A stretch of DNA of 64,000 bases from Salinilacihabitans rarus (GTDB lineage Archaea > Halobacteriota > Halobacteria > Halobacteriales > Natrialbaceae), in the NCBI RefSeq assembly GCF_024296665.1, contig NZ_CP100762.1:434001-498000 (forward strand). Direction: 5' to 3'. Both the position numbers and the translations under genes were made by a program. Numbering within the stretch: the stretch's first letter is position 1; each line of letters starts with the position of its first letter. The notes below the pieces were generated by a model. The model had not been told where the DNA came from and ran no database searches. It saw only the letters and a program-made list of their open reading frames with translations. This document shows, piece by piece, positions 1-64,000 of this stretch.

Positions 1-190
1 GGAACTCGCGGACTGGCTCGACGCGCTCGGCCTCGACGAGGCGCCGCCGATCTGGGCCGGCCGGGAGGCCCGCGACGGCGAACCGACGCTGTACGTCTGT
101 CGCGGCCGGACGTGCTCGCCGCCGACCCACGACGCGGCCGCGGCGATCGAGTGGCTCGGCGGGGAGGGCGGCGAGGACGTTCCGTTCTAG
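1..190 (+). CDS. Thioredoxin-domain (DUF255/YyaL-like) protein, C-terminal end
   Basis: Only the last 62 codons are in the window, in the frame that starts at base 2 and stops with TAG at 188-190. The tail reads LYVCRGRTCSPPTHD followed by a short helix, which resembles the C-terminus of large DUF255/YyaL-type proteins (a thioredoxin fold joined to an alpha/alpha toroid), where a Cys-containing 'vC...C.pPt' segment precedes the end. The function of that family is poorly known. The gene is convergent with the thioredoxin gene that ends 3 nt later. Family assignment rests on this short tail alone. Confidence 0.55.
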   Translation, partial: ELADWLDALGLDEAPPIWAGREARDGEPTLYVCRGRTCSPPTHDAAAAIEWLGGEGGEDVPF

Positions 191-193
191 GGG

Positions 194-574
194 TCAGGCC
201 GTCCCGAGCGCCGACTCGATCTCCTCGGCGAGGTAGACCGCCGGCGGGCGGTCCTCGCTCTCGACGAAGCGGGCGACCTCGGTTCCGTCGTCGTCCTCGA
301 CGACGATCGTCGGGATGTACTCGACGCCGTACTCGTCGACCCCGGGGCCCTGCTTGTCCCGATCGACCGCGAACTCCTCGATCCGGTCGTCGGGGACGCC
401 GGCGGCTTCGAGCGCGGCGCCGAAGTCGGGGAGCAACGCGCGGCAGTCCTTGCACCAGTCGCCGCCCCAGACGAGGTACCGGAGGTCCTCGCGGCGGGCG
501 GCGAGCGCGTCGACGGTCTCCTCGTAGGCCGCGCCGTCCCACGTCGGGTTCGGGCGCATGGTTTCGAGCGTCAT
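194..574 (-). CDS. Thioredoxin family protein
   Basis: A 126-residue single-domain thioredoxin-like protein. The redox motif WCKDC sits near residue 41, and the cis-proline segment YIPT is present. It has no signal peptide, so it should act in the cytoplasm as a disulfide reductase or redox partner; the D in the CxDC motif is seen in thioredoxin-like reductases of many archaea. The frame is open up to 805, but that extension covers the spacer before the cysteine synthase gene and has no protein-like character. I chose the ATG at 574, which gives a normal thioredoxin length. It is divergent from the cysteine synthase gene, an interesting pairing for thiol metabolism. Confidence 0.85.
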   Translation of the reverse strand: MTLETMRPNPTWDGAAYEETVDALAARREDLRYLVWGGDWCKDCRALLPDFGAALEAAGVPDDRIEEFAVDRDKQGPGVDEYGVEYIPTIVVEDDDGTEVARFVESEDRPPAVYLAEEIESALGTA

Positions 575-837
575 GGCTTCGCGTTGCGCCGCGAGCGCCT
601 TAACCGCCCCGCTCGCGAGGGGCGCGAAAAACGGGCCGCTGGCCGATATCCCCGCCGGTCGAGCGGTCGCAGTGGCAGTGAGTTTCGGTGGTGTGTCGGC
701 CGACCGACCGGGATACGAGTACGCTTCCTCGTCGGGGTACCTTATTATGAACCACATAACCCGCAGGCGACCGGATCGCCGGCACGAACTGTCGGTATCC
801 GCCACGGGTTTACGTGTTCGCTCCCTACGGAGTCGCG

Positions 838-1809
<972 letters not shown>

Positions 1810-1884
1810 TTCTACCGGACGACCGTTACTCCGCGAGAGCACGCTCGTCGACGCCGTCGCGTCGAACGAAGTCGCTCGCGCGGG

Positions 1885-2730
1885 TCACGCCCGGGCGAGG
1901 AACGCGCCGAGGACCTCGTTGAACCGTTCGGGTCGCTCCCGGGGGGTCCAGTGGCCGCAGTCTTCGAGGATCGCGAGGTCGGCGTCCGGGATCCGCTCGG
2001 CCGCCCGCTCGGCCCAGCGGGCGGGAAACAGCGGGTCCTCGGCGCCGTGGACGAGCAGCGTCGGCGCCGACAGCGACCCGAGGTCGTCGGCGTAGTTGGT
2101 GACGGCCGTCCCGTCGGGCGCGAGTTCGTTTCGCTGGAACGCCTCGAACGCCCGCCCGGCGCCCGGCTGGCTCGCTCGCGACCGGACGTCCTCGACGAAC
2201 CCGTGTGACAGGGCGGCCGGATCGGCGACGACGTTCCCGAGGCCGATCCGGGCCGCCGCGGTCGAGACGCCCAGCGCCGACCAGGCCGCGGCGTTCGCCC
2301 CCGGGACGTACGCGGCGGCCCTCCAGAACGGGCCGACCGGAATATCGCCGCCCAGCCCGTAACTGTCGACCAGCGCCAGCCGATTCACCCGGTCGGGACG
2401 GTCCAGCGCGAAGCCGAGCGCGGCCGCCCCGCCCATCGAGATGCCCGCGAGCGACGGGGCGTCGAGGCCGACGGCGTCGAGAAAGCCCCCGAGGAGTTCG
2501 ACGTAGCTCTCGGTCGAGTGGACGACGCCGTCGGCGCTGTCGCCGTAGCCCGGCCAGTCGGGGGCGTACACCCGGTGGTCGTCGGCGAGGTGGTCGATGG
2601 CGTGGCGCCACGAGAGGGTCGCGTCGTCGACGCCGCCGCCGTGGAGCAGGACGACCGGCGGGCCGTCGGTCCCCGCCCGCCGGTAGGCGATCCGCACGCC
2701 GTCGACCGTCGCGACGCCGGTCCCGCTCAC
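1885..2730 (-). CDS. Alpha/beta hydrolase
   Basis: A 281-residue alpha/beta-hydrolase fold enzyme. The oxyanion-hole segment is LLHGGGVDD, the nucleophile elbow is GISMGG, the acid is in VHGAEDPLFP, and the catalytic His is in DCGHWTPRERPERF near the C-terminus, so the triad is complete. The pattern (HGGG, GISMGG, late GHW.pRE.PE.F) is like esterases and C-C bond hydrolases of the MhpC/epoxide hydrolase group, but the substrate is unknown. It starts with GTG, and that GTG overlaps the TGA of the upstream DUF5804-like gene (GTGA), so the two are co-transcribed and translationally coupled. Confidence 0.88.
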   Translation of the reverse strand: MSGTGVATVDGVRIAYRRAGTDGPPVVLLHGGGVDDATLSWRHAIDHLADDHRVYAPDWPGYGDSADGVVHSTESYVELLGGFLDAVGLDAPSLAGISMGGAAALGFALDRPDRVNRLALVDSYGLGGDIPVGPFWRAAAYVPGANAAAWSALGVSTAAARIGLGNVVADPAALSHGFVEDVRSRASQPGAGRAFEAFQRNELAPDGTAVTNYADDLGSLSAPTLLVHGAEDPLFPARWAERAAERIPDADLAILEDCGHWTPRERPERFNEVLGAFLARA

Positions 2731-3272
2731 GGCGAGAACTCCTCCTCGGTGAGCCTGACGACGAGCGTCTCGTCGACGTCCCGGAGGTCGTACTCGGGGA
2801 CCTCGCCGTCGGTCCGGCGGACGTACAGCGGTTCGACGAGGCGGTCAGCGGCGGTCGTCCCGGCCGCGGCGGCGTCCGCGTCGTCGGCGTCGGCGTCGGA
2901 CTCGGCGTCCGCGTCGCCGTCGGGATCGATCGGCTCCGCCGCCTCGACGCCGTACACCTTCAGGAACTCGGCGGTCTCCTCGGGTTCGACCTCGCCGTTT
3001 CGCAGCGCCACGGCGAGGTCCCGCGAGAGCCACTCGCCCTCGGTGACGCTCGGTTCCTGCACGATCGCCTCGTCGACGAACCGGACGAGGTACCACTGGA
3101 GGTCGTTGAGCAGCGAGACCGCGGCGCCGACGCTGACCGTGCGAACCGCGAGCGCGTTCTCGAACGGCCGTTCGAGGTCGTAGGTCGACAGCGCCTCGCG
3201 GGAGGTCTCCCGCGAGAGCAACTCGTACCGGACGTTCACCTCGGGGGAGCCGATGAGACAGACGCGGGTCAC
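2727..3272 (-). CDS. Conserved haloarchaeal protein (DUF5804-like)
   Basis: A 181-residue soluble protein starting with GTG. The first 110 residues look well conserved (RYELLSRETSREALSTYDL, then SLLNDLQWYLVRFVDEA) and match my memory of the haloarchaeal DUF5804 family, which has no assigned function. An alanine/aspartate low-complexity insert (about residues 118-143) separates this from a C-terminal beta-rich tail. It is the first gene of a two-gene unit with the alpha/beta hydrolase, joined by a GTGA overlap. I can say nothing firm about its role. Confidence 0.75.
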   Translation of the reverse strand: MTRVCLIGSPEVNVRYELLSRETSREALSTYDLERPFENALAVRTVSVGAAVSLLNDLQWYLVRFVDEAIVQEPSVTEGEWLSRDLAVALRNGEVEPEETAEFLKVYGVEAAEPIDPDGDADAESDADADDADAAAAGTTAADRLVEPLYVRRTDGEVPEYDLRDVDETLVVRLTEEEFSP

Positions 3273-3329
3273 TGATGGGTGGTGCGTGCGCTCCGTATTG
3301 GTGGTTTCGCCTCCCGGCCGAGGGAGTCG

Positions 3330-3653
3330 TCACTCCGAGCGCCCCTCGGCCGAGCGCGCTTCGTCGCCGGGCCGGGGCTGTAGCTGGCGAACCAGATTCA
3401 GGTGCATGAGGTGCAGGTGCATCCCGATCCCGTAGAGGAGGAGCCCCATGCCGACGAAGATGAGCGGGAGGAGCATCGATTCGATCGCCTGCGAGGCGCT
3501 GTCGAGGTTCGCCGGGAGGACGCCGCCGAGCGCCAGGAGGAACGCGCTCAGGATGACGAGGAACCCGGCGCGGACGGCGCGGGAGTAGGTTCCGACCTCT
3601 CGGAGTCGATCCTCGATCTCGTCTTCGGTGGGAGTCGGTCGTTCGCGAGCCAT
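3330..3653 (-). CDS. Small membrane protein with two TM helices
   Basis: 107 residues from the ATG at 3653; an ATG 12 nt further upstream is possible. A charged N-terminus (about 35 residues with many E and R) is followed by two hydrophobic helices, roughly residues 29-48 (GFLVILSAFLLALGG) and 60-80 (LPLIFVGMGLLLYG), then a short polar tail with His and Arg. It has no known motif. It lies between the DUF5804-like gene and thiI on the same strand but with separate spacing, so operon membership is uncertain. Confidence 0.7.
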   Translation of the reverse strand: MARERPTPTEDEIEDRLREVGTYSRAVRAGFLVILSAFLLALGGVLPANLDSASQAIESMLLPLIFVGMGLLLYGIGMHLHLMHLNLVRQLQPRPGDEARSAEGRSE

Positions 3654-3777
3654 AGTCGCGTACACACCAGTAGTGAGAGGTCGTGCGGATAACCGTTCAG
3701 TTTGCAGACTCGCGTGACGGGGATCGAGGGTCGGTTCGCCCGAGAAGGAGCGACCCGGGAAGCGCGCCGAACCGCTA

Positions 3778-4956
3778 TCAGGGCTCGACCCGCGTCGCGT
3801 TCGCGGCCGCCTCGTCGGCGCGGTCGAACAGGTCGTCCGGTTCGACGTCGAGCAGTCGATCGAGGCGGGCGTTGGTCTCCGCGCGGTCGGGTGCGGCGCG
3901 GTTACAGCCGGCGTCGATCGTCGAGTCGGTGAAGGTACCGATCTCGCGGGCGGTGGCGACGATGTCCTGTTTGTCGTGGGTCAAAAGCGGCCGGTGGATC
4001 GGCAGGTCGGCGGCGCGGCTGGTCACCCCGAGGTTCTGGGCGGTCTGGCTCGACTTCTGGCCGACGGCCTCGCCGGTGACGATGCCGCTCGCGTCCTCGC
4101 GCTCGGCGATGCGCTCGGCGATCCGGTAGAAGAAGCGCCGAAGCGAGAGCATCCGCCCCTCCTCCATCGTCTCGACGAGCAGGGCGACCGTCTCGCCGCC
4201 GGGGACGCGGTAGACGCGAGTGTCGAAGTTGGGGGCGTACCGCGCGAGCGTCCGCACGGTCTCCATCGCGCGCGCCTCGTGGTCGATGCCGCCGTAGTCG
4301 CCGAGGGAGACGTAGACCGGGATCACCGGCGAGCCGCGTCTCATCATCTCGTAGGCCGCGACGGGGGAGTCGATGCCGCCGCTGACCAGCGCGACGACCG
4401 GCGCCTGCGAGCCCAGCGGGAGCCCGCCCGGCCCCGGGACGGTGTCGAGGTAGACGTACGCCGCGTCCTCGCGGATCTCGACGCCGAAGGTGAGGTCGGG
4501 GTCGTCGAGGTCGACCTCGGGGTCGAACTCGTCCTCGACGGCGTTCCAGACGGCGTCGCCGCCGCCGACGGCGACGTCCTCGCTGGTGAACGGCAGCGAC
4601 TTGTCGGCGCGGTTGACGTCGACGGCGAAGCTCCCGCCGCGGTACCGCTCCCGGGCGGTCGCGTCGAGGGCGTCGTAGATCGCCGCCTCCTCGGGGGCGA
4701 CCCGGCGGGCGGCGCTGGCGGAGACGACGCCGAAGGTGTCCGCGGCGGTCGCCGTCGCCTCCTCGACCGCCTCCTCGGTCGTGTGGATCAGCGGCCGGTT
4801 CCAGCGCTTCTCGACCTCGCCGGGAACCGAGCGGTCCGCCAGCAGCGCCTCGAGGTTCTCCAGCAGGCGGTCCACCATGTACCGCTTGACGGTGGCGCTT
4901 TTCGTGTTGAGGTCCCCGTGGCGGACGAGGACGGTGTCGGCTCCCGGCGGATGCAT
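3778..4956 (-). CDS. thiI: tRNA 4-thiouridine synthase ThiI
   Basis: A 392-residue cytoplasmic enzyme that activates U8 of tRNA with ATP and replaces oxygen with sulfur. The order is an N-terminal ferredoxin-like domain, a THUMP domain (about 60-165), then a PP-loop adenylation domain with SGGIDSPVA near residue 191 and the conserved GEAVGQKSSQTAQNL segment. The C-terminal rhodanese domain of the E. coli protein is absent, as is usual in archaea, so sulfur must come by another route (sulfide or a separate carrier). A conserved Cys remains in DAGCNRAAP near the end. It stands alone, 76 nt from the MFS gene. Confidence 0.93.
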   Translation of the reverse strand: MHPPGADTVLVRHGDLNTKSATVKRYMVDRLLENLEALLADRSVPGEVEKRWNRPLIHTTEEAVEEATATAADTFGVVSASAARRVAPEEAAIYDALDATARERYRGGSFAVDVNRADKSLPFTSEDVAVGGGDAVWNAVEDEFDPEVDLDDPDLTFGVEIREDAAYVYLDTVPGPGGLPLGSQAPVVALVSGGIDSPVAAYEMMRRGSPVIPVYVSLGDYGGIDHEARAMETVRTLARYAPNFDTRVYRVPGGETVALLVETMEEGRMLSLRRFFYRIAERIAEREDASGIVTGEAVGQKSSQTAQNLGVTSRAADLPIHRPLLTHDKQDIVATAREIGTFTDSTIDAGCNRAAPDRAETNARLDRLLDVEPDDLFDRADEAAANATRVEP

Positions 4957-5032
4957 GGACGGGGATAGACGGTTACACCTATAAGGGGATTACGAGCCAG
5001 CGGTCGCGACGTCGGCGCTTACGGCCGGCCGG

Positions 5033-6307
5033 TTAGAGGATCGACTCGTCGACGGTCGGACTCAGACTGCCCGTGTGGGCGTAGACGCCCGTGACGAGGA
5101 CCGCACCGGCGACCACCGCGATGGTCGCGCTCGCGGCGTACATCGCCCCGAAGCCGACGGCCTCGACCAGCGGCAGCGAGACCATCGGTCCGAGGCCGCC
5201 GCCGACGTCCCCGAGGACGTTGTTGGTCCCCATCGCCCGCCCCATCCGCTCTTCGGGGGTGAGGTCGGCAAGCAGGGCGGTCAGCGGGCCGCCGACGCCG
5301 CCCTGCCCGGCGCCGACGAGGGCGCAGGCGGCGACGACGACCGGGAACGACGGCGCGAGCGCGAGCACGACGAAGCCGACGCAGTTGGTCGCGAGGAAGA
5401 AGACGAGCACGGGGACCCGCGCCCCGACGGTGTCGCTCGCGGCGCCACCCGAGATGGTGAAGATCGACCCCGCGAGCACCGTCACCGCCATCAGCATCCC
5501 CGAGGTGCCCTTCGGGCCGAACGCGACGGCGTAGCCGAGGACGTCGGTCGAGATGGTGAGCGCCTCGCGTTCGAGGTAGAGCACGAGCGTCGAGAACAGC
5601 ACGCCGACGTACGCGAAGTAGAGCCCGAAGTTGACCAGCCCGACGGTGAGCGCGGGCGTCGTCAACTCGAGGTCCCACGGCGAGACCGACCTGTCGGCCG
5701 CCTCGACGTGGGTCTCCGGGACGACGAAGTAGGCGACGACACTCGCCAGCGCGGCGAAGGCGGCCGCGAGGACGAACGCGACGGCGTTCCCGTACTGCTC
5801 GCCGACGATTCCCCCGAGGACGAGGCCGACGGGAAAGCCGAAGGTGATCCCCGCGCGGACGACCCCCATGCTGGTGCCCCGCGAGTCGGCCTCGCTGACG
5901 TCGGCGGTGATCGTGTACGCCGTCGCGAAGACGAGCGCGCTCCCGAGCCCCCAGAGCACGCGCGCCAGCAGGAACCAGAACTCGGGGGCGCCCGGCAGGA
6001 CCGCGACCTCGTCGGCGACGAGCGCGACGACGTAGCCGAACGTCGCGACGCCCTCGACCGCCAGTCCGACGACGAACGGCGTCCGGGTGCCGACGCGGTC
6101 GATGAGGACGCCCGCCGGGGCGTTCGCGACCAGCCGCGTCCAGCGGTTCGCCGCGAGGATGAGCCCCACCATGAACGCCGAGATGCCCAGAAACTCCCCG
6201 AGGGTCGGCAGGATCGGGAAGATGACCCCGCCGCCGAAGCCGACGAAGAAGGTGCTCGCGACGACGGCGAGGACGACGCTTCGGGGACTGGCGCTCGAAT
6301 CCGGCAC
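5033..6307 (-). CDS. MFS transporter
   Basis: A 424-residue polytopic membrane protein with about 12 hydrophobic helices. The cytoplasmic loop between helices 2 and 3 carries a degenerate major-facilitator signature, GVLIDRVGTRTPF. The second half begins after the polar loop near residues 196-213. It starts with GTG at 6307. There is no substrate-specific motif and no co-transcribed enzyme, so the substrate is unknown; drug/proton antiporter-like members share this length. Confidence 0.85.
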   Translation of the reverse strand: MPDSSASPRSVVLAVVASTFFVGFGGGVIFPILPTLGEFLGISAFMVGLILAANRWTRLVANAPAGVLIDRVGTRTPFVVGLAVEGVATFGYVVALVADEVAVLPGAPEFWFLLARVLWGLGSALVFATAYTITADVSEADSRGTSMGVVRAGITFGFPVGLVLGGIVGEQYGNAVAFVLAAAFAALASVVAYFVVPETHVEAADRSVSPWDLELTTPALTVGLVNFGLYFAYVGVLFSTLVLYLEREALTISTDVLGYAVAFGPKGTSGMLMAVTVLAGSIFTISGGAASDTVGARVPVLVFFLATNCVGFVVLALAPSFPVVVAACALVGAGQGGVGGPLTALLADLTPEERMGRAMGTNNVLGDVGGGLGPMVSLPLVEAVGFGAMYAASATIAVVAGAVLVTGVYAHTGSLSPTVDESIL

Positions 6308-6428
6308 TGGCGATCGCTCCGAGGTGTTTCGATTCGTAACGGCGATACCGGACGGGCGCTCTTGGCTCTTCCGGAGTCGCGAAACGGTGCCGGTCCGACG
6401 CGAGGAAGGGGAGACCGGCGACCGCGAC

Positions 6429-7634
6429 TCAGAAGGTCGTCAGGTCGCCCTCGATGACCCGGCGGGTGACGTCGGTGACGGTCGCGAGGCGCTCGTCGGC
6501 GATGGCCGTGACCTCGGCCTCGACGTCCGAGAGTTCGACGCCGTCCTCGGTGACGACGTGGATGTCGGCGACGTGGGGTCGGTCGATCGGACGGCCGATC
6601 TGGCTGAGCAGTCGGACGCGCAGGTCGCGGATGCCGTCGACCTCGCCGACGACCTCCTCGGCGATCTCCGTCGAGAGCAGGTTGTAGATCTTGCCGATGT
6701 GATTCACGGGGTTCTTGCCGCTGGTTGCCTCCATCGACATCGAGCGGTTGGGCGTGATGAGGCCGTTGGCGCGGTTACCCCGGCCGACGGAGCCGTCGTC
6801 GCCCTGCTCGGCGGAGGTGCCCGTGACGGTGAGGTAGATCGACCCCTGCTCGACGTCGTCGGCGGTGTTGACGTGGACGTTCACCTCGCGGTCGGTGTAG
6901 TCGGCGGCGACCTCGGCGACGTACTCGCGGACCGACTCGACGGCGTCGACGTAGGCGTCCATGTCGGGGACGTACTCGTCGACCATCGCCGCGGCGACGG
7001 TGACGTCGATCGTATCGCCCTCGCGTTTGCCCATGATCTTCACGTCCGGCCCGAGGTAGGGGTTCTCGGCGGCGAACTCACCGTTGAGTCGCCGTTCGGC
7101 GTTCAGGACGATCTCCTCGGTCTCCGAGAGGGGGGCGTGGCCGACGCCGAAACTCGTGTCGTTGGCCATCGGTACCTGCACCTCGTCCTCCCCGAAGACC
7201 TCCTGGAGGTCGCCGCTTCCCTCGCCGAGTTTCACGTCGACGACGACGTCCTCGCCGAACTCGAGTTGGGGAATCTCGGATTCGAGGTACTCGCGGGCGG
7301 CCGTCAGGGCGATCCGCTCGGTGGGGATCGTCTGGCCCTCGTAGTGTTTGGTGGCGCGGCCGACGATCAGCACGTAGATGGGGTCGACGACCTCGCCGCC
7401 GCCGAACGCGGGGGCGGCCTCGCCCGCGACGAGTTGCGTCTCGTCGGTGTTGAAGTGCAACACCTTTCCGACGCGGTCGATGTACTCGCGGGCGAGCGCC
7501 CCGGCGACGCTCTCGGCGATCCCGTCGCAGATCGAGTCCGGGTGACCGATCCCTTTCCGTTCGACGATCTCTACCTCCTGATCCTCGACGGCTCGGCGAT
7601 CGATCGGCTCGACCCTGATGTTCCGCTCGCTCAT
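6429..7634 (-). CDS. mat: Methionine adenosyltransferase (archaeal type)
   Basis: A 401-residue archaeal-type S-adenosylmethionine synthetase (ATP + methionine to AdoMet, phosphate and diphosphate). It belongs to the family of archaeal MATs unrelated in detail to bacterial MetK. Recognisable blocks are [37 protein letters not shown] and [13 protein letters not shown]. Length and start agree with the family. A TATA box (GTTATA, minus strand) lies 27-32 nt before the ATG, so the transcript is probably leaderless. It is a housekeeping gene, standing alone. Confidence 0.95.
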
Positions 7635-7659
7635 TGCCGGACGTTCAGCCGGGGTCGTT

Positions 7660-7667
7660 CTATAACT
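7660..7667 (-). promoter_or_regulatory. TATA box of the mat gene
   Basis: On the minus strand the sequence GTTATAGA ends about 26 nt before the ATG at 7634. This is the spacing of a haloarchaeal TATA box for a transcript that starts at or next to the start codon. Confidence 0.6.
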
Positions 7668-7715
7668 TGCGAAAACTTTGCCGTCCCGGAAGATACGCTC
7701 CAGTAATGTCGCCGG

Positions 7716-8264
7716 TCACTCGGCGAGCGACAGTTCGAGGTACGAGGTCCGGATCCCGTCCGCGGGGTCGAGTCCCAGCCGTTCGAGGACCGCCGCCGCG
7801 CCCTCACGGACGGCGTCGAGGTCGTCCGCCTCGGCGGCGGCCTCTACCTCGACGAACTCGCCGACGCCGTCGACCGAGTCGACGACGACCGCGTAGCCGT
7901 CGAGGCCGTAGCGCTCGCGCTCCTTGCGGACCGTCGCGGCGGGCTCGAAGCCGAGGTGGCCGAGGATGGTCGCCAGTTTCTCGCCGTCGGCGACGCGCGT
8001 CTCGACCTCCTCGCGGGTCTTCGTGGCGTCGTCGACCAGCGGCCCCTTGTAGGTCACGCGGGTCTCCGGGTCGGCTCCCTCCTCGTCGACCGCCACCTCC
8101 TCGCGGATCCGCAACGCCTCGTCGGTCTCCGGGAACGACCGGTGGGGGGCGTCGTAGTAGGTGTCCTCCTGGACGACCGTCCCGCGGCGGTCGGCCCCGA
8201 GTTCGTCGAGCCTGTCTCGGACCCGGTCGGGGTCCGCGGGCACCTTCAGTTCGACCTCGTACAT
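7716..8264 (-). CDS. CYTH-domain protein (class IV adenylate cyclase / triphosphate tunnel enzyme)
   Basis: A 182-residue CYTH protein. The hallmark ExExK motif is at the very start (MYEVELK), which also fixes the ATG at 8264; an in-frame ATG at 8324 would add 20 non-conserved residues. Later strands contain the expected alternating basic and acidic residues of the triphosphate tunnel: YYD, LRIREE, TYKGPLVD, RKERERY, VVVDSVDGVGEFVEVE. The family includes CyaB adenylate cyclase, thiamine triphosphatase and polyphosphatases. The CyaB-like annotation is common in archaea, but activity is rarely shown. Stand-alone gene, divergent from the FKBP gene. Confidence 0.85.
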   Translation of the reverse strand: MYEVELKVPADPDRVRDRLDELGADRRGTVVQEDTYYDAPHRSFPETDEALRIREEVAVDEEGADPETRVTYKGPLVDDATKTREEVETRVADGEKLATILGHLGFEPAATVRKERERYGLDGYAVVVDSVDGVGEFVEVEAAAEADDLDAVREGAAAVLERLGLDPADGIRTSYLELSLAE

Positions 8265-8327
8265 GGGCGGGTCGAGGGGCGGCGCGCTCAAGAAAGGGTC
8301 GCTCTCGACCGTGTGGAAACGCATCCC

Positions 8328-8334
8328 TTAAATG
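8328..8334 (+). promoter_or_regulatory. TATA box of the FKBP gene
   Basis: TTAAATG at 8328-8334, about 23-29 nt before the ATG at 8357, fits a leaderless haloarchaeal promoter. It lies in the short divergent spacer shared with the CYTH gene. Confidence 0.55.
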
Positions 8335-8356
8335 TAGACGGCGGGACGTACCACGT

Positions 8357-9379
8357 ATGACCGAGGATCAGGAGGCCGATCTCGAGGAGCAGGCCGATGA
8401 CGTCGAAGCGGAGACCGAAGACGCAGACGCCGACGGGCTTCAGGTCGGCGACTTCGTCGAGATCGCCTACACCGCACGCACCGTCGACGGCGACCAACTG
8501 GTCGACACGACCGACCCCGAGGTCGCCGAGGAGGAGGGCGTCGACGCCGACCGCGAGTTCGCCCCCCGGACGATCGTTCTCGGCGAGGGCCACATCTTCG
8601 AGGCCGTCGAGGACGAACTCGTCGGCACCGAGGTCGGGACCGAGGGCACCGTCACCATCCCCGCCGAGGACGCCTTCGGCGAGTACGACCCCGACGCGGT
8701 CGAGACCGTCAGCGCCGAGAAGATCGACGAGGACGACCGCTACCCCGGCGCACACGTCCACCTCGACAACCGCCACGGCTACGTGAACACCATCGTCGGC
8801 GGCCGCGCCCGCATCGACTTCAACCACCCGCTGGCCGGCGAGGACGTCGAGTACGAGTTCGAGGTCCTCGACGAGGTCGACGACCGCGAGCAGCAGGCCG
8901 CCGGCCTGTTCGAGATGTACCTCGACGTCGAACCCGAACTCCACATCGAGACCGACGAGGTCGAAGAGGAGGTTCCCGTCGAGGCCGACGACGGGGACGA
9001 CGAGGACAGCGAGACTCCGGAGGAGTCTCGTGAAGGCGGCGAAGCCGCCGACGCCGAACCCGAGTTCGAGACCCAGACCGTCGAGAAGGAGACGCTGTAC
9101 GTCGAGTCGACGCCGCAGTTGACGATGAACCAGCAGTGGATGTTCTCCAAGCAGCAGATCGCCCAGGACGTCATCGACAAGGTCGGCGTCGACCGCGTCA
9201 TCGTCCAGGAGGTCATCGACGGCATGGGCGGCATGGGCATGGGCATGGGCGGCATGATGGGCGGCATGGGTGGCGCCGGTGGCGCCGGCGGCGCCGACCT
9301 CGAAGCCGCGCTCGAAGACGCCGACGTCGACGCCGACGAGATCGTCGAGGAACTCGAAGGCGACCTCGACGAGGAGTAA
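8357..9379 (+). CDS. FKBP/SlyD-type peptidyl-prolyl cis-trans isomerase with GGM-rich tail
   Basis: 340 residues. An acidic N-terminal segment (1-27) is followed by a SlyD-like FKBP core: VGDFVEIAYTARTVDG, then the GHIFEAVEDELVGTEVG region and the insert-in-flap region with PGAHVHLDN, and DFNHPLAGEDVEYEFEV, the usual end of the FKBP fold. A long archaeal-type C-terminal extension follows an Asp/Glu linker (about 212-240). It ends in a Gly/Met-rich stretch (about residues 288-311, repeated GMGG) and an acidic tail. It is a cytoplasmic folding helper. The Gly-Met run is like the GGM tails of group I/II chaperonins and may be a flexible tether. Confidence 0.9.
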   Translation: MTEDQEADLEEQADDVEAETEDADADGLQVGDFVEIAYTARTVDGDQLVDTTDPEVAEEEGVDADREFAPRTIVLGEGHIFEAVEDELVGTEVGTEGTVTIPAEDAFGEYDPDAVETVSAEKIDEDDRYPGAHVHLDNRHGYVNTIVGGRARIDFNHPLAGEDVEYEFEVLDEVDDREQQAAGLFEMYLDVEPELHIETDEVEEEVPVEADDGDDEDSETPEESREGGEAADAEPEFETQTVEKETLYVESTPQLTMNQQWMFSKQQIAQDVIDKVGVDRVIVQEVIDGMGGMGMGMGGMMGGMGGAGGAGGADLEAALEDADVDADEIVEELEGDLDEE

Positions 9380-9440
9380 GACGGCTCGCGGACGTTCTCT
9401 CCCGGTTCGAACGGACGGCGGACGGCGAGCCGTCGCGCCG

Positions 9441-10067
9441 TCAGGCGATGTCGCGGCTCGTGTCGATCTCGACCCGCTCGGAGAGTTCCAGCTTGATGGT
9501 CTCGTTTGGCCCGCCGCCGACGCGGTACTTCGGGATCGAGAGGTGGTTCTCGATCTCCGTCCCCTCCACGTTCGTCCGGAGGTCGAAGACGGCGTCGGCG
9601 AGGTGTTCGGTTCGCGTCCTGTTCTCGGGTTCTGCCCGCCCCTTCAGGCAGTGCAAGAGGGCGATGCTACCCGTCTCGACCATCCGCGCTTTGAGGGCGT
9701 TCAGGAACTCGACGTAGGCGTCGGTGGAGGCACGTTCCAGGACGTCCATCGTGTCGATGATCAGGTTCGCCCCGTCCGGAAGGGCGCCGATGAGCCGCGT
9801 CGTCTCCTCCAGCGGGTCGTCGGCGTCGATGTGCCTGACCGTCGGGCTGCCGACCTGTGCCTGCGTCGCCGCGAACGAGTGCTCGATGACGTCCTTCGAG
9901 CGCTCCGTCGAGACGTAGAGCGTCCCGCGCGCGGCGGTCAACTCGTAGAGCAACAGCTCCGACTGGCTGGCCGGTTCGGCGGTGTACGCGACCACACAGC
10001 CCGGTGGCAGCCCGCCGTCGAGTTTCCGGTCCAACACGTCGATTCCCGTCTTCAACCGACCCGCCAT
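9441..10067 (-). CDS. RecA-superfamily (KaiC/RAD55-like) ATPase homologue with degenerate Walker A
   Basis: 208 residues from the ATG at 10067. The start TGIDVLDRKLDGGLPPG is the usual opening of archaeal KaiC/RAD55-like P-loop proteins. The Walker A that should follow (GxxGxGKT) is replaced by AEPASQSELLLY, with no Gly-Lys-Thr. A Walker B-like strand, NLIIDTMDVL, is kept. Such 'HTR-like' proteins are frequent in haloarchaea and are thought to act in signalling, probably without normal ATP turnover. A TATA-like GTTATGC (10096-10103, minus strand) lies about 30 nt upstream. The frame stays open to 10295 but that part reads as non-coding. Confidence 0.8.
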   Translation of the reverse strand: MAGRLKTGIDVLDRKLDGGLPPGCVVAYTAEPASQSELLLYELTAARGTLYVSTERSKDVIEHSFAATQAQVGSPTVRHIDADDPLEETTRLIGALPDGANLIIDTMDVLERASTDAYVEFLNALKARMVETGSIALLHCLKGRAEPENRTRTEHLADAVFDLRTNVEGTEIENHLSIPKYRVGGGPNETIKLELSERVEIDTSRDIA

Positions 10068-10307
10068 GCGGTTACAACTGATTGCAACAGCCCCTGCATA
10101 ACTCTTTGCTTTGCGGTCGGCCGTGAAGGAATCGAACGCGTTCCGGACCGCAAATCCGGTGAGCGGCGACGAAACGCCGGGAACGTCCCCGCGGATCGGC
10201 GCGGCCCGCCGGCCCAGCGCCGGACGACTCGCGCGGGTTCCGCGAGCGCCCGAACCGACCGGTCGGCGAGTCAGTCGCCGACGGTGATCGTTCACGGCGC
10301 CCAGAAT

Positions 10308-10316
10308 GCCTAAGTA
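10308..10316 (+). promoter_or_regulatory. TATA-like box before the 38-residue protein gene
   Basis: GCCTAAGTA, 27-35 nt before the ATG at 10343. Spacing fits a leaderless transcript and supports the small gene. Confidence 0.45.
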
Positions 10317-10342
10317 CGGAGACGGTGAAGTGTCGAACGGAC

Positions 10343-10459
10343 ATGTCGCGCACCGTTAAAGTCATCATCGCCCTGGCAGTTATCGCTCTCCTGTGGAAGA
10401 CCTTCTCCGGCGACTCGTCGGAGGTCGAAGTGGAGTACGAACCCGCGACCGTGGAGTGA
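10343..10459 (+). CDS. 38-residue single-span membrane protein
   Basis: A complete small frame of 38 codons. It has a short basic N-terminus (MSRTVK), one hydrophobic helix of about 13 residues (VIIALAVIALLW), a Lys-Thr-Phe boundary, and an acidic tail (EVEVEYEP). This is a typical small single-pass or tail-anchored protein with the acidic end outside or in the cytoplasm. A TATA-like box at the right distance and the close distance (41 nt) to the next gene support it. No function is known to me. The alternative is chance, but codon use follows the local pattern. Confidence 0.65.
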   Translation: MSRTVKVIIALAVIALLWKTFSGDSSEVEVEYEPATVE

Positions 10460-10500
10460 GAAACCGAACGGCTTACTCCGTCGAGGCCGTACCGGCGGCC

Positions 10501-11334
10501 ATGTACGGCGTCGTCACGCGAAACGCCGAGGAACTCGACTGGCCGGAGTTCGATCTGGGATTCTACGAAGTCAAGGACGTCACCGGCAGGTCCGCCGAAC
10601 CCCAGCCGAACGCGGTTAACATGATCTCCTGTTTCGGGGACAACGCGGCCGCCGACGCCGACCCCTCGCTCGTCCCCGTCGACGACGCGGGCAACCGGGC
10701 CACCCGCGAGCAACCCTACTTCGACTGGGCGTACGTCTGCCCCTCCCGCGAGGAGTACCGCGAGGGGTTGCTCGAAATCGTCGACGACTGCGTCGCCGCG
10801 AACGAGGACGTCCGCCTCGACGACGTCGGCTTCCCCCGGGCGGAGTACTGCCGCTGTGAGGTCTGCGAGGAACGGTTCGCCGAGAGCGAGTACGACGACC
10901 GCTTCGCGTGGCGCGCGAGCGTGATTACCGAGTTCGTCGAGGAGGCCGTCGACCGGATTCCGGGAAAGACCTACTTCACCCTCTACCCCGACCCGTACCC
11001 CGGCCACCTCTACGAGCGCGCCGGCCTCGACCTCGAAGCGCTCGACGGACTCGTCGACGAGTTCGTCGTGCCGCTGTACGACACGGCCTACGGGACGACC
11101 TACTGGCTGGAGACGATCGCCGCCGGCTTCGAGAGCGCCCTCGAGACGCCGTTCAGCGTCGAACTGTACGCGGTGAACGTCGACGTCGACGACCTGATCC
11201 GCGCGACCGAGGTCGCCGACGCCTACGGCGAGCACGTCCTCTTCGGCTACGAGGCCGGCAACGCGCGGGCGGTGCTGCGCCGACTGCACGCGGACCGACG
11301 CGAGGGGGTCACCCACGGCGACCCCGACGGGTGA
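10501..11334 (+). CDS. Uncharacterised protein, TIM-barrel glycosidase-like
   Basis: 277 residues from the ATG at 10501. I do not recognise a named family. The stretch LDDVGFPRAEYCRCEVCEERF (about 105-125) is the kind of 'D.v.fP....C.C..C...F' segment found in family-10-like putative glycosidase TIM barrels, where the paired cysteines sit after a catalytic-loop strand. Further strands end in TYFTLYPDPYPGHLYE, EFVVPLYDTAYG and FSVELYAVNVDVDD, consistent with a beta/alpha barrel. It has no signal peptide, so it is cytoplasmic. It follows the 38-residue protein by 41 nt, possibly in one transcript. Confidence 0.75.
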   Translation: MYGVVTRNAEELDWPEFDLGFYEVKDVTGRSAEPQPNAVNMISCFGDNAAADADPSLVPVDDAGNRATREQPYFDWAYVCPSREEYREGLLEIVDDCVAANEDVRLDDVGFPRAEYCRCEVCEERFAESEYDDRFAWRASVITEFVEEAVDRIPGKTYFTLYPDPYPGHLYERAGLDLEALDGLVDEFVVPLYDTAYGTTYWLETIAAGFESALETPFSVELYAVNVDVDDLIRATEVADAYGEHVLFGYEAGNARAVLRRLHADRREGVTHGDPDG

Positions 11335-11523
11335 CGGTCGTTACCGCCGCGAAACGAGGGCATTCCCGCGGTAGCGATCGATTTGTCTCCCCACGCCGTC
11401 GGCGGGTTCTCCGGTCCCGGCCGTTTCGAACGGTTGGTGGCGGGCTTCGGGGACGCAACTGCCGCCGGCTTTATCCGGCTCTCGGTGGCCGTCGGTGACG
11501 ACCGGGGACGCGGCGTCCTCGAG

Positions 11524-11529
11524 AGGTGA
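11524..11529 (+). promoter_or_regulatory. Shine-Dalgarno that sets the start of the phasin-like gene
   Basis: AGGTGA at 11524-11529, complementary to the conserved 3' end of haloarchaeal 16S rRNA, is followed after 5 nt by the ATG at 11535. It favours this start over the in-frame GTG at 11526, which lies inside the ribosome site. A TATA-like TTTAT at 11470 would give a leader of about 40 nt, so unlike most genes here this transcript is not leaderless. Confidence 0.55.
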
Positions 11530-11534
11530 GTCTC

Positions 11535-12434
11535 ATGGACGACCGACAGTCTACCTTCCAGCAACGGACGGCCGATCAGGGACAGCGCGCGCTCCAGCAG
11601 GCGATCGAACTCCAGCGAAACGCCGCCAGAATGACGCTGAGCGCGCTCGAGTGGCAGGACACGACCCAGCGACAGGGAATCGAGTTCACGAAGTCGCTCC
11701 TGCGCAACTACCTGCAGGGCGTCGAGTCGATCGCACCCGAGATGGGACGCGCGATGCAGGAGGGGATGGGCGGGCCGATGGCGGCCCAGCAGGAGATGAT
11801 CGAGGGGATGGAGCGTGGAATGCAAGGCGTCGCGGGCGGCCAGCGGGGGTCGATGGGCCCCGAACGCGGCCGCGGCGGCGAGTTCGGCGGGTTCGAGACC
11901 GGGCCCGGCGGGGGTCGGGGGTACGAGGAGGCCGGCCGGCGGCGGTCCCGCGAGTCCGGGTGGGAGTCGCCGGATCGCCGCCAGTCCGGGCGAATGGGCC
12001 CCGGATCGGAGCCGCCGGAGCGAGGCCCGGAGTTCGCGGGCGGCGAAAGCGGCTACGGGCGGACGCAACCGCCCTACGAGCAGGGCGAAAGCCGGCGGAA
12101 CGAACCGGAGTACCGACGATCCGAGGGGCAGACGGGTGCCCCCCGCTCCGGCGGGACCGGGTCGCCGTACGGGCAGCCCTCGCGCGAACCCGACCGGCGG
12201 AGCCGCGAGTACGAGCGGCCGGGCGGCGAGCGGGAGCGGGAGCGAGAGCGAGAGCAGCCGATGCCCCGACGGGACCGCGGGTCCGGCGACCGCCGGCGCG
12301 AACCCGAGAGCGGCCGGGGCGAGGAGAGCGGGGGCGACCGCGAGCGTGGCCTGCGGTCCGAAGCGGACGTCGAAGACGAGTCGCGACAGGGCGGCGCGCC
12401 GAGTCGGAATCGGGGGAGTCGGTCCCCCGAGTGA
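11535..12434 (+). CDS. Phasin-like helical protein with long disordered Arg/Gly/Glu tail
   Basis: 299 residues. The first 95 form amphipathic helices rich in Gln and Met (QRALQQAIELQRNAARMTL, then LLRNYLQGVESIAPEMG), similar in style to phasins that coat polyhydroxyalkanoate granules. The remaining 200 residues are low complexity: Gly, Arg, Pro, Glu, Ser and Tyr, with an unusual alternating ER run near residue 235 and many charged RG/RR pairs. That is a predicted disordered region, rare in otherwise acidic haloarchaeal proteomes because it is basic and acidic in equal measure. The function is inferred only. It has no polymer-synthase neighbour. Confidence 0.7.
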   Translation: MDDRQSTFQQRTADQGQRALQQAIELQRNAARMTLSALEWQDTTQRQGIEFTKSLLRNYLQGVESIAPEMGRAMQEGMGGPMAAQQEMIEGMERGMQGVAGGQRGSMGPERGRGGEFGGFETGPGGGRGYEEAGRRRSRESGWESPDRRQSGRMGPGSEPPERGPEFAGGESGYGRTQPPYEQGESRRNEPEYRRSEGQTGAPRSGGTGSPYGQPSREPDRRSREYERPGGEREREREREQPMPRRDRGSGDRRREPESGRGEESGGDRERGLRSEADVEDESRQGGAPSRNRGSRSPE

Positions 12435-12446
12435 ACGCGGGCGGCG

Positions 12447-13001
12447 TCAGAAGCGGTCGCGGCGCCACGCGAGGAGGTCCTCGCGGTCGCGGGTGTCCGC
12501 GGGGAGCGTCTCGAACCAGCGCGCCGCGGAGATTTCGCCGTCCGGGTCGTCGACCTCGGGGTCGGTGGTCTCCGCGCGCGCCTCGAAGATCGGGAGGACC
12601 CCCCACGTGCGGTAGCCGCGCGTTTCGAGGTCGATCCGGGTGAGAATCGCCAGACCGTCGTAGCTGACATCGACGCCGGCCTCCTCGGCGAGTTCGCGGC
12701 GCGCACCCTCCAGTGCGGACTCGTGGCGGTCGAGGCGGCCGCCGGGGAGGACCCACATGTCGACGCCCTCGTGGCGGACGAGGAGCACCTCCCCGGTTGG
12801 CCGGTAGACGATCGTGTGCGCGCCGTAGGGGGTGCCGCTCTCGCGGATGCGCTCGACGAGCGCGCTGAACCGCCGCCTCGATACCTGCTTGCTGCGTTCG
12901 CGTTCGAGGAACTCCTCGTCGCGTCCCTCCAGTCGGCGGTAGAGGTCCGCGGCGCGGCGGGTGGCCTGATCGGCCCGGAGCGTCAGTTCGTCGACCGACA
13001 T
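12447..13001 (-). CDS. Nudix hydrolase
   Basis: 184 residues from the ATG at 13001. A helical N-terminal region (1-70) with heptad-like charge is followed by a Nudix domain. The Nudix box is complete: GGRLDRHESALEGARREL then AEEAG, i.e. G-x5-E-x7-REL-x-EE-x-G. The family removes nucleoside diphosphates linked to another moiety. Haloarchaea hold many such paralogues and the substrate cannot be assigned. It is convergent with the phasin-like gene, which stops 12 nt before it. Confidence 0.87.
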   Translation of the reverse strand: MSVDELTLRADQATRRAADLYRRLEGRDEEFLERERSKQVSRRRFSALVERIRESGTPYGAHTIVYRPTGEVLLVRHEGVDMWVLPGGRLDRHESALEGARRELAEEAGVDVSYDGLAILTRIDLETRGYRTWGVLPIFEARAETTDPEVDDPDGEISAARWFETLPADTRDREDLLAWRRDRF

Positions 13002-13137
13002 CGGTAACGCGACGGGCGGTGGTCGTCCGACGGAGACGAAGACGGAGCGCGGTTCCGGGCGACGCGATTCATACGCCCGACGTACATTCGCCTGTGCAAT
13101 AACGATTCGGTCGCCGTACACGGTTTAGTCGGCGGCG

Positions 13138-13415
13138 GTGACGCTGATCGAGGAGTTCGAGGGGGCCGCGGCCGCCGTCGTCGACGAGGTTGCCGGCCGC
13201 GCGCGAGGCGGGGGTCGACCGGGTCGTCGGCGACGTCGTCAGGGGGACTCCCCACCGGGAGATCCTCGCGTACGCCGACGAACACGACGTCGATCTGATC
13301 GTGGTGGGGACCCACGGCCGGACGGGCCTCGAGCGTCCTCGCCGGCAGCGTCGCGGAGAAGGTCGTCAGGTCGTCGACGGTGCCGGTGCTCGCCGTTCGG
13401 CTGACCGAGGCGTGA
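13138..13415 (+). pseudogene. Universal stress protein (UspA) remnant, frameshifted and 5'-truncated
   Basis: Three reading frames must be joined to recover a Usp C-terminal half. They are VTLIEEFEGAAAAVVDEVAG (frame of 13138), then REAGVDRVVGDVVRGTPHR and the ATP-loop segment VDLIVVGTHGRTGLE (frame of 13190), then VLAGSVAEKVVRSSTVPVL (ending TGA 13413-13415). The shifts fall near 13205 and 13333, each consistent with a small indel in GC-rich runs. The N-terminal strand with the 'LVPTDGS' motif is absent, so it is not just a sequencing error. An intact double-Usp gene lies at 50.6 kb. Confidence 0.7.
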
Positions 13416-13468
13416 CGCGGTTCGGGAGCGAGCCGAGGGATTTTGACGCCGTCGCCCGTACGGACCGT

Positions 13469-14215
13469 ATGTCACCGCAGGCGTCGTTCGACGTCCACTG
13501 CCCCGACGACCGCCGCTGCGACGTCCTCGTGCTCGGACTCTCGACACCGGGACTCGCCGGCGTCACCGCGACCGACTACCTCGTCCGTCAGTTCGACTGC
13601 GAGGAGATCGGCCACCTCGCTCCCGACGGCCTGCCGGGGGTCACGCCGTTCGCGAACGGGACGCCCCGGCACCACACCCGCGTCTACGACGTCGCGGACT
13701 CGCCGCTCTCGCTCGTCGTCGGCGAACTGTTCGTCCCCGTGTGGGCGGCCGCGTCCTTCGTCGACTCCCTGCTCGGGTGGGCCGAGCGGGCCGGCGTCGA
13801 CGAGATCGTCGTCCCCTACGGCGTGGCCTACCCCCACGGCCCCGACGAACACGGCGTCTTCTCCGTCGCGACCCCGGCGTACCGGGATCGACGGCTCGAC
13901 GGGACGACGATCGAGGGGCTTCGAGGCGGCGTCCTCGACGGCGTCGTCGGGGAGGTGATGGCCCGGAGCCTCGCCGGCGACGCCCCGCCGGCGGGCGCGC
14001 TGGTGACGCCGATCCACCCGCCGGGGCCGGACCTCGATGCCGCGCTGTCGCTCATCGACGCGCTCGAAGGGGTCTACGGGTTCGACGTGGACGAGCGGGA
14101 CCTGCGCGAGCAGTCGACCGAACTCCGGCGGTACTACGCCGCGCTCGCCGACCGGATGGCCGCGATCGAGGAGGAGTCGGGTCGCGAGTACCCCGAGGAT
14201 CGATCGTACATGTGA
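13469..14215 (+). CDS. PAC2 family protein
   Basis: 248 residues from the ATG at 13469. The fold begins with LVLGLSTPGLAGVTATDYL, followed by RQFDCEEIGHLAPDGLP, characteristic of the PAC2 (proteasome assembly chaperone 2-like) superfamily, where archaeal members have a phosphorylase-like fold. Archaeal PAC2 proteins are proposed chaperones or nucleotide/aldehyde enzymes; the actual role is not settled. An AT-rich GATTTTGA about 25 nt upstream may be its TATA box. The in-frame extension back to 13190 is the Usp relic. Confidence 0.8.
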   Translation: MSPQASFDVHCPDDRRCDVLVLGLSTPGLAGVTATDYLVRQFDCEEIGHLAPDGLPGVTPFANGTPRHHTRVYDVADSPLSLVVGELFVPVWAAASFVDSLLGWAERAGVDEIVVPYGVAYPHGPDEHGVFSVATPAYRDRRLDGTTIEGLRGGVLDGVVGEVMARSLAGDAPPAGALVTPIHPPGPDLDAALSLIDALEGVYGFDVDERDLREQSTELRRYYAALADRMAAIEEESGREYPEDRSYM

Positions 14216-14245
14216 TTTTTGTCGCCGGGCGTCGCACCCCGGCGT

Positions 14246-15124
14246 ATGTCGCTACCGACGGCGCTCGAGGCGGCCGACGGACCGCGGGCGATCGACACCC
14301 ACGCCCACCAGCCGACGGCGACGTTCCTGCGCGACGCCGGCGGACGGATGATGCGCGACGCGGCCGACCGCTTCGGCGCCGACCTCGAGACCGGCACGTA
14401 CGAGGAGATGATCGAGGAGTACCGCGAGACGGGGGTCGGCCGGGCGGTGTTGCTCGGCTGGGACGCCGAGACCAACACGGGGAACCCGCCGGTGCCCAAC
14501 GACCACGTCGCCGAGGTACGCGACGAGTACCCCGAGTTCTTCGTCGGCTTCGGGAGCGTCGACCCGCTGAAAGACGACTGCGTCGAGGAGGCGATCCGCT
14601 GCGTCGAGGACCTCGACCTCTCGGGGTTCAAGTTCCAGCAGATCGCCCAGGGGTTCGACCCCTCGGAGCCGGCCCACGAGGAACTGTGGGCGACGATCGA
14701 GGACCTCGGCGTCCCCGTCGTCTTCCACGGCGGCAGTTCGACCCTCGGCGCCGGGAGCCCGGGCGGCCGCGGCCTCAAACTCGAGTACGGGGATCCGATG
14801 TTGATCGACCCCGTCGCGGCCGACCACCCCGAGTTGCGGATCCTGATCGCCCACCCCGCGTTCCCGTGGGAGAAAGAGCAACTCGCGATCTGTCAGCAGA
14901 AGGGCAACGTCTACATGGACCTCTCAGGGTGGATGCCCGGGTACGTCGACGAGCAGGTGCTCCACTACGCGCGGAAACTCCTGCCCGAGAAGGTCATGTT
15001 CGGTACCGACTACCCGATGCTCGAACCGCGGCCGTGGCTCGAGGGGTTCGCCGAACTCGGCTTTCCCGAGGGCGTCCAGCGAAAGCTCCTCTGGGAGAAC
15101 GCGGAGTCGTTTCTGGGGCTGTAG
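14246..15124 (+). CDS. Amidohydrolase family (Amidohydro_2) metal-dependent hydrolase
   Basis: 292 residues, ATG at 14246. It has the metal-site pattern of the PF04909 barrel: DTHAHQP at the start (HxH), VVFHGGSS in the middle, LIAHPAFPW (third His) and MFGTDYPM (Asp) near the end. Members include ACMSD-type decarboxylases and lactone hydrolases, all cytoplasmic. The GATTTTTG between this gene and the PAC2 stop may be both a terminator and a promoter element. The substrate is unknown. Confidence 0.87.
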   Translation: MSLPTALEAADGPRAIDTHAHQPTATFLRDAGGRMMRDAADRFGADLETGTYEEMIEEYRETGVGRAVLLGWDAETNTGNPPVPNDHVAEVRDEYPEFFVGFGSVDPLKDDCVEEAIRCVEDLDLSGFKFQQIAQGFDPSEPAHEELWATIEDLGVPVVFHGGSSTLGAGSPGGRGLKLEYGDPMLIDPVAADHPELRILIAHPAFPWEKEQLAICQQKGNVYMDLSGWMPGYVDEQVLHYARKLLPEKVMFGTDYPMLEPRPWLEGFAELGFPEGVQRKLLWENAESFLGL

Positions 15125-15136
15125 CTGCGGGCGCGG

Positions 15137-16075
15137 TCACTCCCCCCGTCCGACGGCCCGGCCGAGGGCGACCCCGAGGCGGTCGAGGAACTCCTCGACC
15201 GGCCGGCCGCGCTCGGCCGACCGGAGGATCGGCGCGAGGACGAGGCCGGCGACGGCGAGGCCGACCGCCGCCGGCAGCCCGGGGACGGGGTCGGCGGCCC
15301 CGACGGTCACGACGAACAGCGCCGCGACGGCCAGTCCCGCGGTCCAGACGTGGACGGCGCTGCGCCGGCCGTCCTCGCCGGCGGTCTCGGCCGCGCGGAA
15401 GGCGGCCCAGCCGGTGAGCGCGCCGAGCGTCGCCGCCAGCAAGAGTACCTGATCGAAGGCGGCGCCGCTCGAACCGACGCCGGCGGCCGCGCAGGCGACC
15501 GCGACGAGGAACGCGACGGCGCCCCGCTCGCGTCCGGCCCGCCGGAGGAGAAGCGCCGTCGCGCCGAGGAAGGCGAGGCCGACGGCGACGCCCGCGAGCA
15601 CGTCGACGAGGTAGTGGACCCCGAGGGCGACCCGCGAGAGGGAGACGGCGCCGACGAGGGCCGCGGCCGCGGCGTACCGCCGACGGGCGCTCCCCGCCGC
15701 GACGGCGCCGGCGAGCGAGACGTAGACGACCGTCGACAGCAGGGCGTGGCCGCTCGGGAAGCCGTAGCCGCCCGCAAAGCCCGTCGCGGCGTACAGCGGC
15801 TGGATCGCCGGGTGGACCGCCTCGACCGGCGCCAGCGGGGCGCTGGGCCGCGGGAACGCGAAGTAGTACTTCAGCGCGTAGAGGACGCCGAGCCCCCCGA
15901 GCGCCCGGGCGGCGACGACGGCGAACCGCTCGCGGCCGTCGCGGACGTACAGGAGCGTCACGACGAGCGCGAGGAACCAGACGTCGCCGAGTTGCGTGAC
16001 GAGCGCGACGACGGGCGCCAGCGACTCGGGGAGTACCCCCTGAACGAACTCGACGCCTCCGAGTTCCCTGGCCAT
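15137..16075 (-). CDS. PAP2-family membrane phosphatase
   Basis: 312 residues with about nine hydrophobic helices. The phosphatidic-acid-phosphatase type 2 signature is complete: K-x6-RP in KYYFAFPRP, PSGH in GFPSGHALL, and SR-x5-H-x3-D in LSRVALGVHYLVD. The active site faces the outside of the membrane, and likely substrates are lipid phosphates or polyprenyl diphosphates (for example recycling of dolichyl diphosphate). The C-terminal half adds further helices beyond the catalytic core. It is convergent with the amidohydrolase, 12 nt apart. Confidence 0.88.
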   Translation of the reverse strand: MARELGGVEFVQGVLPESLAPVVALVTQLGDVWFLALVVTLLYVRDGRERFAVVAARALGGLGVLYALKYYFAFPRPSAPLAPVEAVHPAIQPLYAATGFAGGYGFPSGHALLSTVVYVSLAGAVAAGSARRRYAAAAALVGAVSLSRVALGVHYLVDVLAGVAVGLAFLGATALLLRRAGRERGAVAFLVAVACAAAGVGSSGAAFDQVLLLAATLGALTGWAAFRAAETAGEDGRRSAVHVWTAGLAVAALFVVTVGAADPVPGLPAAVGLAVAGLVLAPILRSAERGRPVEEFLDRLGVALGRAVGRGE

Positions 16076-16127
16076 TCGTCACCCACTCCGTCTCGACGGC
16101 TGATGTATGTGTCGAAAAAGCGGGCCG

Positions 16128-16712
16128 TCAGGGCGCGACGTCGTCCTCGTCGCCGCGGTCGGACTCCCGGTCGCGGTCCTCGATCTCCTCGGCGGCGTCC
16201 GTCTCCAGTTCGTCGTCGGCCGGTTCGTCCACCGGGGGTTCGTCGGTCGGCCCCTCACCGCCGCGCTGGCGGGGCCGTTCGTCCGCGTCGACCTCGCCCT
16301 CGGTGTCGCTCGGTTCGACCTCGTCGACGCCACGCTCCTCGCCCGCCATCCCCTCGGCGGCCCGATCACGCTCCCGCGACTCGTCCGTACTCGGCGTTCG
16401 CTCCCGCGCTCGCTCGACCCGTTCCGCCCGCCGGCCCTCGTCGGTCGCCCCCGCCGCGCCGACGCTCTCGGAGAGGTCCCCCCGCAGGCGGACCGCGTCG
16501 CCGGTGATCTCCGCGACCGACTCCGCTTCGAGGGCGACCGTGTCCGGACCCGGTTCGTCCCAGCCGATCGCGGCCTTGATGCTGTCCAGTATGCCGGGGT
16601 CCGGTTCGACGTGGGCGACGTCGCCCTCGACGACCGCCACCAGTCCGACCTCGTCGCCGTTGGCGTCGACGACCGTCTTGCCGACGTCGTCGTCCGTGAA
16701 TTGTGCGCACAT
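16128..16712 (-). CDS. PRC-barrel-like protein with long acidic tail
   Basis: 194 residues. Residues 1-80 form a small beta barrel (FTDDDVGKTVVDANGDEVG, then VEPDPGILDSIKAAIGW, then RLRGDLSE); the rest is a charged low-complexity tail of Glu, Asp and Arg. The barrel is a close paralogue of the next gene upstream (16834-17115), so the two arose by tandem duplication. I judge the fold PRC-barrel-like by the 'D..G..V.d..Gd.vG.v..' pattern. Such domains serve as adaptors. The function is unknown. Confidence 0.7.
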   Translation of the reverse strand: MCAQFTDDDVGKTVVDANGDEVGLVAVVEGDVAHVEPDPGILDSIKAAIGWDEPGPDTVALEAESVAEITGDAVRLRGDLSESVGAAGATDEGRRAERVERARERTPSTDESRERDRAAEGMAGEERGVDEVEPSDTEGEVDADERPRQRGGEGPTDEPPVDEPADDELETDAAEEIEDRDRESDRGDEDDVAP

Positions 16713-16833
16713 GACACGTGTCAGGTGGGTCGTGACGGCAAAGCCCCTGCTGCCTGCATCCGCGTGGGGCGAGGCCGTCGCTGGCGGGTAACGCCGGCGA
16801 AAAATCGATGGCTTCCGGACGGGCCGATCGAGT

Positions 16834-17115
16834 TCAGATTCCGGTGTCCGATCCCATTCCCGCGCTGGCGTCGGAGAGATCGCCCCTGAGGCGAATCTCG
16901 TCGTCGGTGACCCTGTCGACGGCGGCCTCCTGCAGCGGGTAGGCCTTCTCGTCGGGGTCCTCCCAGCCGAGTTTCGCCTTGATCGTGTCGGTCATTCCGG
17001 GGTCCGGTTCGACGTGTGGCGTGCCGTGTTCGATCGCCGTCACCACGCCGATCTCGTCGCCGTTCGCGTTCACGACGCGCTTGCCGACGTCGTCGTCGGT
17101 GAAGTCGGGAGACAT
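16834..17115 (-). CDS. PRC-barrel-like protein, short paralogue
   Basis: 93 residues from the ATG at 17115 (an in-frame ATG at 17145 would add 10 non-conserved residues). It consists of only the barrel: FTDDDVGKRVVNANGDEIG, VEPDPGMTDTIKAKLGW, IRLRGDLSD. It aligns end to end with residues 1-80 of the neighbouring 194-residue protein and lacks that protein's charged tail. The 121 nt between them suggests separate promoters. Conserved in many haloarchaea as far as I recall, with no assigned role. Confidence 0.7.
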   Translation of the reverse strand: MSPDFTDDDVGKRVVNANGDEIGVVTAIEHGTPHVEPDPGMTDTIKAKLGWEDPDEKAYPLQEAAVDRVTDDEIRLRGDLSDASAGMGSDTGI

Positions 17116-17172
17116 GGCGTTCGAACGAACGGCCATTCCGGCCAAGGCGCTGGTGCCTGTGCCTGCAGGCCG

Positions 17173-17937
17173 TCAGTCGAACTCCGGATCCCGTCCCTCG
17201 AGGAACGCCGAGACGCCCTCCTCGTGGGCCTCGGAGGTGTACGCCTGCACCTGCACGTGGTTCTCGTAGTCGAGCGCCGCCGACCAGTTCCGCCCGAGGT
17301 TCTCGTGTATCGCCCGCTTTGCCAGCCCGATGGTTCGCGTCGGTCGCCGGGAGAGGCGGTCGACGGTCTCGGCGACGCGCTCGTCGAGTTCCTCGGCGGG
17401 GACCGCCTCGTTGATCAGGTCGATCGCCGCGGCCCGCTCGGCCGGGAAGAACTCGCCGGTGAACGCCAGTTGCTTCGCGGTGCGCAGTCCGACCAGTTGC
17501 GGCAGCAGGAACGTCCCGCCCGTGTCGGGGATGAGGCCGACCCGGACGAACGCACACGAGAACGTCGCGTCCTCGGTCGCGTACGCGAAGTCGGCCAGCG
17601 CCGCGACGGCCAGTCCCGCCCCGACGGCGTCGCCGTTTACCTTCGCGACGGTGGGCACGCGACACTCGAGCATCTCCTCGACGACCCGCCCGAACGTCTC
17701 GGTGACCCGGTCGTAGGCCTCGCTCGGCCCCTCGTCGCGCTCGGCCATCGCCTGAATGTCGCCGCCGGCGCTGAACGCGTCGCCCTCGCCGGTGAGCACG
17801 ACCGCGTGGTGGTCGTCGGGGGAGGCGCTCGCCACCGCCTCGGCGAGTTCCTCGGCGGTCTCCGTCGAGAAGGCGTTGAGCACCGCCGGTCGGTCGAACG
17901 TGATTCGCAGGACGCCGTCGTCGTCTTCGACGCGCAT
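17173..17937 (-). CDS. Enoyl-CoA hydratase/isomerase family protein
   Basis: 254 residues from the ATG at 17937; the open frame reaches 18060 but without family similarity. It is a crotonase fold enzyme. The CoA-binding and oxyanion segments are FSAGGDIQAM and AKVNGDAVGAGLAVAALAD. The catalytic region is ATFSCAFVRVGLIPDTGGTFLLP, where a Glu-type acid/base residue of classical hydratases (E in '..s.Fg...iGl.pe.G') is represented by the D/T pair, so isomerase or other crotonase chemistry is possible. A leaderless promoter (AGTTAAGG, minus strand) lies about 28 nt upstream. Confidence 0.87.
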   Translation of the reverse strand: MRVEDDDGVLRITFDRPAVLNAFSTETAEELAEAVASASPDDHHAVVLTGEGDAFSAGGDIQAMAERDEGPSEAYDRVTETFGRVVEEMLECRVPTVAKVNGDAVGAGLAVAALADFAYATEDATFSCAFVRVGLIPDTGGTFLLPQLVGLRTAKQLAFTGEFFPAERAAAIDLINEAVPAEELDERVAETVDRLSRRPTRTIGLAKRAIHENLGRNWSAALDYENHVQVQAYTSEAHEEGVSAFLEGRDPEFD

Positions 17938-17961
17938 GGCCGCAGTCTCGAACGCCGGCGC

Positions 17962-17969
17962 CTTAACTG
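17962..17969 (-). promoter_or_regulatory. TATA box of the enoyl-CoA hydratase gene
   Basis: AGTTAAGG on the minus strand, about 25-32 nt before the ATG at 17937. Confidence 0.5.
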
Positions 17970-18064
17970 TACGCGGGAGACGGCCGGCGGCGGGCCGCGA
18001 CGATCTCGCCACGTCCGGCAGGATAGCCGAACGTTCGTTCAATCCTTCTCGTTTTACCAAGAAA

Positions 18065-18113
18065 TTTTATAAGTAACGTCCGGCTACCGGTTCGGTTCAC
18101 TTAACTCGTGAAC
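18065..18113 (+). promoter_or_regulatory. Promoter region of the first beta-helix gene, with TATA box and short palindrome
   Basis: An AT-rich tract holds TTTTATAAG (18065-18073). Downstream is a perfect 6-bp inverted repeat, GTTCAC/GTGAAC (18095-18100 and 18108-18113), around TTAACTC, which itself could be a TATA element. The start codon is at 18161, so a leader of 20-60 nt is expected. The palindrome may be an operator. Confidence 0.45.
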
Positions 18114-18160
18114 TGGTGCTGGGCAACCCCTATGAGAACACGACAGCGAACCTGACCTGC

Positions 18161-20347
18161 ATGGCACGCGGACCTTCGGGAACGAGTGAATCCGATAGTC
18201 GCAACGTACGCAGGGACTCCCTGCTGGATCGACGGTCGTACCTGAAAGCGGCCGGGATCGCGGCCGGCGTGATGGCCGGCGCGGCCGGCAGCGCCGCGGC
18301 GGCCGAGGACGCCGACGTGAACATCGTCGAGGCCGGCGCCGACGATACCGGGAACAGGGCGATCAACGACGTACTGGACCGCGTCCACGGGAGCGGCAAG
18401 ACGATCTACTTCCCGCCGGGGCGGTACCTGCTGCGGTCGTTCCGGACCGCCGCGAACGACTGGACGTGGGTCGGCGAGGACGCGACCATCGTCGTCCCCG
18501 GCAGCGAGAACCGGAACTACCTCTTCTTCGAGGGCGACCGGTGGACGTTCGACAACTTCACGATCGACCTGACGGCGTCCGGCGCCGCGCCGATCAACTA
18601 CCCCCGTGGCAACGACTGGGAGTTCAAGAACGTCGTCTTCGAGGGGCAGATGGACGACCCGGAGTACCGGGCCGGGTCGAACCTGCTGTACCCCAACGTC
18701 GACAGCGCCGGCGCGACCGGCGTGATCGAGAACGTGATCGCGACCGACGGGAGCGCCGACCCGGGCGACTCCTCCAACCGCGGCGGGTTGTGGGCCGGTC
18801 CGAGCAACGAGGGCCACCTGATCGTTCGCAACAGCCACTTCCGGCACTTCGCGAACAACACGCTGTACGTCGCGAACATCCCCGGCCGCGTGACGATCGA
18901 TGGCTGTCTCATCGAGGACAGCAACGTCGGCGTCCGCATCGGCGGCAACACGGCGGTCCGGGACACCGTCTTCGACCAGCGCGGGCCGGTGCCGCGGGCG
19001 CGCTGGTCCGGCGGCCGGGCGGCCCGGGGGATCTGGATCAACAGCAACTCCTACGTCCCCGGCGACATCGAGGTCGAAGGCTGTGATTTCCTGATGAACG
19101 GCCCGCAGGGCGCCCACGCCGTCTTCTCCCGGCGTCGCCTCGACGGGATCGAGATCCGTGACTGCCGGATCCACCAGAACGGCGGCTTCACCGGCATCGA
19201 GTTCGCCGACGGCGGCTCCGGCGCGACGGTGATCGAGGACACGAGCGTCGTCGGCGACTCCTCGAAACCCGCGATCAGGCTCGTCGACCGCGACGGGGCG
19301 CGGCTCCGGCGCGTCTGCGTCCAGAAGTCCGGCCCCGGGATCGAACTCCGCGGGTCGAGCAACGTCTCCGTCGAGGACTCGAACGTCAACGTCTCCGGAC
19401 AGCAGTTCACCGGCGTCGCGCCGTCGACCCGCGACGTCACCGCGAACGAGAGTTGCCCGGCGCCGTCGAGCGACTGGGACGGCGAGTCGGAGCCAGGCGA
19501 CGACCGCGACGACGAGGACGAACCCGCCGAACCCGAGGGGACCGAGGTCCGACTGGTGGGGACCGCCGAGTACGTGATCGAGGCCTCCGGCGAGGTGCAG
19601 CCGGCACCCGAGATCGCAGAGTGGGTCGAAGAGGGTGACCAGTACGGCGACGGCCGGGTCGAGTGGTACCTGACCGACTCCGAGACCGCGTGGTACGTCA
19701 CCGGCGAGATCGAGACCCTCGACGTGGACGACCCGAGCACCGTGACCGTCTACGTCGACGGCGAGGAGGTCGACCCCGAGACGTACCCCTCGGCGGACGA
19801 GGACGACGGCGAGCACAGCCTCCGTCTCGACGGGACCGCCGAGTACCTGATCGAAGTCAGCGGCGAGATCCGCCCCGCCGAGGAGATCGCCGAGTGGGTC
19901 GAGGAAGGCGAACAGTACGGCGACGGCTGGGCCGAGTGGTACCTGACCGACTCCTGGACCGAGTGGCAGTTCACCGGCGAGATAGAGCGGTTCGAACTCT
20001 CCGGCGCGGAGAACCTCGACGTCTACCTCGACGGCGACGCCGTCGACCCCGACGACCTCGGGGCCGACGACGGCGACGGCGTCCCGCCGAACCGGATCAC
20101 GATCACCGGCACGGGGACGCCGACGGAGTACACCTTCACCGCGAGCGGCGACGTCGTCGACAACCCCGACCGCGGAACCCTAGAAGAGTGGGACGAGATC
20201 GACGGCAGCACCGTCACGGGCTGGGTGACCGACCCCGAGCACGTCGACAGCTTCCGCTTCGAGGGATCGCTGACGAACCTCGAGTTACGCCAGGGCGAGG
20301 CGGAGGTCCGGGTCAACGGCGTCGCGGTCGACCCCGGGGACGTCTGA
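18161..20347 (+). CDS. Tat-exported right-handed beta-helix protein with three C-terminal repeat domains
   Basis: 728 residues from the ATG at 18161. A Tat signal (DRRSYLKAAG, R24-R25, then an Ala/Gly-rich stretch) predicts export with cleavage near residue 48. Residues about 50-440 look like a pectate-lyase-like parallel beta-helix: repeated short strands such as IVRNSHFRHFANNTLYV, VTIDGCLIEDSNVGVRIGG and IEIRDCRIHQNGGFTGIEF. An acidic linker (445-458) leads to three modules of about 85 residues (about 460-545, 552-635, 644-728). The first two are close copies (GTAEYvIE.SGE, AEWVEEG.QYGDG, EWYLTDS) and the third is diverged, ending RVNGVAVDP. No catalytic residues are recognisable, so it could be a polysaccharide lyase, hydrolase or structural surface protein. 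Confidence 0.85.
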   Translation: MARGPSGTSESDSRNVRRDSLLDRRSYLKAAGIAAGVMAGAAGSAAAAEDADVNIVEAGADDTGNRAINDVLDRVHGSGKTIYFPPGRYLLRSFRTAANDWTWVGEDATIVVPGSENRNYLFFEGDRWTFDNFTIDLTASGAAPINYPRGNDWEFKNVVFEGQMDDPEYRAGSNLLYPNVDSAGATGVIENVIATDGSADPGDSSNRGGLWAGPSNEGHLIVRNSHFRHFANNTLYVANIPGRVTIDGCLIEDSNVGVRIGGNTAVRDTVFDQRGPVPRARWSGGRAARGIWINSNSYVPGDIEVEGCDFLMNGPQGAHAVFSRRRLDGIEIRDCRIHQNGGFTGIEFADGGSGATVIEDTSVVGDSSKPAIRLVDRDGARLRRVCVQKSGPGIELRGSSNVSVEDSNVNVSGQQFTGVAPSTRDVTANESCPAPSSDWDGESEPGDDRDDEDEPAEPEGTEVRLVGTAEYVIEASGEVQPAPEIAEWVEEGDQYGDGRVEWYLTDSETAWYVTGEIETLDVDDPSTVTVYVDGEEVDPETYPSADEDDGEHSLRLDGTAEYLIEVSGEIRPAEEIAEWVEEGEQYGDGWAEWYLTDSWTEWQFTGEIERFELSGAENLDVYLDGDAVDPDDLGADDGDGVPPNRITITGTGTPTEYTFTASGDVVDNPDRGTLEEWDEIDGSTVTGWVTDPEHVDSFRFEGSLTNLELRQGEAEVRVNGVAVDPGDV

Positions 20348-20436
20348 GCGGCGTCGGGGACCGACCGCGCTCCGGTCGGGTTCTCTGACCCTCGGGCTGA
20401 CGCGACGGTAACGGGGCTGTACCCGTCCGAAGCCGT

Positions 20437-20444
20437 GATATAAC
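20437..20444 (+). promoter_or_regulatory. TATA box of the asparagine-synthetase-like gene
   Basis: GATATAAC, 30-37 nt before the ATG at 20474; supports independent transcription from the upstream beta-helix gene. Confidence 0.5.
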
Positions 20445-20473
20445 AATACCGGGTAACGGCGTCGGGTCCGGAC

Positions 20474-22300
20474 ATGGTCGGAATCACCGGCAGGCTGTCC
20501 CGACGGGAGCCCCGCCAGGGGTCGTTCGCGGAGTCGCTTCGGCCGCTGTTGCACACGGAGCGGCTGAACCCCCACATCGCGTACCGGACCGACGTCCACT
20601 CGGTCGGCTACACGGCCTACCCCGAGTACCCGATCCGGACGTTCGAGGCCGACGGCGTCCGGGTCTGCTTCGAGGGACGGCTCTACGACCGGCCGGCCGA
20701 CGCCGTCGAATCGGAGGTCATCGAGGTCGCCCGCCGGGCGCTGGCGGACGACCCGGATCCGGGGCCGATCCGCGACTGGCTGCTCGACGTCGACGGGGAG
20801 TTCCTGCTGGTCGCCTGCGACGTGGAGAGCGGGCGACTCGCCGTGCTCAACGACGCGCTCGCGCGGCTGCCGACGTACTACTACCGCGACGAGGACGCGT
20901 TCGTCCTCTCGCGCGAGATCCGTTACCTCCTCGAATCCATCGACGTCGAGTTCGACCGCCTCGGCGTCGCGCAGTGTCTCCTGTTCGGCTACACGCTGGG
21001 CGATCGAACGATCGTCGAGGGCGTCAGCCGACTCCGGCCGGCGACGCTGCTGACGGTCGAACCCGACTCGCTCGCGGTCACGACGACGCGGCTCCACACC
21101 TTCGACTTCGACGAGCACCGCCACGACGACCGGAGCCGGACGCGCAACGCCTCCGAACTCGTCTCGCGGTTCGAGACGGCCTGCGAGAACCGCGCGGGGT
21201 ACGCCGACCGCGACGTGATCTCGCTGAGCGGCGGGCTCGACTCCCGGTCGGTGCTCGCCGGCTACGCGGCGGCCGGGCTCTCGCCCGTGGCGGCCACGAT
21301 GGAGTCCGAGGAGTACGTCGCGCGGTCCGACGTCGAAATCGCCGAGCGGCTGGCGGCGGACTTCGACGTCGACTGGCGGACCTACCACGTCGGCCACCCG
21401 ACGGGTGCGGACCTCGACACGCTCGTGAAGACGAAAAACGGCCACATCGGGCTGATGACCTCGTTCATCCTCGACTTCTTCCGCCAGCTCGAAGCCGAGT
21501 TCGGCCCCGACGTCACGTACATCACCGGCGACGGCGGGGACAAGGCCCTCCCCGACCTGACCCCGGTCCGGTCGCTCTCCGAGGACGACCTCGTCGACTA
21601 CGTGCTGGCACAGAACAGCCTCGTCGACGTCGAGCGGGTGGCGGAGCTGACGCGGCTCTCCGAGGGCGAGATCAGGCGGAGCGTCCGCGAGCACGTCGAC
21701 GCGTTCCCGGAGCGGACCCCCGCCGGGAAGTACGTCCACTTCCTCGTGTACGGGCGGGCGGTCAACTTCCTGTTCGAGGGCGAGGACCGCAACCGGCTGT
21801 TCTTCTGGAGCGTGACGCCGTTTTACTCGCTGCCGTTTTTCCGGTACGCGATGAACTGCCCGCCGGAACAGAAGGAGCGGTACAAGCTCTACCGGTCGTT
21901 CCTCGGCCAACTCGCGCCGAGCGCCGCCGGCCGGGTCCACCCCATCTACGGGGCACCCGTCGACTCCTCGCGCCACGCCCTCGCGGCGCTCGTCGACGAC
22001 GTCCTCTCGCGGTACCCGTCCGTCTTCGAGACGGTGAAACCGTTCATCAAGGCGTTCAACGACCTCGACACGGGCTCGACGGTCGGCCCGGACACCGTCG
22101 ACTGCATCCGCCACCAGGTCGACCGCAACGACGTCGTCGACGACCTCTTCGACCGGCAGGCGCTCGACCGGATCATCGACGCCCACGACGAGTACGGGAA
22201 GTTCACCCTCTACCGGATCTTCGCGCTGACCTCCGTCGTCGACGACATCCACTCGACCCGGAGCGTCCTCGAGGCCAACCGGGACGCGGTGTTCGCCTGA
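20474..22300 (+). CDS. Asparagine-synthetase-like protein lacking the N-terminal catalytic Cys
   Basis: 608 residues. Residues 1-215 resemble the class II glutamine amidotransferase domain of AsnB, and residues 220-600 an ATP-pyrophosphatase synthetase domain with the PP-loop SGGLDSRS near 250 and the downstream ITGDGGD segment. The protein starts MVGITG where active AsnB has MCG, so the glutaminase nucleophile Cys2 is missing. It may use free ammonia or another amine, or activate a carboxylate without glutamine. Homologues of this type occur in polysaccharide and modified-peptide clusters, where they amidate sugar acids. Its position between two exported beta-helix genes suggests a link to surface or exopolysaccharide metabolism, which is inference. 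Confidence 0.82.
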   Translation: MVGITGRLSRREPRQGSFAESLRPLLHTERLNPHIAYRTDVHSVGYTAYPEYPIRTFEADGVRVCFEGRLYDRPADAVESEVIEVARRALADDPDPGPIRDWLLDVDGEFLLVACDVESGRLAVLNDALARLPTYYYRDEDAFVLSREIRYLLESIDVEFDRLGVAQCLLFGYTLGDRTIVEGVSRLRPATLLTVEPDSLAVTTTRLHTFDFDEHRHDDRSRTRNASELVSRFETACENRAGYADRDVISLSGGLDSRSVLAGYAAAGLSPVAATMESEEYVARSDVEIAERLAADFDVDWRTYHVGHPTGADLDTLVKTKNGHIGLMTSFILDFFRQLEAEFGPDVTYITGDGGDKALPDLTPVRSLSEDDLVDYVLAQNSLVDVERVAELTRLSEGEIRRSVREHVDAFPERTPAGKYVHFLVYGRAVNFLFEGEDRNRLFFWSVTPFYSLPFFRYAMNCPPEQKERYKLYRSFLGQLAPSAAGRVHPIYGAPVDSSRHALAALVDDVLSRYPSVFETVKPFIKAFNDLDTGSTVGPDTVDCIRHQVDRNDVVDDLFDRQALDRIIDAHDEYGKFTLYRIFALTSVVDDIHSTRSVLEANRDAVFA

Positions 22301-22337
22301 GCCGCGGCCGGGACCTACGGCGCGGTCCGCGGCCCCG

Positions 22338-23618
22338 TCAGTCCTCCAGCAACGTGTCGGGGTCGACCGCGACGCCGTTGACCCGGACCTCCGCCTCGCC
22401 GTCGACCGACAGCGACTCCAGCCGGCCGCTGAACCGGTAGGCGTCGAGCCAGTTTGCGACCTCGCCGCTCGCGCGGTTGCCGTCGACCTCCGCGGCGTCG
22501 TCGACCGTCGCGCCGTCGTCGGTGCTGGCCGCGACCGCCCCGGAGACGGTGAACTCGTAGCTGGTGATCTCGTCGGACCCCTTCTCGCGGCCGTCGAAGA
22601 AGATCGTGTTCAACAGGAGCGGCTCGTCGTCGCCCTCGACGGAGCCGCCAGCGGCCGCCTCCTCGGCGCTCGTGGGGACGCCCTCGGGGACCTCGGTCGT
22701 CGGATTCGAGCCGGCGCCTTCGACGGTGAACTCGCTCGTGGGCCGGTCGCCGGCGAACTCGCAGTCGCGCAGGGTCGCGGTGCCGCCCTGGGCCGTCGTC
22801 GTCATGCTCCCGGGGGTCTCCCACGTGAAGTGGCAGTCTTCGAGGACGATGTCGGAGGGGTTCGACCGGTACCACGCCCAGATACCCCGGCCGCCGGGGT
22901 AGCCGGTCGCGTCGTGGACGAAGACGCAGTCGCGGGCGCGACTCCCCTTCGTCCCCAGCCGCAGGTGGTTGACGCCGTTGCCCCGGAAGTAACACGACTC
23001 GAGTTTGACCGGGCCGCCGCTGGGCCCGGCGCCGGAGGCGTAGGCCGCGTTCGAGGGCCACCCCGCGAAGTGGACGCGGTCGAGTTCGAGGGTGCCGGCG
23101 TGCTCGCTCGACGCCCACAGCGCGCTGCGCCCCCAGTTCTTGCCGCCGTGGACGCCGCAGTCGTCCTCGCCGACGCTCGACCCGTCGCCGAGGTAGACGT
23201 TCTCGATCCGGCCGGTCGACCCGGCGTCGACGGCCGCGGTGATCGCGAAACACGGCGGGTCGTTGCGGAGGTCGTGGTCGCCGCGGAAGCCGACGTCGCG
23301 GATCGTCCAGTCGCTGCCGCGCGCGTGGATCGTCGCCGCCGTGTTCGACGCGGTACAGTCGATCAGGACGTTCTCGAACGTCTCGCCGCTGCCGACCGAG
23401 ATGACCTCGTGTTGGCCCGAGGGGACCTCGATCACGTCGTAGTCGTCCGACGCCGCGGCCGCCGTTCCGCTCGCGGCGGCCGTCGCCGCGCCGGCCGCGG
23501 CCGCGCCCACCATCCCGAGGTACGCGCGACGGTGGATCGAACCGTCCCTGTTCGGCCGTTCGCGGGTGTCGTCCGCGTCGGCAGTCTCGTCATCCAGTAC
23601 GTCAGGTTCGCGTGCCAT
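22338..23618 (-). CDS. Tat-exported right-handed beta-helix protein with C-terminal beta domain
   Basis: 426 residues from the ATG at 23618. It has a Tat signal (HRRAYLGMVG, R30-R31, then Ala-rich), then a parallel beta-helix region of about 70-330: NVLIDCTASNTAATIHARG, WTIRDVGFRGDHD, VKLESCYFRGNGVNHLRLG, IVLEDCHFTWETPG. The last 80 residues (SYEFTVSGAV, ANWLDAYRFSGRLESL, EVRVNGVAVDP) are the same module as the third C-terminal repeat of the protein at 18161-20347. It converges on the asparagine-synthetase-like gene (38 nt apart). An Asp/Ser linker lies near residues 300-335. The two beta-helix proteins are probably paralogues acting on the same surface or polymer. Confidence 0.83.
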   Translation of the reverse strand: MAREPDVLDDETADADDTRERPNRDGSIHRRAYLGMVGAAAAGAATAAASGTAAAASDDYDVIEVPSGQHEVISVGSGETFENVLIDCTASNTAATIHARGSDWTIRDVGFRGDHDLRNDPPCFAITAAVDAGSTGRIENVYLGDGSSVGEDDCGVHGGKNWGRSALWASSEHAGTLELDRVHFAGWPSNAAYASGAGPSGGPVKLESCYFRGNGVNHLRLGTKGSRARDCVFVHDATGYPGGRGIWAWYRSNPSDIVLEDCHFTWETPGSMTTTAQGGTATLRDCEFAGDRPTSEFTVEGAGSNPTTEVPEGVPTSAEEAAAGGSVEGDDEPLLLNTIFFDGREKGSDEITSYEFTVSGAVAASTDDGATVDDAAEVDGNRASGEVANWLDAYRFSGRLESLSVDGEAEVRVNGVAVDPDTLLED

Positions 23619-23644
23619 ACACCCCAGACGGACAGTCACCGGAA

Positions 23645-23676
23645 CATAAATTTTTCGTATTGCCACTTATAATTTT
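23645..23676 (-). promoter_or_regulatory. Promoter of the second beta-helix gene
   Basis: An AT-rich tract holds two possible boxes on the minus strand: TTTATG (23645-23650), 27-32 nt before the ATG and right for a leaderless start, and a stronger TTATAAG near 23667-23673 that would give a leader of about 25 nt. The AT-rich run continues to about 23745. Confidence 0.5.
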
Positions 23677-23829
23677 TCGTGAGATAAATTTGTTCCTAAC
23701 TGTCCACGGAAGGGGTATCGACCCGGACTCGCTAATCTTTATACGTCCGCGAGCGCGCCGCTCCCCCGAACCGCCCGTACGCGACGGCGCCGGCCACGGA
23801 TATATGCCGCTGGCCGCTGTAGGGAGCCG

Positions 23830-24516
23830 GTGACTCGGCTCGTGTCCCGAACGCGCCAGACGAGCGCCCCCGGCGAAGCGGCGCCCGAACCGGTCCCTGT
23901 CCCCGAGGAGCGCGTCCTCCGGGCGTGGCTCGCCCGGGAGGCCGACCGCGGCGCGGCCCCCGTCGATCCGGAGTCGGTCCCGACGGACCGGACGGCGATG
24001 CTCGACGCGCTCCTCGCGGCGAAGCCGGGGGCGGCGGCGTTCGTCTGGCGCGAGCGACCCGTCCGCTGGTACCGACTCGACCTCGACTGGGATCGCTTCG
24101 CGGCGCTCCGGCCGGTGAACGGCCCGGACGACGCCCTGTGGCGGGCCGCCTCCACGGACGGGACCCTGTTCGGCGTGGCCGAGCGGGCCCGCGAGGAGGG
24201 GTTCGCCCCGCTCCGGGAGGCGGGAATCGACCCGGCGGCGATCCGCGCGTACCGCGACGACCTCGCCGCCGGGCGACGACTCGACCCGCTTGTCGTCCGG
24301 ACCAGACGCGGCGCGACCCCGTGGTTCGTCGCCGACGGGAACCACCGGGCGACGGCGGTGGCGCTGCACGCCCTCGAAACCGGCCGGTACGATCCCCAGA
24401 CGGCCTACGTGGCCGTGACCGCGAACCCCGTCCTCGGGCCGGCGCTCGCTCGCGTGCGGGGGCTCCTCCAGCGTCTTCGCGGACGGACGATCGGTCACGG
24501 GGGCGTACGGCGGTGA
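23830..24516 (+). CDS. ParB/Srx-fold-like protein
   Basis: 228 residues from a GTG at 23830 (GTG at 23841 is also possible). The recognisable part is near the C-terminus: RRLDPLVVRTRRG, then VADGNHRATAVALHALETG. That is the 'DG.HR..A' pattern of ParB/Srx-like nucleotide-binding folds. There is no HTH domain, so it is not a chromosome-partition ParB. The rest is helical and charged. Stand-alone ParB-like proteins turn up in haloarchaeal polysaccharide clusters, but the role is unknown. It follows the beta-helix/Asn-synthetase block and precedes the tRNA repeat array. Confidence 0.65.
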   Translation: MTRLVSRTRQTSAPGEAAPEPVPVPEERVLRAWLAREADRGAAPVDPESVPTDRTAMLDALLAAKPGAAAFVWRERPVRWYRLDLDWDRFAALRPVNGPDDALWRAASTDGTLFGVAERAREEGFAPLREAGIDPAAIRAYRDDLAAGRRLDPLVVRTRRGATPWFVADGNHRATAVALHALETGRYDPQTAYVAVTANPVLGPALARVRGLLQRLRGRTIGHGGVRR

Positions 24517-24550
24517 CGGCGTCGCCGCTCGGGCGGTCGTCCGTGATGAG

Positions 24551-24857
24551 AGCGGGCCGCGATTCGAACCACGCCCGAGAACCCGCTCACTTCGTTCGCG
24601 GAACCTCGATTTACGTCAGAGTCCGCCGATGGCGGACTCTGACCGCACGGTCGGACGTGCTCGCTTCGTTGCGCGCAGCCTCCCTGCGTTCAAATCGTGC
24701 CTGCCGCTTCGCTCCTCGCGAATCGTTCGTCGCAGAAAGCGGGCCGGGCGCGATTTGAACACACAGTCGGACGTGCTCACTCCGTTCCGCGCGACCTCCC
24801 TACGTTCAAATCCCGCCGGATCCGATGCTCACCGCTCGCGGAGTTGCTCGCGGTGAG
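24551..24857. repeat. Array of decayed tRNA-Lys 3'-end copies and flanking repeats
   Basis: Downstream of tRNA-Lys lie partial copies of its 3' end. A 26-nt exact copy (24737-24762 versus 24858-24883 in the gene) covers the T-arm and acceptor, and a diverged copy starts at 24551. A second repeat of 47 nt (24650-24696 and 24766-24812, 41 of 47 identical) has the same spacing of about 116-121 bp, so the array is a tandem repeat of a unit of that length. Each unit also holds the T-loop box in both orientations (GATTTGAAC ... GTTCAAATC). A perfect 13-bp hairpin sits at 24615-24643. No protein-coding sequence is apparent. Confidence 0.75.
24615..24643. repeat. Perfect 13-bp inverted repeat
   Basis: GTCAGAGTCCGCC and its exact reverse complement, separated by GAT. 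It lies inside the tRNA-derived repeat array. It could fold as a stable hairpin in RNA or be a mobile-element end. Confidence 0.8.
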
Positions 24858-24860
24858 AAG

Positions 24861-24934
24861 CGGGCCGGGCGCGATTTGAACACGCGACCGACGGATTAAG
24901 AGTCCGTCGCTCTGCCTAACTGAGCTACCGGCCC
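24861..24934 (-). tRNA. tRNA-Lys (anticodon CTT)
   Basis: A 74-nt cloverleaf on the minus strand. The acceptor stem is GGGCCGG/CCGGCCC with discriminator G, the D-arm is AGCTCAGTTAGGCAGAGC, the anticodon stem is ACGGA/TCCGT around the loop CTCTTAA (anticodon CTT, reads AAG Lys), and the T-arm has loop TTCAAAT. There is no intron and CCA is not encoded, as usual in haloarchaea. A TATA-like CGTATTTCAATAC (24958-24970, minus strand) lies about 25 nt upstream. Fragments of its 3' end are repeated downstream. Confidence 0.95.
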
Positions 24935-25064
24935 TGTGTACGAACGTTTCGGTCGGGTATTGAAATACGTTTCCTTTAGCGAGTTCCGTGCGAGGGCGGG
25001 ACAAACCGGTTGCGCGCCGAGAGCGTCCTGTCCGAGAACCAAAACGTAACAATCTTCGGGAGCG

Positions 25065-25070
25065 TTAAGT
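25065..25070 (+). promoter_or_regulatory. TATA box of the TrkA-N/DHH gene
   Basis: TTAAGT, 27-32 nt before the ATG at 25097; fits a leaderless start and supports that ATG over the ATG-less extension to 25010. Confidence 0.5.
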
Positions 25071-25096
25071 ACGGTGGGTTCAACCACACTCTCACC

Positions 25097-26545
25097 ATGA
25101 GCACGGGGGTCACTATCTCGTCGATATCTGACTACGCCATTCTGGGCTGTGGCAGCGTCGGCTACGCCGTCGCGGAGGAACTCGTCGATCAGGGGAAGGA
25201 CGTCCTCATCATCGACCGCGACGAGAGTCGCGTCGAGTCGCTGCGCGACCAGGACCTCGACGCCCGCACCGCCGACATCGGCGACCCGGAGACCGCCGAC
25301 CTCGTCGCCGACCGGAGCGTCGTCCTCATCCTCGCCTCGGACGTCGAGGCGAACAAGCAGGCCGTCGAGAACATCCGCGAGAACGACGGCGAGCAGTTCG
25401 TGGTCGCGCGCGCGAGCGACCCGGTCTCGGGCGACGAACTCTCCGACCTCGGCGCCGACGTCGTGATCAACCCCTCGACGGTGATCGCCGACTCGGCCCT
25501 GCGCGCGCTCGAATCGGGTGAACTCGAGTACAACGCGGGCAAACTCGCGGAGATCATCGAGGAGACCGCCGGGCGACTCGCGATCGTCACTCAGGACAGC
25601 CCCGACCCCGACTCCATCGCCAGCGCGGCGGCGCTGCAGGCCATCGCCGACCATCTCGGGGTCGAGGCGGACATCATCTACATGGACGAGATCGGCCACC
25701 AGGAGAACCGGGCGTTCGTCAACCTGCTCGGGATCGACCTCCTCCAGTGGGACGACGTCGAGGACCGCTCGGCGTACGACACGGTCGCGCTCGTCGACCG
25801 CGCCACCTCCGGCGAGATGGAGTTCGACGTCGACATCATCGTCGACCACCGCGAACCCGAGGTCGACTACGACCCCTCGTTCGTCGACATCCGCCCGAAC
25901 ATGTCCTCGACGTCGACGATCATGACGAAGTACATCCAGGAGTTCGACATGAACGTCTCCGAGGAGGTCGCGACCGCCCTGCTCTACGGCATCCGCGCCG
26001 AGACGCTCGACTTCAAGCGCGACACGACCCCCGCCGACCTCACCGCCGCGGCCTACCTCTACCCGTTCGCGAACCACGACACCCTCGAACAGGTGGAGTC
26101 GCCGTCGATGTCCCCCGAGACGCTGGACGTCCTCGCCGAGGCCATCGCCAACCGCGACGTTCAGGGGAGCCACCTCGTCTCGAACGCGGGGTTCGTCCGC
26201 GACCGCGAGGCGCTCACGCAGGCGGCGAGCCACCTCCTCAACCTCGAAGGGGTGACGACGACGGCCGTCTTCGGCATCTCCGAGGAGACGATCTTCCTCG
26301 CGGCCCGCTCGAAGGACATCCGGATGAACATCGGCAGCGTCCTCGCCGACGCCTACGGGGAGATCGGCGAGACCGCCGGCCACTCCACGCAGGCCAGCGC
26401 CGAGATCCCCCTCGGCATCTTCACCGGGATCGAGATCTCCGACGACACCCGCGACACGTTACTTGAGTTGACCGAGGAGGCGGTGAAACGGACGCTGTTC
26501 GACGCGATGGGCGTCGACGGCAGCGAAGGATCGAACGGCGGTTAG
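25097..26545 (+). CDS. NAD-binding (TrkA-N) and DHH/DHHA1 phosphoesterase fusion
   Basis: 482 residues. Residues about 12-130 form a Rossmann domain (AILGCGSVGYAVAEELVDQG, then LIIDRDESRVESL), as in TrkA/RCK regulators. Residues about 155-460 are a DHH-type phosphoesterase: SPDPDSIASAAAL, then VALVDRATSGE, then IIVDHREPEVDYD (DHR in place of DHH) and a DHHA1-like end with SASEIPLG-type small residues. Archaeal fusions of this kind are thought to hydrolyse small nucleotides or RNA such as nanoRNA or cyclic dinucleotides; none is proven from sequence. It overlaps the convergent PRC-barrel gene by 4 nt at the stops (TTAG). Confidence 0.88.
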   Translation: MSTGVTISSISDYAILGCGSVGYAVAEELVDQGKDVLIIDRDESRVESLRDQDLDARTADIGDPETADLVADRSVVLILASDVEANKQAVENIRENDGEQFVVARASDPVSGDELSDLGADVVINPSTVIADSALRALESGELEYNAGKLAEIIEETAGRLAIVTQDSPDPDSIASAAALQAIADHLGVEADIIYMDEIGHQENRAFVNLLGIDLLQWDDVEDRSAYDTVALVDRATSGEMEFDVDIIVDHREPEVDYDPSFVDIRPNMSSTSTIMTKYIQEFDMNVSEEVATALLYGIRAETLDFKRDTTPADLTAAAYLYPFANHDTLEQVESPSMSPETLDVLAEAIANRDVQGSHLVSNAGFVRDREALTQAASHLLNLEGVTTTAVFGISEETIFLAARSKDIRMNIGSVLADAYGEIGETAGHSTQASAEIPLGIFTGIEISDDTRDTLLELTEEAVKRTLFDAMGVDGSEGSNGG

Positions 26546-26835
26546 ACGACGACTTCCTCTCGTTCCTGATCGGGGTCGCGGACGCGCTCGATGACGTCGT
26601 TGACGAGGACGACGTCGCCGACCGCCCGCACCCAGCGGTAGGGTACGATGACCCCCCGCGCGCTCCGGGCTTCCTCGTCGAACAGTTCCGGGTTGAGGGT
26701 GCCGAGCGCGAGGCCGGTGACGCTCTCGCCGTCGACGTCCAGACGCAGGTCCTCGACCTCGCCGACGTAGATGCCGTTGTTCGAGTACACCTCTCGCCCG
26801 ACGAGCGACGTGATCTCCTGGGGAGTGTCGTCCAT
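26542..26835 (-). CDS. PRC-barrel domain protein
   Basis: 97 residues, one PRC-barrel domain: TSLVGREVYSNNGIYVGEVEDLRLD, then a GLALG strand, then GVIVPYRWVRAVGDVVLVND. This is the compact archaeal type found near cell division and RNA-processing genes; haloarchaeal relatives have been linked to the CdpB division proteins. The stop codon overlaps that of the convergent DHH gene. The promoter carries a palindrome around its TATA box (26855-26876). Confidence 0.85.
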   Translation of the reverse strand: MDDTPQEITSLVGREVYSNNGIYVGEVEDLRLDVDGESVTGLALGTLNPELFDEEARSARGVIVPYRWVRAVGDVVLVNDVIERVRDPDQEREEVVV

Positions 26836-26854
26836 ACCGAACGATCACGCGAGG

Positions 26855-26876
26855 CTGACTCTTAACTCTTAGTCAG
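26855..26876 (-). promoter_or_regulatory. Palindrome enclosing the TATA box of the PRC-barrel gene
   Basis: CTGACT (26855-26860) and AGTCAG (26871-26876) form a perfect inverted repeat whose 10-nt centre is the TATA-like CTTAACTCTT, about 26-35 nt before the ATG at 26835. A protein bound here would block transcription factor access. Confidence 0.45.
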
Positions 26877-27200
26877 ACGCCACCCGACCGGCCGCGCCCG
26901 GGCCGACCCGTCGCGGCCGCCCCCGCTCGGCGGGGTCGCGACGCGGGTCCGACGGATTCCGACCGCGATCGGACGACGCGACCCCTTATAAACGAGAGTA
27001 ACATTTAACACTAATTAACGATCGTGTGGCGGGATCGGCGACGCGTGAGAATATATCGCTGGAGGGCGAACGATCTGTCGCCGGGGTGCCTCTGACAACC
27101 GGCACGGGGACGGCCCGTCAGGCCCGGAGCGGCCGTCCCCACGGCCCCGACGCCCTTATACGAGTCGACCGCGCGCCGACAGCGCCCGGTCTCGACGCGC
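26877..27200. other. Gene-free stretch with an orphan promoter-like tract and a strong hairpin
   Basis: No protein frame is convincing here. An AT-rich tract has TTATAAAC (26986-26993) and TTTAACACTAATTAA (27003-27018) on the plus strand. At 27106-27140 a perfect 10-bp inverted repeat, GGGGACGGCC/GGCCGTCCCC, encloses a 15-nt loop. Promoter, short transcribed region and hairpin in this order could be a small non-coding RNA of about 100-140 nt. Both neighbours are on the minus strand and do not need a plus-strand promoter. Confidence 0.35.
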
Positions 27201-28307
27201 TCACTCCCCGAGGATGGCGTCGACGTCGGCGTGGTTCGAGAGGAGTTCCTCCATCCGGTCGACGGTCCGTTCGTCGCGGGTGCGGCCGCTACGGACGACG
27301 TCTTCGGCCCGTTCGATGGTCGTCAGCGTGTCCGTGTTGACCAGCAACACCGGCAGGTCCTTCTCGGCGGCCTGCCCGAGGATCGCCCCCGACGGCCGGT
27401 GGCCGCCGGTCAGGATGAGACAGCGCACGCCCGGCGCTTCGAGCGCGGCGGTCTGGAGTTCCGCGCGGTCGCCGCCCGTGATGACCGCGGCGTTCTTCGT
27501 CCGGCGGAAGTGCCGCAGCGCGCTGTCGGCGCCCATCGCGCCGACGCTGAACCGTTCGACGTAGGCGTCGGTCTCGCCCTCGACGAGGAGGTTCGCGCCG
27601 AGTTCGTCCGCGAGGTCGCCGACGGTGACCCCCGACAGCGTCCGCTCGGTCGGGAGCACGCCGTAGACGGGGATGTCCTGTCCTTCGAGGAACGGGACGA
27701 CCTCGTTCTCGAGCTGGTCGTAGACCGCGTCGGCGACGTCGTTGAAGACGACGCCGTCGAGGTGGTCGCCCAGCACCTCGGCCGCGGCGAGGACGTCGTC
27801 GACGTCGCCGGGCACCTCGTACGGGGCGACGAGCAGTACGCGGGCGTCGAGCAGGTCGGCGACGTCGGCGTCGGTGAGATCGACGATGCCGCCGAGTTCG
27901 AGTCGCCCGCCGCCCTCGAGGAACACCCGGTCGTGGTCCGCCGCGAGCGTCTCGAACGCCTCGCGGACCCGGTCGCGCAGTTCGTCGGGGTTCTCGCGGC
28001 CGCGGATCGCCTGCTCGATGAACGTCGGCGAGTAGACGACCGGTTCGAGGTCGTGCATCTCCGCGTCGAGGTCGAGCAGTTCGCGCGCGAACATCGGGTC
28101 CTCGTCGAGGGTCTTCCCGACGTTGCTCTGCAGGCGCGTCCCCTTCGGTTTCATGTAGCCGACGTCCTCGCCGCGCTCGCGGGCCAGTCGGGCGAGCGCG
28201 AGCGCGATGGCGGTCTTGCCGGTACTCTTCTCCAGTGACGTGACGAGGATCGTGTCCGTCTCGGTGGTGTCGGTGGTGGTGTCGGTATCGGTGTCGGTGT
28301 CGCTCAT
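27201..28307 (-). CDS. BioD-like P-loop / DRTGG-domain protein (Pta N-terminal-like)
   Basis: 368 residues. After a run of Thr-Asp repeats (residues 2-18), a BioD/CobB-like P-loop domain follows: VTSLEKSTGKTAIALALA and KPKGTRLQS (an S-T-G-K-T Walker A), FLEGGGRLELGG. The C-terminal DRTGG-like domain holds VITGGDRAELQTAAL and LILTGGHRPSGAILG. This architecture matches the regulatory N-terminal half of long bacterial phosphotransacetylases without the catalytic domain. It overlaps the start of the acetate-CoA ligase gene (ATGA), so it is the second gene of that operon and may sense acetyl-CoA metabolites. Confidence 0.85.
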   Translation of the reverse strand: MSDTDTDTDTTTDTTETDTILVTSLEKSTGKTAIALALARLARERGEDVGYMKPKGTRLQSNVGKTLDEDPMFARELLDLDAEMHDLEPVVYSPTFIEQAIRGRENPDELRDRVREAFETLAADHDRVFLEGGGRLELGGIVDLTDADVADLLDARVLLVAPYEVPGDVDDVLAAAEVLGDHLDGVVFNDVADAVYDQLENEVVPFLEGQDIPVYGVLPTERTLSGVTVGDLADELGANLLVEGETDAYVERFSVGAMGADSALRHFRRTKNAAVITGGDRAELQTAALEAPGVRCLILTGGHRPSGAILGQAAEKDLPVLLVNTDTLTTIERAEDVVRSGRTRDERTVDRMEELLSNHADVDAILGE

Positions 28308-30400
28308 AGTTCCTCCGTGTCAACGGTGAGTCTGAGGTCGATCGCCTGTACGCCCTCCGGCCCCGCGACCAGCGGGTTCACGTCGAGTTCGAGGATCGAC
28401 GGGAAGTCCGTCACCAGTTGCGAGAGTCGCTGGATCGTCTCGACGACCGCGTCGACGTCCGCCGGGTCCCGTCCGCGCGCGCCGCGCAGCAGCGGCGCCG
28501 CCTTGATCTCGTCGACCATCTCGGCGGCCTCGTCCTCGCCGACGGGCGCGACGCGGACCGACGTGTCCTTCAAGATCTCGACGAAGATGCCACCCAGCCC
28601 GAACAGCAGCAGCGGGCCGAACTGGGGGTCGCGGTTCATCCCGACGATGGTCTCGGTCGACCCCTCGAGGTCGAGCATCTCCTGGACCTGCACGCCGAGG
28701 ATCGTCGCGTCGGGCTGGTAGTTGTGCGCCCGGGCGACGAGGTCCTCGTAGGCGTCGTAGACGTCCTCGTCGCCGACGCCGACCTTGACGCCGCCGATGT
28801 CGGACTTGTGGGTGATCTCCGGGCTGACGATCTTCATCACGACGTCGCCGTCGATCGACTCGGCGACCGCATGCGCGTCCGCCGGGTCGTCGACGATTTC
28901 GCCCTCGGGGATCGGGATGCCGTAGGCGTCGAGCAGGTCCATCGCCTCGACGCCCAGCCGGTTGTCCTCGCGGTCGCGCGCCCGTTCGAGGATCTCGCGG
29001 GCGCGCTCGCGGTCGACGTCGAACGCCGTCGGCTCGTCGTAGGTGCGCTCGCTGACGTCGCGGTAGGTCGCGAGCGCGTCGAGCCCCGACACGGCCCGCG
29101 CGGGGTCGAAGTAGTTGGGGATGCCGCTGTCGCGGAGGACCGCCTCCGCCGAGCGGGTGCGCTCGCCGCCCATCAGGCAGGTGACGACGGGCTTGTCGTG
29201 TTCCTCGCTGCGCTCGATCACCGCCTCGGCGAGGTCGTCGTAGTCGAGCACCGCCGTCGGCGCCGAGACGACGACCGCACAGCCGACGTTCGGGTCGGCC
29301 AGCGCGACGTCGAGGGCCTCCTCGAACCGCTCGACGTCGGCGTCGCCGATGGCGTCGATCGGGTTGTAGACGTTCGCCTCGTCGGGCATCGCCTCCGAGA
29401 GCGTCTCGATCGTCTCGTCGGTGAACGAGGCCATATCGAGGCGCGAGTCGCCGACCGCGTCGGTCGTGAGCACGCCCGGCCCGCCCGCGTTCGTGACGAC
29501 GGCGACGCCGTCGGACTCGGGCGTCGGCAGTCCCGAGAGCGCGCGCGCCCAGTCGAACAGCTCCTGGACCGAACTCGCCCGCAGGACGCCCGCCTGTTCG
29601 AGGCCGGCCTCGTAGGCGCGCTCGCTGCCGGCGATGGCACCGGTGTGCGAGGAGGCGGCGGCCGCGCCCGCGTCGGTCCGGCCGGACTTGACGAGGACGA
29701 TCGGGGTGTCCTCGCTGACCTCGCGGGCGGCGTCGACGAACGCGCGCCCCTCGTCGATCCCTTCGAGGTAGCCGATGACGACGTCGGTGCCGTCGTCCTC
29801 GCCCCACTCGTGGACGAAGTCGGTCTCGTCGAGGACGGACTTGTTGCCGAGCGAGACGACGTCCCGGAAACCGATCTCCTGCTGGTTCGCCCAGTCGAGC
29901 ACGGCGGTGATGAACGCCCCCGACTGGCTCATGAACGAGACCGACCCTTCGAGGGCGTTCTCGGGCCCGAAGGTGGCGTTCATGCCGGCGCGCGTGCTCA
30001 TCACCCCTAAGCTGTTGGGCCCGACGAGGTTGAGGTCGTACTCGGCGGCGACCTCGCGCAGTTCCCGCTCGCGTGCGGCGCCCTCGCCGCCGGTCTCGGA
30101 GAAGCCGGCGGTGATGACGACGACGTTCTCGACGCCGGCCTCCGCGGAGTCGCGGATGGCGTCGATCACGTACGGCGGCGGGACGACGATCACGGATAAG
30201 TCGACGGGAGGAGCGCTGGCGACGTCGGAGTGACACTCGAGGCCGAGTACCTCATCGCGGTTCGGATTCACCGGCACCACTTTGCCGGCGAAGTCCGTCC
30301 GGAGGTTCTCGAGGATCGCCCGACCGACGGCCCCCTCGCGGTCGGTCGCGCCGACCACGGCGACAGTCTCGGGTGCGAACAACTCGTGTAACCTTCCCAT
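28304..30400 (-). CDS. Acetate--CoA ligase (ADP-forming), fused alpha-beta
   Basis: 698 residues from the ATG at 30400. It makes ATP from ADP, phosphate and acetyl-CoA (or runs in reverse), a key archaeal route for acetate formation. The alpha part has the CoA-binding start APETVAVVGATDREGAVG, then VGPNSLGVMS, SQSGAF and the phospho-His segment SSHTGAIAG. The beta part has an ATP-grasp fold with VVMKIVSPEITHKSDIGGV and the ending ELDVNPLVAG. Alpha and beta are joined in one chain, as in haloarchaea. The downstream DRTGG protein overlaps by 4 nt. Confidence 0.93.
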   Translation of the reverse strand: MGRLHELFAPETVAVVGATDREGAVGRAILENLRTDFAGKVVPVNPNRDEVLGLECHSDVASAPPVDLSVIVVPPPYVIDAIRDSAEAGVENVVVITAGFSETGGEGAARERELREVAAEYDLNLVGPNSLGVMSTRAGMNATFGPENALEGSVSFMSQSGAFITAVLDWANQQEIGFRDVVSLGNKSVLDETDFVHEWGEDDGTDVVIGYLEGIDEGRAFVDAAREVSEDTPIVLVKSGRTDAGAAAASSHTGAIAGSERAYEAGLEQAGVLRASSVQELFDWARALSGLPTPESDGVAVVTNAGGPGVLTTDAVGDSRLDMASFTDETIETLSEAMPDEANVYNPIDAIGDADVERFEEALDVALADPNVGCAVVVSAPTAVLDYDDLAEAVIERSEEHDKPVVTCLMGGERTRSAEAVLRDSGIPNYFDPARAVSGLDALATYRDVSERTYDEPTAFDVDRERAREILERARDREDNRLGVEAMDLLDAYGIPIPEGEIVDDPADAHAVAESIDGDVVMKIVSPEITHKSDIGGVKVGVGDEDVYDAYEDLVARAHNYQPDATILGVQVQEMLDLEGSTETIVGMNRDPQFGPLLLFGLGGIFVEILKDTSVRVAPVGEDEAAEMVDEIKAAPLLRGARGRDPADVDAVVETIQRLSQLVTDFPSILELDVNPLVAGPEGVQAIDLRLTVDTEEL

Positions 30401-30481
30401 CACTCGTGGCTTGGCCGAGCGCGGAGTTAAACGTGTTCTCCCGTTCCCGATTCGTGGGTCCACCCCGTTGGTTTGGCCGGA

Positions 30482-31564
30482 TCAATGCGTCGATATCGCC
30501 GTCGTCGATCGGTTCGAGGCGGCGACCGCCAGCAGGTAGAGCGCGACCGCGACGAGGACGATCGACCCGCCCGAGGGGAGTCCCCAGCGGATCGCGGCCG
30601 CGAAGCCGCCGACGATCGCGGCCTGCCCGGCCAGCACCGAGAGGTACAGCGTCTCCCGGAAGCCGCGTGCGACCTGCGAGGCGGCGGCGACCGGGATGAC
30701 GAGCATCCCGGCGACGAGGATCACGCCGAGTACCTGCATCGAACCGACGACGACGACCGCCGTCAGCACGACCAGCAGGGTGTTGTAGCCGGTGACGTTC
30801 AGCCGGGCGACGCGGGCGGCCTGCTCGTCGAAGGTGATAAACACCAGTTGCTTGTACGCGAGCGCGACGGCGGCGACGACGACGACGCTGAGGACGGCCA
30901 TCAGCCGGGCGCCGGCGGGGGTGACGACCGAGAGGTTTCCGAAGAGGTACTCGTCGATGGTGAACCCCTGCTGGCCCGGCCCGTAGCTGACGACGATCGT
31001 CCCGAGGGCGAAGCTGCCGGTGAGCATGATCGCGATGGGGACGTCGCCGTAGGCGTCCGTCCGCTCGGAGAGCCACTGGACCCCGAGCGCGCCGAGGACG
31101 CCGACGACGAGCGCCGCGTACAGCGCCAGCCCCCGCTGGGAGCCGCCCCAGCCGGTCACCGAGCCCGCGGCGAAACCGATCGCGACGCCGGCGAACGCCG
31201 TGTGCGCGAGCGTCTCGCCGATGAGCGCCATCTGGCGGTGGACGAGGAACGTCCCCACGAGCGGCGCGACGACGCCGACGAGCACCCCCGTCGACAGCTG
31301 TTGCCACATGAGGGGGTGTTCGAAGACGTTCGTCCCGAGGTAGAGGTCGATCCACTCGCCGACGATCAGGTACTGCTCGTACAGCGGTCCCGCGACGGGG
31401 TACGCCCGGAGCCAGTAGCAGGCGACGAAGCCGAGCATCGCCAGCGCGAGCGCGGCGGTGACCGCGAGGCCGGCGAGTTCGGCCGCTCGCCGCGGTCGCT
31501 TTCGCAGGGAGCGGACGCTCTCGGCGATCCCACGTTCTCCCGTCCGCTCGACGTTCCCGCTCAT
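30482..31564 (-). CDS. znuB: Metal ABC transporter permease (ZnuB-like)
   Basis: 360 residues with about nine membrane helices, of the ABC-3 permease family for Zn/Mn/Fe import. It has an extended hydrophilic and first-helix N-terminus. The EAA-like coupling region includes the helix with GETLAHTAFAGVAIGFAAG, typical of ZnuB (GDalSHavlpGvala), and VVTPAGARLMAVL. Its ATG shares one base with the TGA of the ATPase gene (TGATG), so it is translationally coupled. It is the third gene of the importer operon. Confidence 0.9.
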   Translation of the reverse strand: MSGNVERTGERGIAESVRSLRKRPRRAAELAGLAVTAALALAMLGFVACYWLRAYPVAGPLYEQYLIVGEWIDLYLGTNVFEHPLMWQQLSTGVLVGVVAPLVGTFLVHRQMALIGETLAHTAFAGVAIGFAAGSVTGWGGSQRGLALYAALVVGVLGALGVQWLSERTDAYGDVPIAIMLTGSFALGTIVVSYGPGQQGFTIDEYLFGNLSVVTPAGARLMAVLSVVVVAAVALAYKQLVFITFDEQAARVARLNVTGYNTLLVVLTAVVVVGSMQVLGVILVAGMLVIPVAAASQVARGFRETLYLSVLAGQAAIVGGFAAAIRWGLPSGGSIVLVAVALYLLAVAASNRSTTAISTH

Positions 31565-32370
31565 CAGTGATCGTGGTGGACGACCTGTCCGGTCGCGCCG
31601 TAGGCCTCGGCCAGCGCGTCGCTCTCGACGAACGACTCGGTGTCGCCGTGGTGGTACAGTTCCGTGTTGATGCAGGCGATGCGGTTCGCGCGGTCGGTGA
31701 CGACCCCGACGTCGTGTTCGATGAGGATGATCGTGATCCCCGACTCGTTCAGCGAGTCCAGCAGCCGGTAGAACGCGTCCCGGGACTCGGCGTCGACGCC
31801 GACGGTCGGCTCGTCGAGCGCGAGCAGGTCGGCCTCCGAGGCCAGCGCCCGCGCGATGTACGCCCGCTGGCGCTGGCCGCCCGAGAGGCGGTTGATCCGC
31901 CGGTCCGAGATGTCGGCGATGCCGACCGTTTCGAGGGCCTCGTCGACGATCTCGTGGTCTTCCGCGGTCAGCCGCGAGCGGCCCGCGCGGGCGAACCGTC
32001 CCATCGTCACGCCCTCGCGGACGGTGACCGGCATCGAGCCGCCCCGCGAGGTCGCCTGCTGGGAGACGTAGCCGATCCGCTCGCCCCGATCGAACTCGTC
32101 GATCGGCCGGCCGAACAGCTCGATCCGGCCCTCGTCGGGTTCGAGCAGGCCGAGCATGAGGTGCAACAGCGTCGTCTTCCCGGAGCCGTTCGGGCCGATC
32201 AGCCCGAGGAAGTCCCCCGCCTCGATGGTCAGCGAGACGTCGCGGACCACGTCGGTCTCGTCGTAGGCGAACGACACGTCCTCGAGTTCGACGACCGGGG
32301 GCACGGTGGAGTCGCCCGATCCTCCGCGCGCGAGACGTTTAGTTCTTCCAGTTCGCGTCGGCGCCGACAT
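31564..32370 (-). CDS. znuC: Metal ABC transporter ATP-binding protein (ZnuC-like)
   Basis: 268 residues from the ATG at 32370. It has an ABC ATPase with Walker A GPNGSGKT, Q-loop YVSQQATSRG, signature LSGGQRQRAYIARAL, Walker B LLALDEPTVGVD and H-loop IEHDV. About 25 extra N-terminal residues are basic and Ser/Thr-rich. It drives import of the metal bound by the neighbouring lipoprotein. The ATG lies 2 nt from the stop of znuA, and its stop overlaps the start of znuB. Confidence 0.92.
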   Translation of the reverse strand: MSAPTRTGRTKRLARGGSGDSTVPPVVELEDVSFAYDETDVVRDVSLTIEAGDFLGLIGPNGSGKTTLLHLMLGLLEPDEGRIELFGRPIDEFDRGERIGYVSQQATSRGGSMPVTVREGVTMGRFARAGRSRLTAEDHEIVDEALETVGIADISDRRINRLSGGQRQRAYIARALASEADLLALDEPTVGVDAESRDAFYRLLDSLNESGITIILIEHDVGVVTDRANRIACINTELYHHGDTESFVESDALAEAYGATGQVVHHDH

Positions 32371-32372
32371 GG

Positions 32373-33389
32373 TCACTCCGCGTCGAGGGCGGTTCGCAGC
32401 GACGGCAGGTTCAGCTCCCGCATCTGGTCGAGCCAGCCCCAGCCCGTCTCGTTCCACTCGGCGGTGGTCCCCTCGGCGGGGCTGATGGGGACGGCGTCGG
32501 TCGCGTCGCTGCTCTCGATGATCGACGCCGCGATCTGGGGGATCTCGTCGCCGGGTGCCGCGAAGGGATCGTAGAGGATCGTGTCGATGCCCTCCCCGTC
32601 GACGAGGTCGATCGTGTCCGCGATTTCGGTCGGGCTCGGGGACTCGTCGGGCGAGACCCCGACCGGCGAGTGCAACTCGAAGCCGTAGCGCCGTTCGAGG
32701 TAGCGGAAGGAGTCGTGGCCCGCGAAGACGGCCACGTCCCGGGCGGCGTCGTCGACGAGCCGGCGGAACGCCGCGTCGAGGTCGTCGATGCGCTCGCGGT
32801 AGTCGTCGGCGTTGGCCGCGTAGACGTCGGCCCCGTCGGGGTCGGCCGCGGCAAGCCCGTCGGCGATCCCGTCGACCATCTCGCCGACCAGCACCGGGTC
32901 GGTCCAGACGTGGGGGTCGAAGCCCTCGCCGGCGTGGTCGCCTTCGCCGTCGTTGCCGTCCTCGTCGTGGTCGTGCCCGCGAGCGTCCGTCGGGTCGAGC
33001 AGTTGGGCCGCCGGGACGGCGTCGAGGGCGTCGATCACGGCGACGTCGTCGTAGTCGGCCTCGATCTGGTTCGCGATGTCCTGTGCCCACGCGAACTCCG
33101 GCATGTCGAGGTAGACGAAGGCGTCCGTCGAGGCGATTTCCGTGGCGAGGTTGCCCCCGGGGCTCCAGCCGTGGCCGCTCTGGCCGACGCCGACCGGGTT
33201 CTCGAAGGCGAACCGGTCGCCGCCGACGTGTGTCGTCCAGTCCCAGATGGCGAAGAACGCGGCGTAGCCGGTGTCGTCCCCGTCGGCTCCGTCGGCACCC
33301 TCCTCGGGCGAACTCAGACAGCCGGCCAGCGAACCGAGCGCGAGCGCGCCCGCGCCGTTGCGCAGCACCGAGCGCCGTGTCAGGTTCAT
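32373..33389 (-). CDS. znuA: Metal ABC transporter substrate-binding lipoprotein (ZnuA-like)
   Basis: 338 residues. It has a Tat signal with lipobox (TRRSVLRN ... LAGC, Cys24), so it is a membrane-anchored binding protein on the cell surface. The cluster A-I fold has metal-ligand segments: an early His (TTHVGG), a His/Asp-rich loop around residues 130-150 (GHDHDEDGNDGEGDHAG), DPHVWTDP and VFAGHDSFRYL, then YDPFAAPGDE. The His-rich loop points to zinc, though Mn cannot be excluded. It is the first gene of the znuACB operon. A palindrome covers its promoter. Confidence 0.9.
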   Translation of the reverse strand: MNLTRRSVLRNGAGALALGSLAGCLSSPEEGADGADGDDTGYAAFFAIWDWTTHVGGDRFAFENPVGVGQSGHGWSPGGNLATEIASTDAFVYLDMPEFAWAQDIANQIEADYDDVAVIDALDAVPAAQLLDPTDARGHDHDEDGNDGEGDHAGEGFDPHVWTDPVLVGEMVDGIADGLAAADPDGADVYAANADDYRERIDDLDAAFRRLVDDAARDVAVFAGHDSFRYLERRYGFELHSPVGVSPDESPSPTEIADTIDLVDGEGIDTILYDPFAAPGDEIPQIAASIIESSDATDAVPISPAEGTTAEWNETGWGWLDQMRELNLPSLRTALDAE

Positions 33390-33417
33390 ACCGGAGAATG
33401 CGGCCCCCGTCGTAAAA

Positions 33418-33451
33418 GAGTTATTATACCTAATGTCCGAGTTAATAACTC
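33418..33451 (-). promoter_or_regulatory. Palindromic operator over the metal-importer promoter
   Basis: A perfect 9-bp inverted repeat, GAGTTATTA (33418-33426) and TAATAACTC (33443-33451), spaced by 16 nt. The left arm is at the TATA position for znuA (TATAATAAC on the minus strand, about 30-38 nt before the ATG at 33389). A metal-responsive repressor bound here would block the core promoter. Confidence 0.6.
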
Positions 33452-33497
33452 GTGGCAGCTATCGGACGCGAGCTAGTAACCGGCCGATCGAGGGTCG

Positions 33498-34763
33498 CTA
33501 TCCGTCGGGCGGACACCCACAGCGGCCGATGCAGTGTGTCGCGGCACCGTTCGAGACGACCCCGTCGGCGGCGAGACGCGCCAGCACCTCGTCGAGCGCG
33601 TCCGTCCGCGGGCGCGCGGAACTCGCCGTCGCGCCGTAGGGCGCGGCGCCGACCGGGAGCCGTTCCGCGACCGTCCCGCGCTCGTGGTCGATCACCGCGA
33701 CCTCGTCTTCGGTCTGGACCGGCGCGAAGAGCCGTTCCCTGTCGGGCCCCCACGTCCCGGTGAACGCCTCCCCGCCGAGGTCGAGGCGGTCGACGACCGC
33801 CCCGTCGCCGAGGTCGACGACCGTGACGTCCGCCGTGCCGGGGGTGAACACGTAGGCGACCTCGCCGTCGGGGCCGATCTCGCTCGTCAGCGGCGACTCG
33901 CCGAGGCCGTCGTCGGCAGTCAGCCGCGTCCGCTCGACCGGGCCGGCCGGATCGCTGACGTCCCAGACGCTCTCCGTGCCGCGCTCGCCCTCCTCGTTCT
34001 CGACGGTCAGCAGGTCGCCGTCCCACGAGGCCGTCGCCATCCACGGCCGGGCGTGGTCGGCGTCGTCGACCGGGTCGACCGCGACCTGCGTCCGAATCTC
34101 GAACGGGTCGATCCCGAGGACGGTCAGCGTGTTCCCGTAGCGGTCGGGGACGTAGGCGTACTCGCCGTCGGGGTGGATCGTCACGTCGCAGGGACCGGGC
34201 CCGTCCTCGCCCTCGATCGCGGGTTCGTCGCGGCGGTCGATCTCGGCGGTGACCTCGCCGAACGAGGCCGACGCCGGGTCGGCGTCGAGCCGGTAGTTCC
34301 GGTGGACCGGTTCCCGCGCGCTCACGACGAGGTGCTCGCCGTCGGGCGTCCGCTCCAGCCAGTTGGCGGCCGCGCCGGTCTCGTGGCTCGCGACCGTCTC
34401 CAGCCCCGAGAGCCCGACCGCCTCCACGCCGCCGTCGACGGTGAGCCAGAGGACCTCCTCCCGGGAGTCCGCCAGCCGCGGCGCGTACTGGTTCGAGGGG
34501 AACGAGGAGGTCGTCCCGAGGTGGACCGTCGCGACCACCTCCGGCGCCGACGGGTCGATCAGGCTCGCGGTGCCGTCGCCGGTGTTGAAGACGTACACCG
34601 TGGGCGCGTCCGCCTGCGGGCGCGACCCGATCCGCGCCGCTCCGACGCGCCCGAGCGTCGTCGCGCCCGCGCCGGCCGCGACCGACCGCCGGAGCAGGCG
34701 TCGTCGCGACACGGCGGCGGGTTCGACGACGTCGCCCTCGCCGTCGCGGTTCCGTGCAGGCAT
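33498..34763 (-). CDS. Tat-exported YncE-like beta-propeller protein
   Basis: 421 residues. The N-terminus has SRRRLLRRSVAAGAGATTLG, a Tat-type signal preceded by a 17-residue charged extension. The body has repeats of a seven-bladed propeller: VYVFNTGDGTASLIDPSA, YAYVPDRYGNTLTVLGI, VAYVFTPGTADVTVVDLGDG, LFAPVQTEDEVAVIDHERG. The end holds a Cys motif (THCIGRCGC) not part of a blade. It lies just upstream of the metal importer on the same strand. A role in surface metal or redox handling is possible but only suggested by position. Confidence 0.8.
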   Translation of the reverse strand: MPARNRDGEGDVVEPAAVSRRRLLRRSVAAGAGATTLGRVGAARIGSRPQADAPTVYVFNTGDGTASLIDPSAPEVVATVHLGTTSSFPSNQYAPRLADSREEVLWLTVDGGVEAVGLSGLETVASHETGAAANWLERTPDGEHLVVSAREPVHRNYRLDADPASASFGEVTAEIDRRDEPAIEGEDGPGPCDVTIHPDGEYAYVPDRYGNTLTVLGIDPFEIRTQVAVDPVDDADHARPWMATASWDGDLLTVENEEGERGTESVWDVSDPAGPVERTRLTADDGLGESPLTSEIGPDGEVAYVFTPGTADVTVVDLGDGAVVDRLDLGGEAFTGTWGPDRERLFAPVQTEDEVAVIDHERGTVAERLPVGAAPYGATASSARPRTDALDEVLARLAADGVVSNGAATHCIGRCGCPPDG

Positions 34764-34839
34764 CGCGGTCGCCTGTCGACGCCGGCGCGCAAAAAGCCAC
34801 CACGGACGGTTCGGCTTCCCTGACGGTCGTAGCCGTCGC

Positions 34840-35316
34840 TCACTCGCCGACGGCGACCGCCTCGGCGCCGGCGAGCGTCCGGAGTCGCTCGGGGTCGATC
34901 GGAAACACCGCGTCCGGCGTCCCCGCGGCGGCCCAGACGGTGTCGTACGCGAGCAGCGTCTCGTCGAGCACCACGGGCACGGGCCGGTCGTGACAGAACG
35001 GCGGGACGCCGCCGATCGACCAGCCGAGGACCCGCTCGATCCGGTCCGGATCGGCCAGCGAGACCGCGTCGGCCGGCGCGTCGAACTGCGCGCCGAGGGC
35101 GGCCTCGTCGACGCGGTTCGCGCCGCTGGTGACCGAGACGACGAGGTCGCCGTCGACGTCGAACGCGAGCGAACTGGCGATCTGGGCGACGTCGCAGCCG
35201 ACCGCCGCCGCGGCGTCCGCGGCGGTCTCGGTCCCCTCGGGGAACTCCTCGACCGCCGGATCGAAGCCGTACTCCTGCCGCGCCTGGGCCCTGAACGACG
35301 CTGTACGCGGGTGCAT
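34840..35316 (-). CDS. YbaK/EbsC-type aminoacyl-tRNA deacylase
   Basis: 158 residues from the ATG at 35316. It is a YbaK/ProX domain: CDVAQIASSLAFDVDGDLVVSVTSG, ANRVDEAALGAQF, GGVPPFCHDRPVPVVLDETLL. The conserved Lys of YbaK is not obvious (the 'K' of 'vaKsl.f' is replaced here by S in QIASSLAF). Members hydrolyse mischarged Cys-tRNA-Pro or similar. It sits by itself next to other short minus-strand genes. The changed Lys makes the exact activity uncertain. Confidence 0.85.
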   Translation of the reverse strand: MHPRTASFRAQARQEYGFDPAVEEFPEGTETAADAAAAVGCDVAQIASSLAFDVDGDLVVSVTSGANRVDEAALGAQFDAPADAVSLADPDRIERVLGWSIGGVPPFCHDRPVPVVLDETLLAYDTVWAAAGTPDAVFPIDPERLRTLAGAEAVAVGE

Positions 35317-35387
35317 GAGCGCGACGGACGACGCCGCGCGTAGAAAAGCTACCGGACGTTCGTGAGGGTTGTGACGGCCCGGCCGGC

Positions 35388-35798
35388 TCACGCGAGCGCG
35401 ACCGAGAGCGCCACGCCGTCGAGCCGGCGGTAGCCCGGGTCGGGGTCGCGGACGACCTCGAAGGCGTCGAGGCGGATCACGAGCCGTCCGGGGTCGACCG
35501 TCGCCCGGAGGATCGGCCCGCGGCTGGTGACGGCGACGTACGGCGGCGACGGCACCGGCGTCGCCGGGAGCTCGAAGCCCGCCGCGTCGACGGCGTCCGC
35601 GAGGACCCGCGGGAGCGTCTCCAGCACGCCTCGGGCCGCGAGCCGCCGGCGGAGCGGGTCGACGACGGCCGCCCGGTCGGTCGCCAGCGGGCCGTCCCAG
35701 GCGTCGGCGACGGCGTCCGCACAGGCGTCGACGGCGCGGACGGTCCCCCGGTGCTCGCGCTGGATCCGACGCCGGGCCGACCGGGCGGGGTGGGTCAC
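35388..35798 (-). CDS. Uncharacterised haloarchaeal protein
   Basis: 136 residues if the GTG at 35798 is the start; a TTG at 35825 would add 9 residues and lies 14 nt from the stop of the upstream BrkB-like gene. The protein has an Arg/Ala-rich helical first half (VDACADAVADAWDGPLATDR) and a beta-rich second half (PPYVAVTSRGPILRATVDPG, RLDAFEVVRD). I recognise no family. It probably shares a transcript with the BrkB-like gene. Confidence 0.65.
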   Translation of the reverse strand: MTHPARSARRRIQREHRGTVRAVDACADAVADAWDGPLATDRAAVVDPLRRRLAARGVLETLPRVLADAVDAAGFELPATPVPSPPYVAVTSRGPILRATVDPGRLVIRLDAFEVVRDPDPGYRRLDGVALSVALA

Positions 35799-35838
35799 GC
35801 AAGCGAGTGCGACGGCGAGCGACAAGTGTCTCCCGATC

Positions 35839-36954
35839 TCACTCGTCCGACCGCGAGACGCCGATCGAGAGGACCGAGACGCGCCCGGCGAGCCGTCGCG
35901 CGAGTCGCTGCCAGCCGGGTTCGCGCCGGAGTTCGCGCTCCGCACGCAGGCGCTCGGTCTCCCGCTCCAGTCGGTCGCGTTCGGCCTCCAGCCGCCGCGA
36001 GCGCCGTTCGAGGCGGTCCCGTAGCTCCCGCGCCGCGTGCAGGTCGTGTGCGAGGAGGTCCCGCTCGCGTTCGAGGTCCGTGACCCGCTCGGCGAGGCGC
36101 TCGCGTTCCACCTCGGCCGAGTCGGGGCCGATCTCCGGCGTCTCCTCGGCGTCCGCCTCGACGACGAGTCGGCCGGTTCCCGTCGCGTTCACCACGGCGC
36201 CGACGAGCAACACGAGGGCGCCGAAGTAGAGCCACGTCAGCACCAGCAGGACGCCCCCGATCGCCCCCGCGGACTCGGAGCCGCTCGCGAACGCGACGTA
36301 CACCTGGAACAGCGCCTGCAGCGCCGCCCAGCCGACGGCCGCGACGACGACGCCGGGGAGCACCTCGCGGACGGAGACGTCGACGTTCGGGAAGACGTAG
36401 TACATCGGGAAGAACGCGACCGTGAGCCCGACGACGAGCAACAGCGGGTTCACCACGGCGAGGAGGACGCTGTCGGGGAAGAACGCGAAGGCGCCGCTGG
36501 CGACGGCCGCCGCCAGCAAGGCGAGTCCGAGCGCGCCGAACACGACGAGGGCGTCGCGGAGTTGGCCGACGAACGACCGCTCGGCCGTCGAGTCGTACAC
36601 CTCGGAGAACGCGGTGTCGAGGCCGCGGAAGATCTTCAGCGACCCCCAGAGCAACACGACGAGGCCGATGACGGAGGTGCCCGCGGTGGCGACCGAGCCG
36701 GCGATCGCGTCTTCGAGCAGTTCGGTGCCGCTCTCGGGGAGGAACCCCTCGGTGGTCTCGGCGACGGTCGCGGCGAGTTGCTCGTCGCCGACGACCGAGA
36801 CGAGGAAAAAGACCAGCACGAGCAGCGGGATCAGCGAGACGAACGCCTGGTAGGCGATGCTCGCGGCCATGAACGGGACGTTCCGCTCTCGAACGCCCGC
36901 GACGACCGCCTTCGCGAACGGCACGGGGGTGCGGAGGTCGGGATCGGGTTCCAT
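35839..36954 (-). CDS. YihY/BrkB family membrane protein with C-terminal coiled coil
   Basis: 371 residues. Residues 1-265 carry six hydrophobic helices and the family segments FMAASIAYQAFVSLIPLLVL, LWGSLKIFRGLDTAFSEVY and NVDVSVREVLPGV. Residues about 280-355 form a long, highly charged Glu/Arg coiled coil (heptads of L and E/R), not usual in bacterial YihY/BrkB, followed by a short basic tail. Family members are of uncertain function; the name 'ribonuclease BN' is historical and wrong for them. The coiled coil may bind a partner at the membrane. Confidence 0.88.
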   Translation of the reverse strand: MEPDPDLRTPVPFAKAVVAGVRERNVPFMAASIAYQAFVSLIPLLVLVFFLVSVVGDEQLAATVAETTEGFLPESGTELLEDAIAGSVATAGTSVIGLVVLLWGSLKIFRGLDTAFSEVYDSTAERSFVGQLRDALVVFGALGLALLAAAVASGAFAFFPDSVLLAVVNPLLLVVGLTVAFFPMYYVFPNVDVSVREVLPGVVVAAVGWAALQALFQVYVAFASGSESAGAIGGVLLVLTWLYFGALVLLVGAVVNATGTGRLVVEADAEETPEIGPDSAEVERERLAERVTDLERERDLLAHDLHAARELRDRLERRSRRLEAERDRLERETERLRAERELRREPGWQRLARRLAGRVSVLSIGVSRSDE

Positions 36955-37014
36955 ACCGCGCGAACGGGCGCGCGACCGATAGCCGAACGGCTTGCAGCCA
37001 CGCGCCGCCGCCGG

Positions 37015-37980
37015 TCAGTCGCCGTCGGCCCGCGCGCGGAACGACCGGACCGCCTCGCGGTCGGGGAGGGCCGCCATCGCCCCGGCGGCCGTGGTCGCCG
37101 TCGCCGCGACCGCGCTCGCGAACGCGAGCGCCTCCGCGAGGTCCTCGCCGTCGCGCAGGGCGGCGATCGCGCCGGCGACGAAAGCGTCGCCCGCGCCCGT
37201 CGTGTCGACGGCGTCGACCGCGTAGCCGGGGTGGTCGACGACCCCCGACGGCCACGGGGCGTCCTCGCCGGCGACCGCGACGGCGCCCTCGCTCCCCCGC
37301 GTGACGAGGGCGGTGTGGGGGCCGTCGGCGACGACCGCGCGGGCGACCTCGACCGGCGACGACCCCTCGAAGCCGAGCGTCCCGAACTCCTCGACGGTCC
37401 CCTTGCAGACGTCGACGTGTGCGAGGGCCTCGCGGACGACGCGCGCGAACGTCGCCTCGTCGGGCCAGAGTTCGGGCCGGGCGTTCGGGTCGAACGAGAC
37501 CGTACAGCCGGCGGCCGCGGCCCGTTCGAGCAGGTCGAGGGTCGCCGCGCGCGAACTGCCGCCGGAGAGCGCGACGGCGCCGGCGTGGACCCACGCGAGG
37601 TCGGCGAGGACGTCGTCGCCGACGGTCCCCGGTTCGAGTCGGGTGTCGGCGGTGTCGTCGCGGTAGAACGAGAACGTCCGGTCGCCCGCCTCGTCGTGGG
37701 TGACGAACGCGAGGGTCGTCTGCGCGTCGGGGTCGCGCTCGACGAACCGATCCGGGAGGCCGCGGTCGGCGAGGACGTCCGCGAGGTAGCGCCCGAACGG
37801 GTCGTCGCCGACGCGCGTCCAGAACAGGGGGACCTCCCCCAGTCGCGCGAGCGCGACGGCGACGTTCGCGGGCGCGCCGCCCGGCCGTCGCTCGAAGCCG
37901 TCGACGGCCGAGAGCGGGCCCGGACGCTCCGGGAGGAAGTCGATCAGCGTCTCGCCGGCGACCAGCACCTCGTGGGTCAT
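37015..37980 (-). CDS. PfkB-family sugar kinase (fructokinase-like)
   Basis: 321 residues of a ribokinase-fold enzyme. It has the N-terminal motif ETLIDFLPE, then RRPGGAPANVAVALARLG, a middle lid segment TRVGDDPFGRYL, CTVSFDPNARPELW and the ATP/catalytic-base motif DTTGAGDAFVAGA. The pattern 'G.PaNva.al.rLG' with 'DpN.R..lW' is typical of fructokinases and 2-keto-3-deoxygluconate kinases, so a sugar or sugar acid is the likely substrate. Stand-alone gene. Confidence 0.87.
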   Translation of the reverse strand: MTHEVLVAGETLIDFLPERPGPLSAVDGFERRPGGAPANVAVALARLGEVPLFWTRVGDDPFGRYLADVLADRGLPDRFVERDPDAQTTLAFVTHDEAGDRTFSFYRDDTADTRLEPGTVGDDVLADLAWVHAGAVALSGGSSRAATLDLLERAAAAGCTVSFDPNARPELWPDEATFARVVREALAHVDVCKGTVEEFGTLGFEGSSPVEVARAVVADGPHTALVTRGSEGAVAVAGEDAPWPSGVVDHPGYAVDAVDTTGAGDAFVAGAIAALRDGEDLAEALAFASAVAATATTAAGAMAALPDREAVRSFRARADGD

Positions 37981-38071
37981 TTTCCCACACGTCCGACGGC
38001 AGGGGCCGTCAGTGCTTCGTTCCGGGCGACGGCGCGAGCGTGTACCCCCAGTATGCGGGGTTCCACAAACG

Positions 38072-38097
38072 TTTTAGGCCGAACTAAAAACTTAGTT
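38072..38097 (+). promoter_or_regulatory. Overlapping palindromes upstream of dpsA
   Basis: TTTTAG/CTAAAA (38072-38077 and 38084-38089) and AACTAA/TTAGTT (38082-38087 and 38092-38097) are two overlapping inverted repeats. They lie 39-64 nt before the TATA box. AT-rich sites with this TTAG...CTAA character recur at iron-regulated haloarchaeal promoters. Confidence 0.5.
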
Positions 38098-38135
38098 TTC
38101 CGATTCGGGAAAAGAAATTCCTCGTAGGGCAAACC

Positions 38136-38141
38136 TTTAAG
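38136..38141 (+). promoter_or_regulatory. TATA box of dpsA
   Basis: TTTAAG preceded by AAACC, 28-33 nt before the ATG at 38169; leaderless or nearly leaderless start expected. Confidence 0.5.
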
Positions 38142-38168
38142 TGGAATGCTGCTGTATCATCGAACGAG

Positions 38169-38714
38169 ATGAGCACCCAGAAGACCGTCCGTCAACAGGC
38201 CGACACCGTCGAGGAGACCGCGCTTCGGCTCGACCAGGAGAAGGCCGAACAGATCGTCGACGCGCTGAACACGGAACTCGCGAACGCGTACGTCCTCTAC
38301 CACCAGCTGAAAAAGCACCACTGGGTGGTCGAGGGCGCCGAGTTCCTGCCGCTGCACGAGTTCCTCGAGGAAGCGTACGAGAACGTCGAGGAGGGCGCCG
38401 ACGTCATCGCCGAGCGCGCGCAGGCGCTCGGCGGCGTCCCCGTCTCGGGGCCGACCAACCTCGAACGCCGCGCCACCGTCGAGTTCGAGGGCGAGGACGT
38501 CTACGACGTCCGGACGATGTTCGAGCACGACCTCGAGATGTACGGCGACATCGTCGAGTCGATGCGCGACAGCGTCGAACTCGCGAACAACCTCGGCGAC
38601 CACGCCACCTCGCAGATCCTGCGGGAGATTCTCGTGGAGGTCGAGGAGGACGCCCACCACTTCGAACACTACCTCGAGGACGACACCCTCGTACTCGAGG
38701 AGGCGACCCACTGA
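38169..38714 (+). CDS. dpsA: DpsA, ferritin-like DNA-protecting protein
   Basis: 181 residues of a four-helix ferritin fold. It has the Dps ferroxidase signature spread over subunits: LKKHHWVVEGAEFLPLHEFLEE (His and Asp/Glu positions as in H.xxWxvxG..F...H..fEe), then ADVIAERAQALGG. The protein forms 12-mers that oxidise iron(II) and protect DNA during oxidative stress. The upstream palindromes and TATA box suggest metal or stress control. It is convergent with the 55-residue iron-box gene. Confidence 0.92.
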   Translation: MSTQKTVRQQADTVEETALRLDQEKAEQIVDALNTELANAYVLYHQLKKHHWVVEGAEFLPLHEFLEEAYENVEEGADVIAERAQALGGVPVSGPTNLERRATVEFEGEDVYDVRTMFEHDLEMYGDIVESMRDSVELANNLGDHATSQILREILVEVEEDAHHFEHYLEDDTLVLEEATH

Positions 38715-38828
38715 TCGGTCGACGGGTCGCGCGAACACGGTCGGCGAACGGAACCTAACTTTTCTGCACCCGATCGAGAGCGAGAGCGACGGCTACCTCG
38801 GAGGAACGGATCGCGAGAAGGCGGCGAC

Positions 38829-38996
38829 TCAGGGCTCGAGGTCGACGGTCAGGTCAGTGGCGATCCAGCCGTCGGTGTTGTGTCGCTCCGTGAAGACGAG
38901 CTTTCCGGGGCTGGTCTCGTGGCACGTGACGACCGCGTCCGTCGGCTCGAAGCCGTCCGGTTCCGTCGCGTCTTCCCTCTTTGCGGGGACGTCCAT
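38829..38996 (-). CDS. 55-residue haloarchaeal protein under an iron-type box
   Basis: A complete frame of 55 codons from the ATG at 38996. It is soluble, with one Cys (AVVTCHETSPGKLVF) and a C-terminal part NTDGWIATDLTVDLEP. It resembles a short conserved haloarchaeal family of unknown role, as far as I recall. The start is 10 nt from a DtxR-type palindrome (39006-39019), with a TATA-like run beyond it. It is convergent with dpsA, so it may be part of the iron response. Confidence 0.72.
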   Translation of the reverse strand: MDVPAKREDATEPDGFEPTDAVVTCHETSPGKLVFTERHNTDGWIATDLTVDLEP

Positions 38997-39005
38997 CAAC
39001 AGGAG

Positions 39006-39019
39006 TTAGGTGAGCCTAA
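39006..39019 (-). promoter_or_regulatory. DtxR/Idr-type iron box before the 55-residue gene
   Basis: TTAGGTGAGCCTAA, a palindrome of TTAGG and CCTAA, matches half of the bacterial DtxR consensus and the haloarchaeal iron-regulator sites that I recall. It lies 10-23 nt before the ATG, adjoining a TATA-like TTTTAGTTTTA (39016-39026, minus strand), so a bound regulator would overlap the transcription start. Confidence 0.65.
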
Positions 39020-39107
39020 AACTAAAAGCGTTGTGATCGGACCGGACTCGCGGGAACGACCGCCGCCGACGGCCGATTTTTTGGGCCGTCGCGGCGTACC
39101 CGCGCGC

Positions 39108-39608
39108 ATGGAGTTCGACGTCGTTCAGGGAGACATCGCCGCACAGGAGGCGGACGCGCTCGTCAACGCCGCCGGGACGAGCCTCCGAATGGGGTCGGGC
39201 GTCGCCGGCGCGCTCCGGCGGGCGGCGGGCGAGGAGATCGACGAGGAGGCACGGTCGAAGGGGCCGGTCGACCTCGGGGAGGTCGCGGTCACCGGCCCCT
39301 ACGACCTCGACGCCGAGTACGTGATCCACGCGGCCGCGATGCCCCACTACGGGGACGGGCAGGCGACCGCCGACAGCATCCGCGACGCCACCCGCAACGC
39401 GCTCGAACGCGCCGACGAACTCGGCTGCGAGTCGCTCGTGTTCCCCGCGCTCGGCTGTGGCGTCGCCGGCTTCGACCTCGACGACGGCGCGGCGATCATC
39501 TGCGAGGAGATCGACGCCTACGAAGCCGGGACGCTCGCGGACGTCCGCTTTATCGCCTACTCGGACGAGGAGTACGAGACGATCCGCGCGGTCGCCGCGT
39601 CGATCTAG
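39108..39608 (+). CDS. Macro-domain (ADP-ribose-binding) protein
   Basis: 166 residues from the ATG at 39108. It is a macro-domain fold: VVQGDIAAQEADALVNAAGTSL, GSGVAGALRRAAGEE, VIHAAAMPHYGDG, SLVFPALGCGVAGFDLDDGA. The NAA and GCG loops that bind ADP-ribose are kept. Such proteins remove ADP-ribose or O-acetyl-ADP-ribose. The frame is open back to 38880 but overlaps the 55-residue gene on the other strand. T-rich TTTTTTG (39077-39083) lies just upstream and may be its TATA-like element. Confidence 0.9.
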   Translation: MEFDVVQGDIAAQEADALVNAAGTSLRMGSGVAGALRRAAGEEIDEEARSKGPVDLGEVAVTGPYDLDAEYVIHAAAMPHYGDGQATADSIRDATRNALERADELGCESLVFPALGCGVAGFDLDDGAAIICEEIDAYEAGTLADVRFIAYSDEEYETIRAVAASI

Positions 39609-39615
39609 GATCTAG

Positions 39616-40005
39616 TCAGGGCGCGACGGTCGCCTCGCCGTAGACCGGGATCGAGAGCAGGAGAAGCGACGCGGCCCCGACGACCGCGACGGCCGTCGCG
39701 AGCGCCCGCGCCGGCGAGGGGTTCGCGCGGACGGCGTACCCCGCGAGCGCGAGCAGCGCGACCTGCGCGAGCAACTCGACGTAGCTCGCGTGGAGCCCCG
39801 GTCCGCCGGGGCGGAGGACGAGGACGGTCACGGACGTAGAGAACAGGGTCAGGCCGGCCGCCGCGGCCGCGGGGGACGACCGGTGCCCGGCCGAGCGGGC
39901 GACCATCGCGGCCAGCGTCGCGTTGAGGAGGAACCGCGCGCCGACGAGCGCCGCGATGGTCGCCGGATCGCTCCAGTTCGGGAAGAGCCACTCGGCCGCG
40001 CTCAT
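39616..40005 (-). CDS. Four-helix membrane protein of unknown function
   Basis: 129 residues with four hydrophobic helices (about residues 15-35, 46-66, 74-94, 104-125), no loops of note and no recognised family. The N-terminal WLFPNWSDPATIAALVGARF lies just before the first helix. It is convergent with the macro-domain gene and followed upstream by purM on the same strand, 55 nt apart. Confidence 0.7.
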   Translation of the reverse strand: MSAAEWLFPNWSDPATIAALVGARFLLNATLAAMVARSAGHRSSPAAAAAGLTLFSTSVTVLVLRPGGPGLHASYVELLAQVALLALAGYAVRANPSPARALATAVAVVGAASLLLLSIPVYGEATVAP

Positions 40006-40060
40006 CGCGTCGAACGTCAGACGCGGGCGGGATAGTCGTTTCGGCGGGCGCGTGACCCGC

Positions 40061-41053
40061 TCAGGACAGCGACAGCCCGCGGATCTCGACCGCGTTCCCC
40101 GCCTCGACGCGGCCGACGATCCGTCCGTCGGTCTCGGCAGCGAGCGCCTCGGCTCGCTCCTCGGGAACGGCGACGACGAAGCCAGTGCCCATGTTGAACG
40201 TCCGGTGCATCTCCTCGTCGCTCACGCCACCCTCCTCGGCTACGAACTCGAAGATCGGCTGGGCCGGCAGCGGGTCGTCGATCACGTACCGTCGCTCGCC
40301 CATCCGCAGGAGGTTCGTCCAGCCGCCGCCGGTGACGTGGGCCGCCGCGCGGGCGCCGTGGTCGCGCATCGGGTCGAGCAGGTCCGCGTAGATCCGCGTC
40401 GGCCGGAGCAGTTCCTCGCCGATCGTCCGCTCGTCGTCGTACGGGAACGGGTCGTCGTACTCGTGCTCGCGGGTGACGGCCTCGCGGGCGAGCGTCAGCC
40501 CGTTCGAGTGGATCCCGTTCGAGGGGACGCCGACGAGGACGTCGCCGACGTCGGCCTCGCCGTCGAGGATGTCGCCTTTCGCCGCGAGGCCGGCGCAGGT
40601 GCCCGCGAGGTCGAAGCCGGAGACGACCTCGGGCATGACGGCCGTCTCGCCGCCCAGCAGGGTGAGGTCGGCCCGTTCGAGGCCGGCGGCCAGCCCCTCG
40701 CCGATCTCGTTGGTCAGGTCCTCGTCGGGTTCGTCGACGGCGAGGTAGTCGACGAACGCGACGGGTTCGACGCCGGCGGCGACGAGGTCGTTGACGTTCA
40801 TCGCGATGCAGTCGATGCCGACCGTCGAGAAGTCCCCGACGGCCTCCGCGACGAGCAGTTTCGTCCCGACGCCGTCGGTCGCCAGCGCGAGGTAGCGGTC
40901 GCCGATGTCGAGCAGGCCGGCGTACTCCGTGGTGAGGTCGCTGCCGAACGCGTCGAGTAGCGCCGCGGTGGCGTCCTCGCTGGCCTCGATGTCCACGCCC
41001 GTCCCGGCGTAGGTGAGTCCGTCCCCCTCGCCGTCGTCGGCTGGCTCGGTCAT
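40061..41053 (-). CDS. purM: Phosphoribosylformylglycinamidine cyclo-ligase
   Basis: 330 residues from the ATG at 41053. It is the fifth step of purine synthesis: FGAM + ATP to AIR. Conserved blocks are YAGTGVDIEAS, ATDGVGTKLLVAEAVG, IGIDCIAMNVNDLVAAGVEPVAFVDYLAV (interrupted quotes apart), LLGGETAVMPE, SNGIHSNGLTLAR, HVTGGGWTNLLRM and FNMGTGFVVAV. The family length is normal. It is divergent from the acetoin dehydrogenase genes. A TATA element is not obvious. Confidence 0.95.
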   Translation of the reverse strand: MTEPADDGEGDGLTYAGTGVDIEASEDATAALLDAFGSDLTTEYAGLLDIGDRYLALATDGVGTKLLVAEAVGDFSTVGIDCIAMNVNDLVAAGVEPVAFVDYLAVDEPDEDLTNEIGEGLAAGLERADLTLLGGETAVMPEVVSGFDLAGTCAGLAAKGDILDGEADVGDVLVGVPSNGIHSNGLTLAREAVTREHEYDDPFPYDDERTIGEELLRPTRIYADLLDPMRDHGARAAAHVTGGGWTNLLRMGERRYVIDDPLPAQPIFEFVAEEGGVSDEEMHRTFNMGTGFVVAVPEERAEALAAETDGRIVGRVEAGNAVEIRGLSLS

Positions 41054-41126
41054 GTCGGATAGAGTTCGGGGTGTCGGCAAAAGGTCACCGGTCCCGGCTT
41101 CGACCCGCCGATCGGGGGACGACGCG

Positions 41127-41174
41127 GTGGTAGTTTGCGGTAGTTACCACGGAACGAGAATTATAATGGTAGTT
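41127..41174 (+). promoter_or_regulatory. Promoter of the acetoin-dehydrogenase operon with three GGTAGTT repeats
   Basis: GGTAGTT occurs at 41129-41135, 41139-41145 and 41168-41174. The first two are spaced by 10 nt, one helical turn, and form part of an inverted repeat GTGGTA/TACCAC (41127-41132 and 41145-41150). The third overlaps the TATA-like AATTATAATG (41159-41168). The arrangement suggests an upstream activator or repressor site for the E1-AcoX operon. Confidence 0.5.
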
Positions 41175-41204
41175 AATGAGATTGAAGGAGACCCTGTACG
41201 TGGG

Positions 41205-42254
41205 ATGGCGACGATAGATATCGAAACCGAAGCCGGACAACGCGAGGCACTGGAGCGGATGTTGCTGATCCGTGAATTCGACGGTGCGGCCGGCCAGCGG
41301 TTCGCAGACGGAGAGATCCCGGGGTTCGTTCACCTCTACATCGGCGAGGAGGCGGTCGGCGTCGGGGCGTGTGCGGCACTGGAGCCGGACGACTACATCA
41401 CGAGCACCCACCGAGGACACGGTCACTGCATCGCGAAAGGGCTCGACCCGAAGCGGATGATGGCCGAACTGTACGGCAAGCGCGAGGGCTACTGCAACGG
41501 CAAGGGTGGCTCGATGCACATCGCCGACGTCGACGCGGGGATGCTCGGCGCGAACGGCATCGTCGGGGCCGGCCCGCCGCTGGCGACGGGGGCGGCGCTC
41601 ACGGCGTCGATGGGCGACGGGGACCGGGTCGTGCTGGCGTTCTTCGGCGACGGCGCGGTCGCGCAGGGACAGGTCCACGAGGCGATCAACCTCGCGGCGA
41701 CGTGGAGCCTCCCCGCGGTGTTCCTCGTCGAGAACAACCAGTTCGGCGAGGGGACGCCCGTGGAGAAACAGCACAACCTCGAAGACCTGAGCGAGACGGC
41801 CGAGGCGTACGACATTCCGGGCTTTACCGTCGACGGGATGGACATCACCGCCGTCTACGAGGCGGTCGGGGAGGCCCGCGAGCGGGCGGCCGACGGCGAC
41901 GGGCCGACGCTCATCGAGGCGAACACCTACCGCTTCCGCGGCCACTTCGAGGGCGACCAGGAGCCGTACCGCGACGACGAGGAGGTCGATCGCTGGCGCG
42001 ACCGCGGTCCGATCGAGACGTTCGAGCAACGGCTCCTCGACGCCGGCGTGCTGACCGAAGACGAGATCGAGGAGATCCACGAGGAGGCGAGAGCGGAGAT
42101 CGAGGCCGCGATCGAGTTCGTCGACGAGGCGACCGACCCCGATCCGAGCGAGGCGTACGAGGACATGTACGCGGTCGCGGTCCCCGAACTACAGGAGTTC
42201 GCCGGCGGGAGCGCACGTACCGACGGCGGCGTGGACGGAGGTGAACGCCAATGA
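41205..42254 (+). CDS. acoA: Acetoin/2-oxoacid dehydrogenase E1 component, alpha subunit
   Basis: 349 residues from the ATG at 41205 (an in-frame ATG at 41166 lies inside the TATA region and is rejected). It is a thiamine-diphosphate enzyme that decarboxylates or cleaves the oxo-substrate. It has the YITSTHRGHGHCIAKG, GGSMHIAD and GANGIVGAG blocks and the TPP motif GDGAVAQGQVHEAINLA ... VENN. It pairs with the next gene (overlap ATGA). The AcoX neighbour favours acetoin over pyruvate or branched-chain substrates. Confidence 0.88.
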   Translation: MATIDIETEAGQREALERMLLIREFDGAAGQRFADGEIPGFVHLYIGEEAVGVGACAALEPDDYITSTHRGHGHCIAKGLDPKRMMAELYGKREGYCNGKGGSMHIADVDAGMLGANGIVGAGPPLATGAALTASMGDGDRVVLAFFGDGAVAQGQVHEAINLAATWSLPAVFLVENNQFGEGTPVEKQHNLEDLSETAEAYDIPGFTVDGMDITAVYEAVGEARERAADGDGPTLIEANTYRFRGHFEGDQEPYRDDEEVDRWRDRGPIETFEQRLLDAGVLTEDEIEEIHEEARAEIEAAIEFVDEATDPDPSEAYEDMYAVAVPELQEFAGGSARTDGGVDGGERQ

Positions 42255-43261
42255 GCACCGAATCCGACACCGGGGGCGAGGTAGCGAACACGGAAACGAT
42301 GACCGTCCGGGAGGCGATCCGGGAGGCCATGCGCGAGGAACTCGACCGCGACGAGGACGTGTTCCTGATGGGCGAGGACGTCGGCGTCTTCGGCGGCGTC
42401 TTCGACGTCAGCGGCGACCTCTACGAGGAGTTCGGCGAGGAACGCGTTCGGGACACCCCGATCAGCGAGGCGGGCTTTATGGGCGCCGGCGTCGGCGCGG
42501 CGGCGACCGGCTCCCGCCCCATCGTCGAGATCATGTTCGCCGACTTCCTCGGCGTGTCGATGGAACAGGTGATGAACCAGATGGCGAAGATGCGGTACAT
42601 GTTCGGCGGGAAGACCGAGATGCCGGTCACCGTCCGCACCACGGAGGGCGGCGGCATGGGCGCGGCGAGCCAGCACTCCGGGACCGTCCACACGTGGATC
42701 GCCCATTTCCCGGGGCTGCTCGCGGTGACGCCGGGGACGCCCGCGGCGGCGAAGGGGCTCCTCAAGTCCGCGATCCGCTCGAACGATCCGGTGTTCTTCT
42801 TCGAGAACAAGATGATCTACGAGCGGTCCGGCGAGGTCCCGACCGACCCCGACTTCACGCTCCCGCTCGGGGAGGCGAGCGTCGAGCGCGAGGGCGAGGA
42901 CGTCACCGTCGTCGCGACCCAGCGGCTGGTCGGCGAGTCGCTCGACGTCGCCGACGACCTCGACGGCGACGTGAGCGTCGAGGTGATCGACCTCCGGTCG
43001 CTGTACCCGCTGGACACGGACACGCTCGTCGAGAGCGTCGAGAAGACCGGCCGCCTCGTGGTCGCCGACGAGAGCCCGCTCTCCTACGGCACCCACGCCG
43101 AGGTGCTGACGCGCGTCCTCGAGAACGGCTTCTTCAGCCTCGACGCGCCGCCGGAGCGCGTCGGCGTGCCGGACACGCACGTTCCGTTCAGCCCGCCGCT
43201 CGAGCAGGAGGTGCTCCCGGGCGGGGAAGACGTGAGAGCCGCGATCGAACGGCTGGTCTGA
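42251..43261 (+). CDS. acoB: Acetoin/2-oxoacid dehydrogenase E1 component, beta subunit
   Basis: 336 residues. It has a transketolase pyrimidine-binding and C-terminal domain: EDVFLMGEDVGVFGGVF, RVRDTPISEAGFMGAGVGAA, GGGMGAASQHSGT and SLYPLDTDTL. It completes the E1 heterotetramer with the alpha subunit, whose TGA its ATG overlaps. About 20 extra N-terminal residues are hydrophilic. The E3 (lipoamide dehydrogenase) gene is not in the window. Confidence 0.88.
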   Translation: MSTESDTGGEVANTETMTVREAIREAMREELDRDEDVFLMGEDVGVFGGVFDVSGDLYEEFGEERVRDTPISEAGFMGAGVGAAATGSRPIVEIMFADFLGVSMEQVMNQMAKMRYMFGGKTEMPVTVRTTEGGGMGAASQHSGTVHTWIAHFPGLLAVTPGTPAAAKGLLKSAIRSNDPVFFFENKMIYERSGEVPTDPDFTLPLGEASVEREGEDVTVVATQRLVGESLDVADDLDGDVSVEVIDLRSLYPLDTDTLVESVEKTGRLVVADESPLSYGTHAEVLTRVLENGFFSLDAPPERVGVPDTHVPFSPPLEQEVLPGGEDVRAAIERLV

Positions 43262-43277
43262 TGGCCGCTGACGAGCC

Positions 43278-44321
43278 ATGACCGACCCCGGCCGGCGGCC
43301 CCGGTCGGACCGCCCCGCGGTCGGACTGATCGTCAACCCGGCCGCCGGTCGCGACATCCGCCGGCTCACCGGCGGCGCCAGCGTCAGCGACAACTACGCG
43401 AAGCGCCGGATCGGCGAGTGCGTCCTCTCGGGGCTGGCGCTCGGCCGCGATCCGGTCGACGCGCTCGTGATGCCCGACCGCGCCGAACTCGGCCAGCGGA
43501 TCGCCGAGGACGCGGACGCGGACGGCGGCGACGGCTCGGTTCGCACCCTCGAGATGCCGATCACCGGCACGTTCGAGGACACCCGCCGGGCGGCGCGTCG
43601 CTTCGCGGAGGTCGCCGACGCGGTCGTCGTCCTCGGCGGCGACGGGACGACCCGGGACGTGTCGACGGCCATCGGCGACGTCCCGGTCGTCGCCGTCTCG
43701 ACCGGGACGAACAACGTCGTGCCGACGCCGGTCGACGGGACGGTCGCCGGCGGCGCGGCCGCCCTCGTCGCGACGGGCGCGGCCGACCCCGCGGCGACGA
43801 CCCGCCGACACGGGACCGTCCGGGCGACGATCGACGGCGCGGCCGGGGCCGGGACGGTCCGCGGACTCGCGACGATGGGACTTCTCGACAGACAGTTCGT
43901 CGGAACGCGGGCGATCCTCGACGCGAGCGAGTTCGTCGGCGGCGCGGTCTCGCGGGCCTCGCCGGCCGAGATCGGCCTCTCCGGCGTCGCCGGCGGCCTG
44001 CTCCCGACCCGGCCCGACGACTCGGGCGGCGTCGGCCTGCGGTTCGAATCGGCCGACGCGGCCGACCGCCGCGTCCGGGCGATCACCGTCCCGGGCGTCG
44101 TCTCGGAACTGGGCGTCGCCGACTGCCGGCGACTCGAGGCGGGCGAGTCGCTCTCGTTTGCCGTCGATCGGGGCGTCGTCACCGCGGACGGCGAACGCGA
44201 GCGGGAGGTCTCCGACGCGACGGTCGCGTTCGAGGTTCGCGACGACGGGCCGCGACTCGTCGACGTCGAGGCCGCCTTCGAGGCGGCCGACGCCGACGTC
44301 TTCGCGACCGAGCGGGCGTGA
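43278..44321 (+). CDS. acoX: AcoX-type ATP-NAD kinase-like protein
   Basis: 347 residues. It has the NAD-kinase-like fold: VGLIVNPAAGRDIRRLTGGAS, VVVLGGDGTTRDVS and VSTGTNNVVP (GGDGT). The following part, MGLLDRQFVGTRAILD, is specific to AcoX, a protein often found in acetoin catabolism operons with unknown chemistry. It follows E1 beta by 16 nt on the same strand. Its presence is the best evidence that the E1 pair belongs to acetoin dehydrogenase. Confidence 0.86.
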   Translation: MTDPGRRPRSDRPAVGLIVNPAAGRDIRRLTGGASVSDNYAKRRIGECVLSGLALGRDPVDALVMPDRAELGQRIAEDADADGGDGSVRTLEMPITGTFEDTRRAARRFAEVADAVVVLGGDGTTRDVSTAIGDVPVVAVSTGTNNVVPTPVDGTVAGGAAALVATGAADPAATTRRHGTVRATIDGAAGAGTVRGLATMGLLDRQFVGTRAILDASEFVGGAVSRASPAEIGLSGVAGGLLPTRPDDSGGVGLRFESADAADRRVRAITVPGVVSELGVADCRRLEAGESLSFAVDRGVVTADGEREREVSDATVAFEVRDDGPRLVDVEAAFEAADADVFATERA

Positions 44322-44363
44322 CCGCCCGCCGGTACGCCGACTCCCGCCCACCCCGCTGACGTT

Positions 44364-46166
44364 CTACCGCCGATGCCACGCGAGGTCGACGTCGAGGTCC
44401 TCCCGGAGCAACTCGGCGACGTGACAGCTCCGTTCCCCGCCGGCGACGATCCGTTCGAGGGTCGCGTCGTCGACGTCGGGGTCGGCGTCGATTTCCACGT
44501 CGATCTCGATCCCCTCGACGGACTCGTTTCCGTCCCGGGGCGAACCGACGACCCGCACGTCGATCCCGTCGAACGCGACGTCGCGCATGTCCGCCTGAAT
44601 GCCGATGCTGTCGGCGAGACAGGCCGACAGCGCGCCGAGGAAGTAGTCGACCGGCGTGGGCGCGCGACCGCCGCCGAGGTCGGCGGTCACGTCGAACGGC
44701 CACTCCTCGCTGCCCGCCGCGACGGTCCCCGAGAGGTCGGGCGCGACGCTCGCGGTCACGTCGCGCTCGGGGAGTTCGATCGCGCCCGCGGCGCCGCGCC
44801 AGTCCACGTCCGACGGGACGTCCGCCGGACTCACGCCTTCGAGCAACGGCCACGGCTCCTCGATGTGGCCGACGAGCGTCTCGAGGAAGCGCGCGGCGTC
44901 GGCGCCGTCGACGATCCGGTGGTCGAACGAGAGGTCGAGCGGGAGCGTCCGCCGGACGACCACCTCGCCGTCGCTCGCGACGGGGCGCTCGGCCAGCGCG
45001 TCGACGCCGAGGATGGCCACCTGCGGCGGGTTGATGACCGGGTCGAACGCCTCCACCCCGAGCAGGCCGAGGTTCGAGACGGTGAACGTCCCGCCGCTGA
45101 GGTCGTCCATCGTGTACTCACCCGAGAGCGCTCGCTCGGTCACCGCCGCCCGCTTGCGCGCGAGGTCGGCGACCCCGAGGCGGTCGGCGCCGCGGATCAC
45201 CGGCGCGATGAGGCCGTCGTCGACGTCGACGGCGACACAGAGGTTGTGCTCCTCGTGGAGTCGGTGGACGTCGTCCTCGAACGTCGCGTTGAACGCGCGG
45301 TGGTCGTCGAGCGTCGCCGAGACGGCCGTCAGCAGGACGTCGGTCACCGTGACCGACTCCTCGTGGACGGCGGCCGCGGCCTTCGCCGCGGCGCGAAGCG
45401 CCTCGGCGTCGGCCTCCCGGTGTTCGGTGACGTGGACCGCCTCGCGGTAGCTTTTCCCCAGTCGGGAAGCGATCGTCCGGCGCATCCCGTCGAGCGGGCG
45501 CTCCTCGACGCCGTCCCCCGTCGCCGGCGTCGTCGTCGACTCGGCCGCCGCCTCGACGTCCTCCGCGGTGACCGATCCCTGCGGGCCGGTCCCCGACACC
45601 GCCGCGAGGTCGACGCCCAGTTCCTCCGCGCGCTTTCTGGCCCGCGGCGACGCCTTCACCGCCTCGGCTCCGTCGTCCCCCGCGGCTTCGACGTCCGCTT
45701 CGGTGATCGCCCCGCCCGGCCCCGATCCCGTCACCGTCGCGAGGTCGACGTCCAGTTCGTCCGCGCGCTTTCTGGCCCGCGGCGACGCCTTCACGTCGCC
45801 GGCCGCGGTCGGCTCGGTCCCCTCCTCACCTCCCGCGGCGGGTTCGGCCGCCGCGTCGTCCGCGCCCGCGTCGTCGTCCGCTACCGCCCCCTCGTCGACC
45901 GTCGCCTCCAGTTCCGAGAGGTCCTCGTCGGGGCCGGCGACGATCCCCATCGGCGCGCCCGGCGGCCCGGAATCGCCCGCTTCCATGTAACGGCGGCGCA
46001 ACACGCCGCCCTCTCGCGCCTCGACTTCCGCGGAGGTCTTCTCCGATTCGATCTCCGCGATTACCTCCCCCCCATCGACCTCGTCGCCCTCGTCGGCGAA
46101 CCAGGCCGTGACGGTCCCGCTGTCCATCTCCAGACCGAGTTTCGGGACCTTGACTACGTACCCCAT
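44364..46166 (-). CDS. 2-oxoacid dehydrogenase E2 with two subunit-binding domains and a C-terminal OsmC domain
   Basis: 600 residues from the ATG at 46166. A lipoyl domain (1-80) has the attachment Lys at K43 in IESEKTSAEVEA. After an Ala/Asp linker come two near-identical peripheral-subunit-binding domains (about 126-162 and 171-207, KASPRARKRA-EL). The acyltransferase core (about 225-450) has the catalytic motif SFDHRIVDG. Residues 470-600 are an OsmC/Ohr-type fold with GALSACLADSI (Cys516) and GERSCHVAELL (Cys581). The E2 transfers the acyl group to CoA; the OsmC part would be a thiol peroxidase-like domain. The promoter (TATTTATG, 25-32 nt before the ATG) suggests a leaderless gene. It converges on acoX. 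Confidence 0.9.
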   Translation of the reverse strand: MGYVVKVPKLGLEMDSGTVTAWFADEGDEVDGGEVIAEIESEKTSAEVEAREGGVLRRRYMEAGDSGPPGAPMGIVAGPDEDLSELEATVDEGAVADDDAGADDAAAEPAAGGEEGTEPTAAGDVKASPRARKRADELDVDLATVTGSGPGGAITEADVEAAGDDGAEAVKASPRARKRAEELGVDLAAVSGTGPQGSVTAEDVEAAAESTTTPATGDGVEERPLDGMRRTIASRLGKSYREAVHVTEHREADAEALRAAAKAAAAVHEESVTVTDVLLTAVSATLDDHRAFNATFEDDVHRLHEEHNLCVAVDVDDGLIAPVIRGADRLGVADLARKRAAVTERALSGEYTMDDLSGGTFTVSNLGLLGVEAFDPVINPPQVAILGVDALAERPVASDGEVVVRRTLPLDLSFDHRIVDGADAARFLETLVGHIEEPWPLLEGVSPADVPSDVDWRGAAGAIELPERDVTASVAPDLSGTVAAGSEEWPFDVTADLGGGRAPTPVDYFLGALSACLADSIGIQADMRDVAFDGIDVRVVGSPRDGNESVEGIEIDVEIDADPDVDDATLERIVAGGERSCHVAELLREDLDVDLAWHRR

Positions 46167-46190
46167 ACGTATGGCTACCGGCCGCGTCAG

Positions 46191-46198
46191 CATAAATA
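46191..46198 (-). promoter_or_regulatory. TATA box of the E2-OsmC gene
   Basis: TATTTATG on the minus strand, 25-32 nt before the ATG at 46166; leaderless start expected and independent of the E1 operon. Confidence 0.5.
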
Positions 46199-46232
46199 CA
46201 GCGAGGGGCATCACCCGAAATATAACGGGCAG

Positions 46233-46850
46233 TCAGGGGAATCCGAGGACGAGAAACGCCGCGACGAGTGCGACCACGCTCGGGACGAAGACGCCGATGA
46301 ACATCGACGTGTCCCACCGCCAGACGGACTTGCCGTCGAGTGGCCCGTACGGGAGCATGTTGAACGCCGCGAGAAAGAGGTTGATCAACACCCCGAGGTG
46401 GCCGACGGCGCCGAGTCCGGGGACGACCACGAGCGGCAGGAACGCGGCGGCGAGGCCGATGTTCGTCACGGGACCGGCGAGCGCGATCAGGCCGTTCTCG
46501 CGGACGGTGATCCGGCCGCGGTGGTAGACGGCGCCGGGCGCGGCGAAGAGGAAGCCGACGAGCGCGCTGACGATCGCCAGGAACAACATCCCGTAGTCGG
46601 CGCGGAACTCGGCGGTCTGTCCGAAGCGGACCGCGACGACCTTGTGAGCGAGTTCGTGCAACAGGAAGGCGACGCCGACGGTCACGAAACTCAGCCCGAC
46701 GGTCGCGACGAAGTCGGCGGGCGAGATCCCGCCGCGGTGGATCGGCCGCAACAGCAGCGCGAACGCGACGCTCAGCGCCACCCACGCGGCCGCGAGGTCG
46801 ACCAGTTCGCGGTCGCTGAACTCGATCGACGAACGCGTCGGGTAGCTCAT
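46233..46850 (-). CDS. Site-2-protease-like M50 metallopeptidase
   Basis: 205 residues with about six membrane helices. The zinc-binding HELAHKVVA is in helix 2, and the third ligand region is FNMLPYGPLDGKSVW, the 'N.lP..plDG' motif. It cuts substrates inside the membrane. It starts in the ATGA overlap with the upstream TraB gene, so the two are co-translated, which hints at a shared function in membrane protein quality or signalling. No PDZ domain is present. Confidence 0.88.
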   Translation of the reverse strand: MSYPTRSSIEFSDRELVDLAAAWVALSVAFALLLRPIHRGGISPADFVATVGLSFVTVGVAFLLHELAHKVVAVRFGQTAEFRADYGMLFLAIVSALVGFLFAAPGAVYHRGRITVRENGLIALAGPVTNIGLAAAFLPLVVVPGLGAVGHLGVLINLFLAAFNMLPYGPLDGKSVWRWDTSMFIGVFVPSVVALVAAFLVLGFP

Positions 46851-48622
46851 CGCAGGGCCCCCACGAGCAGTTCGAGGCTGTTTCGCGCGCCCCGGAGCAG
46901 TTCCGAGAGCAGCGCGTCGACGCTGCCGAACTCCCCGCCCGCGAGCCACGGGAAGACGACGACCGCGAACAGCAGGCTCGCGACCATGCTGCCGAGGTTC
47001 GTCAGCGCGACGATCATGATCAGCCGAAACAGCGGCACGTCGAACATCGCACGCATCGCCTCGTCGAGCGGGCGCTCGGTGTCGCCGACGATCTCGTTGA
47101 GGGTGGCGATGTCGCCGACGTTGACCGGCCGGTGTCGGAGTTCGACGTAGCCGGCGAACCAGCCGGGAGCCAACAGCGGGTTGATGCTCGTCAGCCACGC
47201 GACGGCGCCGCCGACGCCCGCGCTGGTCCAGCGGGCGCCGGCCAGCCGCGCCAGCGCGAACGCGAAGACGCCGTTGAACAGGACCCAGGCGAGAAACAGC
47301 CGGAGCAGGAAGGTGTTCTGGACGCCGGCCATGAGCAGCAGGAAGAAGAAGCCGACGAAGCCGACCATGAACAGGTAGCTGACGACCTTCACCGGCGAGA
47401 ACCGCCGACCGGAAACGGTGCCGGTGATCGACTCCAGCGGGGGCAGCGACCCGGGGTTTTCGAGGTAGGTCTCGATGCCGGCCTCGTGGCCGGCGCCGAC
47501 GACCGCGACGACGTCGTACCCCTGCTCGCGGAGCGCGTGCAGTTTGTGGGCGATGTAGGCGTCGCGCTCGTCGATCAACGCGTTGGCCCCACGCGGGCTG
47601 AACCGGCGAAACTCCTCCATCATCGCCGTGACGACGTCGCCGTCGGTCATCTCCTCGATGTCGATCTCGTCCAGTTCCTCGGTGTCCTCGGCCACCGCGT
47701 CGAGTACTACGCCGACGACGGCGCCGACGGCGACGCCGGCGCCCAGCCCCGCGAGACCGCCGACGGTCCCCCGGATCGTGAGCGCGCCGGCCGTCTCGAA
47801 CGCCGCGGCCGAGAGCGGGCCGACGTACGCTCCCGTGTAGACGACCGCGAGAGACGCGACGACGCCGACCGCGACGCCGGCCGCGAGCCGGAGCGCGAAG
47901 CCGTCGACGGCGCCGCCGGTGTACTTCTCGGGGGCTTCGAGCGAGGGGAGAAAGAGCAGGCCGAGCAGGAGGCCGCCGACGACGCCGGCGCCGACCGCGC
48001 CGACCGCCGTCAGCGTCCCGGGGTCGGAGACGCCGAGCGCGAGCGTCCCGCCGAGGCCGACCAGCGGCGCGACGAACGCGGCGAAGATCAGGCCGACGAA
48101 CAGCCCGAGGCCGCCGCCGAAGGCGACAGCGATCGTCCGGGGGTCGGTGATGCCGAGCGCGAGGCCGCCTATCATCTTCACCTTCTCGGCGAGCGAGAGC
48201 CGCGTCCAGAACCGCTGCATCGTCACCTGGATGTCCCGATCGACGAGCGCGACGCCGCGCTCGCCGCGCTCGGCCGCCTCGATGGCCGCGCGCATGTCCG
48301 CGCCGGGTTCGATGTCGAAGCGCTCCCCGAGACGCGACTGGACGTACGAGAGCATCCAGTACGCGAGGAACTGAAAGACCGTGTTGCCGCTCAGGAGGTC
48401 GCGGGCCTCGATGTCGTCCGGGGTACCGCCGCGCATCTGCCGGTACCGTCCCTCGTCGAGTTCGACGGCGACCACGTCCGGCTCCTCGCGTTCGACCGTC
48501 TCGTGGACCTCGTCGACGCTCGCCTGCGAGACGTGGGCCGTCCCGAGGACGTGGACGGTACCGCGGTCGCGTTCCGGCGGGTCTGGTGGTTCCGGAACGC
48601 TCGCGTCACCTGCGTCGCTCAT
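46847..48622 (-). CDS. TraB family membrane protein
   Basis: 591 residues from the ATG at 48622. The N-terminal domain has the TraB/PrgY signature GTVHVLGTAHVSQASVDEV with VVAVELDEGRY, and the later GAGHEAGIETYL, which form the metal-dependent protease-like core. A block of about six hydrophobic helices (about residues 160-310) is inserted in the core, and four or more follow at the C-terminus. TraB of haloarchaea has been linked to membrane-associated protein degradation and carotenoid levels. It overlaps the M50 gene by 4 nt. Confidence 0.87.
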   Translation of the reverse strand: MSDAGDASVPEPPDPPERDRGTVHVLGTAHVSQASVDEVHETVEREEPDVVAVELDEGRYRQMRGGTPDDIEARDLLSGNTVFQFLAYWMLSYVQSRLGERFDIEPGADMRAAIEAAERGERGVALVDRDIQVTMQRFWTRLSLAEKVKMIGGLALGITDPRTIAVAFGGGLGLFVGLIFAAFVAPLVGLGGTLALGVSDPGTLTAVGAVGAGVVGGLLLGLLFLPSLEAPEKYTGGAVDGFALRLAAGVAVGVVASLAVVYTGAYVGPLSAAAFETAGALTIRGTVGGLAGLGAGVAVGAVVGVVLDAVAEDTEELDEIDIEEMTDGDVVTAMMEEFRRFSPRGANALIDERDAYIAHKLHALREQGYDVVAVVGAGHEAGIETYLENPGSLPPLESITGTVSGRRFSPVKVVSYLFMVGFVGFFFLLLMAGVQNTFLLRLFLAWVLFNGVFAFALARLAGARWTSAGVGGAVAWLTSINPLLAPGWFAGYVELRHRPVNVGDIATLNEIVGDTERPLDEAMRAMFDVPLFRLIMIVALTNLGSMVASLLFAVVVFPWLAGGEFGSVDALLSELLRGARNSLELLVGALR

Positions 48623-48791
48623 TACCGGTTCAACTCGGCCGCGACTTTTACCAGTATCGAACGCTCCGGGAGGCCGTGACACGGACGCGGACCGCGGGAC
48701 GCGAGATACGGGGTCGCGGGATGCGTGACGCGCCGTCGCACGCGCCGGCGAACGGGCAAGACTGATTGGGCCGCTGGCGAAACGGTCGCCG

Positions 48792-49238
48792 ATGACCGAC
48801 CTGATGGAGACCTACATCGAGAACCGCGAGATGGTCCAGCCGAACCACGCGAACATCCTCGAGGTCGCCCACGGGGGGAACGTGATGAAGTGGATGGACG
48901 AGATCGGCGCGATGTCCGCGATGCGCTTTGCGGGCGAGACCTGCGTCACCGCCCGGGTCGACCAGATGAACTTCGAGCGGCCCGTCCCCGTCGGCGACAC
49001 CGCGTTCATCACCGCCTACGTCTACGACGCCGGCGAGACCAGCGCCAAGGTCCGCATCCGGGCCTACCGCGAGGACCTCCTGACCCACGAGCGCGAGCAG
49101 ACCACCGAGTCGTACTTCGTCTTCGTCGCCATCGACGAGGAGCGCAAACCGACGACGGTGCCCGACCTGACCGTCAGCACCGCGGAGGGCGAGCGACTCC
49201 GGGAGGAGGCGCTGTCGGGCGAGTCGAACCTGCGGTGA
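48792..49238 (+). CDS. Acyl-CoA thioesterase (hotdog fold)
   Basis: 148 residues. It has the hotdog-fold thioesterase pattern of the YciA/BFIT type: ILEVAHGGNVMKWMDEIGAMSA (with the catalytic Asp in WMDE), AGETCVTARVDQMNF and VGDTAFITAYVYDAG. It hydrolyses acyl-CoA in the cytoplasm. It starts 169 nt after the start of the divergent TraB gene and is followed by a DsrE-like gene 60 nt later. Confidence 0.87.
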   Translation: MTDLMETYIENREMVQPNHANILEVAHGGNVMKWMDEIGAMSAMRFAGETCVTARVDQMNFERPVPVGDTAFITAYVYDAGETSAKVRIRAYREDLLTHEREQTTESYFVFVAIDEERKPTTVPDLTVSTAEGERLREEALSGESNLR

Positions 49239-49298
49239 GTGGGCGCACGAACAGTGCATGCACCACCGTTTTCGCGCTCGCTCGCGCGAGTTCGACGC

Positions 49299-49637
49299 GT
49301 GCAAACCGTATTCCACCTGATCGAGGACGACGCGGAAAAGCGCGAGACGGCGCTCACGATCGCCGAGAATCTCACGCAGGACGACTCCGTCGAGGTGGGC
49401 GAGGTCGCCGTCGTCGCGCAGTCCCACGGCATCGAACCGCTCACGGCCGACGGCGAGGGGAGCGACCACGTCCGGTCGTTGCTGGAGGCCGGCGTCTCGT
49501 TCAAGGCCTGCGGGAACACGCTCGACCTGATGGACCTCGACGAAGCCGACCTCGTCGAGGGGGTCGAGCCCGTCTCGTCGGGGGCTGGAGAACTCACGCG
49601 CCTGCAAAGCGAGGGCTACGCGTACGTCAGGCCCTGA
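49299..49637 (+). CDS. DsrE-family protein
   Basis: 112 residues from the GTG at 49299, a start chosen because the family begins with a beta strand (VQTVFHLIEDD). It has a DsrE/YchN-like fold with GSDHVRSLLEAGVSFKACGNTL, where the Cys in 'fkaC.nT' is the reactive Cys of the family (COG1416-like). Roles range from sulfur transfer to unknown. The longer ATG frame from 49239 would include the spacer after the thioesterase gene. Confidence 0.75.
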   Translation: MQTVFHLIEDDAEKRETALTIAENLTQDDSVEVGEVAVVAQSHGIEPLTADGEGSDHVRSLLEAGVSFKACGNTLDLMDLDEADLVEGVEPVSSGAGELTRLQSEGYAYVRP

Positions 49638-49773
49638 CCGACTCCCCGAACCGGATCGTCTCCTCGTCGGAGCGGACCGCGATCCGCTCCCAGATCACCC
49701 CCGCGGCGCCGGCGAGCACCGCGAGGCAGGCAGCGGCGAACGCGATCGCACGGTCGAGGTGGGCGATCGGAGC
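49627..49773 (-). pseudogene. Possible C-terminal relic of a small membrane protein
   Basis: On the minus strand one frame reads AHLDRAIAFAAACLAVLAGA, then GVIWERIAVRSDEETIRFGE and a stop within the last codons of the DsrE gene. It has a membrane helix and then a normal-looking polar tail, but I find no start codon and no continuation upstream in that frame. It is best read as a decayed gene end. Low confidence. Confidence 0.3.
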
Positions 49774-49881
49774 GCCACCTCGACCGGTGCAGCAACGTCG
49801 GCCGCGACGACGGCCCCTCTCCGAGAGACACGTCGGATGCCTCTGACCCGGATACAGCCCCTCTCGTCGCGTCCCCGGTAG

Positions 49882-50121
49882 AGGTGCCGTGCCGACCGAC
49901 TCGGCTTCGAGGCGTTCGACGAAAGCGAGCCGGCCATACCCAGCCCCGCGTGGGCGCCGGCTCCCTTCGACGACTTCGAACTCGCGGGCGCTTTCCCGAG
50001 AGTGTTCTGGCTCGACTCTCGTACGGCGCTCGCCGTCGGAACCACCTTACTGCCCGACGCCCGCGTCTCCCGAGCGATGGGCCGGGGGCTCCCCGAACTG
50101 TCTGTTCGATTGAAACATTGA
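49882..50121 (+). pseudogene. Coding-like fragment without a start
   Basis: After an in-frame TAG at 49879-49881 a frame of 79 codons runs to TGA at 50119-50121 with normal local codon use (LGFEAFDESEPAIPSPAWAP, then FPRVFWLDSRTALAVGTTLL). It has no start codon and no recognised family. Together with the fragment at 49627-49773 it suggests that 49.6-50.1 kb is a stretch of gene remains. Nothing else is apparent in this gap. Confidence 0.35.
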
Positions 50122-50125
50122 GTTA

Positions 50126-50151
50126 GAGTTATTACGCCCCTATCATAACTC
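50126..50151 (+). promoter_or_regulatory. Inverted repeat before the 58-residue gene
   Basis: GAGTTAT (50126-50132) and ATAACTC (50145-50151), perfect 7-bp arms with a 12-nt spacer, end 17 nt before the ATG at 50169. The same half-site word GAGTTATTA is in the znuA promoter. A TATA-like element is probably inside the repeat. Confidence 0.4.
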
Positions 50152-50168
50152 ATGAATCGTGAGAAATT

Positions 50169-50345
50169 ATGGCGGAGAAGGACGAAGATCCGGTTGTACA
50201 GGATGCTGAACGGATCACGGCCGAATTCCTCGAACGAGAGATGATTCCCGAGGAGGTAAAAGACGACGTGGTCTCCCTCCTCGAAGATGGGGACCCGACG
50301 GAGGCCCTCGAAACGGCACTGACGGCTCGCAGCCGGTCGCTCTAG
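50169..50345 (+). CDS. 58-residue acidic helical protein
   Basis: A complete frame of 58 codons, ATG to TAG. The sequence is predicted all-helical: AERITAEFLEREMIPEEVKD, DVVSLLEDGDPTEALETALT. It has no Cys and no membrane segment, and resembles small dimeric helical regulators or partners in general. I do not know a family. A palindrome lies just upstream and the gene precedes the double-Usp gene, so a stress link is possible. Confidence 0.6.
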   Translation: MAEKDEDPVVQDAERITAEFLEREMIPEEVKDDVVSLLEDGDPTEALETALTARSRSL

Positions 50346-50651
50346 CACGACGGAGCGCCACTACCGGCGAAGAGCGAACCGTCGGTACCGCCTGCGGAGT
50401 CGGTGCCGTCAGTCGGCATCGCTCACCTCGGGACGGCCTCGACGCCGGTCGCCGGGCCGTCGTCGGTCGCGACGATGCCCTTCCCGACGGCCACGTCTCG
50501 TCGAACTGTGGCCGCGGATGCCACGAGGGAGTCCACGCACCGGTCGTCGGTCCTCGGAAGAACGCGACATCGAGGCTGGAGGCCCGGTTTCGGGACCCGT
50601 CGCCGGCGGGAGGGAGGAGCGTTTTTCCGGGTCCACGCCGATGACCACTAC
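50346..50651. other. Gap without a convincing gene
   Basis: I see no start-to-stop frame that looks coding. On the minus strand a short frame ends near 50420 (VASAATVRRDVAVGKGIVAT...), but it has no start. A T-run GTTTTTCC at 50629-50636, about 16-23 nt before the Usp start, may serve as its TATA element. Confidence 0.3.
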
Positions 50652-51530
50652 ATGTACGATCACGTTCTGTTTCCGACGGATGGAAGCGAGGGAGCCGAGA
50701 CGGTGTTCGAGTACGTCCTCGATCTCGCCGCGGCACACGGAGCGACGCTTCACCTCCTGAACGTCGCCGACACGACCCACGACAGCGTCACGCGGATCGA
50801 AGGCGAGGTCATCGACGTACTCGAACGCGAGGGCGAAGAGATCGTCGACGAGTTCGCGGATCGCGCGGCGGAGCGCCACGTCCCGACCGCGACCGAGGTT
50901 CTCCAGGGGGCGGTTCCCGAAACCATCACGACGTACGCCGCGGAGTTCGGCATCGACCTGATCGCCATGCCGACGCGCGGGCGAACCGGACTGCAGCGGC
51001 TGGTTCTCGGGAGTACGACCGAACGCGTCGTCCGCCGGGCGACGACGCCGGTTCTCACGCTCCGCCCGGAGGACACCGCCGCTCGGTATCCGCCACGGAA
51101 CGTGCTCGTCCCGACCGACGGGAGCGACTGTGCGACCGCGGCCCTCGAACACGCGGTGACACTCGTAACGGCGGCGGACGCGACGCTTCACCTCCTGTCG
51201 GTCGTCGACGTGACGAGCCTCGGCGCCGACGTCTACGCCGAACACCAGGTCGAGACGATCGAAGGGCACGCGAAGCAGGCGATCAGCGAGGCGGCGGCGT
51301 ACGCCGAGGAACGGTCCGTCGAGTCGGTCGTCGAGTCGATCGAGTTCGAGTCCGCGATCCATCGCGGGATCCGCGCTTACCTCGACGACCACGACGTCGA
51401 TCTCGTGGTGATGGGAACGCACGGACGCACCGGCGTCGACCGCTATCTACTCGGGAGCGTCACCGAAAAGATCGTCCGCACCGCGCCGACGCCAGTCCTG
51501 ACGACTCCCGGGTCGTCTCCGGATACGTAA
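50652..51530 (+). CDS. Universal stress protein with two UspA domains
   Basis: 292 residues from the ATG at 50652. Two Usp domains occur in tandem: domain 1 begins MYDHVLFPTDGSEGAE and ends PTRGRTGLQRLVLGSTTERVVR; domain 2 begins NVLVPTDGSDCATAALEH and ends GTHGRTGVDRYLLGSVTEKIVR. Both keep the ATP-binding G-x2-G-x9-G-(S/T) loop. Such tandem Usps bind ATP and form dimers within one chain. In-frame sequence back to 50403 is not similar to anything and is excluded. Confidence 0.92.
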   Translation: MYDHVLFPTDGSEGAETVFEYVLDLAAAHGATLHLLNVADTTHDSVTRIEGEVIDVLEREGEEIVDEFADRAAERHVPTATEVLQGAVPETITTYAAEFGIDLIAMPTRGRTGLQRLVLGSTTERVVRRATTPVLTLRPEDTAARYPPRNVLVPTDGSDCATAALEHAVTLVTAADATLHLLSVVDVTSLGADVYAEHQVETIEGHAKQAISEAAAYAEERSVESVVESIEFESAIHRGIRAYLDDHDVDLVVMGTHGRTGVDRYLLGSVTEKIVRTAPTPVLTTPGSSPDT

Positions 51531-51634
51531 CATCGCGTCCGGGATCGGGACAGTCCGCCGAACTCGTACGCCGACCGCCGACAGTCGAAAGCCCTGCCTT
51601 GAATACCCCCCGCGTGGAGCGGTGTACCTGAATT

Positions 51635-52060
51635 ATGTCCGTTGGCGAACTCGGTCCGGAGGAGGTCGTAACGGCGAGCAAAGGACGTTCGCTGGGGGAG
51701 ATCACGGAACTGCTCGACTCCGAAGGCGTGGGGGCGGTCGTGATCACCGACGACGACGCTCCCGTCGGGATCGTCACCGACCGTGACGCCGCTCTGGCGA
51801 TCCACCGGCACGACGACGTCTCGGACGTCCCCGTGGAGGACGTGATGACGGCCGATCCGGCGACGATCCGGGAAGACGAGGAGGCGATCGAGATTTCGCG
51901 AGCGATCGAGGAACACAACGTTCGCCGGTTCCCCGTCGTCGACGAAAACGGGAAGCTGACCGGGATCGTCACCCTCGACGACCTCGTCGCGGTGATCGGC
52001 GAGCAACTCGACAACGCCGCGGAGACGATCGAAGTCCAGTCGCCGGAGTACAGCCCCTGA
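51635..52060 (+). CDS. Two-CBS-domain protein
   Basis: 141 residues comprising one pair of CBS domains: VGAVVITDDDAPVGIVTDRDAALAI (first) and VRRFPVVDENGKLTGIVTLDDLVAV (second), linked by VEDVMTADPATIREDE. Such Bateman modules bind adenosine nucleotides and regulate partners. It follows the double-Usp gene by 104 nt with a TATA-like TTGAATA (51599-51605), so it is probably a separate unit in the same stress neighbourhood. Confidence 0.9.
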   Translation: MSVGELGPEEVVTASKGRSLGEITELLDSEGVGAVVITDDDAPVGIVTDRDAALAIHRHDDVSDVPVEDVMTADPATIREDEEAIEISRAIEEHNVRRFPVVDENGKLTGIVTLDDLVAVIGEQLDNAAETIEVQSPEYSP

Positions 52061-52227
52061 CGTAGCGCGATCGGTAGCCGACCCGACGCTACACCGAGCA
52101 CCTCGGGAGGTGTTCGCGGGCGGCCGCTCCACCACCTCCCCGCCGGGCACCACCACTGCGATGAGATTCCACGCTCTTGCCCGGTCGAGACGGACAGCAG
52201 GTCGCCGCCGAGCCTGCGTAGCAACAC

Positions 52228-53010
52228 CTAGTCGAGCAGGTCCGCGATTTCGGCAAGCGAGTCGAGGACGTAGTCGGGCCCCGCGGCGGCGTCCGCGACG
52301 TCCGCGCGGCTGGTCAGCCCGGTCGTGACGAGCGCGGTCGTCATGTCCGCCCGGCGGCCGAGTTCGACGTCGGTGTCGAGGCGGTCGCCCACCACGAGCG
52401 TCCGCTCGGGCGGGACGCCGAGACGGTCGATCGCCGCCGCCGCGGCGACGTCGGAGGGCTTTCCGAGGACGGCGTCCGGCGGGCGGCCCGCGATGGCCTC
52501 CAGCGCCCCGAGGATCGCGCCGGAGCCGGGCATCGAGCCGTTCTCGGTCGGGATCGTCGAGTCGGGGTCCGTGCCGTAGAACGGTACGCCCCGTTCGAGG
52601 GCGGTCTGGGCCTCGCCGAGGCGGTCGTAGCTCAGCCCGCGGTCGATCGAGCCGAGGACGACGTCCGCCGCCGTCGGCTCCGCCGTCACGACGAGGTCCC
52701 GGGTTTCGAGGATCGCCCGGAGCCGGGACTCGCCGAGGAGGTAGATCGCGTCGTCGGCGTGGTTCGCGGCGAGGTACTCGGCCGTCACCGTCGCCGAGGT
52801 GAGCACGTTTCGGGGGTCGACCTCGATGCCGTGGTCCCCGAGGCGGTCGCCGTAGTGGGCCGCCCCGCGGGTCGGGTTGTTCGAGAACAGCAGCCGGGGG
52901 ACGCCGGCCGCGTCGAGCGCTCGTAGCCCGTCGACCGCGCCGGGGAGCAACGCGTCGCCGCGGACGATGGTGCCGTCGACGTCGAGGATCGCCGCCTCGA
53001 AGGGAGCCAT
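52228..53010 (-). CDS. HAD-family hydrolase (NagD/4-nitrophenylphosphatase-like)
   Basis: 260 residues from the ATG at 53010. It is a class IIA HAD phosphatase. Motif I is AILDVDGTIVRGD, motif II LFSNNPTRG, motif III with the Lys in AVLGKPSDVAAAA and motif IV in VVGDRLDTDVELG. The C2-type cap lies between motifs II and III. Members dephosphorylate sugar or nucleotide phosphates and glycerol phosphate. It is transcribed away from the split gene to its right. Confidence 0.9.
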   Translation of the reverse strand: MAPFEAAILDVDGTIVRGDALLPGAVDGLRALDAAGVPRLLFSNNPTRGAAHYGDRLGDHGIEVDPRNVLTSATVTAEYLAANHADDAIYLLGESRLRAILETRDLVVTAEPTAADVVLGSIDRGLSYDRLGEAQTALERGVPFYGTDPDSTIPTENGSMPGSGAILGALEAIAGRPPDAVLGKPSDVAAAAAIDRLGVPPERTLVVGDRLDTDVELGRRADMTTALVTTGLTSRADVADAAAGPDYVLDSLAEIADLLD

Positions 53011-53098
53011 GTCGGGACGAAGGGGCGGCGTGCTGTTGAGCGTTCTGCCGGACGGCCGCGTGGGAATTCTTATTCGGGGCCGCCGCCTACGCGCGAGC

Positions 53099-53190
53099 AT
53101 GACACTCGAGGTCGAGCCGACCTCGACGAGGAGGGGTACGCCGTCGCCGGCGACCTCGCGCTCTTCGCGGACTACGATTTCTTCTCGGGC
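53099..53190 (+). pseudogene. 5' remnant of the gene split by the insertion
   Basis: A start MTLEVE (ATG 53099) resembles MALDVE of the intact homologue at 53206-53664. A shift in frame then gives ADLDEEGYAVAGDLALFADYDFF, which aligns with DLEETDYEVVADLNLIRQFDFF of the same homologue. About 60 residues between the two pieces are missing and similarity stops after FF. The downstream half appears at 55047-55304. A TATA-like CTTATTC (53069-53075) lies before the ATG. I infer a host gene broken by the insertion and then decayed. Confidence 0.5.
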
Positions 53191-53205
53191 GGCCCGGCCG
53201 TTGTT

Positions 53206-53664
53206 CTAATCGAAATCGGGCAGATCGTCCGGTGGTTCGTAGTCGGATTCCCAATCGATGTAGTCGTCTTTCAGTACCTCACAGACGATTTGCCCTAGTT
53301 CGGTCAGTTCGGCATTGATCGACGATACGCTTCCCCACGAATCCAGATCCGAGTGGTACTCGCGTTCTCGCCAATCTTCGGGGATCCCAGGTGCGTGGTA
53401 GCCTACCCTGTCGGCAAACGAATCCCAAAAAAAGTCAAATTGTCGTATCAAATTCAGATCGGCCACTACCTCGTAGTCGGTTTCCTCGAGATCGGTGTCT
53501 TCGGCCCAGATGTCCCACGCCTGTTGCCACGCGCCGTCGTTCAACAGGGTCGATATCTCGTCCCGCTTGTAATCCGTCTCACCGACTATTTCGGCGTCGT
53601 CGTACTCGTTAGGATCTACGTCCCGCAACTCGGGCGGGTCGGGAGTCTCCACGTCCAGGGCCAT
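53206..53664 (-). CDS. 152-residue acidic protein, homologue of the split host gene
   Basis: 152 residues, no signal peptide and no membrane helix; very acidic with many Asp/Glu/Trp (WQQAWDIWAEDTDLEE, FDFFWDSFADRVGYHAPG, DYIDWESDYEPPDDLPDFD). The C-terminal half is almost identical to the fragment encoded on the opposite strand at 55047-55304. The gene has lower GC and more A/T third positions than neighbours, a sign of transfer. I do not know the family. The size, acidity and presence of a duplicated diverged copy recall immunity proteins of polymorphic toxin systems, which is only inference. Confidence 0.75.
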   Translation of the reverse strand: MALDVETPDPPELRDVDPNEYDDAEIVGETDYKRDEISTLLNDGAWQQAWDIWAEDTDLEETDYEVVADLNLIRQFDFFWDSFADRVGYHAPGIPEDWREREYHSDLDSWGSVSSINAELTELGQIVCEVLKDDYIDWESDYEPPDDLPDFD

Positions 53665-53739
53665 ACGTTGGCTAAGCGACCTGCATTCATAAGAATAGGT
53701 GACGCCGGATTGCCCCCACAGATTCGCGTGTAGGCTATC

Positions 53740-54052
53740 CTCCTCGCGCCTATAACGAGTCTCACTATCGTATCGCGTGATTGCGTGGCCGCGTACGGTC
53801 TTCGGTCGAACTCGACTTCGACTTTCACGTCGATGTACTCGTGGTACAGGTCAGCCACACCGTCGTGGATCTGCTCGCCTTCCGTGGAAATGGCGCGGCC
53901 GCGCCATTCCTGCAATTCTCCCGTCACGGCCGGGTTCGAACTCTCTTGCAGCCGACTCACGAAGTGACCGTCGTTCCCATCGATCAACGCGAAGCGGCGG
54001 TACTTGAAGCAGGCTCGATCGAACGGAACGAGCCGACAGCGGGAGGTATCCG
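53740..54052 (-). pseudogene. Coding-like frame without a start, inside the insertion
   Basis: On the minus strand a frame reads CRLVPFDRACFKYRRFALID, HFVSRLQESSNPAVTGELQEW, VADLYHEYIDVKVEVEFDRR, which looks like real protein, directly after the stop of the lipoprotein gene. It has no ATG at the front; TTG or GTG codons inside could start a shorter form. Its 3' part runs into the spacer before the acidic protein. I cannot name it. The remaining bases of 53665-54052 hold nothing else that I can see. Confidence 0.3.
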
Positions 54053-54718
54053 TTACGCCGCCGGGAACGTTATCTCGATGCTGTCGTCGTATTCGACCGT
54101 TGCTGTGACTGGATTGAGCGTTTCGATAGTTACTTCCACCTCTTCGACCCCATCGGATACTTCGTAAACCTGCCATTCGTTCACGGAGTCACCGGGATCG
54201 AGTGCGATGTTTAGGCGACTACCATCGACCAGGACCGTCCACTCGCCTTCTTCACCATCCGCGTTAACGGTGATGTTTCCGGGGGCAAAGTCGATTCTTT
54301 CCTCACCAACGTTCTCGATCCGGAACTGACCGAGAAGGAAGGCTTCGCCGTCCTCGGCTTCCCAGAACTGATCACCGTCTTCAAGGGTGTCGTATACCTC
54401 TGCGTAAAACGAAACGTCGAGTTGTCCAGTCGGATCGTCAGGGTTGGCGTCGACACCCTCGATTGTCGGCTGACTGTCGACCAGTTCACCAAACTCGTTA
54501 CCTGCTGTCTCGGACCCGTCATCGCTATCGCCGTCGGTGTCGTCGGTGTCATCTGTGCCGTCGGTGTTGTCTGTGTTATCTGTGTCGTCGGTGTCAGCGC
54601 TGGAACTGTCGGTTGATGGTGGCTCATCGCCAGAATCAGCACATCCAGCCAACGCAACGGTGCTTAGACTACCGACTGCGGCGACCCCTTTTGTTGTAAG
54701 GAAGGTTCTTCTATGCAT
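54053..54718 (-). CDS. Tat-exported lipoprotein with Asp/Thr repeat and beta-sandwich domain
   Basis: 221 residues. The N-terminus HRRTFLTTKG followed by LSTVALAGC (Cys25) is a Tat signal with lipobox, so the mature protein is lipid-anchored outside. Residues about 33-75 are a linker of (D)DTDNTD repeats. The remainder is a beta-rich domain (FYAEVYDTLEDGDQFWEAED, FRIENVGEERIDFAPGNITV, VTIETLNPVTATVEYDD) similar to DUF4352-like immunoglobulin-type folds. Codon use is less GC-rich than its surroundings. It is part of the inserted segment. Confidence 0.8.
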   Translation of the reverse strand: MHRRTFLTTKGVAAVGSLSTVALAGCADSGDEPPSTDSSSADTDDTDNTDNTDGTDDTDDTDGDSDDGSETAGNEFGELVDSQPTIEGVDANPDDPTGQLDVSFYAEVYDTLEDGDQFWEAEDGEAFLLGQFRIENVGEERIDFAPGNITVNADGEEGEWTVLVDGSRLNIALDPGDSVNEWQVYEVSDGVEEVEVTIETLNPVTATVEYDDSIEITFPAA

Positions 54719-54954
54719 TAGTATCCTCTTCGGTTACGTTACCTAATTGATGGGGTAGTACTATCGTGGCTCTATTTGATTCCTTTGCCATCTGCATTCA
54801 TCTATCATTATCGAACTATCATAAATGTAATTGAAACAGTCACTATTTCTTTGAAATTTATATTGGGTTAAAATAATCGACGTCTGAAAGCTATGTATGA
54901 TCCGAACGCTGAACGCGACGTTAGACGATACTGAATTTTGAGGGTGGAGAACGG
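54719..54954. other. AT-rich gene-free stretch of the insertion
   Basis: About 235 nt of unusually AT-rich DNA, including TTTGAAATTTATATTGGG and GGTTAAAATAATCG, with no coding frame longer than a dozen codons. It holds likely promoters for the lipoprotein gene (minus strand) and possibly for the fragment that follows. Composition differs strongly from the host. Confidence 0.5.
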
Positions 54955-55038
54955 GTGACAGACGAGTTGGGTTTGACGTGGCAAGAGTTCGTCACCCAAG
55001 CGGCCGATACACTGGTCAAACGGGACGGTGTAGATTAG
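54955..55038 (+). pseudogene. C-terminal fragment resembling a ribbon-helix-helix type protein
   Basis: 27 codons from GTG (54955) to TAG: DELGLTWQEFVTQAADTLVK. The phrase 'GLTWqEF...AA..l' is typical of the second helix and tail of small haloarchaeal ribbon-helix-helix DNA-binding proteins. The upstream frame is closed 10 codons earlier, so the N-terminal strand is gone. Confidence 0.35.
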
Positions 55039-55046
55039 TTCCGTAG

Positions 55047-55304
55047 CTTCTCGAGAAGGGCGGCTTTGATTTCGGGATTGTCTGGGACGACTTCGCCGAC
55101 CGCGTCGGCTACCACGCGCCGGGCATCCCCGAGGACTGGCGCGAGCGCGAGACCCACCCCGACCTCGACTCGTGGGGGACGGTCTCGGCGATCAACGCCG
55201 AACTGACCGAACTCGGTCAGATCGCCTGCGACCTGCTGAAAGCGGAGTACGTCGACTGGGAGGCCGCGTACGAACCGCCGGAGGACCTGCCGGATTTCGA
55301 TTGA
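55047..55304 (+). pseudogene. 3' remnant of the split host gene
   Basis: The frame after TAG (55044-55046) reads LLEKGGFDFGIVWDDFADRV, then GYHAPGIPEDWRERETHPDL and DSWGTVSAINAELTELGQIA, ending EPPEDLPDFD at TGA 55302-55304. It is about 80 per cent identical by eye to the second half of the 152-residue protein encoded on the opposite strand at 53206-53664, but with host-like GC-rich codons. No start codon is present. It is best explained as the end of the host gene whose beginning is at 53099. It abuts the zinc-ribbon gene. Confidence 0.7.
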
Positions 55305-55448
55305 TCACTCCTGGGCGACCGAGAGGGTCTTCACGGCGCCGCGACACCGCGGACACGCGCCGGGCGTGTGCGCCTCGAACGCACGGTGACCACAGTCCAG
55401 ACACTCGTAGTACGATCTCGACGGCCTGTAGGGGCTCATGTAGACCAT
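55305..55448 (-). CDS. Rubrerythrin-like zinc-ribbon protein, 47 residues
   Basis: 47 codons from the ATG at 55448 (an ATG at 55439 would give 44). Two Cys pairs form a zinc ribbon: YYECLDCGHRAF and GACPRCRGAVKTL (CxxC...CxxC). These small proteins are common in haloarchaea and named rubrerythrin-like because the ribbon is like that of rubrerythrin; no iron domain is present. A TATA-like GGTTATGC lies 23-30 nt upstream, fitting a leaderless start at 55448. The stop codon touches that of the convergent remnant. Confidence 0.8.
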   Translation of the reverse strand: MVYMSPYRPSRSYYECLDCGHRAFEAHTPGACPRCRGAVKTLSVAQE

Positions 55449-55470
55449 GCGATCGAGTGGCACGGAGAGG

Positions 55471-55478
55471 GCATAACC
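55471..55478 (-). promoter_or_regulatory. TATA-like box of the zinc-ribbon gene
   Basis: GGTTATGC on the minus strand, 23-30 nt before the ATG at 55448; decides for this start over the one at 55439. Confidence 0.45.
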
Positions 55479-55555
55479 GTTTTGTTCGAACGATATACGG
55501 CCGATCTAGCGGTCTAATCGGATCTATATCGACTATATTTTCGGACGCTCGTCCA

Positions 55556-56113
55556 CTATCGCGCCGTCGCCACGACCGCGAACGTCGCCGGGCGCTCGCG
55601 GGCCTCCTCGACCTCGAAGCCGGCGGCCTCGAGGTCGGCGACGGCCTCAGCCGCGGAGAACCGTTCCTCGACCGGCGGACCCGCCTCGTCGTCGCCGGCC
55701 GCCGACCAGTCGACGGTCACGAGTCGCCCGCCCGGCCGGAGGACCCGCGCCAGTTCAGCGAACGCCTCGTCGCTCGCGTACTCGTGGTGGGTCATCGTCG
55801 AGTACGCCCCGTCGAGGCCGTCGTCGTCGAACGGCAGCGAGGCGACCGCGGCCGTCACGAGGTCGACGTTCTCCGGGACGCCCTTCTCGCGGTACCGGTC
55901 GTGCATCGCGGACTGGACGTCGACCGCGCGGAGGGTGCCGACGAACGGGGCGACGTCGTCGGCGAAGAAGCCGGTGCCCGAGCCGAGGTCGGCGACGACG
56001 TGGTCGGGTTCGGGCGCGAGCATCGCCACCAGTTCCTCGCGCGAACAGAGGCGGTAGCGCGACGGGTCCTCGAGGGCGTCGGCCCGTTCGATCGGGAACG
56101 TGTGAAAGCCCAT
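55556..56113 (-). CDS. Class I SAM-dependent methyltransferase
   Basis: 185 residues. It is a Rossmann-fold methyltransferase with motif I VVADLGSGTGFFADDVAP, the acidic end of strand 2 in RAVDVQSAM, motif II/III at LVTAAVASLPFDDDGLDGAYS and motif post-II VLRPGGRLVTVDW. The N-terminus (MGFHTFPIERADALEDPSRY) is typical of the small archaeal subfamily whose substrate is unknown. Together with the LLM-type gene upstream on the same strand it is separated by 69 nt, so it may not be co-transcribed. Confidence 0.87.
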   Translation of the reverse strand: MGFHTFPIERADALEDPSRYRLCSREELVAMLAPEPDHVVADLGSGTGFFADDVAPFVGTLRAVDVQSAMHDRYREKGVPENVDLVTAAVASLPFDDDGLDGAYSTMTHHEYASDEAFAELARVLRPGGRLVTVDWSAAGDDEAGPPVEERFSAAEAVADLEAAGFEVEEARERPATFAVVATAR

Positions 56114-56182
56114 GTCCCGGTTTCGAGACGGCGGCCGATGAATGTGCGCATTCGTGTCGACCGGGGCCGGGACAGGTCCCCG

Positions 56183-57187
56183 TCAGCGCAGCGCCGGCAC
56201 GACCTCGCTGCCGAGGCGGTCGATGCACTCGCGCATGGCGTCGGTTCCGATGCCGGGGTGGTAGGTGCGGAAGATGACGTGGACGTCGTCGCCGACCGCC
56301 TCGCGGTAGGCTTCGAGTTCCTCGACGACGTGGTCGGGAGTGCCGACCATCGCCTGCTCTCTCAACGCCCGCTTTCGCTCGGCCGGGAGTTCGGAGACCG
56401 GTTCGCCCGAGAAGATCTCGGCGTACCGGCGCTGGATGTAGAAGTAACCGTCGCGCATCGCCTCCCACGCGGCCTCGCGGGAGTCGCCGACGAAGCCGTG
56501 CCGGAGGACGTAGACGTCGAACTCGCCGTCGATCCCCTCCCGCTCGCGGACCGCCCGGACGTCCTCGACCCGTTTCCGCACGCCCTCGACCGACAGCGAC
56601 GACGGCGCACACCAGGCGTCGGCGATCCGGGCGGCCCGACGCACCGCCGGCCTGGCCTTCCCGCCGAGCATGATCGGCACCTCGCCGTCGGGTTTCGGCG
56701 TCACCGAGACCTCGGGGGAGACGTCGTGGAACGCGGCGTCGTAGTCGAGCGACCCCGCCGACCACGCCGCCCGCAGCAGTCGAACCTGCTCTTCGAGGCG
56801 CTCGACGCGTTCCTCGCGCGGGACGCCGAACGCCTCGAACTCGCGGGGGTTCGAGCCGATGGCGAGCCCCAGCGTCAGCCGGCCACCCGAGAGGAGGTCG
56901 ACCGTCGCGGCGTCCTCGGCCAGCCTGACCCCGTCGTACAGCGGCGCGAGCGCGATGCAGGGGCCGATCTCGATCCCGTCGGTCGCCGCGGCGAGCGCGC
57001 CCAGCGCCGGCATCGTCCCGGAGAGGTAGTCGTCGTCGGCGAAGTGGTGCTCGGAGACCCACGCGCTGTCGAGGCCGGCGTCGTCGATCGCGCGGGCCAG
57101 GTCGAGCATCTCCGCGTACAACTGCTCCCCGGTGCGGTCGTCGTCGGGGCGGCGCTGGCACGTGAACAGGCCGGTGCCGAGCTTCAT
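56183..57187 (-). CDS. LLM-class (luciferase-like, F420/flavin-dependent) oxidoreductase
   Basis: 334 residues of a TIM barrel bacterial-luciferase-like enzyme: MKLGTGLFTCQ at strand 1, WVSEHHFADDDYLSGTMPAL, EIGPCIALAPLYDGVRLAED, GGRLTLGLAIGSNPREFEAFG and the later VEELEAYREAVGDDVHV. The cofactor is FMN or F420; haloarchaea often use F420. The location near PaaK- and EthD-like genes suggests oxidation of an organic compound. The substrate is not known. Confidence 0.87.
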   Translation of the reverse strand: MKLGTGLFTCQRRPDDDRTGEQLYAEMLDLARAIDDAGLDSAWVSEHHFADDDYLSGTMPALGALAAATDGIEIGPCIALAPLYDGVRLAEDAATVDLLSGGRLTLGLAIGSNPREFEAFGVPREERVERLEEQVRLLRAAWSAGSLDYDAAFHDVSPEVSVTPKPDGEVPIMLGGKARPAVRRAARIADAWCAPSSLSVEGVRKRVEDVRAVREREGIDGEFDVYVLRHGFVGDSREAAWEAMRDGYFYIQRRYAEIFSGEPVSELPAERKRALREQAMVGTPDHVVEELEAYREAVGDDVHVIFRTYHPGIGTDAMRECIDRLGSEVVPALR

Positions 57188-57269
57188 GGAGGCAGATATT
57201 GCGGCGAACGTGTAAAGTCGTTCGTACGCCGCGAGGCGAGTCGGACGGCGGCGCGCCGGTTCGAGGGAC

Positions 57270-58565
57270 TCAGTACTCGATCGTCGTGATCTCCTCGACC
57301 GGCCACCGGCTCAGCACCTCGACGCCGTGCTCCCGGACGACGACCATCTCCTCGACGCGGACGCCCTGCCTGTCGGCGGGCTCCTGGGTCTCGACGGCCA
57401 TCGTCATCCCCTCCTCGATCTCGATCGGGTGCTCGGGCGAGAGGCCGCGCCAGATCAGCGGCGTCTCGTACAGCTGTAACCCCAGACCGTGGGCCCAGTG
57501 GTTCGTCGTCAGCTGCCAGTGCTCGTCGGCGCCGTAGAAGTCGGCGTGTTCGCCCGCCATGTCCGGGAACGCGGCGGCGATCTCGTCGGTCGTCGCGCCC
57601 GGTTCGATCTCCTCGAGGACGGCGTAGAGGTTCTCGACGGCCGTCTCGTACGCCTCTTTCTGCGCGTCGGTCGGCTCGCCCAGAGAGAAGGTGCGGTAGT
57701 AACACGATCGGTAGCCGAGGTAGCCGATATTGTAGAAGTCGGCGTAGACGAGGTCCCCGGGGCGGACGATCCGGTCGGTCGCGTTCGCCTGGTGTTTCGG
57801 CCACGTGTTCGGCCCCGAGGTGAGGTAGCCGCCGCCGACGAACGCCCCCTGTCGCCAGCACTCCTCGACGGCCTTCCCCCAGAGTTCGGACTCGCGCATC
57901 CCCGGTTTCGCCTCGTCTTTGATCCGCTGGAAGCCCGCCTCGCAGATGGCCGCGACCTGCCGGAGACACTCGATCTCGTCGCGGGTCTTTACCTTCCGGG
58001 CGTCCCACAGCAGCCGGTTTGCCGTCTCGGTGTCGACTTCGACGCCCCTCCTCTCGAACGCCCGGACCAGCCCCGTGTTCCCCACGTCGAGGCCCACCGG
58101 CTCGTCGGCGACGCCGTACTCCTCCAGCGCCTCGACGACCGTCTCCGCCATCTTCTCCGTCAGGAACTCCCGCGCGGAGTCGCTGCCCGACGCCCGCGGG
58201 ACGTTCCCGAGCCCCGGACAGGCGTACCGGACGTCGTCGAGCCACGGGCAGTTGAACCGCTGGTTGCTCGCGTGGTCGGCGGTGTCCCAGTGGACGACGT
58301 CGCCGGCCTCGGTCAGCAGGGTGTAGTGGTCGGCGCCGCTGCCGCCGGTCATCGCCAGCCCCGTCACGTACCGGACGTTCGGGTCCGAGACGAGCAGCGT
58401 CGATCCCAGCGCCGACTCGCGGAGCCGTTCGAGCGCCCGCGCCTCGCGCTCCTCGCGCAGCCGCTTCACGTCGATGCGCTCCTCCCAGTCGACGGCCTGC
58501 GTCCCGCGGGTGCCCTCCATGAAGCCGGGCTCGTACATGCCCCAACCATCACGAACGTCCCTCAT
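57270..58565 (-). CDS. M24-family (creatinase/aminopeptidase-like) protein with an altered metal site
   Basis: 431 residues from the ATG at 58565, which starts 4 nt after the PaaK-like gene stops (ATG at 58538 is an alternative). The N-terminal domain is creatinase-like (VRYVTGLAMTGG). The pita-bread domain has the first Asp in VYADFYNIGYLGYRS, but the second metal Asp of the usual 'GY.SD.TRTF' is Cys here (GYRSCYYRTF). Later ligands are HGLGLQLYE, ETQEP and VRVEEMVVV. So it may bind one metal ion or none, as creatinase does, and might be a lyase, a decarboxylase-like or hydrolase enzyme instead of a peptidase. Confidence 0.87.
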   Translation of the reverse strand: MRDVRDGWGMYEPGFMEGTRGTQAVDWEERIDVKRLREEREARALERLRESALGSTLLVSDPNVRYVTGLAMTGGSGADHYTLLTEAGDVVHWDTADHASNQRFNCPWLDDVRYACPGLGNVPRASGSDSAREFLTEKMAETVVEALEEYGVADEPVGLDVGNTGLVRAFERRGVEVDTETANRLLWDARKVKTRDEIECLRQVAAICEAGFQRIKDEAKPGMRESELWGKAVEECWRQGAFVGGGYLTSGPNTWPKHQANATDRIVRPGDLVYADFYNIGYLGYRSCYYRTFSLGEPTDAQKEAYETAVENLYAVLEEIEPGATTDEIAAAFPDMAGEHADFYGADEHWQLTTNHWAHGLGLQLYETPLIWRGLSPEHPIEIEEGMTMAVETQEPADRQGVRVEEMVVVREHGVEVLSRWPVEEITTIEY

Positions 58566-58569
58566 AAAC

Positions 58570-59859
58570 TCACTCCCGGTGGTCGTACACCCGCGTGACC
58601 TTCCCGACCGTCGTCCGCTCCAGTTCACCCGGCTCGACTACCCGGAGGGCGTCGGGAGTGACGCCGAGGACGTCGTCGAGGCGGGACGCGACCCGCTCCT
58701 CGAGGGCCGCGGGGGAGCCGTCGTAGGACTCGTGGCGTTCGACCGTGATCTCGATCCGGTCGAGGCGGCCCTCCCGCCGGAGGTCGATCCGGTAGTGGGG
58801 CGCGACCGCCTCGAGGTCGACGATCGCCGCCTCGATCTGGCTCGGGTAGACGTTGATGCCCCGGACGACCAGCAGGTCGTCGGTCCGGCCGGCGACGTTG
58901 TCCATCCGCACGGCCGTCCGCCCGCACTCGCACGGTTCGGCGGTGAGCGTCGTCACGTCGCCCGTCCGGTAGCGAAGCACCGGCAGGGCCTCCTTCGTCA
59001 GCGTCGTCAGGACGAGTTCGCCCTCCTCGCCGTCCGCCAGGACCTCGCCCGTCTGGGGGTCGATCACTTCGGGGTAGAAGTGGTCCTCCCAGACGTGGAG
59101 GCCGTCCTGGGCCTGCGCGCACTCGACGGAGACGCCGGGGCCGATGACCTCCGAGAGGCCGTAGACGTCGACCGCGGTCACGTCGAGGGCCGACTCGATC
59201 TCCTCGCGCATCGGGTCGGTGAACGGCTCCGCGCCGATGGTGACCGTCGACAGCGGGAGGTCACGCGGGTCGATCCCCCGCTCCGCGGCCGCCTCGGCGA
59301 GGTAGAGGCAGTACGACGGCGTACACGCCAGCACGTCGGCTTCGAGGTCCTCGAGTAGCTGGAGCTGTTTCGCCGTCTCGCCCGCGCCGGTGGGGACGAC
59401 CGTCGTCCCGAGTTCCTCCGCGCCGTCGTGGAAGCCGAGTCCGCCCGTAAAGAGGCCGTAGCCGTAGGCGTTCTGGACCGTCCCGCCCGGTTCGACGCCC
59501 GCGGCGGCCAGCGAGCGCGCCATCACCTGCCGCCAGACGTCGAGGTCGCCTTCGGTGTAGGCGACGACCTTCGGCTTCCCCGTCGTCCCCGAGGAGGCGT
59601 GGATCCGGCGGACGTCGGCCCAGTCGACGGCGAACAGCCCGTCCGGGTACGCCTCGCGGAAGTCCTCCTTGGTCGTAAAGGGCAGGCGTTCGAGGTCGGC
59701 GAGCGACTCGATATCGCCCGGGGCGACGCCCGCCTCGTCCAGTCGGTCGCGGTAGAACGGCACGCGCTCGTACGCCCGGCGGACGGTCTCGCGGAGGCGC
59801 TCGCGCTGGCGCGCCGCGAGTTCGTCCCGCGGGGCCGCCTCGATGTCGTGGTACGGCAT
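58570..59859 (-). CDS. PaaK-type (phenylacetate-CoA ligase family) AMP-forming CoA ligase
   Basis: 429 residues from the ATG at 59859. It is an AMP-binding enzyme of the short PaaK type: FTTKEDFREAYPDGLF, then the ATP loop ASSGTTGKPKVVAYTE, QNAYGYGLFTGGLGFH, DVYGLSEVIGPGV, TLTKEALPVLRYRTGD and the C-terminal RTDDLLVVRGINVYPSQIE. It activates an aromatic or other carboxylic acid. It starts near the divergent EthD-like operon and leads the M24 and LLM genes, so it probably begins a catabolic operon. Confidence 0.9.
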   Translation of the reverse strand: MPYHDIEAAPRDELAARQRERLRETVRRAYERVPFYRDRLDEAGVAPGDIESLADLERLPFTTKEDFREAYPDGLFAVDWADVRRIHASSGTTGKPKVVAYTEGDLDVWRQVMARSLAAAGVEPGGTVQNAYGYGLFTGGLGFHDGAEELGTTVVPTGAGETAKQLQLLEDLEADVLACTPSYCLYLAEAAAERGIDPRDLPLSTVTIGAEPFTDPMREEIESALDVTAVDVYGLSEVIGPGVSVECAQAQDGLHVWEDHFYPEVIDPQTGEVLADGEEGELVLTTLTKEALPVLRYRTGDVTTLTAEPCECGRTAVRMDNVAGRTDDLLVVRGINVYPSQIEAAIVDLEAVAPHYRIDLRREGRLDRIEITVERHESYDGSPAALEERVASRLDDVLGVTPDALRVVEPGELERTTVGKVTRVYDHRE

Positions 59860-59976
59860 ACCACGAGGGGCCAACGGCCGCCCTGAAATACGTTGAGGTG
59901 GGCCACGGCCGCGGGTTCGCGGCGGCGGTCGGCCGGTCCCTCACCTTTTTTGCTGTACCACGTCGCACCCGGTCGT

Positions 59977-60711
59977 ATGTACAAGCACGTCGCCTGCCTC
60001 GTCCGCAAGGAGGGAACGAGCCACGGGGAGTTCGTCGACTACTGGCAGACCCACCACACCCCCATCGCGCGCGACATCGAGGGCGTCGTCCGCTACCACA
60101 CCGTGGTGCCGACCGATCCCGAACACAGCGAGTTCGACGGCGTCGCGGAACTCTACTTCGAGAGCCTCGACGACCTCCACGACGCGCTCGGCAGTCCCGG
60201 CAGCCGCGACTACGACCCGACCAAAGCGGTCGCCGCGAAAGCCCGCGAGGACGTCGACGAGTTCCTCGCCATCGACGAGCGCCCCCGGTTCATCGGCGAG
60301 GAGGTCGTACAGAAGGACGCGGTCGGCGGCGACACGAACGGGCTCTACAAACACTCCGCGTTCCTCGTCCGCAAGGAGGGGCTGACCCACGAGGAGTTCC
60401 GCGACTACTGGGAGACCCAGCACACCCCGCTCGCGAGGGACATCGAGGGGGTGGTGCGGTACCACACGGTCTACCCGACCGACCCCGAGAACGCGGAGTT
60501 CGACGGCGTCGCCGAACTCTACTTCGAGACTCTGGAGGACCTCCACGACGCGCTGGGGTCGCCCGGCAGTCGCGACTACGACCCGACCAAAGCGGTCGCC
60601 GCGAAGGCCCGCGAGGACGTCGACGAGTTCCTCGCCATCGACGAGCGCCCCCGGTTCATCGGCCGGGAGACCGTCCGGAAGGACGCGACCGAGGGGGTCG
60701 AGGGCTACTGA
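59977..60711 (+). CDS. Tandem EthD-domain protein
   Basis: 244 residues in two nearly identical halves (about 1-118 and 126-240), each an EthD-like ferredoxin fold: YKHVACLVRKEGTSHGEFVD and YKHSAFLVRKEGLTHEEFRD, then YW.T.HTP.ARDIEGVVRYH. The nucleotides of both halves are the same over 93 nt with one change (60205-60297 and 60571-60663), so the duplication or gene conversion is recent. EthD domains act in uptake or degradation of ethers, polyketides and aromatics. A T-run CCTTTTTTG (59944-59952), 25-33 nt upstream, may serve as TATA element. Confidence 0.88.
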   Translation: MYKHVACLVRKEGTSHGEFVDYWQTHHTPIARDIEGVVRYHTVVPTDPEHSEFDGVAELYFESLDDLHDALGSPGSRDYDPTKAVAAKAREDVDEFLAIDERPRFIGEEVVQKDAVGGDTNGLYKHSAFLVRKEGLTHEEFRDYWETQHTPLARDIEGVVRYHTVYPTDPENAEFDGVAELYFETLEDLHDALGSPGSRDYDPTKAVAAKAREDVDEFLAIDERPRFIGRETVRKDATEGVEGY

Positions 60712-60713
60712 CG

Positions 60714-61313
60714 ATGCCGGCGGGCGACCGCGACTACGAGACGCAGGTGCGCGAGGCGTTCCCCGAACTCGCCGAGATCGGGGACTCCGACCTCCGCGAG
60801 CGGGTCGTCGAGGCCTGGACGCTGGGGCTCGAACGCGGCGGCTGGCGGGACGTCGAGGACGTCCCGTACGCCTGGAACATCCACGAGGTGAGCAACGTCG
60901 AACACGTCCGCGGGACGACGACGGTCGCCCTGCGGTCGGCCGAGGTCCAGCGGGAGGTCCACGGCGCCGACCCGGACGTCGACGTCCTCGTCGCCGCCTG
61001 CCTGCTCCACGACGTCGGCAAGTGCTACGAGTACGTCGACCACGTCGACGCGGGCCTCGTCGATCCCGATCCCACGTACTGCGGCGAGGAGATCCCCCAC
61101 TCCATCTCGGGATACGCGCTGGCCCACGAGGTCGGCTGCCCGCTCGCGGTCCAGCGGGCCATCCCGCACTTCCTCGGTGAGGTCCCCGAGCGGACGCTCG
61201 AAGCCGAACTCGTCAAGAGCGCGAATTCGGCGAGTTCGAACGCCATCACGCAGGCGACGATGGGGATCACGCTACAGGAGTGGGTCGAGGAGTACTCGCA
61301 GACGACGGGGTGA
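60714..61313 (+). CDS. HD-domain phosphohydrolase-like protein
   Basis: 199 residues, ATG at 60714, 2 nt after the stop of the EthD gene, so the two are co-transcribed. The HD motif is present: NVEHVRGTTTVALRSAE, AACLLHDVGKCYEY, and a later PHSISGYALAHEVG and AIPHFLGEVP. It would hydrolyse a phosphate ester, a nucleotide or act on another small substrate. The pairing with EthD and a transporter suggests a part in the same catabolic pathway. Confidence 0.87.
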   Translation: MPAGDRDYETQVREAFPELAEIGDSDLRERVVEAWTLGLERGGWRDVEDVPYAWNIHEVSNVEHVRGTTTVALRSAEVQREVHGADPDVDVLVAACLLHDVGKCYEYVDHVDAGLVDPDPTYCGEEIPHSISGYALAHEVGCPLAVQRAIPHFLGEVPERTLEAELVKSANSASSNAITQATMGITLQEWVEEYSQTTG

Positions 61314-61407
61314 TCGGGTCGCGCCCGGCGCCCCGGGACCGACGGCTACCCGCGAACGCCGCCGGAACCGGAGGATTCTCGTCGCCGCCCCGCCGTGTCC
61401 GGACCGT

Positions 61408-62640
61408 ATGCCGATCCCGACGCTCCGTCGCCTCTCGCGGTACGACGCGCTGGCTCTGACGGCGGCGATCTGGTTTCTCGCGAAGTTCCTCCGGTACGCG
61501 TTCCCGCCGCTTTTCGGGCCGTTCCAGGCGACCTACGGCGTCTCGAACGCCGAACTCGGGGCGGCGTTCACCGGCTTCATGCTGGTCTACGCGGCGACGC
61601 AGTTCCCCTCGGGCGTGCTCGCGGACCGCCTCGGCTCGGTGACGGTGATCGTCGCGGGCGCGGTCGTCGCCGCGGCCGCGGCCCTCTCGCTGACCGTCGA
61701 CTCGCCGTTTCCCGTCCTCGTCGGCGCGATGCTGGTGATGGGCGCGGGCACCGGCGCGCACAAGACCGTCGCCGTCCGGCTGCTCTCGCGGGCCTACCCC
61801 GCCCGGACGGGCCGGGCGCTGGGCATCCTCGACACGTTCGGCACCTTCGGGGGCGTAGCCGCGCCCGCGGCGGTCGTCGTCGCTTCGGGCGTCCCCTTCG
61901 CCCTCGGGGCCGGCTGGCGTGCGGTCTTCCTCGCCGCGGGGGTGGCCGGCCTCGCGCTGACGGCCGCGTTCGCGCTGCGGGTGCCCGAGCGGCTCCCGAA
62001 CTCCTCGGGGGCGGCGACGAGCGCCGACGGCCTCGGCGACGTCGGCGTCCGGCAGTACGCCGGGCTCTTTCTCGACGTCCGGTTCTCGACGTTCGTCGCT
62101 GTCACGGTGTTGTTCTCGTTTACCTACAACGGGCTGGTCGCGTTCGCGCCGCTGTACCTCACCGACGAGGCGGGGCTGGCGCCGGCGACGGCGAGCCTGC
62201 TCTACAGCGCGCTGTTCGCGGTCAGCCTCGTTCAACTGGCGACGGGCGAGGTCAGCGACCGGGTCGGGACGCTCCCGGTCATCGTCTGCGCGCTCGGGGT
62301 CGCCGCGGCCGCGATGGTGGCGCTGGTCGCGCTCACGGGCACCGGCTCCGCGGTCGTCCTCGGGGCCGCGCTCGTCGCCGTCGGCGTCGGCTCCCACGGC
62401 TTCCGACCCGTCAGGGGCGCGTACCTGATGGCGGCCGTCCCCGACGACATCGCCGGCGGGAGCCTCGGCATCGTCCGGACGCTGCTGATGGGCGCGGGCG
62501 CGGTCGCCCCGGCGGTCGTCGGCGCCCTCTCGGAGACCGTCGGCTTCCGGCCCGCGTTCTGGCTGCTCGCGGCGTCGGTCGCGGCCGCGACGGTCCTGAG
62601 CGCGGCGCTGCTCGTCGTCGGCCCCGCGGAGTCGACCTGA
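61408..62640 (+). CDS. MFS transporter
   Basis: 410 residues with 12 predicted helices. The motif between helices 2 and 3 is GVLADRLGSVTVIVAG (G.laDr.G), with GAGTGAHKTVAVRLLSRAYP in the middle and VGVGSHGFRPVRGAYLM in the second half. It resembles nitrate/organic acid type or unassigned MFS carriers. It follows the HD gene by 94 nt and precedes the MmgE/PrpD gene by 83 nt on the same strand, which suggests import of the pathway substrate. The long ATG-less extension from 61177 is not used. Confidence 0.87.
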   Translation: MPIPTLRRLSRYDALALTAAIWFLAKFLRYAFPPLFGPFQATYGVSNAELGAAFTGFMLVYAATQFPSGVLADRLGSVTVIVAGAVVAAAAALSLTVDSPFPVLVGAMLVMGAGTGAHKTVAVRLLSRAYPARTGRALGILDTFGTFGGVAAPAAVVVASGVPFALGAGWRAVFLAAGVAGLALTAAFALRVPERLPNSSGAATSADGLGDVGVRQYAGLFLDVRFSTFVAVTVLFSFTYNGLVAFAPLYLTDEAGLAPATASLLYSALFAVSLVQLATGEVSDRVGTLPVIVCALGVAAAAMVALVALTGTGSAVVLGAALVAVGVGSHGFRPVRGAYLMAAVPDDIAGGSLGIVRTLLMGAGAVAPAVVGALSETVGFRPAFWLLAASVAAATVLSAALLVVGPAEST

Positions 62641-62723
62641 CCGCGAGGCGGTCGTTCACGGCCGCGTGACGGTCACCGCGAGGCGTGCAAGGAGGTTTGT
62701 CGCCGTCCGTGGAACCGGCGACC

Positions 62724-64000
62724 ATGACGACGACGCGCGAACTCGCCGAGTTCGTTCAGGAGACGTCGTACGGCGACCTCTCTCCGGCGGTCCGCGACGC
62801 GCTGAAGCGGCGCGTGCTCGACTCGGTCGGCATCGCGGTCGCCGCCGCGGAGGCGGAGTCGACCGGGGTCGTCGACCGGACGGTGGCCGATCTGGAGGAC
62901 GGCGGCCCCTGTACCCTCTGGCGGCGCGACCGGGGCGCCTCGCCCGTTCAGGCGGCGATGCACAACACCGCGCTCACCAGGTACCTCGACTACATGGACT
63001 CGTTTCTCGCGCCGGGGGAGACGCCCCACCCGAGCGACAATCTCGGGGCCGTCGTCGCCGCGGGCGAGTACGCCGACCGCTCCGGCGAGGCGCTGCTCGC
63101 GGGGCTGGCGGTCGCCTACGAGATCCAGGGCGAACTGGCGTGGAACGCCCCCGTCCGCGAGAAGGGATTCGACCACGTCACCCACACCGTCGTCTCGGCG
63201 GCCGCGGGCGCCGCGAAGACGCTCGGCCTCGACGTCGAGGCGACCCGCGACGCCATCGCCATCGCCGGGACCGCCCACAACGCCCTCCGGGTGACCCGGA
63301 CGGGCGGGATCAACGAGTGGAAGGGGATCGCGTCGGCGAACGCGGCCCGGAACGCCGTCTACGCGGCGATGCTCGCGCGCAACGGGATGGAGGGGCCGCG
63401 GGACCTCTTCGAGGGCCAGAAGGGCTGGCAGCAGGTGATCTCCGGCCCGTTCGAGGTCGACCTCTCGCCCGGCGAGCGCGTCCACGACGTGATGACCAAA
63501 CGGTACGTCGCCGAGACGTACGCGCAGTCGGCCGTCGAGGGCGTGATCGAACTCGCCCGGAGCGAGGACATCGGTCCGGACGAGGTCGCGGCGATCAAAC
63601 TCGAAACCTTCGGCGGCGCGAAACTCATCATCGGCGGCGGCGAGGGCAACCGCTACGAGGTCGAGACGCGGGCGCAGGCGGACCACTCGCTGCCGTACAT
63701 GCTCGCGGCGGCGCTGATCGATCGCGACCTCTCGCTCGAACAGTACGAACCCGAGCGCATCCGCCGCGACGACGTCCAGCGGCTGTTGCGCCTCGTCGAC
63801 GTGACCGAGGATCCGGAACTCACCGAGCGCTTCGAGGCGGGGGAGATGCCCGCCGTGATCGACGTCACGACCGACGACGGCACCACCTACCGCGTCGAGA
63901 AAGACGCCTTCCGCGGCCACCCGCGGGACCCGATGGGGTGGGACGAACTCGAGGAGAAGTTCGACGCCGTCGCCGGCGAGCGCCTCGGCGACGACCGCCG
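62724..64000 (+). CDS. MmgE/PrpD family protein (3' end outside the window)
   Basis: At least 425 residues, running off the end of the window. It is a MmgE/PrpD-fold enzyme: TRELAEFVQETSYGDLSPAV, VLDSVGIAVAAAEAE, RYLDYMDSFLAPGETPHPSDN, GLAVAYEIQGELAWNAP, HNALRVTRTGGINEWKG and the later ETRAQADHSLPYMLAAALID. The family includes 2-methylcitrate dehydratase and cis-aconitate decarboxylase. No 2-methylcitrate synthase or lyase is next to it, so another dehydratase or isomerase step is possible. It is the last visible gene of the plus-strand catabolic unit. Confidence 0.9.
   Translation, partial: MTTTRELAEFVQETSYGDLSPAVRDALKRRVLDSVGIAVAAAEAESTGVVDRTVADLEDGGPCTLWRRDRGASPVQAAMHNTALTRYLDYMDSFLAPGETPHPSDNLGAVVAAGEYADRSGEALLAGLAVAYEIQGELAWNAPVREKGFDHVTHTVVSAAAGAAKTLGLDVEATRDAIAIAGTAHNALRVTRTGGINEWKGIASANAARNAVYAAMLARNGMEGPRDLFEGQKGWQQVISGPFEVDLSPGERVHDVMTKRYVAETYAQSAVEGVIELARSEDIGPDEVAAIKLETFGGAKLIIGGGEGNRYEVETRAQADHSLPYMLAAALIDRDLSLEQYEPERIRRDDVQRLLRLVDVTEDPELTERFEAGEMPAVIDVTTDDGTTYRVEKDAFRGHPRDPMGWDELEEKFDAVAGERLGDDR

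Follow-up and report, generated by a model that had tools for sequence, protein, structure and literature searches.

AsnB-like formation of uronamides has a precedent in PGN_1234/WbpS, as described in PMC7468200. Proteins of the WbpS/WbqG/PGN_1234 group (TIGR03108) combine a two-domain AsnB architecture with a PP-loop and are encoded in O-antigen, A-LPS, and EPS loci, some of which contain FemAB-like and deacetylase genes as neighbors. Right-handed beta-helix proteins are also encoded with polysaccharide genes, examples being WceF of Pantoea stewartii, which has a Tat signal, RbmB of Vibrio, and the AlgE/AlgG-type epimerases. Class II amidotransferases generally have an N-terminal glutaminase Cys; this nucleophile is lost in beta-lactam synthetase and lasso peptide cyclase, which, like hydroxyamidotransferase, have the AsnB fold with the synthetase half retained. 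In the Wbp/Vim linking-sugar pathway of Porphyromonas, diamino-uronic-acid-type enzymes, an acyltransferase, a flippase, and an AsnB-like enzyme occur in one genome. A T9SS is not known from archaea.

Here, we analyzed a locus of Salinilacihabitans rarus (GCF_024296665.1, NZ_CP100762.1, 434,001-498,000; this stretch of 64,000 nt is referred to below as the window), where an AsnB-like gene lies between two genes for exported beta-helix proteins (18161-23618). The AsnB-like protein P0002 shares with the WbpS group the domain architecture, the PP-loop, the polysaccharide gene context of many of its relatives, and, in some loci, the FemAB-like and deacetylase neighbors. It differs in lacking the Cys at the N-terminus along with other glutaminase residues, in its low score with the group model, and in the exported beta-helices accompanying it. 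The helix proteins P0001 and P0003 resemble WceF in their Tat signal and, through many relatives, the other enzymes of this kind in being encoded with polysaccharide genes. However, they are archaeal, carry additional repeated C-terminal modules, have an AsnB-like partner, and show no detectable sequence relation to WceF, RbmB, or AlgE/AlgG-type enzymes. From the known Cys-less AsnB-like ligases, P0002 is distinguished by its genomic context and a TGDGGDK motif; neither a precursor peptide nor a McjB-like partner was noticed among its immediate neighbors. The genome also holds candidates for the enzyme types of the Wbp/Vim pathway, but in two loci. No description of the trio layout was found in the open-licence literature searched.

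Organization of the locus

The features of the locus are listed in Table 1. That two Tat beta-helix proteins with a common C-terminal module surround a Cys-less AsnB-like protein, as the first-pass annotation had read from the sequence, was confirmed by open reading frames, Pfam, structure models, and alignments. P0003 is convergent with P0002, with 37 nt between the stops.

Table 1. Features of the trio and its borders (positions in the window).
Feature	Position	Strand	Basis
Left border, enoyl-CoA-hydratase-like gene (echA), outside module	17173-17937	-	Natronosalvus synteny
P0001, Tat-exported right-handed beta-helix protein, 728 aa	18161-20347	+	ORF, PF13229, structure model
P0001 N-terminal Tat signal region, RR at residues 24-25	18161-18304	+	Sequence; RR 19/19 in alignment A3
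P0001 beta-helix domain, about residues 50-437	18308-19471	+	Structure model
P0001 three tandem C-terminal modules	19556-19786, 19826-20059, 20111-20344	+	Iterated HMM, alignment
P0002, AsnB-like ligase, 608 aa	20474-22300	+	ORF, PF00733, PP-loop motifs
P0003, Tat-exported right-handed beta-helix protein, 426 aa	22338-23618	-	ORF, structure model
P0003 single C-terminal module, same family as P0001 modules	22350-22577	-	Iterated HMM, alignment
P0003 beta-helix domain, about residues 57-326	22641-23450	-	Structure model
Right border, tRNA-Lys (ctt), outside module	24860-24934	-	Natronosalvus synteny

The block had been likened to an accessory island bordered by tRNA-linked repeats and a ParB-like gene. 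The repeats are present: copies of a 26-nt stretch from the tRNA-Lys 3' end precede the tRNA-Lys. The gene at 23830-24516 has no support as ParB-like among Pfam or NCBIfam models. Both halves of the locus are syntenic with Natronosalvus, where AsnB, echA, and a PRC gene form one conserved block and P0001, tRNA-Lys, and a DHH gene another, in which the tRNA separates the P0001 orthologue from the DHH gene. The echA gene is 78.7% identical to the Natronosalvus gene adjoining the AsnB orthologue (locus L056). Because of this synteny of the flanks, the island reading is unsupported, and a genomic island at tRNA-Lys was dropped. The base composition of the block is also ordinary (GC 0.66-0.70, as elsewhere in the window).

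The AsnB-like protein

P0002 is a single copy in the genome and matches Pfam Asn_synthase PF00733 with 25 bits (cut-off 21). The PP-loop is intact (SLSGGLDS), and its residues S252, G253, G254, D256, and S257 are invariant across alignment A1. The N-terminus reads MVGITG where AsnB has MCGI, so that the glutaminase Cys is absent, and the Asn/Glu pair of the glutaminase half is changed too. None of 78 related loci had an MCG N-terminus; 63 had M/L/V followed by P/V/A/S and G, nine had no such motif, and six were cut at the 5' end. Since Cys, Asn, and Glu of the glutaminase half are lost, free ammonia or another amine would be needed. Amidation of sugar acids, as first proposed for this protein, therefore has to be read in a modified way, its plain glutamine-dependent form being unlikely judging from these residues.

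The score with the eps_aminotran_1/WbpS model TIGR03108 was 47.3 bits against a cut-off of 816.9. Matches to the lasso peptide cyclase model NF033535 (32.6 bits, cut-off 525) and the albusnodin cyclase model (41.6 bits, cut-off 300) were so far under the cut-offs that P0002 as a lasso/RiPP cyclase was dropped. As single sequences, P0001, P0002, and P0003 matched nothing among the sequences of solved structures; only the AsnB profile found matches, namely AsnB, beta-lactam synthetase, and hydroxyamidotransferase, of which the last (7ylz) is nearest to the family. In two plasmid records the AsnB-family gene is annotated "hypothetical protein" or "asparagine synthase-related protein."

The exported beta-helix proteins

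P0001 matches Pfam Beta_helix PF13229 with 44 bits (cut-off 25.9). P0003 remains under the cut-off with 17.7 bits, and its structure model is a right-handed beta-helix. Both N-termini carry twin-arginine motifs (DRRSYLK in P0001 and HRRAYLG in P0003), and RR is invariant in both families (19/19 aligned rows extending that far for P0001 and 29/29 for P0003). The two proteins are homologous across the helix (E 3e-17). The C-terminal module is common to both (49% over 72 columns, E 5e-12); it occurs in one to six repeats according to iterated HMM searches and matched no Pfam family.

The P0001 model (pLDDT 82.2) matched the Sf6 tailspike (Z 31.6) and AlgE6 (Z 31.0). Polysaccharide lyases, C5-epimerases, and tailspikes were fold matches of both helices (Z about 20 and 31), which upholds the expectation of a polysaccharide-related fold. 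The best Foldseek match of P0001 was the adhesin PfbA (E 2.3e-7), and P0003 matched WceF (6tgf, E 1e-3). All polysaccharide-cleaving Pfam families were under cut-off for both proteins, and P0003 had no match among phage records. D136, N233, Y236, and R259 are invariant in the P0001 family (28/28 rows), as are D87, Y193, R220, and R244 in the P0003 family (30/30 rows). In the alignment, five conserved positions are equivalent in both helices: D, N, Y, R, and R.

Conservation of the pairing across genomes

Of 44 haloarchaeal loci, 22 had a beta-helix gene no more than two genes away from AsnB. The 44 were the AsnB matches with retrieved flanks together with 9 of the 19 loci of another haloarchaeal set; those left out were mostly from the same contigs or further Natrinema, besides a short contig (L083) and L182, where AsnB was missed by the gene caller, a home-made one based on codon log-odds. 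After removal of duplicates (L090, L096) and gene calls under 450 aa (those of L063 and of the broken L193 gene), the pairing was found in 21 of 40 rows; the other 19 had no beta-helix nearby. L096 was taken as the L186 genome by position, although the records differ by 100 in length, and second Halegenticoccus copies (two rows) were kept apart. The adjacency spans several haloarchaeal families, and in four further loci (L078, L079, L186, and L187) beta-helices stand on both sides of AsnB, with a glycosyltransferase between AsnB and a helix in L079.

The second AsnB-like set (L202-L221) served as a partial control only; its use as a "canonical AsnB" control was rejected, as MCG was present in none of them. 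One clade of this set had no beta-helix within two genes (0/14 vs. 21/40, Fisher p 2.5e-4), and two of its loci that were inspected had siderophore-type neighbors (lysine/ornithine N-monooxygenase and siderophore-type acetyltransferase). A smaller clade had a beta-helix in 4 of 7. For hold-out loci, the prediction was fixed before retrieval, and a beta-helix was adjacent in 6/10, or in 8/12 counting L222 and L225, which had been seen earlier and therefore stand outside the 6/10. The background rate of 0.015 in the hold-out binomial was estimated from the number of matches per genome rather than measured. The pairing thus recurs in other genomes, and the trio is not a chance neighborhood. In the Natronosalvus group, which represents the nearest genus (G052, G065, G087, and G032), hundreds of kb separate AsnB from the P0001 orthologue, and the gene resembling P0003 accompanies neither of them; therefore, the three genes need not be one operon.

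Glycan genes near relatives and elsewhere in the genome

A Wzx-type flippase was present within four genes of AsnB in 18 of the 44 haloarchaeal loci. Other families near AsnB were GT4, phosphodiesterase, Acetyltransf_6/FemAB, DUF1616, and VimE-like deacetylase, and sulfatase- or phosphodiesterase-type enzymes accompany the AsnB/beta-helix pair in relatives. FemAB- and VimE-like genes occurred near AsnB in L064, L065, L087, and L129, the FemAB match being weak (23 bits, cut-off 260). In Halomontanus, an ATP-grasp "sugar-transfer" gene is close to AsnB and two beta-helices. Among bacterial relatives, AsnB adjoins a beta-helix gene in Nitrospira, an alginate lyase and a flippase in Lamprocystis, and flippase/GT genes in Bacteroidetes. 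About half of the 20 bacterial neighborhoods scanned (picked by eye from 183) were polysaccharide-type; the rest were without a family or, like gyrase B, MotA, and signal peptidase, unrelated. Flippases, glycosyltransferases, and FemAB-like genes of relatives, together with the fold matches, support the surface-polymer context suggested earlier. Of the two outcomes that the first-pass annotation had named as refuting it, neighbors that occur together in no other genome and helices lacking a polysaccharide-related fold, neither was observed. This polysaccharide-locus location was seen for many AsnB relatives and not in the immediate neighborhood in the window, where neither a flippase nor a glycosyltransferase adjoins the trio.

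About 470 kb from the trio, the same genome carries a cluster of glycan genes, among which are paralogues of the beta-helices as well as Wzx, GT4, and Acetyltransf_6. It includes a Wbp-like operon of four fitting families (nucleotide-sugar dehydrogenase, UDP-GlcNAc 3-dehydrogenase-like, DegT, and hexapeptide transferase), with TIGR03026 over and NF040723 under the cut-off. P0002 is encoded outside this cluster.

Discussion

We favor, with moderate confidence, the explanation that the trio is a unit modifying an acidic surface polysaccharide or glycan, composed of a WbpS-like amide ligase without its own glutaminase and WceF-like exported beta-helix proteins. The intracellular AsnB-like protein would activate a sugar-acid carboxylate with ATP by PP-loop adenylation and form an amide; the nucleophile would be free ammonia or the amine of an amino acid or amino sugar. 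The sugar acid may originate from the putative Wbp-like diamino-uronic-acid operon, which could supply the substrate for the trio. The beta-helix proteins, presumably exported folded via Tat, would act on the finished polymer outside the cell by cutting, epimerizing, or binding it in a groove that conserved Asp, Asn, Tyr, and Arg residues line. The repeated C-terminal modules probably keep the helices on the polymer or the cell surface. Points against this explanation are the dispersal of the genes in the Natronosalvus group, the lack of an adjoining flippase or glycosyltransferase in the window, the opposite strand of P0003, the 19 of 40 rows without a nearby beta-helix, the absence of a match to any characterized catalytic site, the adhesin PfbA as best Foldseek match of P0001, and the score of P0002 far under the TIGR03108 cut-off.

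The helices could instead be non-enzymatic surface adhesins or lectins that bind the polymer or other cells, with the AsnB-like enzyme still in a glycan pathway. The PfbA match, the one to six C-terminal modules, and the lack of a polysaccharide-cleaving Pfam model over cut-off are in line with this, but polar residues conserved at equivalent sites of both helices and the lyases and C5-epimerases among the best whole-fold matches argue against it, and we consider the adhesin explanation somewhat unlikely. It is quite improbable that a linking sugar made by AsnB-like, FemAB-like, deacetylase, and Wbp-like enzymes anchors exported proteins, e.g., the helices, to a surface glycan in the manner of the Wbp/Vim pathway: the Wbp-like operon, Acetyltransf_6, and beta-helix paralogues do share one cluster, and FemAB-/VimE-like genes and the Halomontanus ATP-grasp gene do lie near AsnB, but the FemAB match is weak and AsnB is outside the cluster.

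An AsnB-like protein forming peptide/RiPP amides (lasso or macrolactam cyclase) or acting on small molecules, with incidental helix neighbors, would explain the weak cyclase matches and the siderophore-type genes beside related Cys-less proteins. The scores far under the cut-offs, the conserved beta-helix and flippase neighbors, and the absence of beta-helices from the siderophore-linked clade make it very improbable. Ordinary asparagine synthesis next to two unrelated exported proteins is hardly credible: the split of the trio in the closest genus would fit it, but the adjacency recurs in several families and in the hold-out loci, and helices stand on both sides of AsnB in four further loci.

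Returning to a polymer-modifying unit, a more specific proposal, which we hold to be speculative and unlikely as it stands, is that the glutaminase-dead AsnB family (MVG/MPG, TGDGGDK; haloarchaea and some bacteria) comprises ligases joining a non-glutamine amine (amino acid or amino sugar) to a diamino-uronic-acid carboxylate in surface polymers, with the Tat beta-helices as processing enzymes or anchored cargo. If true, archaea would have a new class of enzymes for decorating surface glycans with amino acids. One amino-acid-substituted sugar of this kind, ManNAcA6Thr, has been described in a methanogen, and a 2010 review (PMC2952790) gives its ligase as unidentified. Should the AsnB family indeed consist of glutaminase-free amide ligases, the origin of amino-acid-substituted uronic acids in archaeal glycans could be explained as well. 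The recurrent pairing of an AsnB-like enzyme with an exported beta-helix provides a defined, testable entry point, and the recurrence of close relatives of the set within surface-polysaccharide clusters of many haloarchaea points to an unstudied modification of the outer sugar coat.

Organization of the locus and its beta-helix proteins

The trio lies on the 3.62 Mb chromosome of a haloarchaeon (window at G000:C1:434001-498000). An AsnB-like gene (P0002) stands between the genes of two beta-helix proteins (P0001 and P0003), with gaps of 126 nt (P0001/P0002) and 37 nt (P0002/P0003).

Features of the locus and of related loci; positions refer to the window unless a locus or chromosome C1 is named
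Feature	Position	Strand	Remark
P0001	18161-20347	+	beta-helix protein
P0002	20474-22300	+	AsnB-like
P0003	22338-23618	-	beta-helix protein
Module copies	19556-20344 (P0001), 22350-22577 (P0003)		without Pfam family
Gene between P0003 and tRNA-Lys	23830-24516		DGNHR-like stretch
tRNA-Lys 3'-end copies	24546-24883		upstream of gene
Wbp-like operon for diamino-uronic acid	L049:13840-17955 (C1:943.8-948.0 kb)		in glycan cluster with beta-helix paralogues
Annotated decarboxylase, Haloterrigena alkaliphila	L241:2621-3421		protein-sorting system
Second Cys-less AsnB-like clade	L203:7462-11244, L206:8027-11805		beside PF13434 and PF13523 genes

Both beta-helix proteins had a Tat-type RR start, and their helix regions were homologous (E 3e-17). 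P0001 matched Pfam Beta_helix (44 bits); P0003 scored under the cut-off by sequence. AlphaFold models reached pLDDT 82.2 for P0001 and 77.7 for P0003, with much of the helix of the latter above 90. VIA-align matched P0001 to the Sf6 tailspike (Z 31.6, 2.5 Å, 329 aligned), AlgE6 (Z 31.0), PL6 alginate lyases (Z about 30.6), and RbmB (Z 29.0), and P0003 (residues about 48-326) to alginate lyase (Z 20.7, 3.4 Å, 226 aligned) and mannuronan epimerase AlgE6 (Z 19.3). The fold by itself shows no activity, because the best Foldseek match of P0001 was an adhesin. Five polar positions equivalent in the pairwise alignment (D136/D87, N233/N190, Y236/Y193, R259/R220, and R289/R244 in P0001/P0003) were strongly conserved within both families, as would be seen in a common substrate groove.

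Both proteins also shared a C-terminal module (about 75 residues; E 5e-12), with three copies in P0001 and one in P0003. At E <= 1e-6, the eight copies in the window genome were confined to P0001, P0003, and a single paralogue at 923 kb. Of 120 genomes sampled from the phylum, 10 carried the module, and these all belonged to the window's own order. Across haloarchaeal beta-helix proteins it was repeated 1 to 6 times, and in Halorussus (L080, L084) a small Tat-type protein near AsnB also carried it on its own.

The AsnB-like family

P0002, the sole member of its family in the window genome, exceeded the Asn_synthase cut-off and matched asn_synth_AEB (52 bits) and eps_aminotran_1 (47 bits) weakly, both far under cut-off. 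In alignment A1, covering 14 relatives, the PP-loop SGG-DS and TGDGG were invariant, and V or P occupied the site of the glutaminase catalytic Cys; the FNGEIYN-type motif was FEGRLYD or similar, vs. CYNGEIYN in the aligned asparagine synthetase. Scanning of the genome collection yielded 78 related loci (haloarchaea, Bacteroidota, Zixibacteria, Nitrospira, Chromatiaceae, and others). An MCG start was found in none of them; the Cys was replaced by P, V, A, or S in 63, nine were without such a motif, and six were cut at the 5' end. The glutaminase half is thus kept as a fold but looks dead family-wide. Beta-lactam synthetase and lasso cyclases are known to have gone the same way, and the A1 profile matched beta-lactam synthetase and hydroxyamidotransferase in the PDB.

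The first-pass annotation had described exported-type beta-helix proteins sharing a C-terminal module around an AsnB-like enzyme without glutaminase Cys, with a polysaccharide-related fold expected of the former; the RR starts and homologies, the residues at the Cys site, and the alginate lyases, AlgE6, and tailspike among the VIA-align matches all agree with this description.

In the loci L203 and L206, a second haloarchaeal Cys-less clade was neighbored by a PF13434 gene (lysine/ornithine N-monooxygenase) and a PF13523 gene (siderophore-type acetyltransferase), families scanned in L203; it is possibly an AsnB-type amide ligase for hydroxamate siderophore synthesis.

Conservation of the neighborhood

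Flanks of AsnB loci were fetched in relatives, and genes were called on them. The proposed neighbors were kept together in other genomes: in 22 of the 44 loci, AsnB had a same-cluster beta-helix gene no more than two genes away; in 19 the two directly adjoined, and in 18 a flippase lay within four genes. After removal of duplicates and short rows, a beta-helix gene was at that distance of up to two genes in 21/40 rows of the main clade, which includes P0002, vs. 0/14 of another AsnB-like clade (Fisher p 2.5e-4). On the tree, this label was scattered over most haloarchaeal branches, forcing at least eight changes. A new order-wide draw revealed the AsnB-like gene in 31 of 293 genomes. As predicted beforehand, a beta-helix gene adjoined it in previously unseen loci (6/10; 8/12 including two loci seen earlier). 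The exact layout, with helix genes on both sides, was also found in Halorubrum (L078, L079), Salinarchaeum (L186), and L187.

Other families near AsnB in relatives were Wzx-type flippase, GT4, type I phosphodiesterase, Acetyltransf_6/FemAB, DUF1616, and a VimE-like deacetylase. In a public record of Halomontanus, one row of genes runs from a sugar-transfer ATP-grasp protein through an aspartoacylase-family protein and AsnB to two beta-helix proteins; in one of Haloterrigena alkaliphila, the row comprises AsnB, beta-helix, and flippase. About 5.6 kb from AsnB, the latter carries an annotated archaetidylserine decarboxylase, a possible link to archaeosortase anchoring. Bacterial neighbors were scanned for 20 of 183, picked by eye. 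A beta-helix gene adjoined AsnB in Nitrospira, an alginate-lyase-family gene and a flippase in Lamprocystis, and a flippase and glycosyltransferases were nearby in Bacteroidetes.

Locus history

Natronosalvus has AsnB next to echA and PRC, its P0001 orthologue (about 55%) next to tRNA-Lys and the DHH gene, and a P0003-like gene at a third site. The trio in the window spans exactly these two borders. We read this as an old AsnB-helix linkage split in Natronosalvus, because AsnB-helix adjacency is widespread; fusion of the trio in the window's lineage is a conceivable alternative. In neither case, split or fusion, does the block resemble a recent island, contrary to the accessory-island suggestion; both borders are matched in Natronosalvus.

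Upstream of the tRNA-Lys gene, its 26-nt 3'-end stretch recurs in a perfect copy and in one at 69%; these are possibly remnants of old integration events. The gene preceding them, with a DGNHR-like stretch that we take to be ParB/sulfiredoxin-type, was without Pfam support and unmatched in the five Natronosalvus-group loci compared.

Possible role in glycan modification

A glycan cluster at C1:910-950 kb, about 470 kb from the trio, contained two beta-helix paralogues, Wzx, GT4, Acetyltransf_6, a sulfatase, and DUF1616, and also a TFB and a DUF7344-type regulator. Its four-gene operon encodes a nucleotide-sugar dehydrogenase (350 bits vs. cut-off 190), a UDP-GlcNAc 3-dehydrogenase-like protein (under cut-off), a DegT aminotransferase, and a hexapeptide transferase. 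Judged by family, the four form a set of the type used by the Wbp route to diacetamido-uronic acids, a route outlined in PMC7468200. The cluster lacks a P0002-family gene and P0002 is the only member in the genome; thus P0002 is the candidate for the amide step on a diacetamido-uronic-acid-type sugar, a link that we infer.

WbpS/PGN_1234 converts uronic acid to uronamide, by genetics and MS (PMC7468200). P0002 works at most like these enzymes, unlike which it falls short of the family score cut-off and lacks the Cys. P0001 and P0003 are similar in fold, export, and context to WceF, a Tat-signalled beta-helix hydrolase with its gene in an EPS cluster (PMC7949094). The methanogen sugar ManNAcA6Thr carries an amino acid at the carboxyl position, and its ligase was not identified as of 2010, as stated in a review of that year (PMC2952790). 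No description of the AsnB-like/beta-helix combination was found in the open-licence literature searched for the layout. The combination here is a variation on known kinds, and it is widespread in haloarchaea.

Follow-up and report, generated by a model that had tools for sequence, protein, structure and literature searches.

The window, i.e. the whole stretch of 64,000 nucleotides that was analyzed, very probably harbors what is left of an integrative element that entered a native gene, here denoted X, at a specific mid-gene site and that carries a divergent, complete copy of this gene, Xv, which replaces the host copy. The element is probably a provirus or the satellite of one. This reading is based on the anatomy of the split gene, on the recurrence of the same arrangement in other genomes, one of which retains a complete element, and on the origin of Xv.

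Gene X and its interruption in the window

X encodes a haloarchaeal protein of about 152 amino acids, present in relatives as a single intact copy at the same locus with the gene order HAD-family phosphatase (minus strand), X (plus strand), zinc-ribbon protein, methyltransferase and luciferase-like monooxygenase (all three minus strand). The same neighbors are found in the window, where the phosphatase (52228-53010, minus strand) is the conserved left neighbor of native X, as in L074, L082, L086-L090, L094, L095 and L099, and the small zinc-ribbon protein (55305-55439, minus strand) the conserved right neighbor, located beside X in 37 loci; the methyltransferase (55556-56113) and the luciferase-like monooxygenase (56183-57187), both on the minus strand, are further conserved neighbors. 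The relatives thus show an empty site with one intact X in a conserved neighborhood, as anticipated in the first-pass annotation, rather than the same three pieces without an intact gene.

In the window the segments 53099-53185 and 55081-55304, both on the plus strand, match the start and the end of native X and are confirmed as parts of one gene, which had been proposed earlier with the borders 53099-53190 and 55047-55304. The N-terminal remnant encodes MTLEVEP (53099-53118, codons 1-7), followed by a frame-shifting deletion of 157 nt, after which 53116-53185 corresponds to native codons 59-82 and ends at the insertion point. Although a left piece devoid of real similarity to the gene had been considered, its DNA matches native X of the relatives with z = 9-18, whereas it does not align with the inserted Xv (z = 0.6; 500 dinucleotide shuffles in both comparisons). 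The C-terminal part ends in a clean C-terminus and is 78% identical to residues 76-152 of Xv; over these 77 residues the homology claimed in the first-pass annotation is real, while the wording "nearly identical" overstated it.

Between both pieces lie 1,895 bases (1.9 kb; 53186-55080) with a GC content of 54%, compared to 74% in the left flank, 70% in the right flank and 70% in the whole window, which are absent from relatives with intact X and are interpreted as a decayed integrative element. By junction alignment, the segment 53186-53205, which separates the break in native X from the stop codon of Xv, represents the element end with a decayed end motif. It is followed by Xv (53206-53664, minus strand, 152 residues), the sole intact X of the genome, with a third-position GC of 0.67 as opposed to 0.88 for the C-terminal part of native X; these two sequences constitute an inverted repeat of 225 bp with 77% complementarity. 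Both the lower GC content of the insert and its complete reverse-oriented homologue had been recognized correctly. The insert further contains a fragment of an IS4-family transposase (53739-54023, minus strand; at most 75% identity to haloarchaeal plasmid sequences, several of which are annotated as IS4 family transposase), unnamed in the first-pass annotation, and a Tat-type lipoprotein (54053-54718, minus strand), whose earlier assignment is borne out by its RRTFL motif and LAGC lipobox and which is weakly DUF4352-like below threshold (Pfam PF11611, E 0.025; phrog_806, E 1e-4). The fragment formerly called DNA-binding-like (54955-55038, plus strand) is only the 27-residue C-terminal tail of a protein and has no family match. 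Lipoprotein and tail do not reappear in the other examples of the element, and the suggestion of an exchangeable module formed by them is not supported. Neither an integrase remnant nor a viral gene was found in the insert. Away from the insert, the window genome contains a distant terminase match (46%; G000:C1:2668271-2669023) and two distant integrase matches of equal score, 61 kb apart (G000:C1:581001-581960 and 641743-642702), which may belong to other proviruses or to a duplicated element.

Within the window's family X was detected in all 111 good genomes, which cover 29 of 29 genera, and within the order in 327 of 345. Judged by this distribution it is a core gene, and presumably an essential one. 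The 18 good genomes of the order without X are apparently clustered in few genera (e.g. g61, g40 and parts of g52), and X may be dispensable in these lineages. Searches with X gave no match in Pfam, NCBIfam, PHROGs and PADLOC, no solved structure in the PDB for its sequence profile, no convincing match in the IMG/VR viral collection and none in phage records; in the plasmid collection solely the X2 paralogue was matched, at about 45%. X2 forms a paralogous family about 40-50% identical to X, members of which are often plasmid-borne and sometimes placed in tandem with X (e.g. L116 5485-5895, among many genomes).

Recurrence of the arrangement and the element of G222

The architecture recurs in six genomes from several families, namely the window genome, Salinadaptatus halalkaliphilus (L004), G080 (L110), G222, G277 and G409, the latter three being new cases from a survey of X with about 1.1 kb on either side in 80 further genomes. 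In all six, an Xv with low third-position GC is positioned tail-to-tail with a native N-terminal fragment. G222 and G277, both probably Halorubrum, and G409 belong to families other than that of the window, display the same orientation and are broken at codons 76-88; the native break falls at codons ~76-88 in five of the six genomes, while the shorter fragment of G080 ends at codon 37. Xv and the broken native gene are the constant components, to which an integrase is added in three genomes with the other element end preserved or inferable. Truncated copies of X in G026 and G124 were rejected as insertions, the truncation being a contig end, and G179, a candidate by its GC content, turned out to be an ordinary low-GC host locus.

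In Salinadaptatus halalkaliphilus a provirus ends in an Xv that is 84% identical to that of the window. It encodes a large terminase subunit (phrog_2, phrog_38, Pfam Terminase_6) and a primase, and its Xv lies tail-to-tail with a native N-terminal half of 84 codons (81% to native copies), the break of which, at FDFFWD, coincides with that of the window. The gene usually following X starts another contig, behind an IS630 transposase fragment, and the provirus therefore most likely lies between two contigs. The neighboring genes of the provirus led to no further X-linked proviruses. The Xv of G080 stands opposite a degraded native N-terminus, within a region that has since been rearranged: the genes flanking native X in its congeners are now 49 kb apart and inverted (L110 10052-13476; L182 9513-10769), with one breakpoint coinciding with the Xv/native X junction. 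G409 (L283 7626-8482) is a second decayed remnant like that of the window, of about 1 kb and consisting of Xv and one low-GC ORF beside the native N-terminal fragment. In G032 (L108 9847-10305) an Xv-type X occupies the native position with orientation and neighbors as in the congeners and without a native remnant; an Xv-type X without native remnant is likewise found in G121 (Natrialbaceae archaeon Tc-Br11_E2g1; L109 6443-6898). Both appear to be completed gene replacements.

A complete element is found in G222, where both native halves are kept 3.05 kb apart and bound the insert exactly. Along L280, the C-terminal half of native X (6141-5926) is followed by a tyrosine integrase (6263-7654; Pfam PF00589, 1.5e-15), a segment with 32-bp inverted repeats and a DUF5789 gene (7717-8515), Xv (8729-9187) and the N-terminal half of native X (from 9450 downwards). 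The GC content is 52% in the insert and 69-73% outside. The DUF5789 segment resembles a non-autonomous insertion of later date, in which case the core element would consist of integrase and Xv. G277 has an integrase of 95% identity, which is itself disrupted and lies next to the native C-terminal half on a different contig. When 392 genomes of the order were searched, the best identity outside these two Halorubrum-type genomes was 51%, and among the integrase loci fetched from that search only those of G222 and G277 are located beside X. Salinadaptatus, which is not part of the 392-genome sample, possesses a 66% identical integrase on an orphan contig of 3.9 kb, which by its presence in this genome is likely the cognate enzyme of the provirus; no overlap was found between the ends of this contig and the provirus. 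The linked tyrosine integrase presumably catalyzes the insertion into X.

Next to the stop codon of Xv, the elements of Salinadaptatus and G277 share the end motif ACGACTnGnnnGTTATTC; G222 has it with a single mismatch, and G409 in a looser form. In G222 an inverted copy is present at the integrase end, and the element ends are hence inverted repeats. Allowing up to 3 mismatches, a search of the window did not recover the motif; only GTTGTTCTA is left as judged by eye. Among the six cases the junctions vary by a few codons, and a common core near TCTGGGAC is assumed. Of the features expected for an integrative element, a defined insertion site is evident from the six genomes, with the break at codons ~76-88 in five of them and an uninterrupted gene in relatives, and an integrase at the element end is present in G222 and G277 (none in the window). 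Viral packaging or structural genes, as expected for a provirus, accompany the arrangement in Salinadaptatus (terminase, together with a primase), and none occurs in the window or in the G222 element.

Origin of Xv, its crossover site and competing readings

In a tree of 113 X proteins, Xv of the window and X of Salinadaptatus, G121, G032 and G080 form one clade (100/98), whereas the placeable congeners of G032, G080 and G121 (G029, G030, G031 and G033; G081, G082 and G084; G122) are all located in the main Natrialbaceae clade. By this placement Xv is foreign to the host lineage. Pairwise dN/dS within the Xv clade is 0.02-0.13 (NG86, where defined) and hence reveals strong purifying selection on these copies. 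Altogether, element-borne X falls into three separate groups of the tree; consequently, either X was taken up by elements on repeated occasions or the copies follow host lineages, and more than one adoption of the strategy, or renewal of the copy from hosts, has to be assumed.

The break site in native X mostly reads TCTGGGAC (132 of the 172 copies that do not belong to the six element cases). Contrary to this, all six element-borne Xv contain the core TTTGGGAT, which is found in 3 of the 172 other copies (Fisher p = 2e-9) and is a silent change that keeps the protein sequence. Part of the excess is explained by low third-position GC, as a comparison restricted to such copies yields 6/6 for the elements versus 3/9 for others (p = 0.03). 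Two of the three remaining carriers, the X of Natrinema pallidum contig_90 and that of G370, are suspected to be element copies as well because of their low third-position GC. In Natrinema pallidum DSM 3751 (L027 / G064:C90), the sole detected X lies on this low-GC contig of 3.7 kb, the ends of which match insertion sequences, and is distant from other Natrinema X; it is probably another element-borne copy. The altered core probably keeps the integrase off the element's own Xv and would in this way confer self-immunity.

From these observations the following course of events can be proposed. The element would enter native X in mid-gene, around codons 78-82, carrying Xv at its end in opposite orientation to native X; as seen in the better-preserved relatives, the integrase end would come to lie by the native C-terminal half and the Xv end by the N-terminal half, which places attP between integrase and Xv in the excised circle. 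Elements at tRNA or gene ends can rebuild their target. Due to the split in the middle of the gene the target would not be rebuilt here, and instead the element would supply a complete X from its own end. Insertion would destroy the host X, and Xv, with its own promoter region, would be expressed and complement it; the insertion into a core gene would be tolerated because Xv takes over its function. Repair of the damage done by integration is the simplest role for the copy on the element. The window would have lost the integrase along with most of the element and acquired the IS fragment, while the native halves decay and Xv is kept by selection, an intermediate stage with Xv presumably in charge.

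Several other explanations were weighed against site-specific integration. Foreign DNA might by chance have brought a second X into the vicinity of the native gene, whereupon the redundant native copy broke down under relaxed selection, with no targeted integration involved. The further deletions within the native fragments of the window and G080 would agree with such a decay, as would the Xv-type X of G032 at the native locus without a remnant. Chance is, however, difficult to reconcile with a break that falls within the same few codons in five of the six genomes, with a tail-to-tail Xv in every case and across several families, with native N-terminal halves in Salinadaptatus and G222 that are otherwise intact up to the junction, and with an insert in G222 whose borders coincide exactly with the two native halves and which contains an integrase, so that this course of events is regarded as improbable. 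A purely host-internal event, i.e. tandem or inverted duplication of native X or gene conversion without foreign origin, could produce two related copies in one place, as embodied by the inverted repeat described above; it is extremely unlikely, since the intact copy groups with Xv of other genera far from the main Natrialbaceae clade, and since Xv differs from the native gene both in the DNA comparison with the left piece and in third-position GC. Duplication of the host's own X was rejected on the basis of the tree, unless the tree is wrong, and of that DNA comparison.

The first-pass annotation had envisaged a replacement cassette in which an immunity or resistance gene is exchanged together with a partner. 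The cassette as such is upheld, as the insert interrupts the gene and carries its reverse homologue, but X as an antitoxin, immunity or resistance gene is very unlikely. What speaks for it, a variant of the disrupted gene on the element and a secreted lipoprotein in the same insert, is outweighed by the near-universal occurrence of X as an apparent core gene, by the lack of any match to defense, toxin, immunity or resistance families in PADLOC, Pfam, NCBIfam or PHROGs, and by the missing travelling partner: lipoprotein and other cargo are not common to the other examples, and the minimal element of G222 comprises integrase, Xv and one DUF5789 gene.

Relation to known systems

Site-specific integration with a substitute gene is known from tRNA-dependent lysogeny, where the integrase destroys an essential tRNA gene via a short core and the actinobacteriophage carries a replacement tRNA (PMC10865867). 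Both systems share a tyrosine integrase, a target inside a single-copy gene (essential there, presumably so for X), a short common core (here presumed) and, as seen in G222 and in the window, a gene that is not rebuilt at either junction and a complete substitute on the element. In contrast, the bacterial system concerns a tRNA gene and was established by experiments, whereas the archaeal one concerns a protein-coding gene, is known from genomes alone and has its substitute facing the disrupted gene head-on from the end of the element. Because X is protein-coding, the X elements resemble tRNA-dependent lysogeny but are not members of it.

Site-specific insertion into coding sequence has also been described for archaea: BJ1 integrates in the HMG-CoA reductase gene (reviewed in PMC8371274), and 14 thaumarchaeal elements reside in protein genes at 3'-distal sites (PMC6563490), unlike the mid-gene break with a whole replacement gene reported here. 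No substitute copy is described for either in the passages concerned of PMC8371274 and PMC6563490, and a search of the open-access literature found no described archaeal protein-gene integration with a complete substitute. Similarity to haloarchaeal tailed viruses (HRTV-28, HSTV-1, BJ1 and HRTV-27) is seen for the Salinadaptatus terminase (37-45% over about half its length) and for the integrase (45% to HRTV-27), but the phage records contain no match to X.

The replacement of a native copy by a horizontally acquired orthologue corresponds to xenologous gene displacement, with the difference that here the replacing agent and its entry site are visible. Foreign orthologues replacing core genes are an old pattern in archaeal trees, and the agents are seldom caught. 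On balance, the elements appear to represent a widespread class of haloarchaeal proviruses and small elements with protein-gene-dependent integration, which would split a near-essential core gene at a fixed mid-gene site and survive only via a complete copy with a silently altered crossover site, the core gene thereby being replaced repeatedly across families, sometimes as a cleanly swapped allele without other trace (G032, G121). Such elements would provide a visible mechanism for the replacement of core genes by foreign orthologues and would extend substitute-dependent lysogeny from bacterial tRNA genes to an archaeal protein gene. Direct tests of the essentiality of X, of cutting of X by the integrase and of the immunity of the element copy are now possible. 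For the haloarchaea themselves, the finding would mean that the near-universal X is so important that viruses supply a copy of it themselves.
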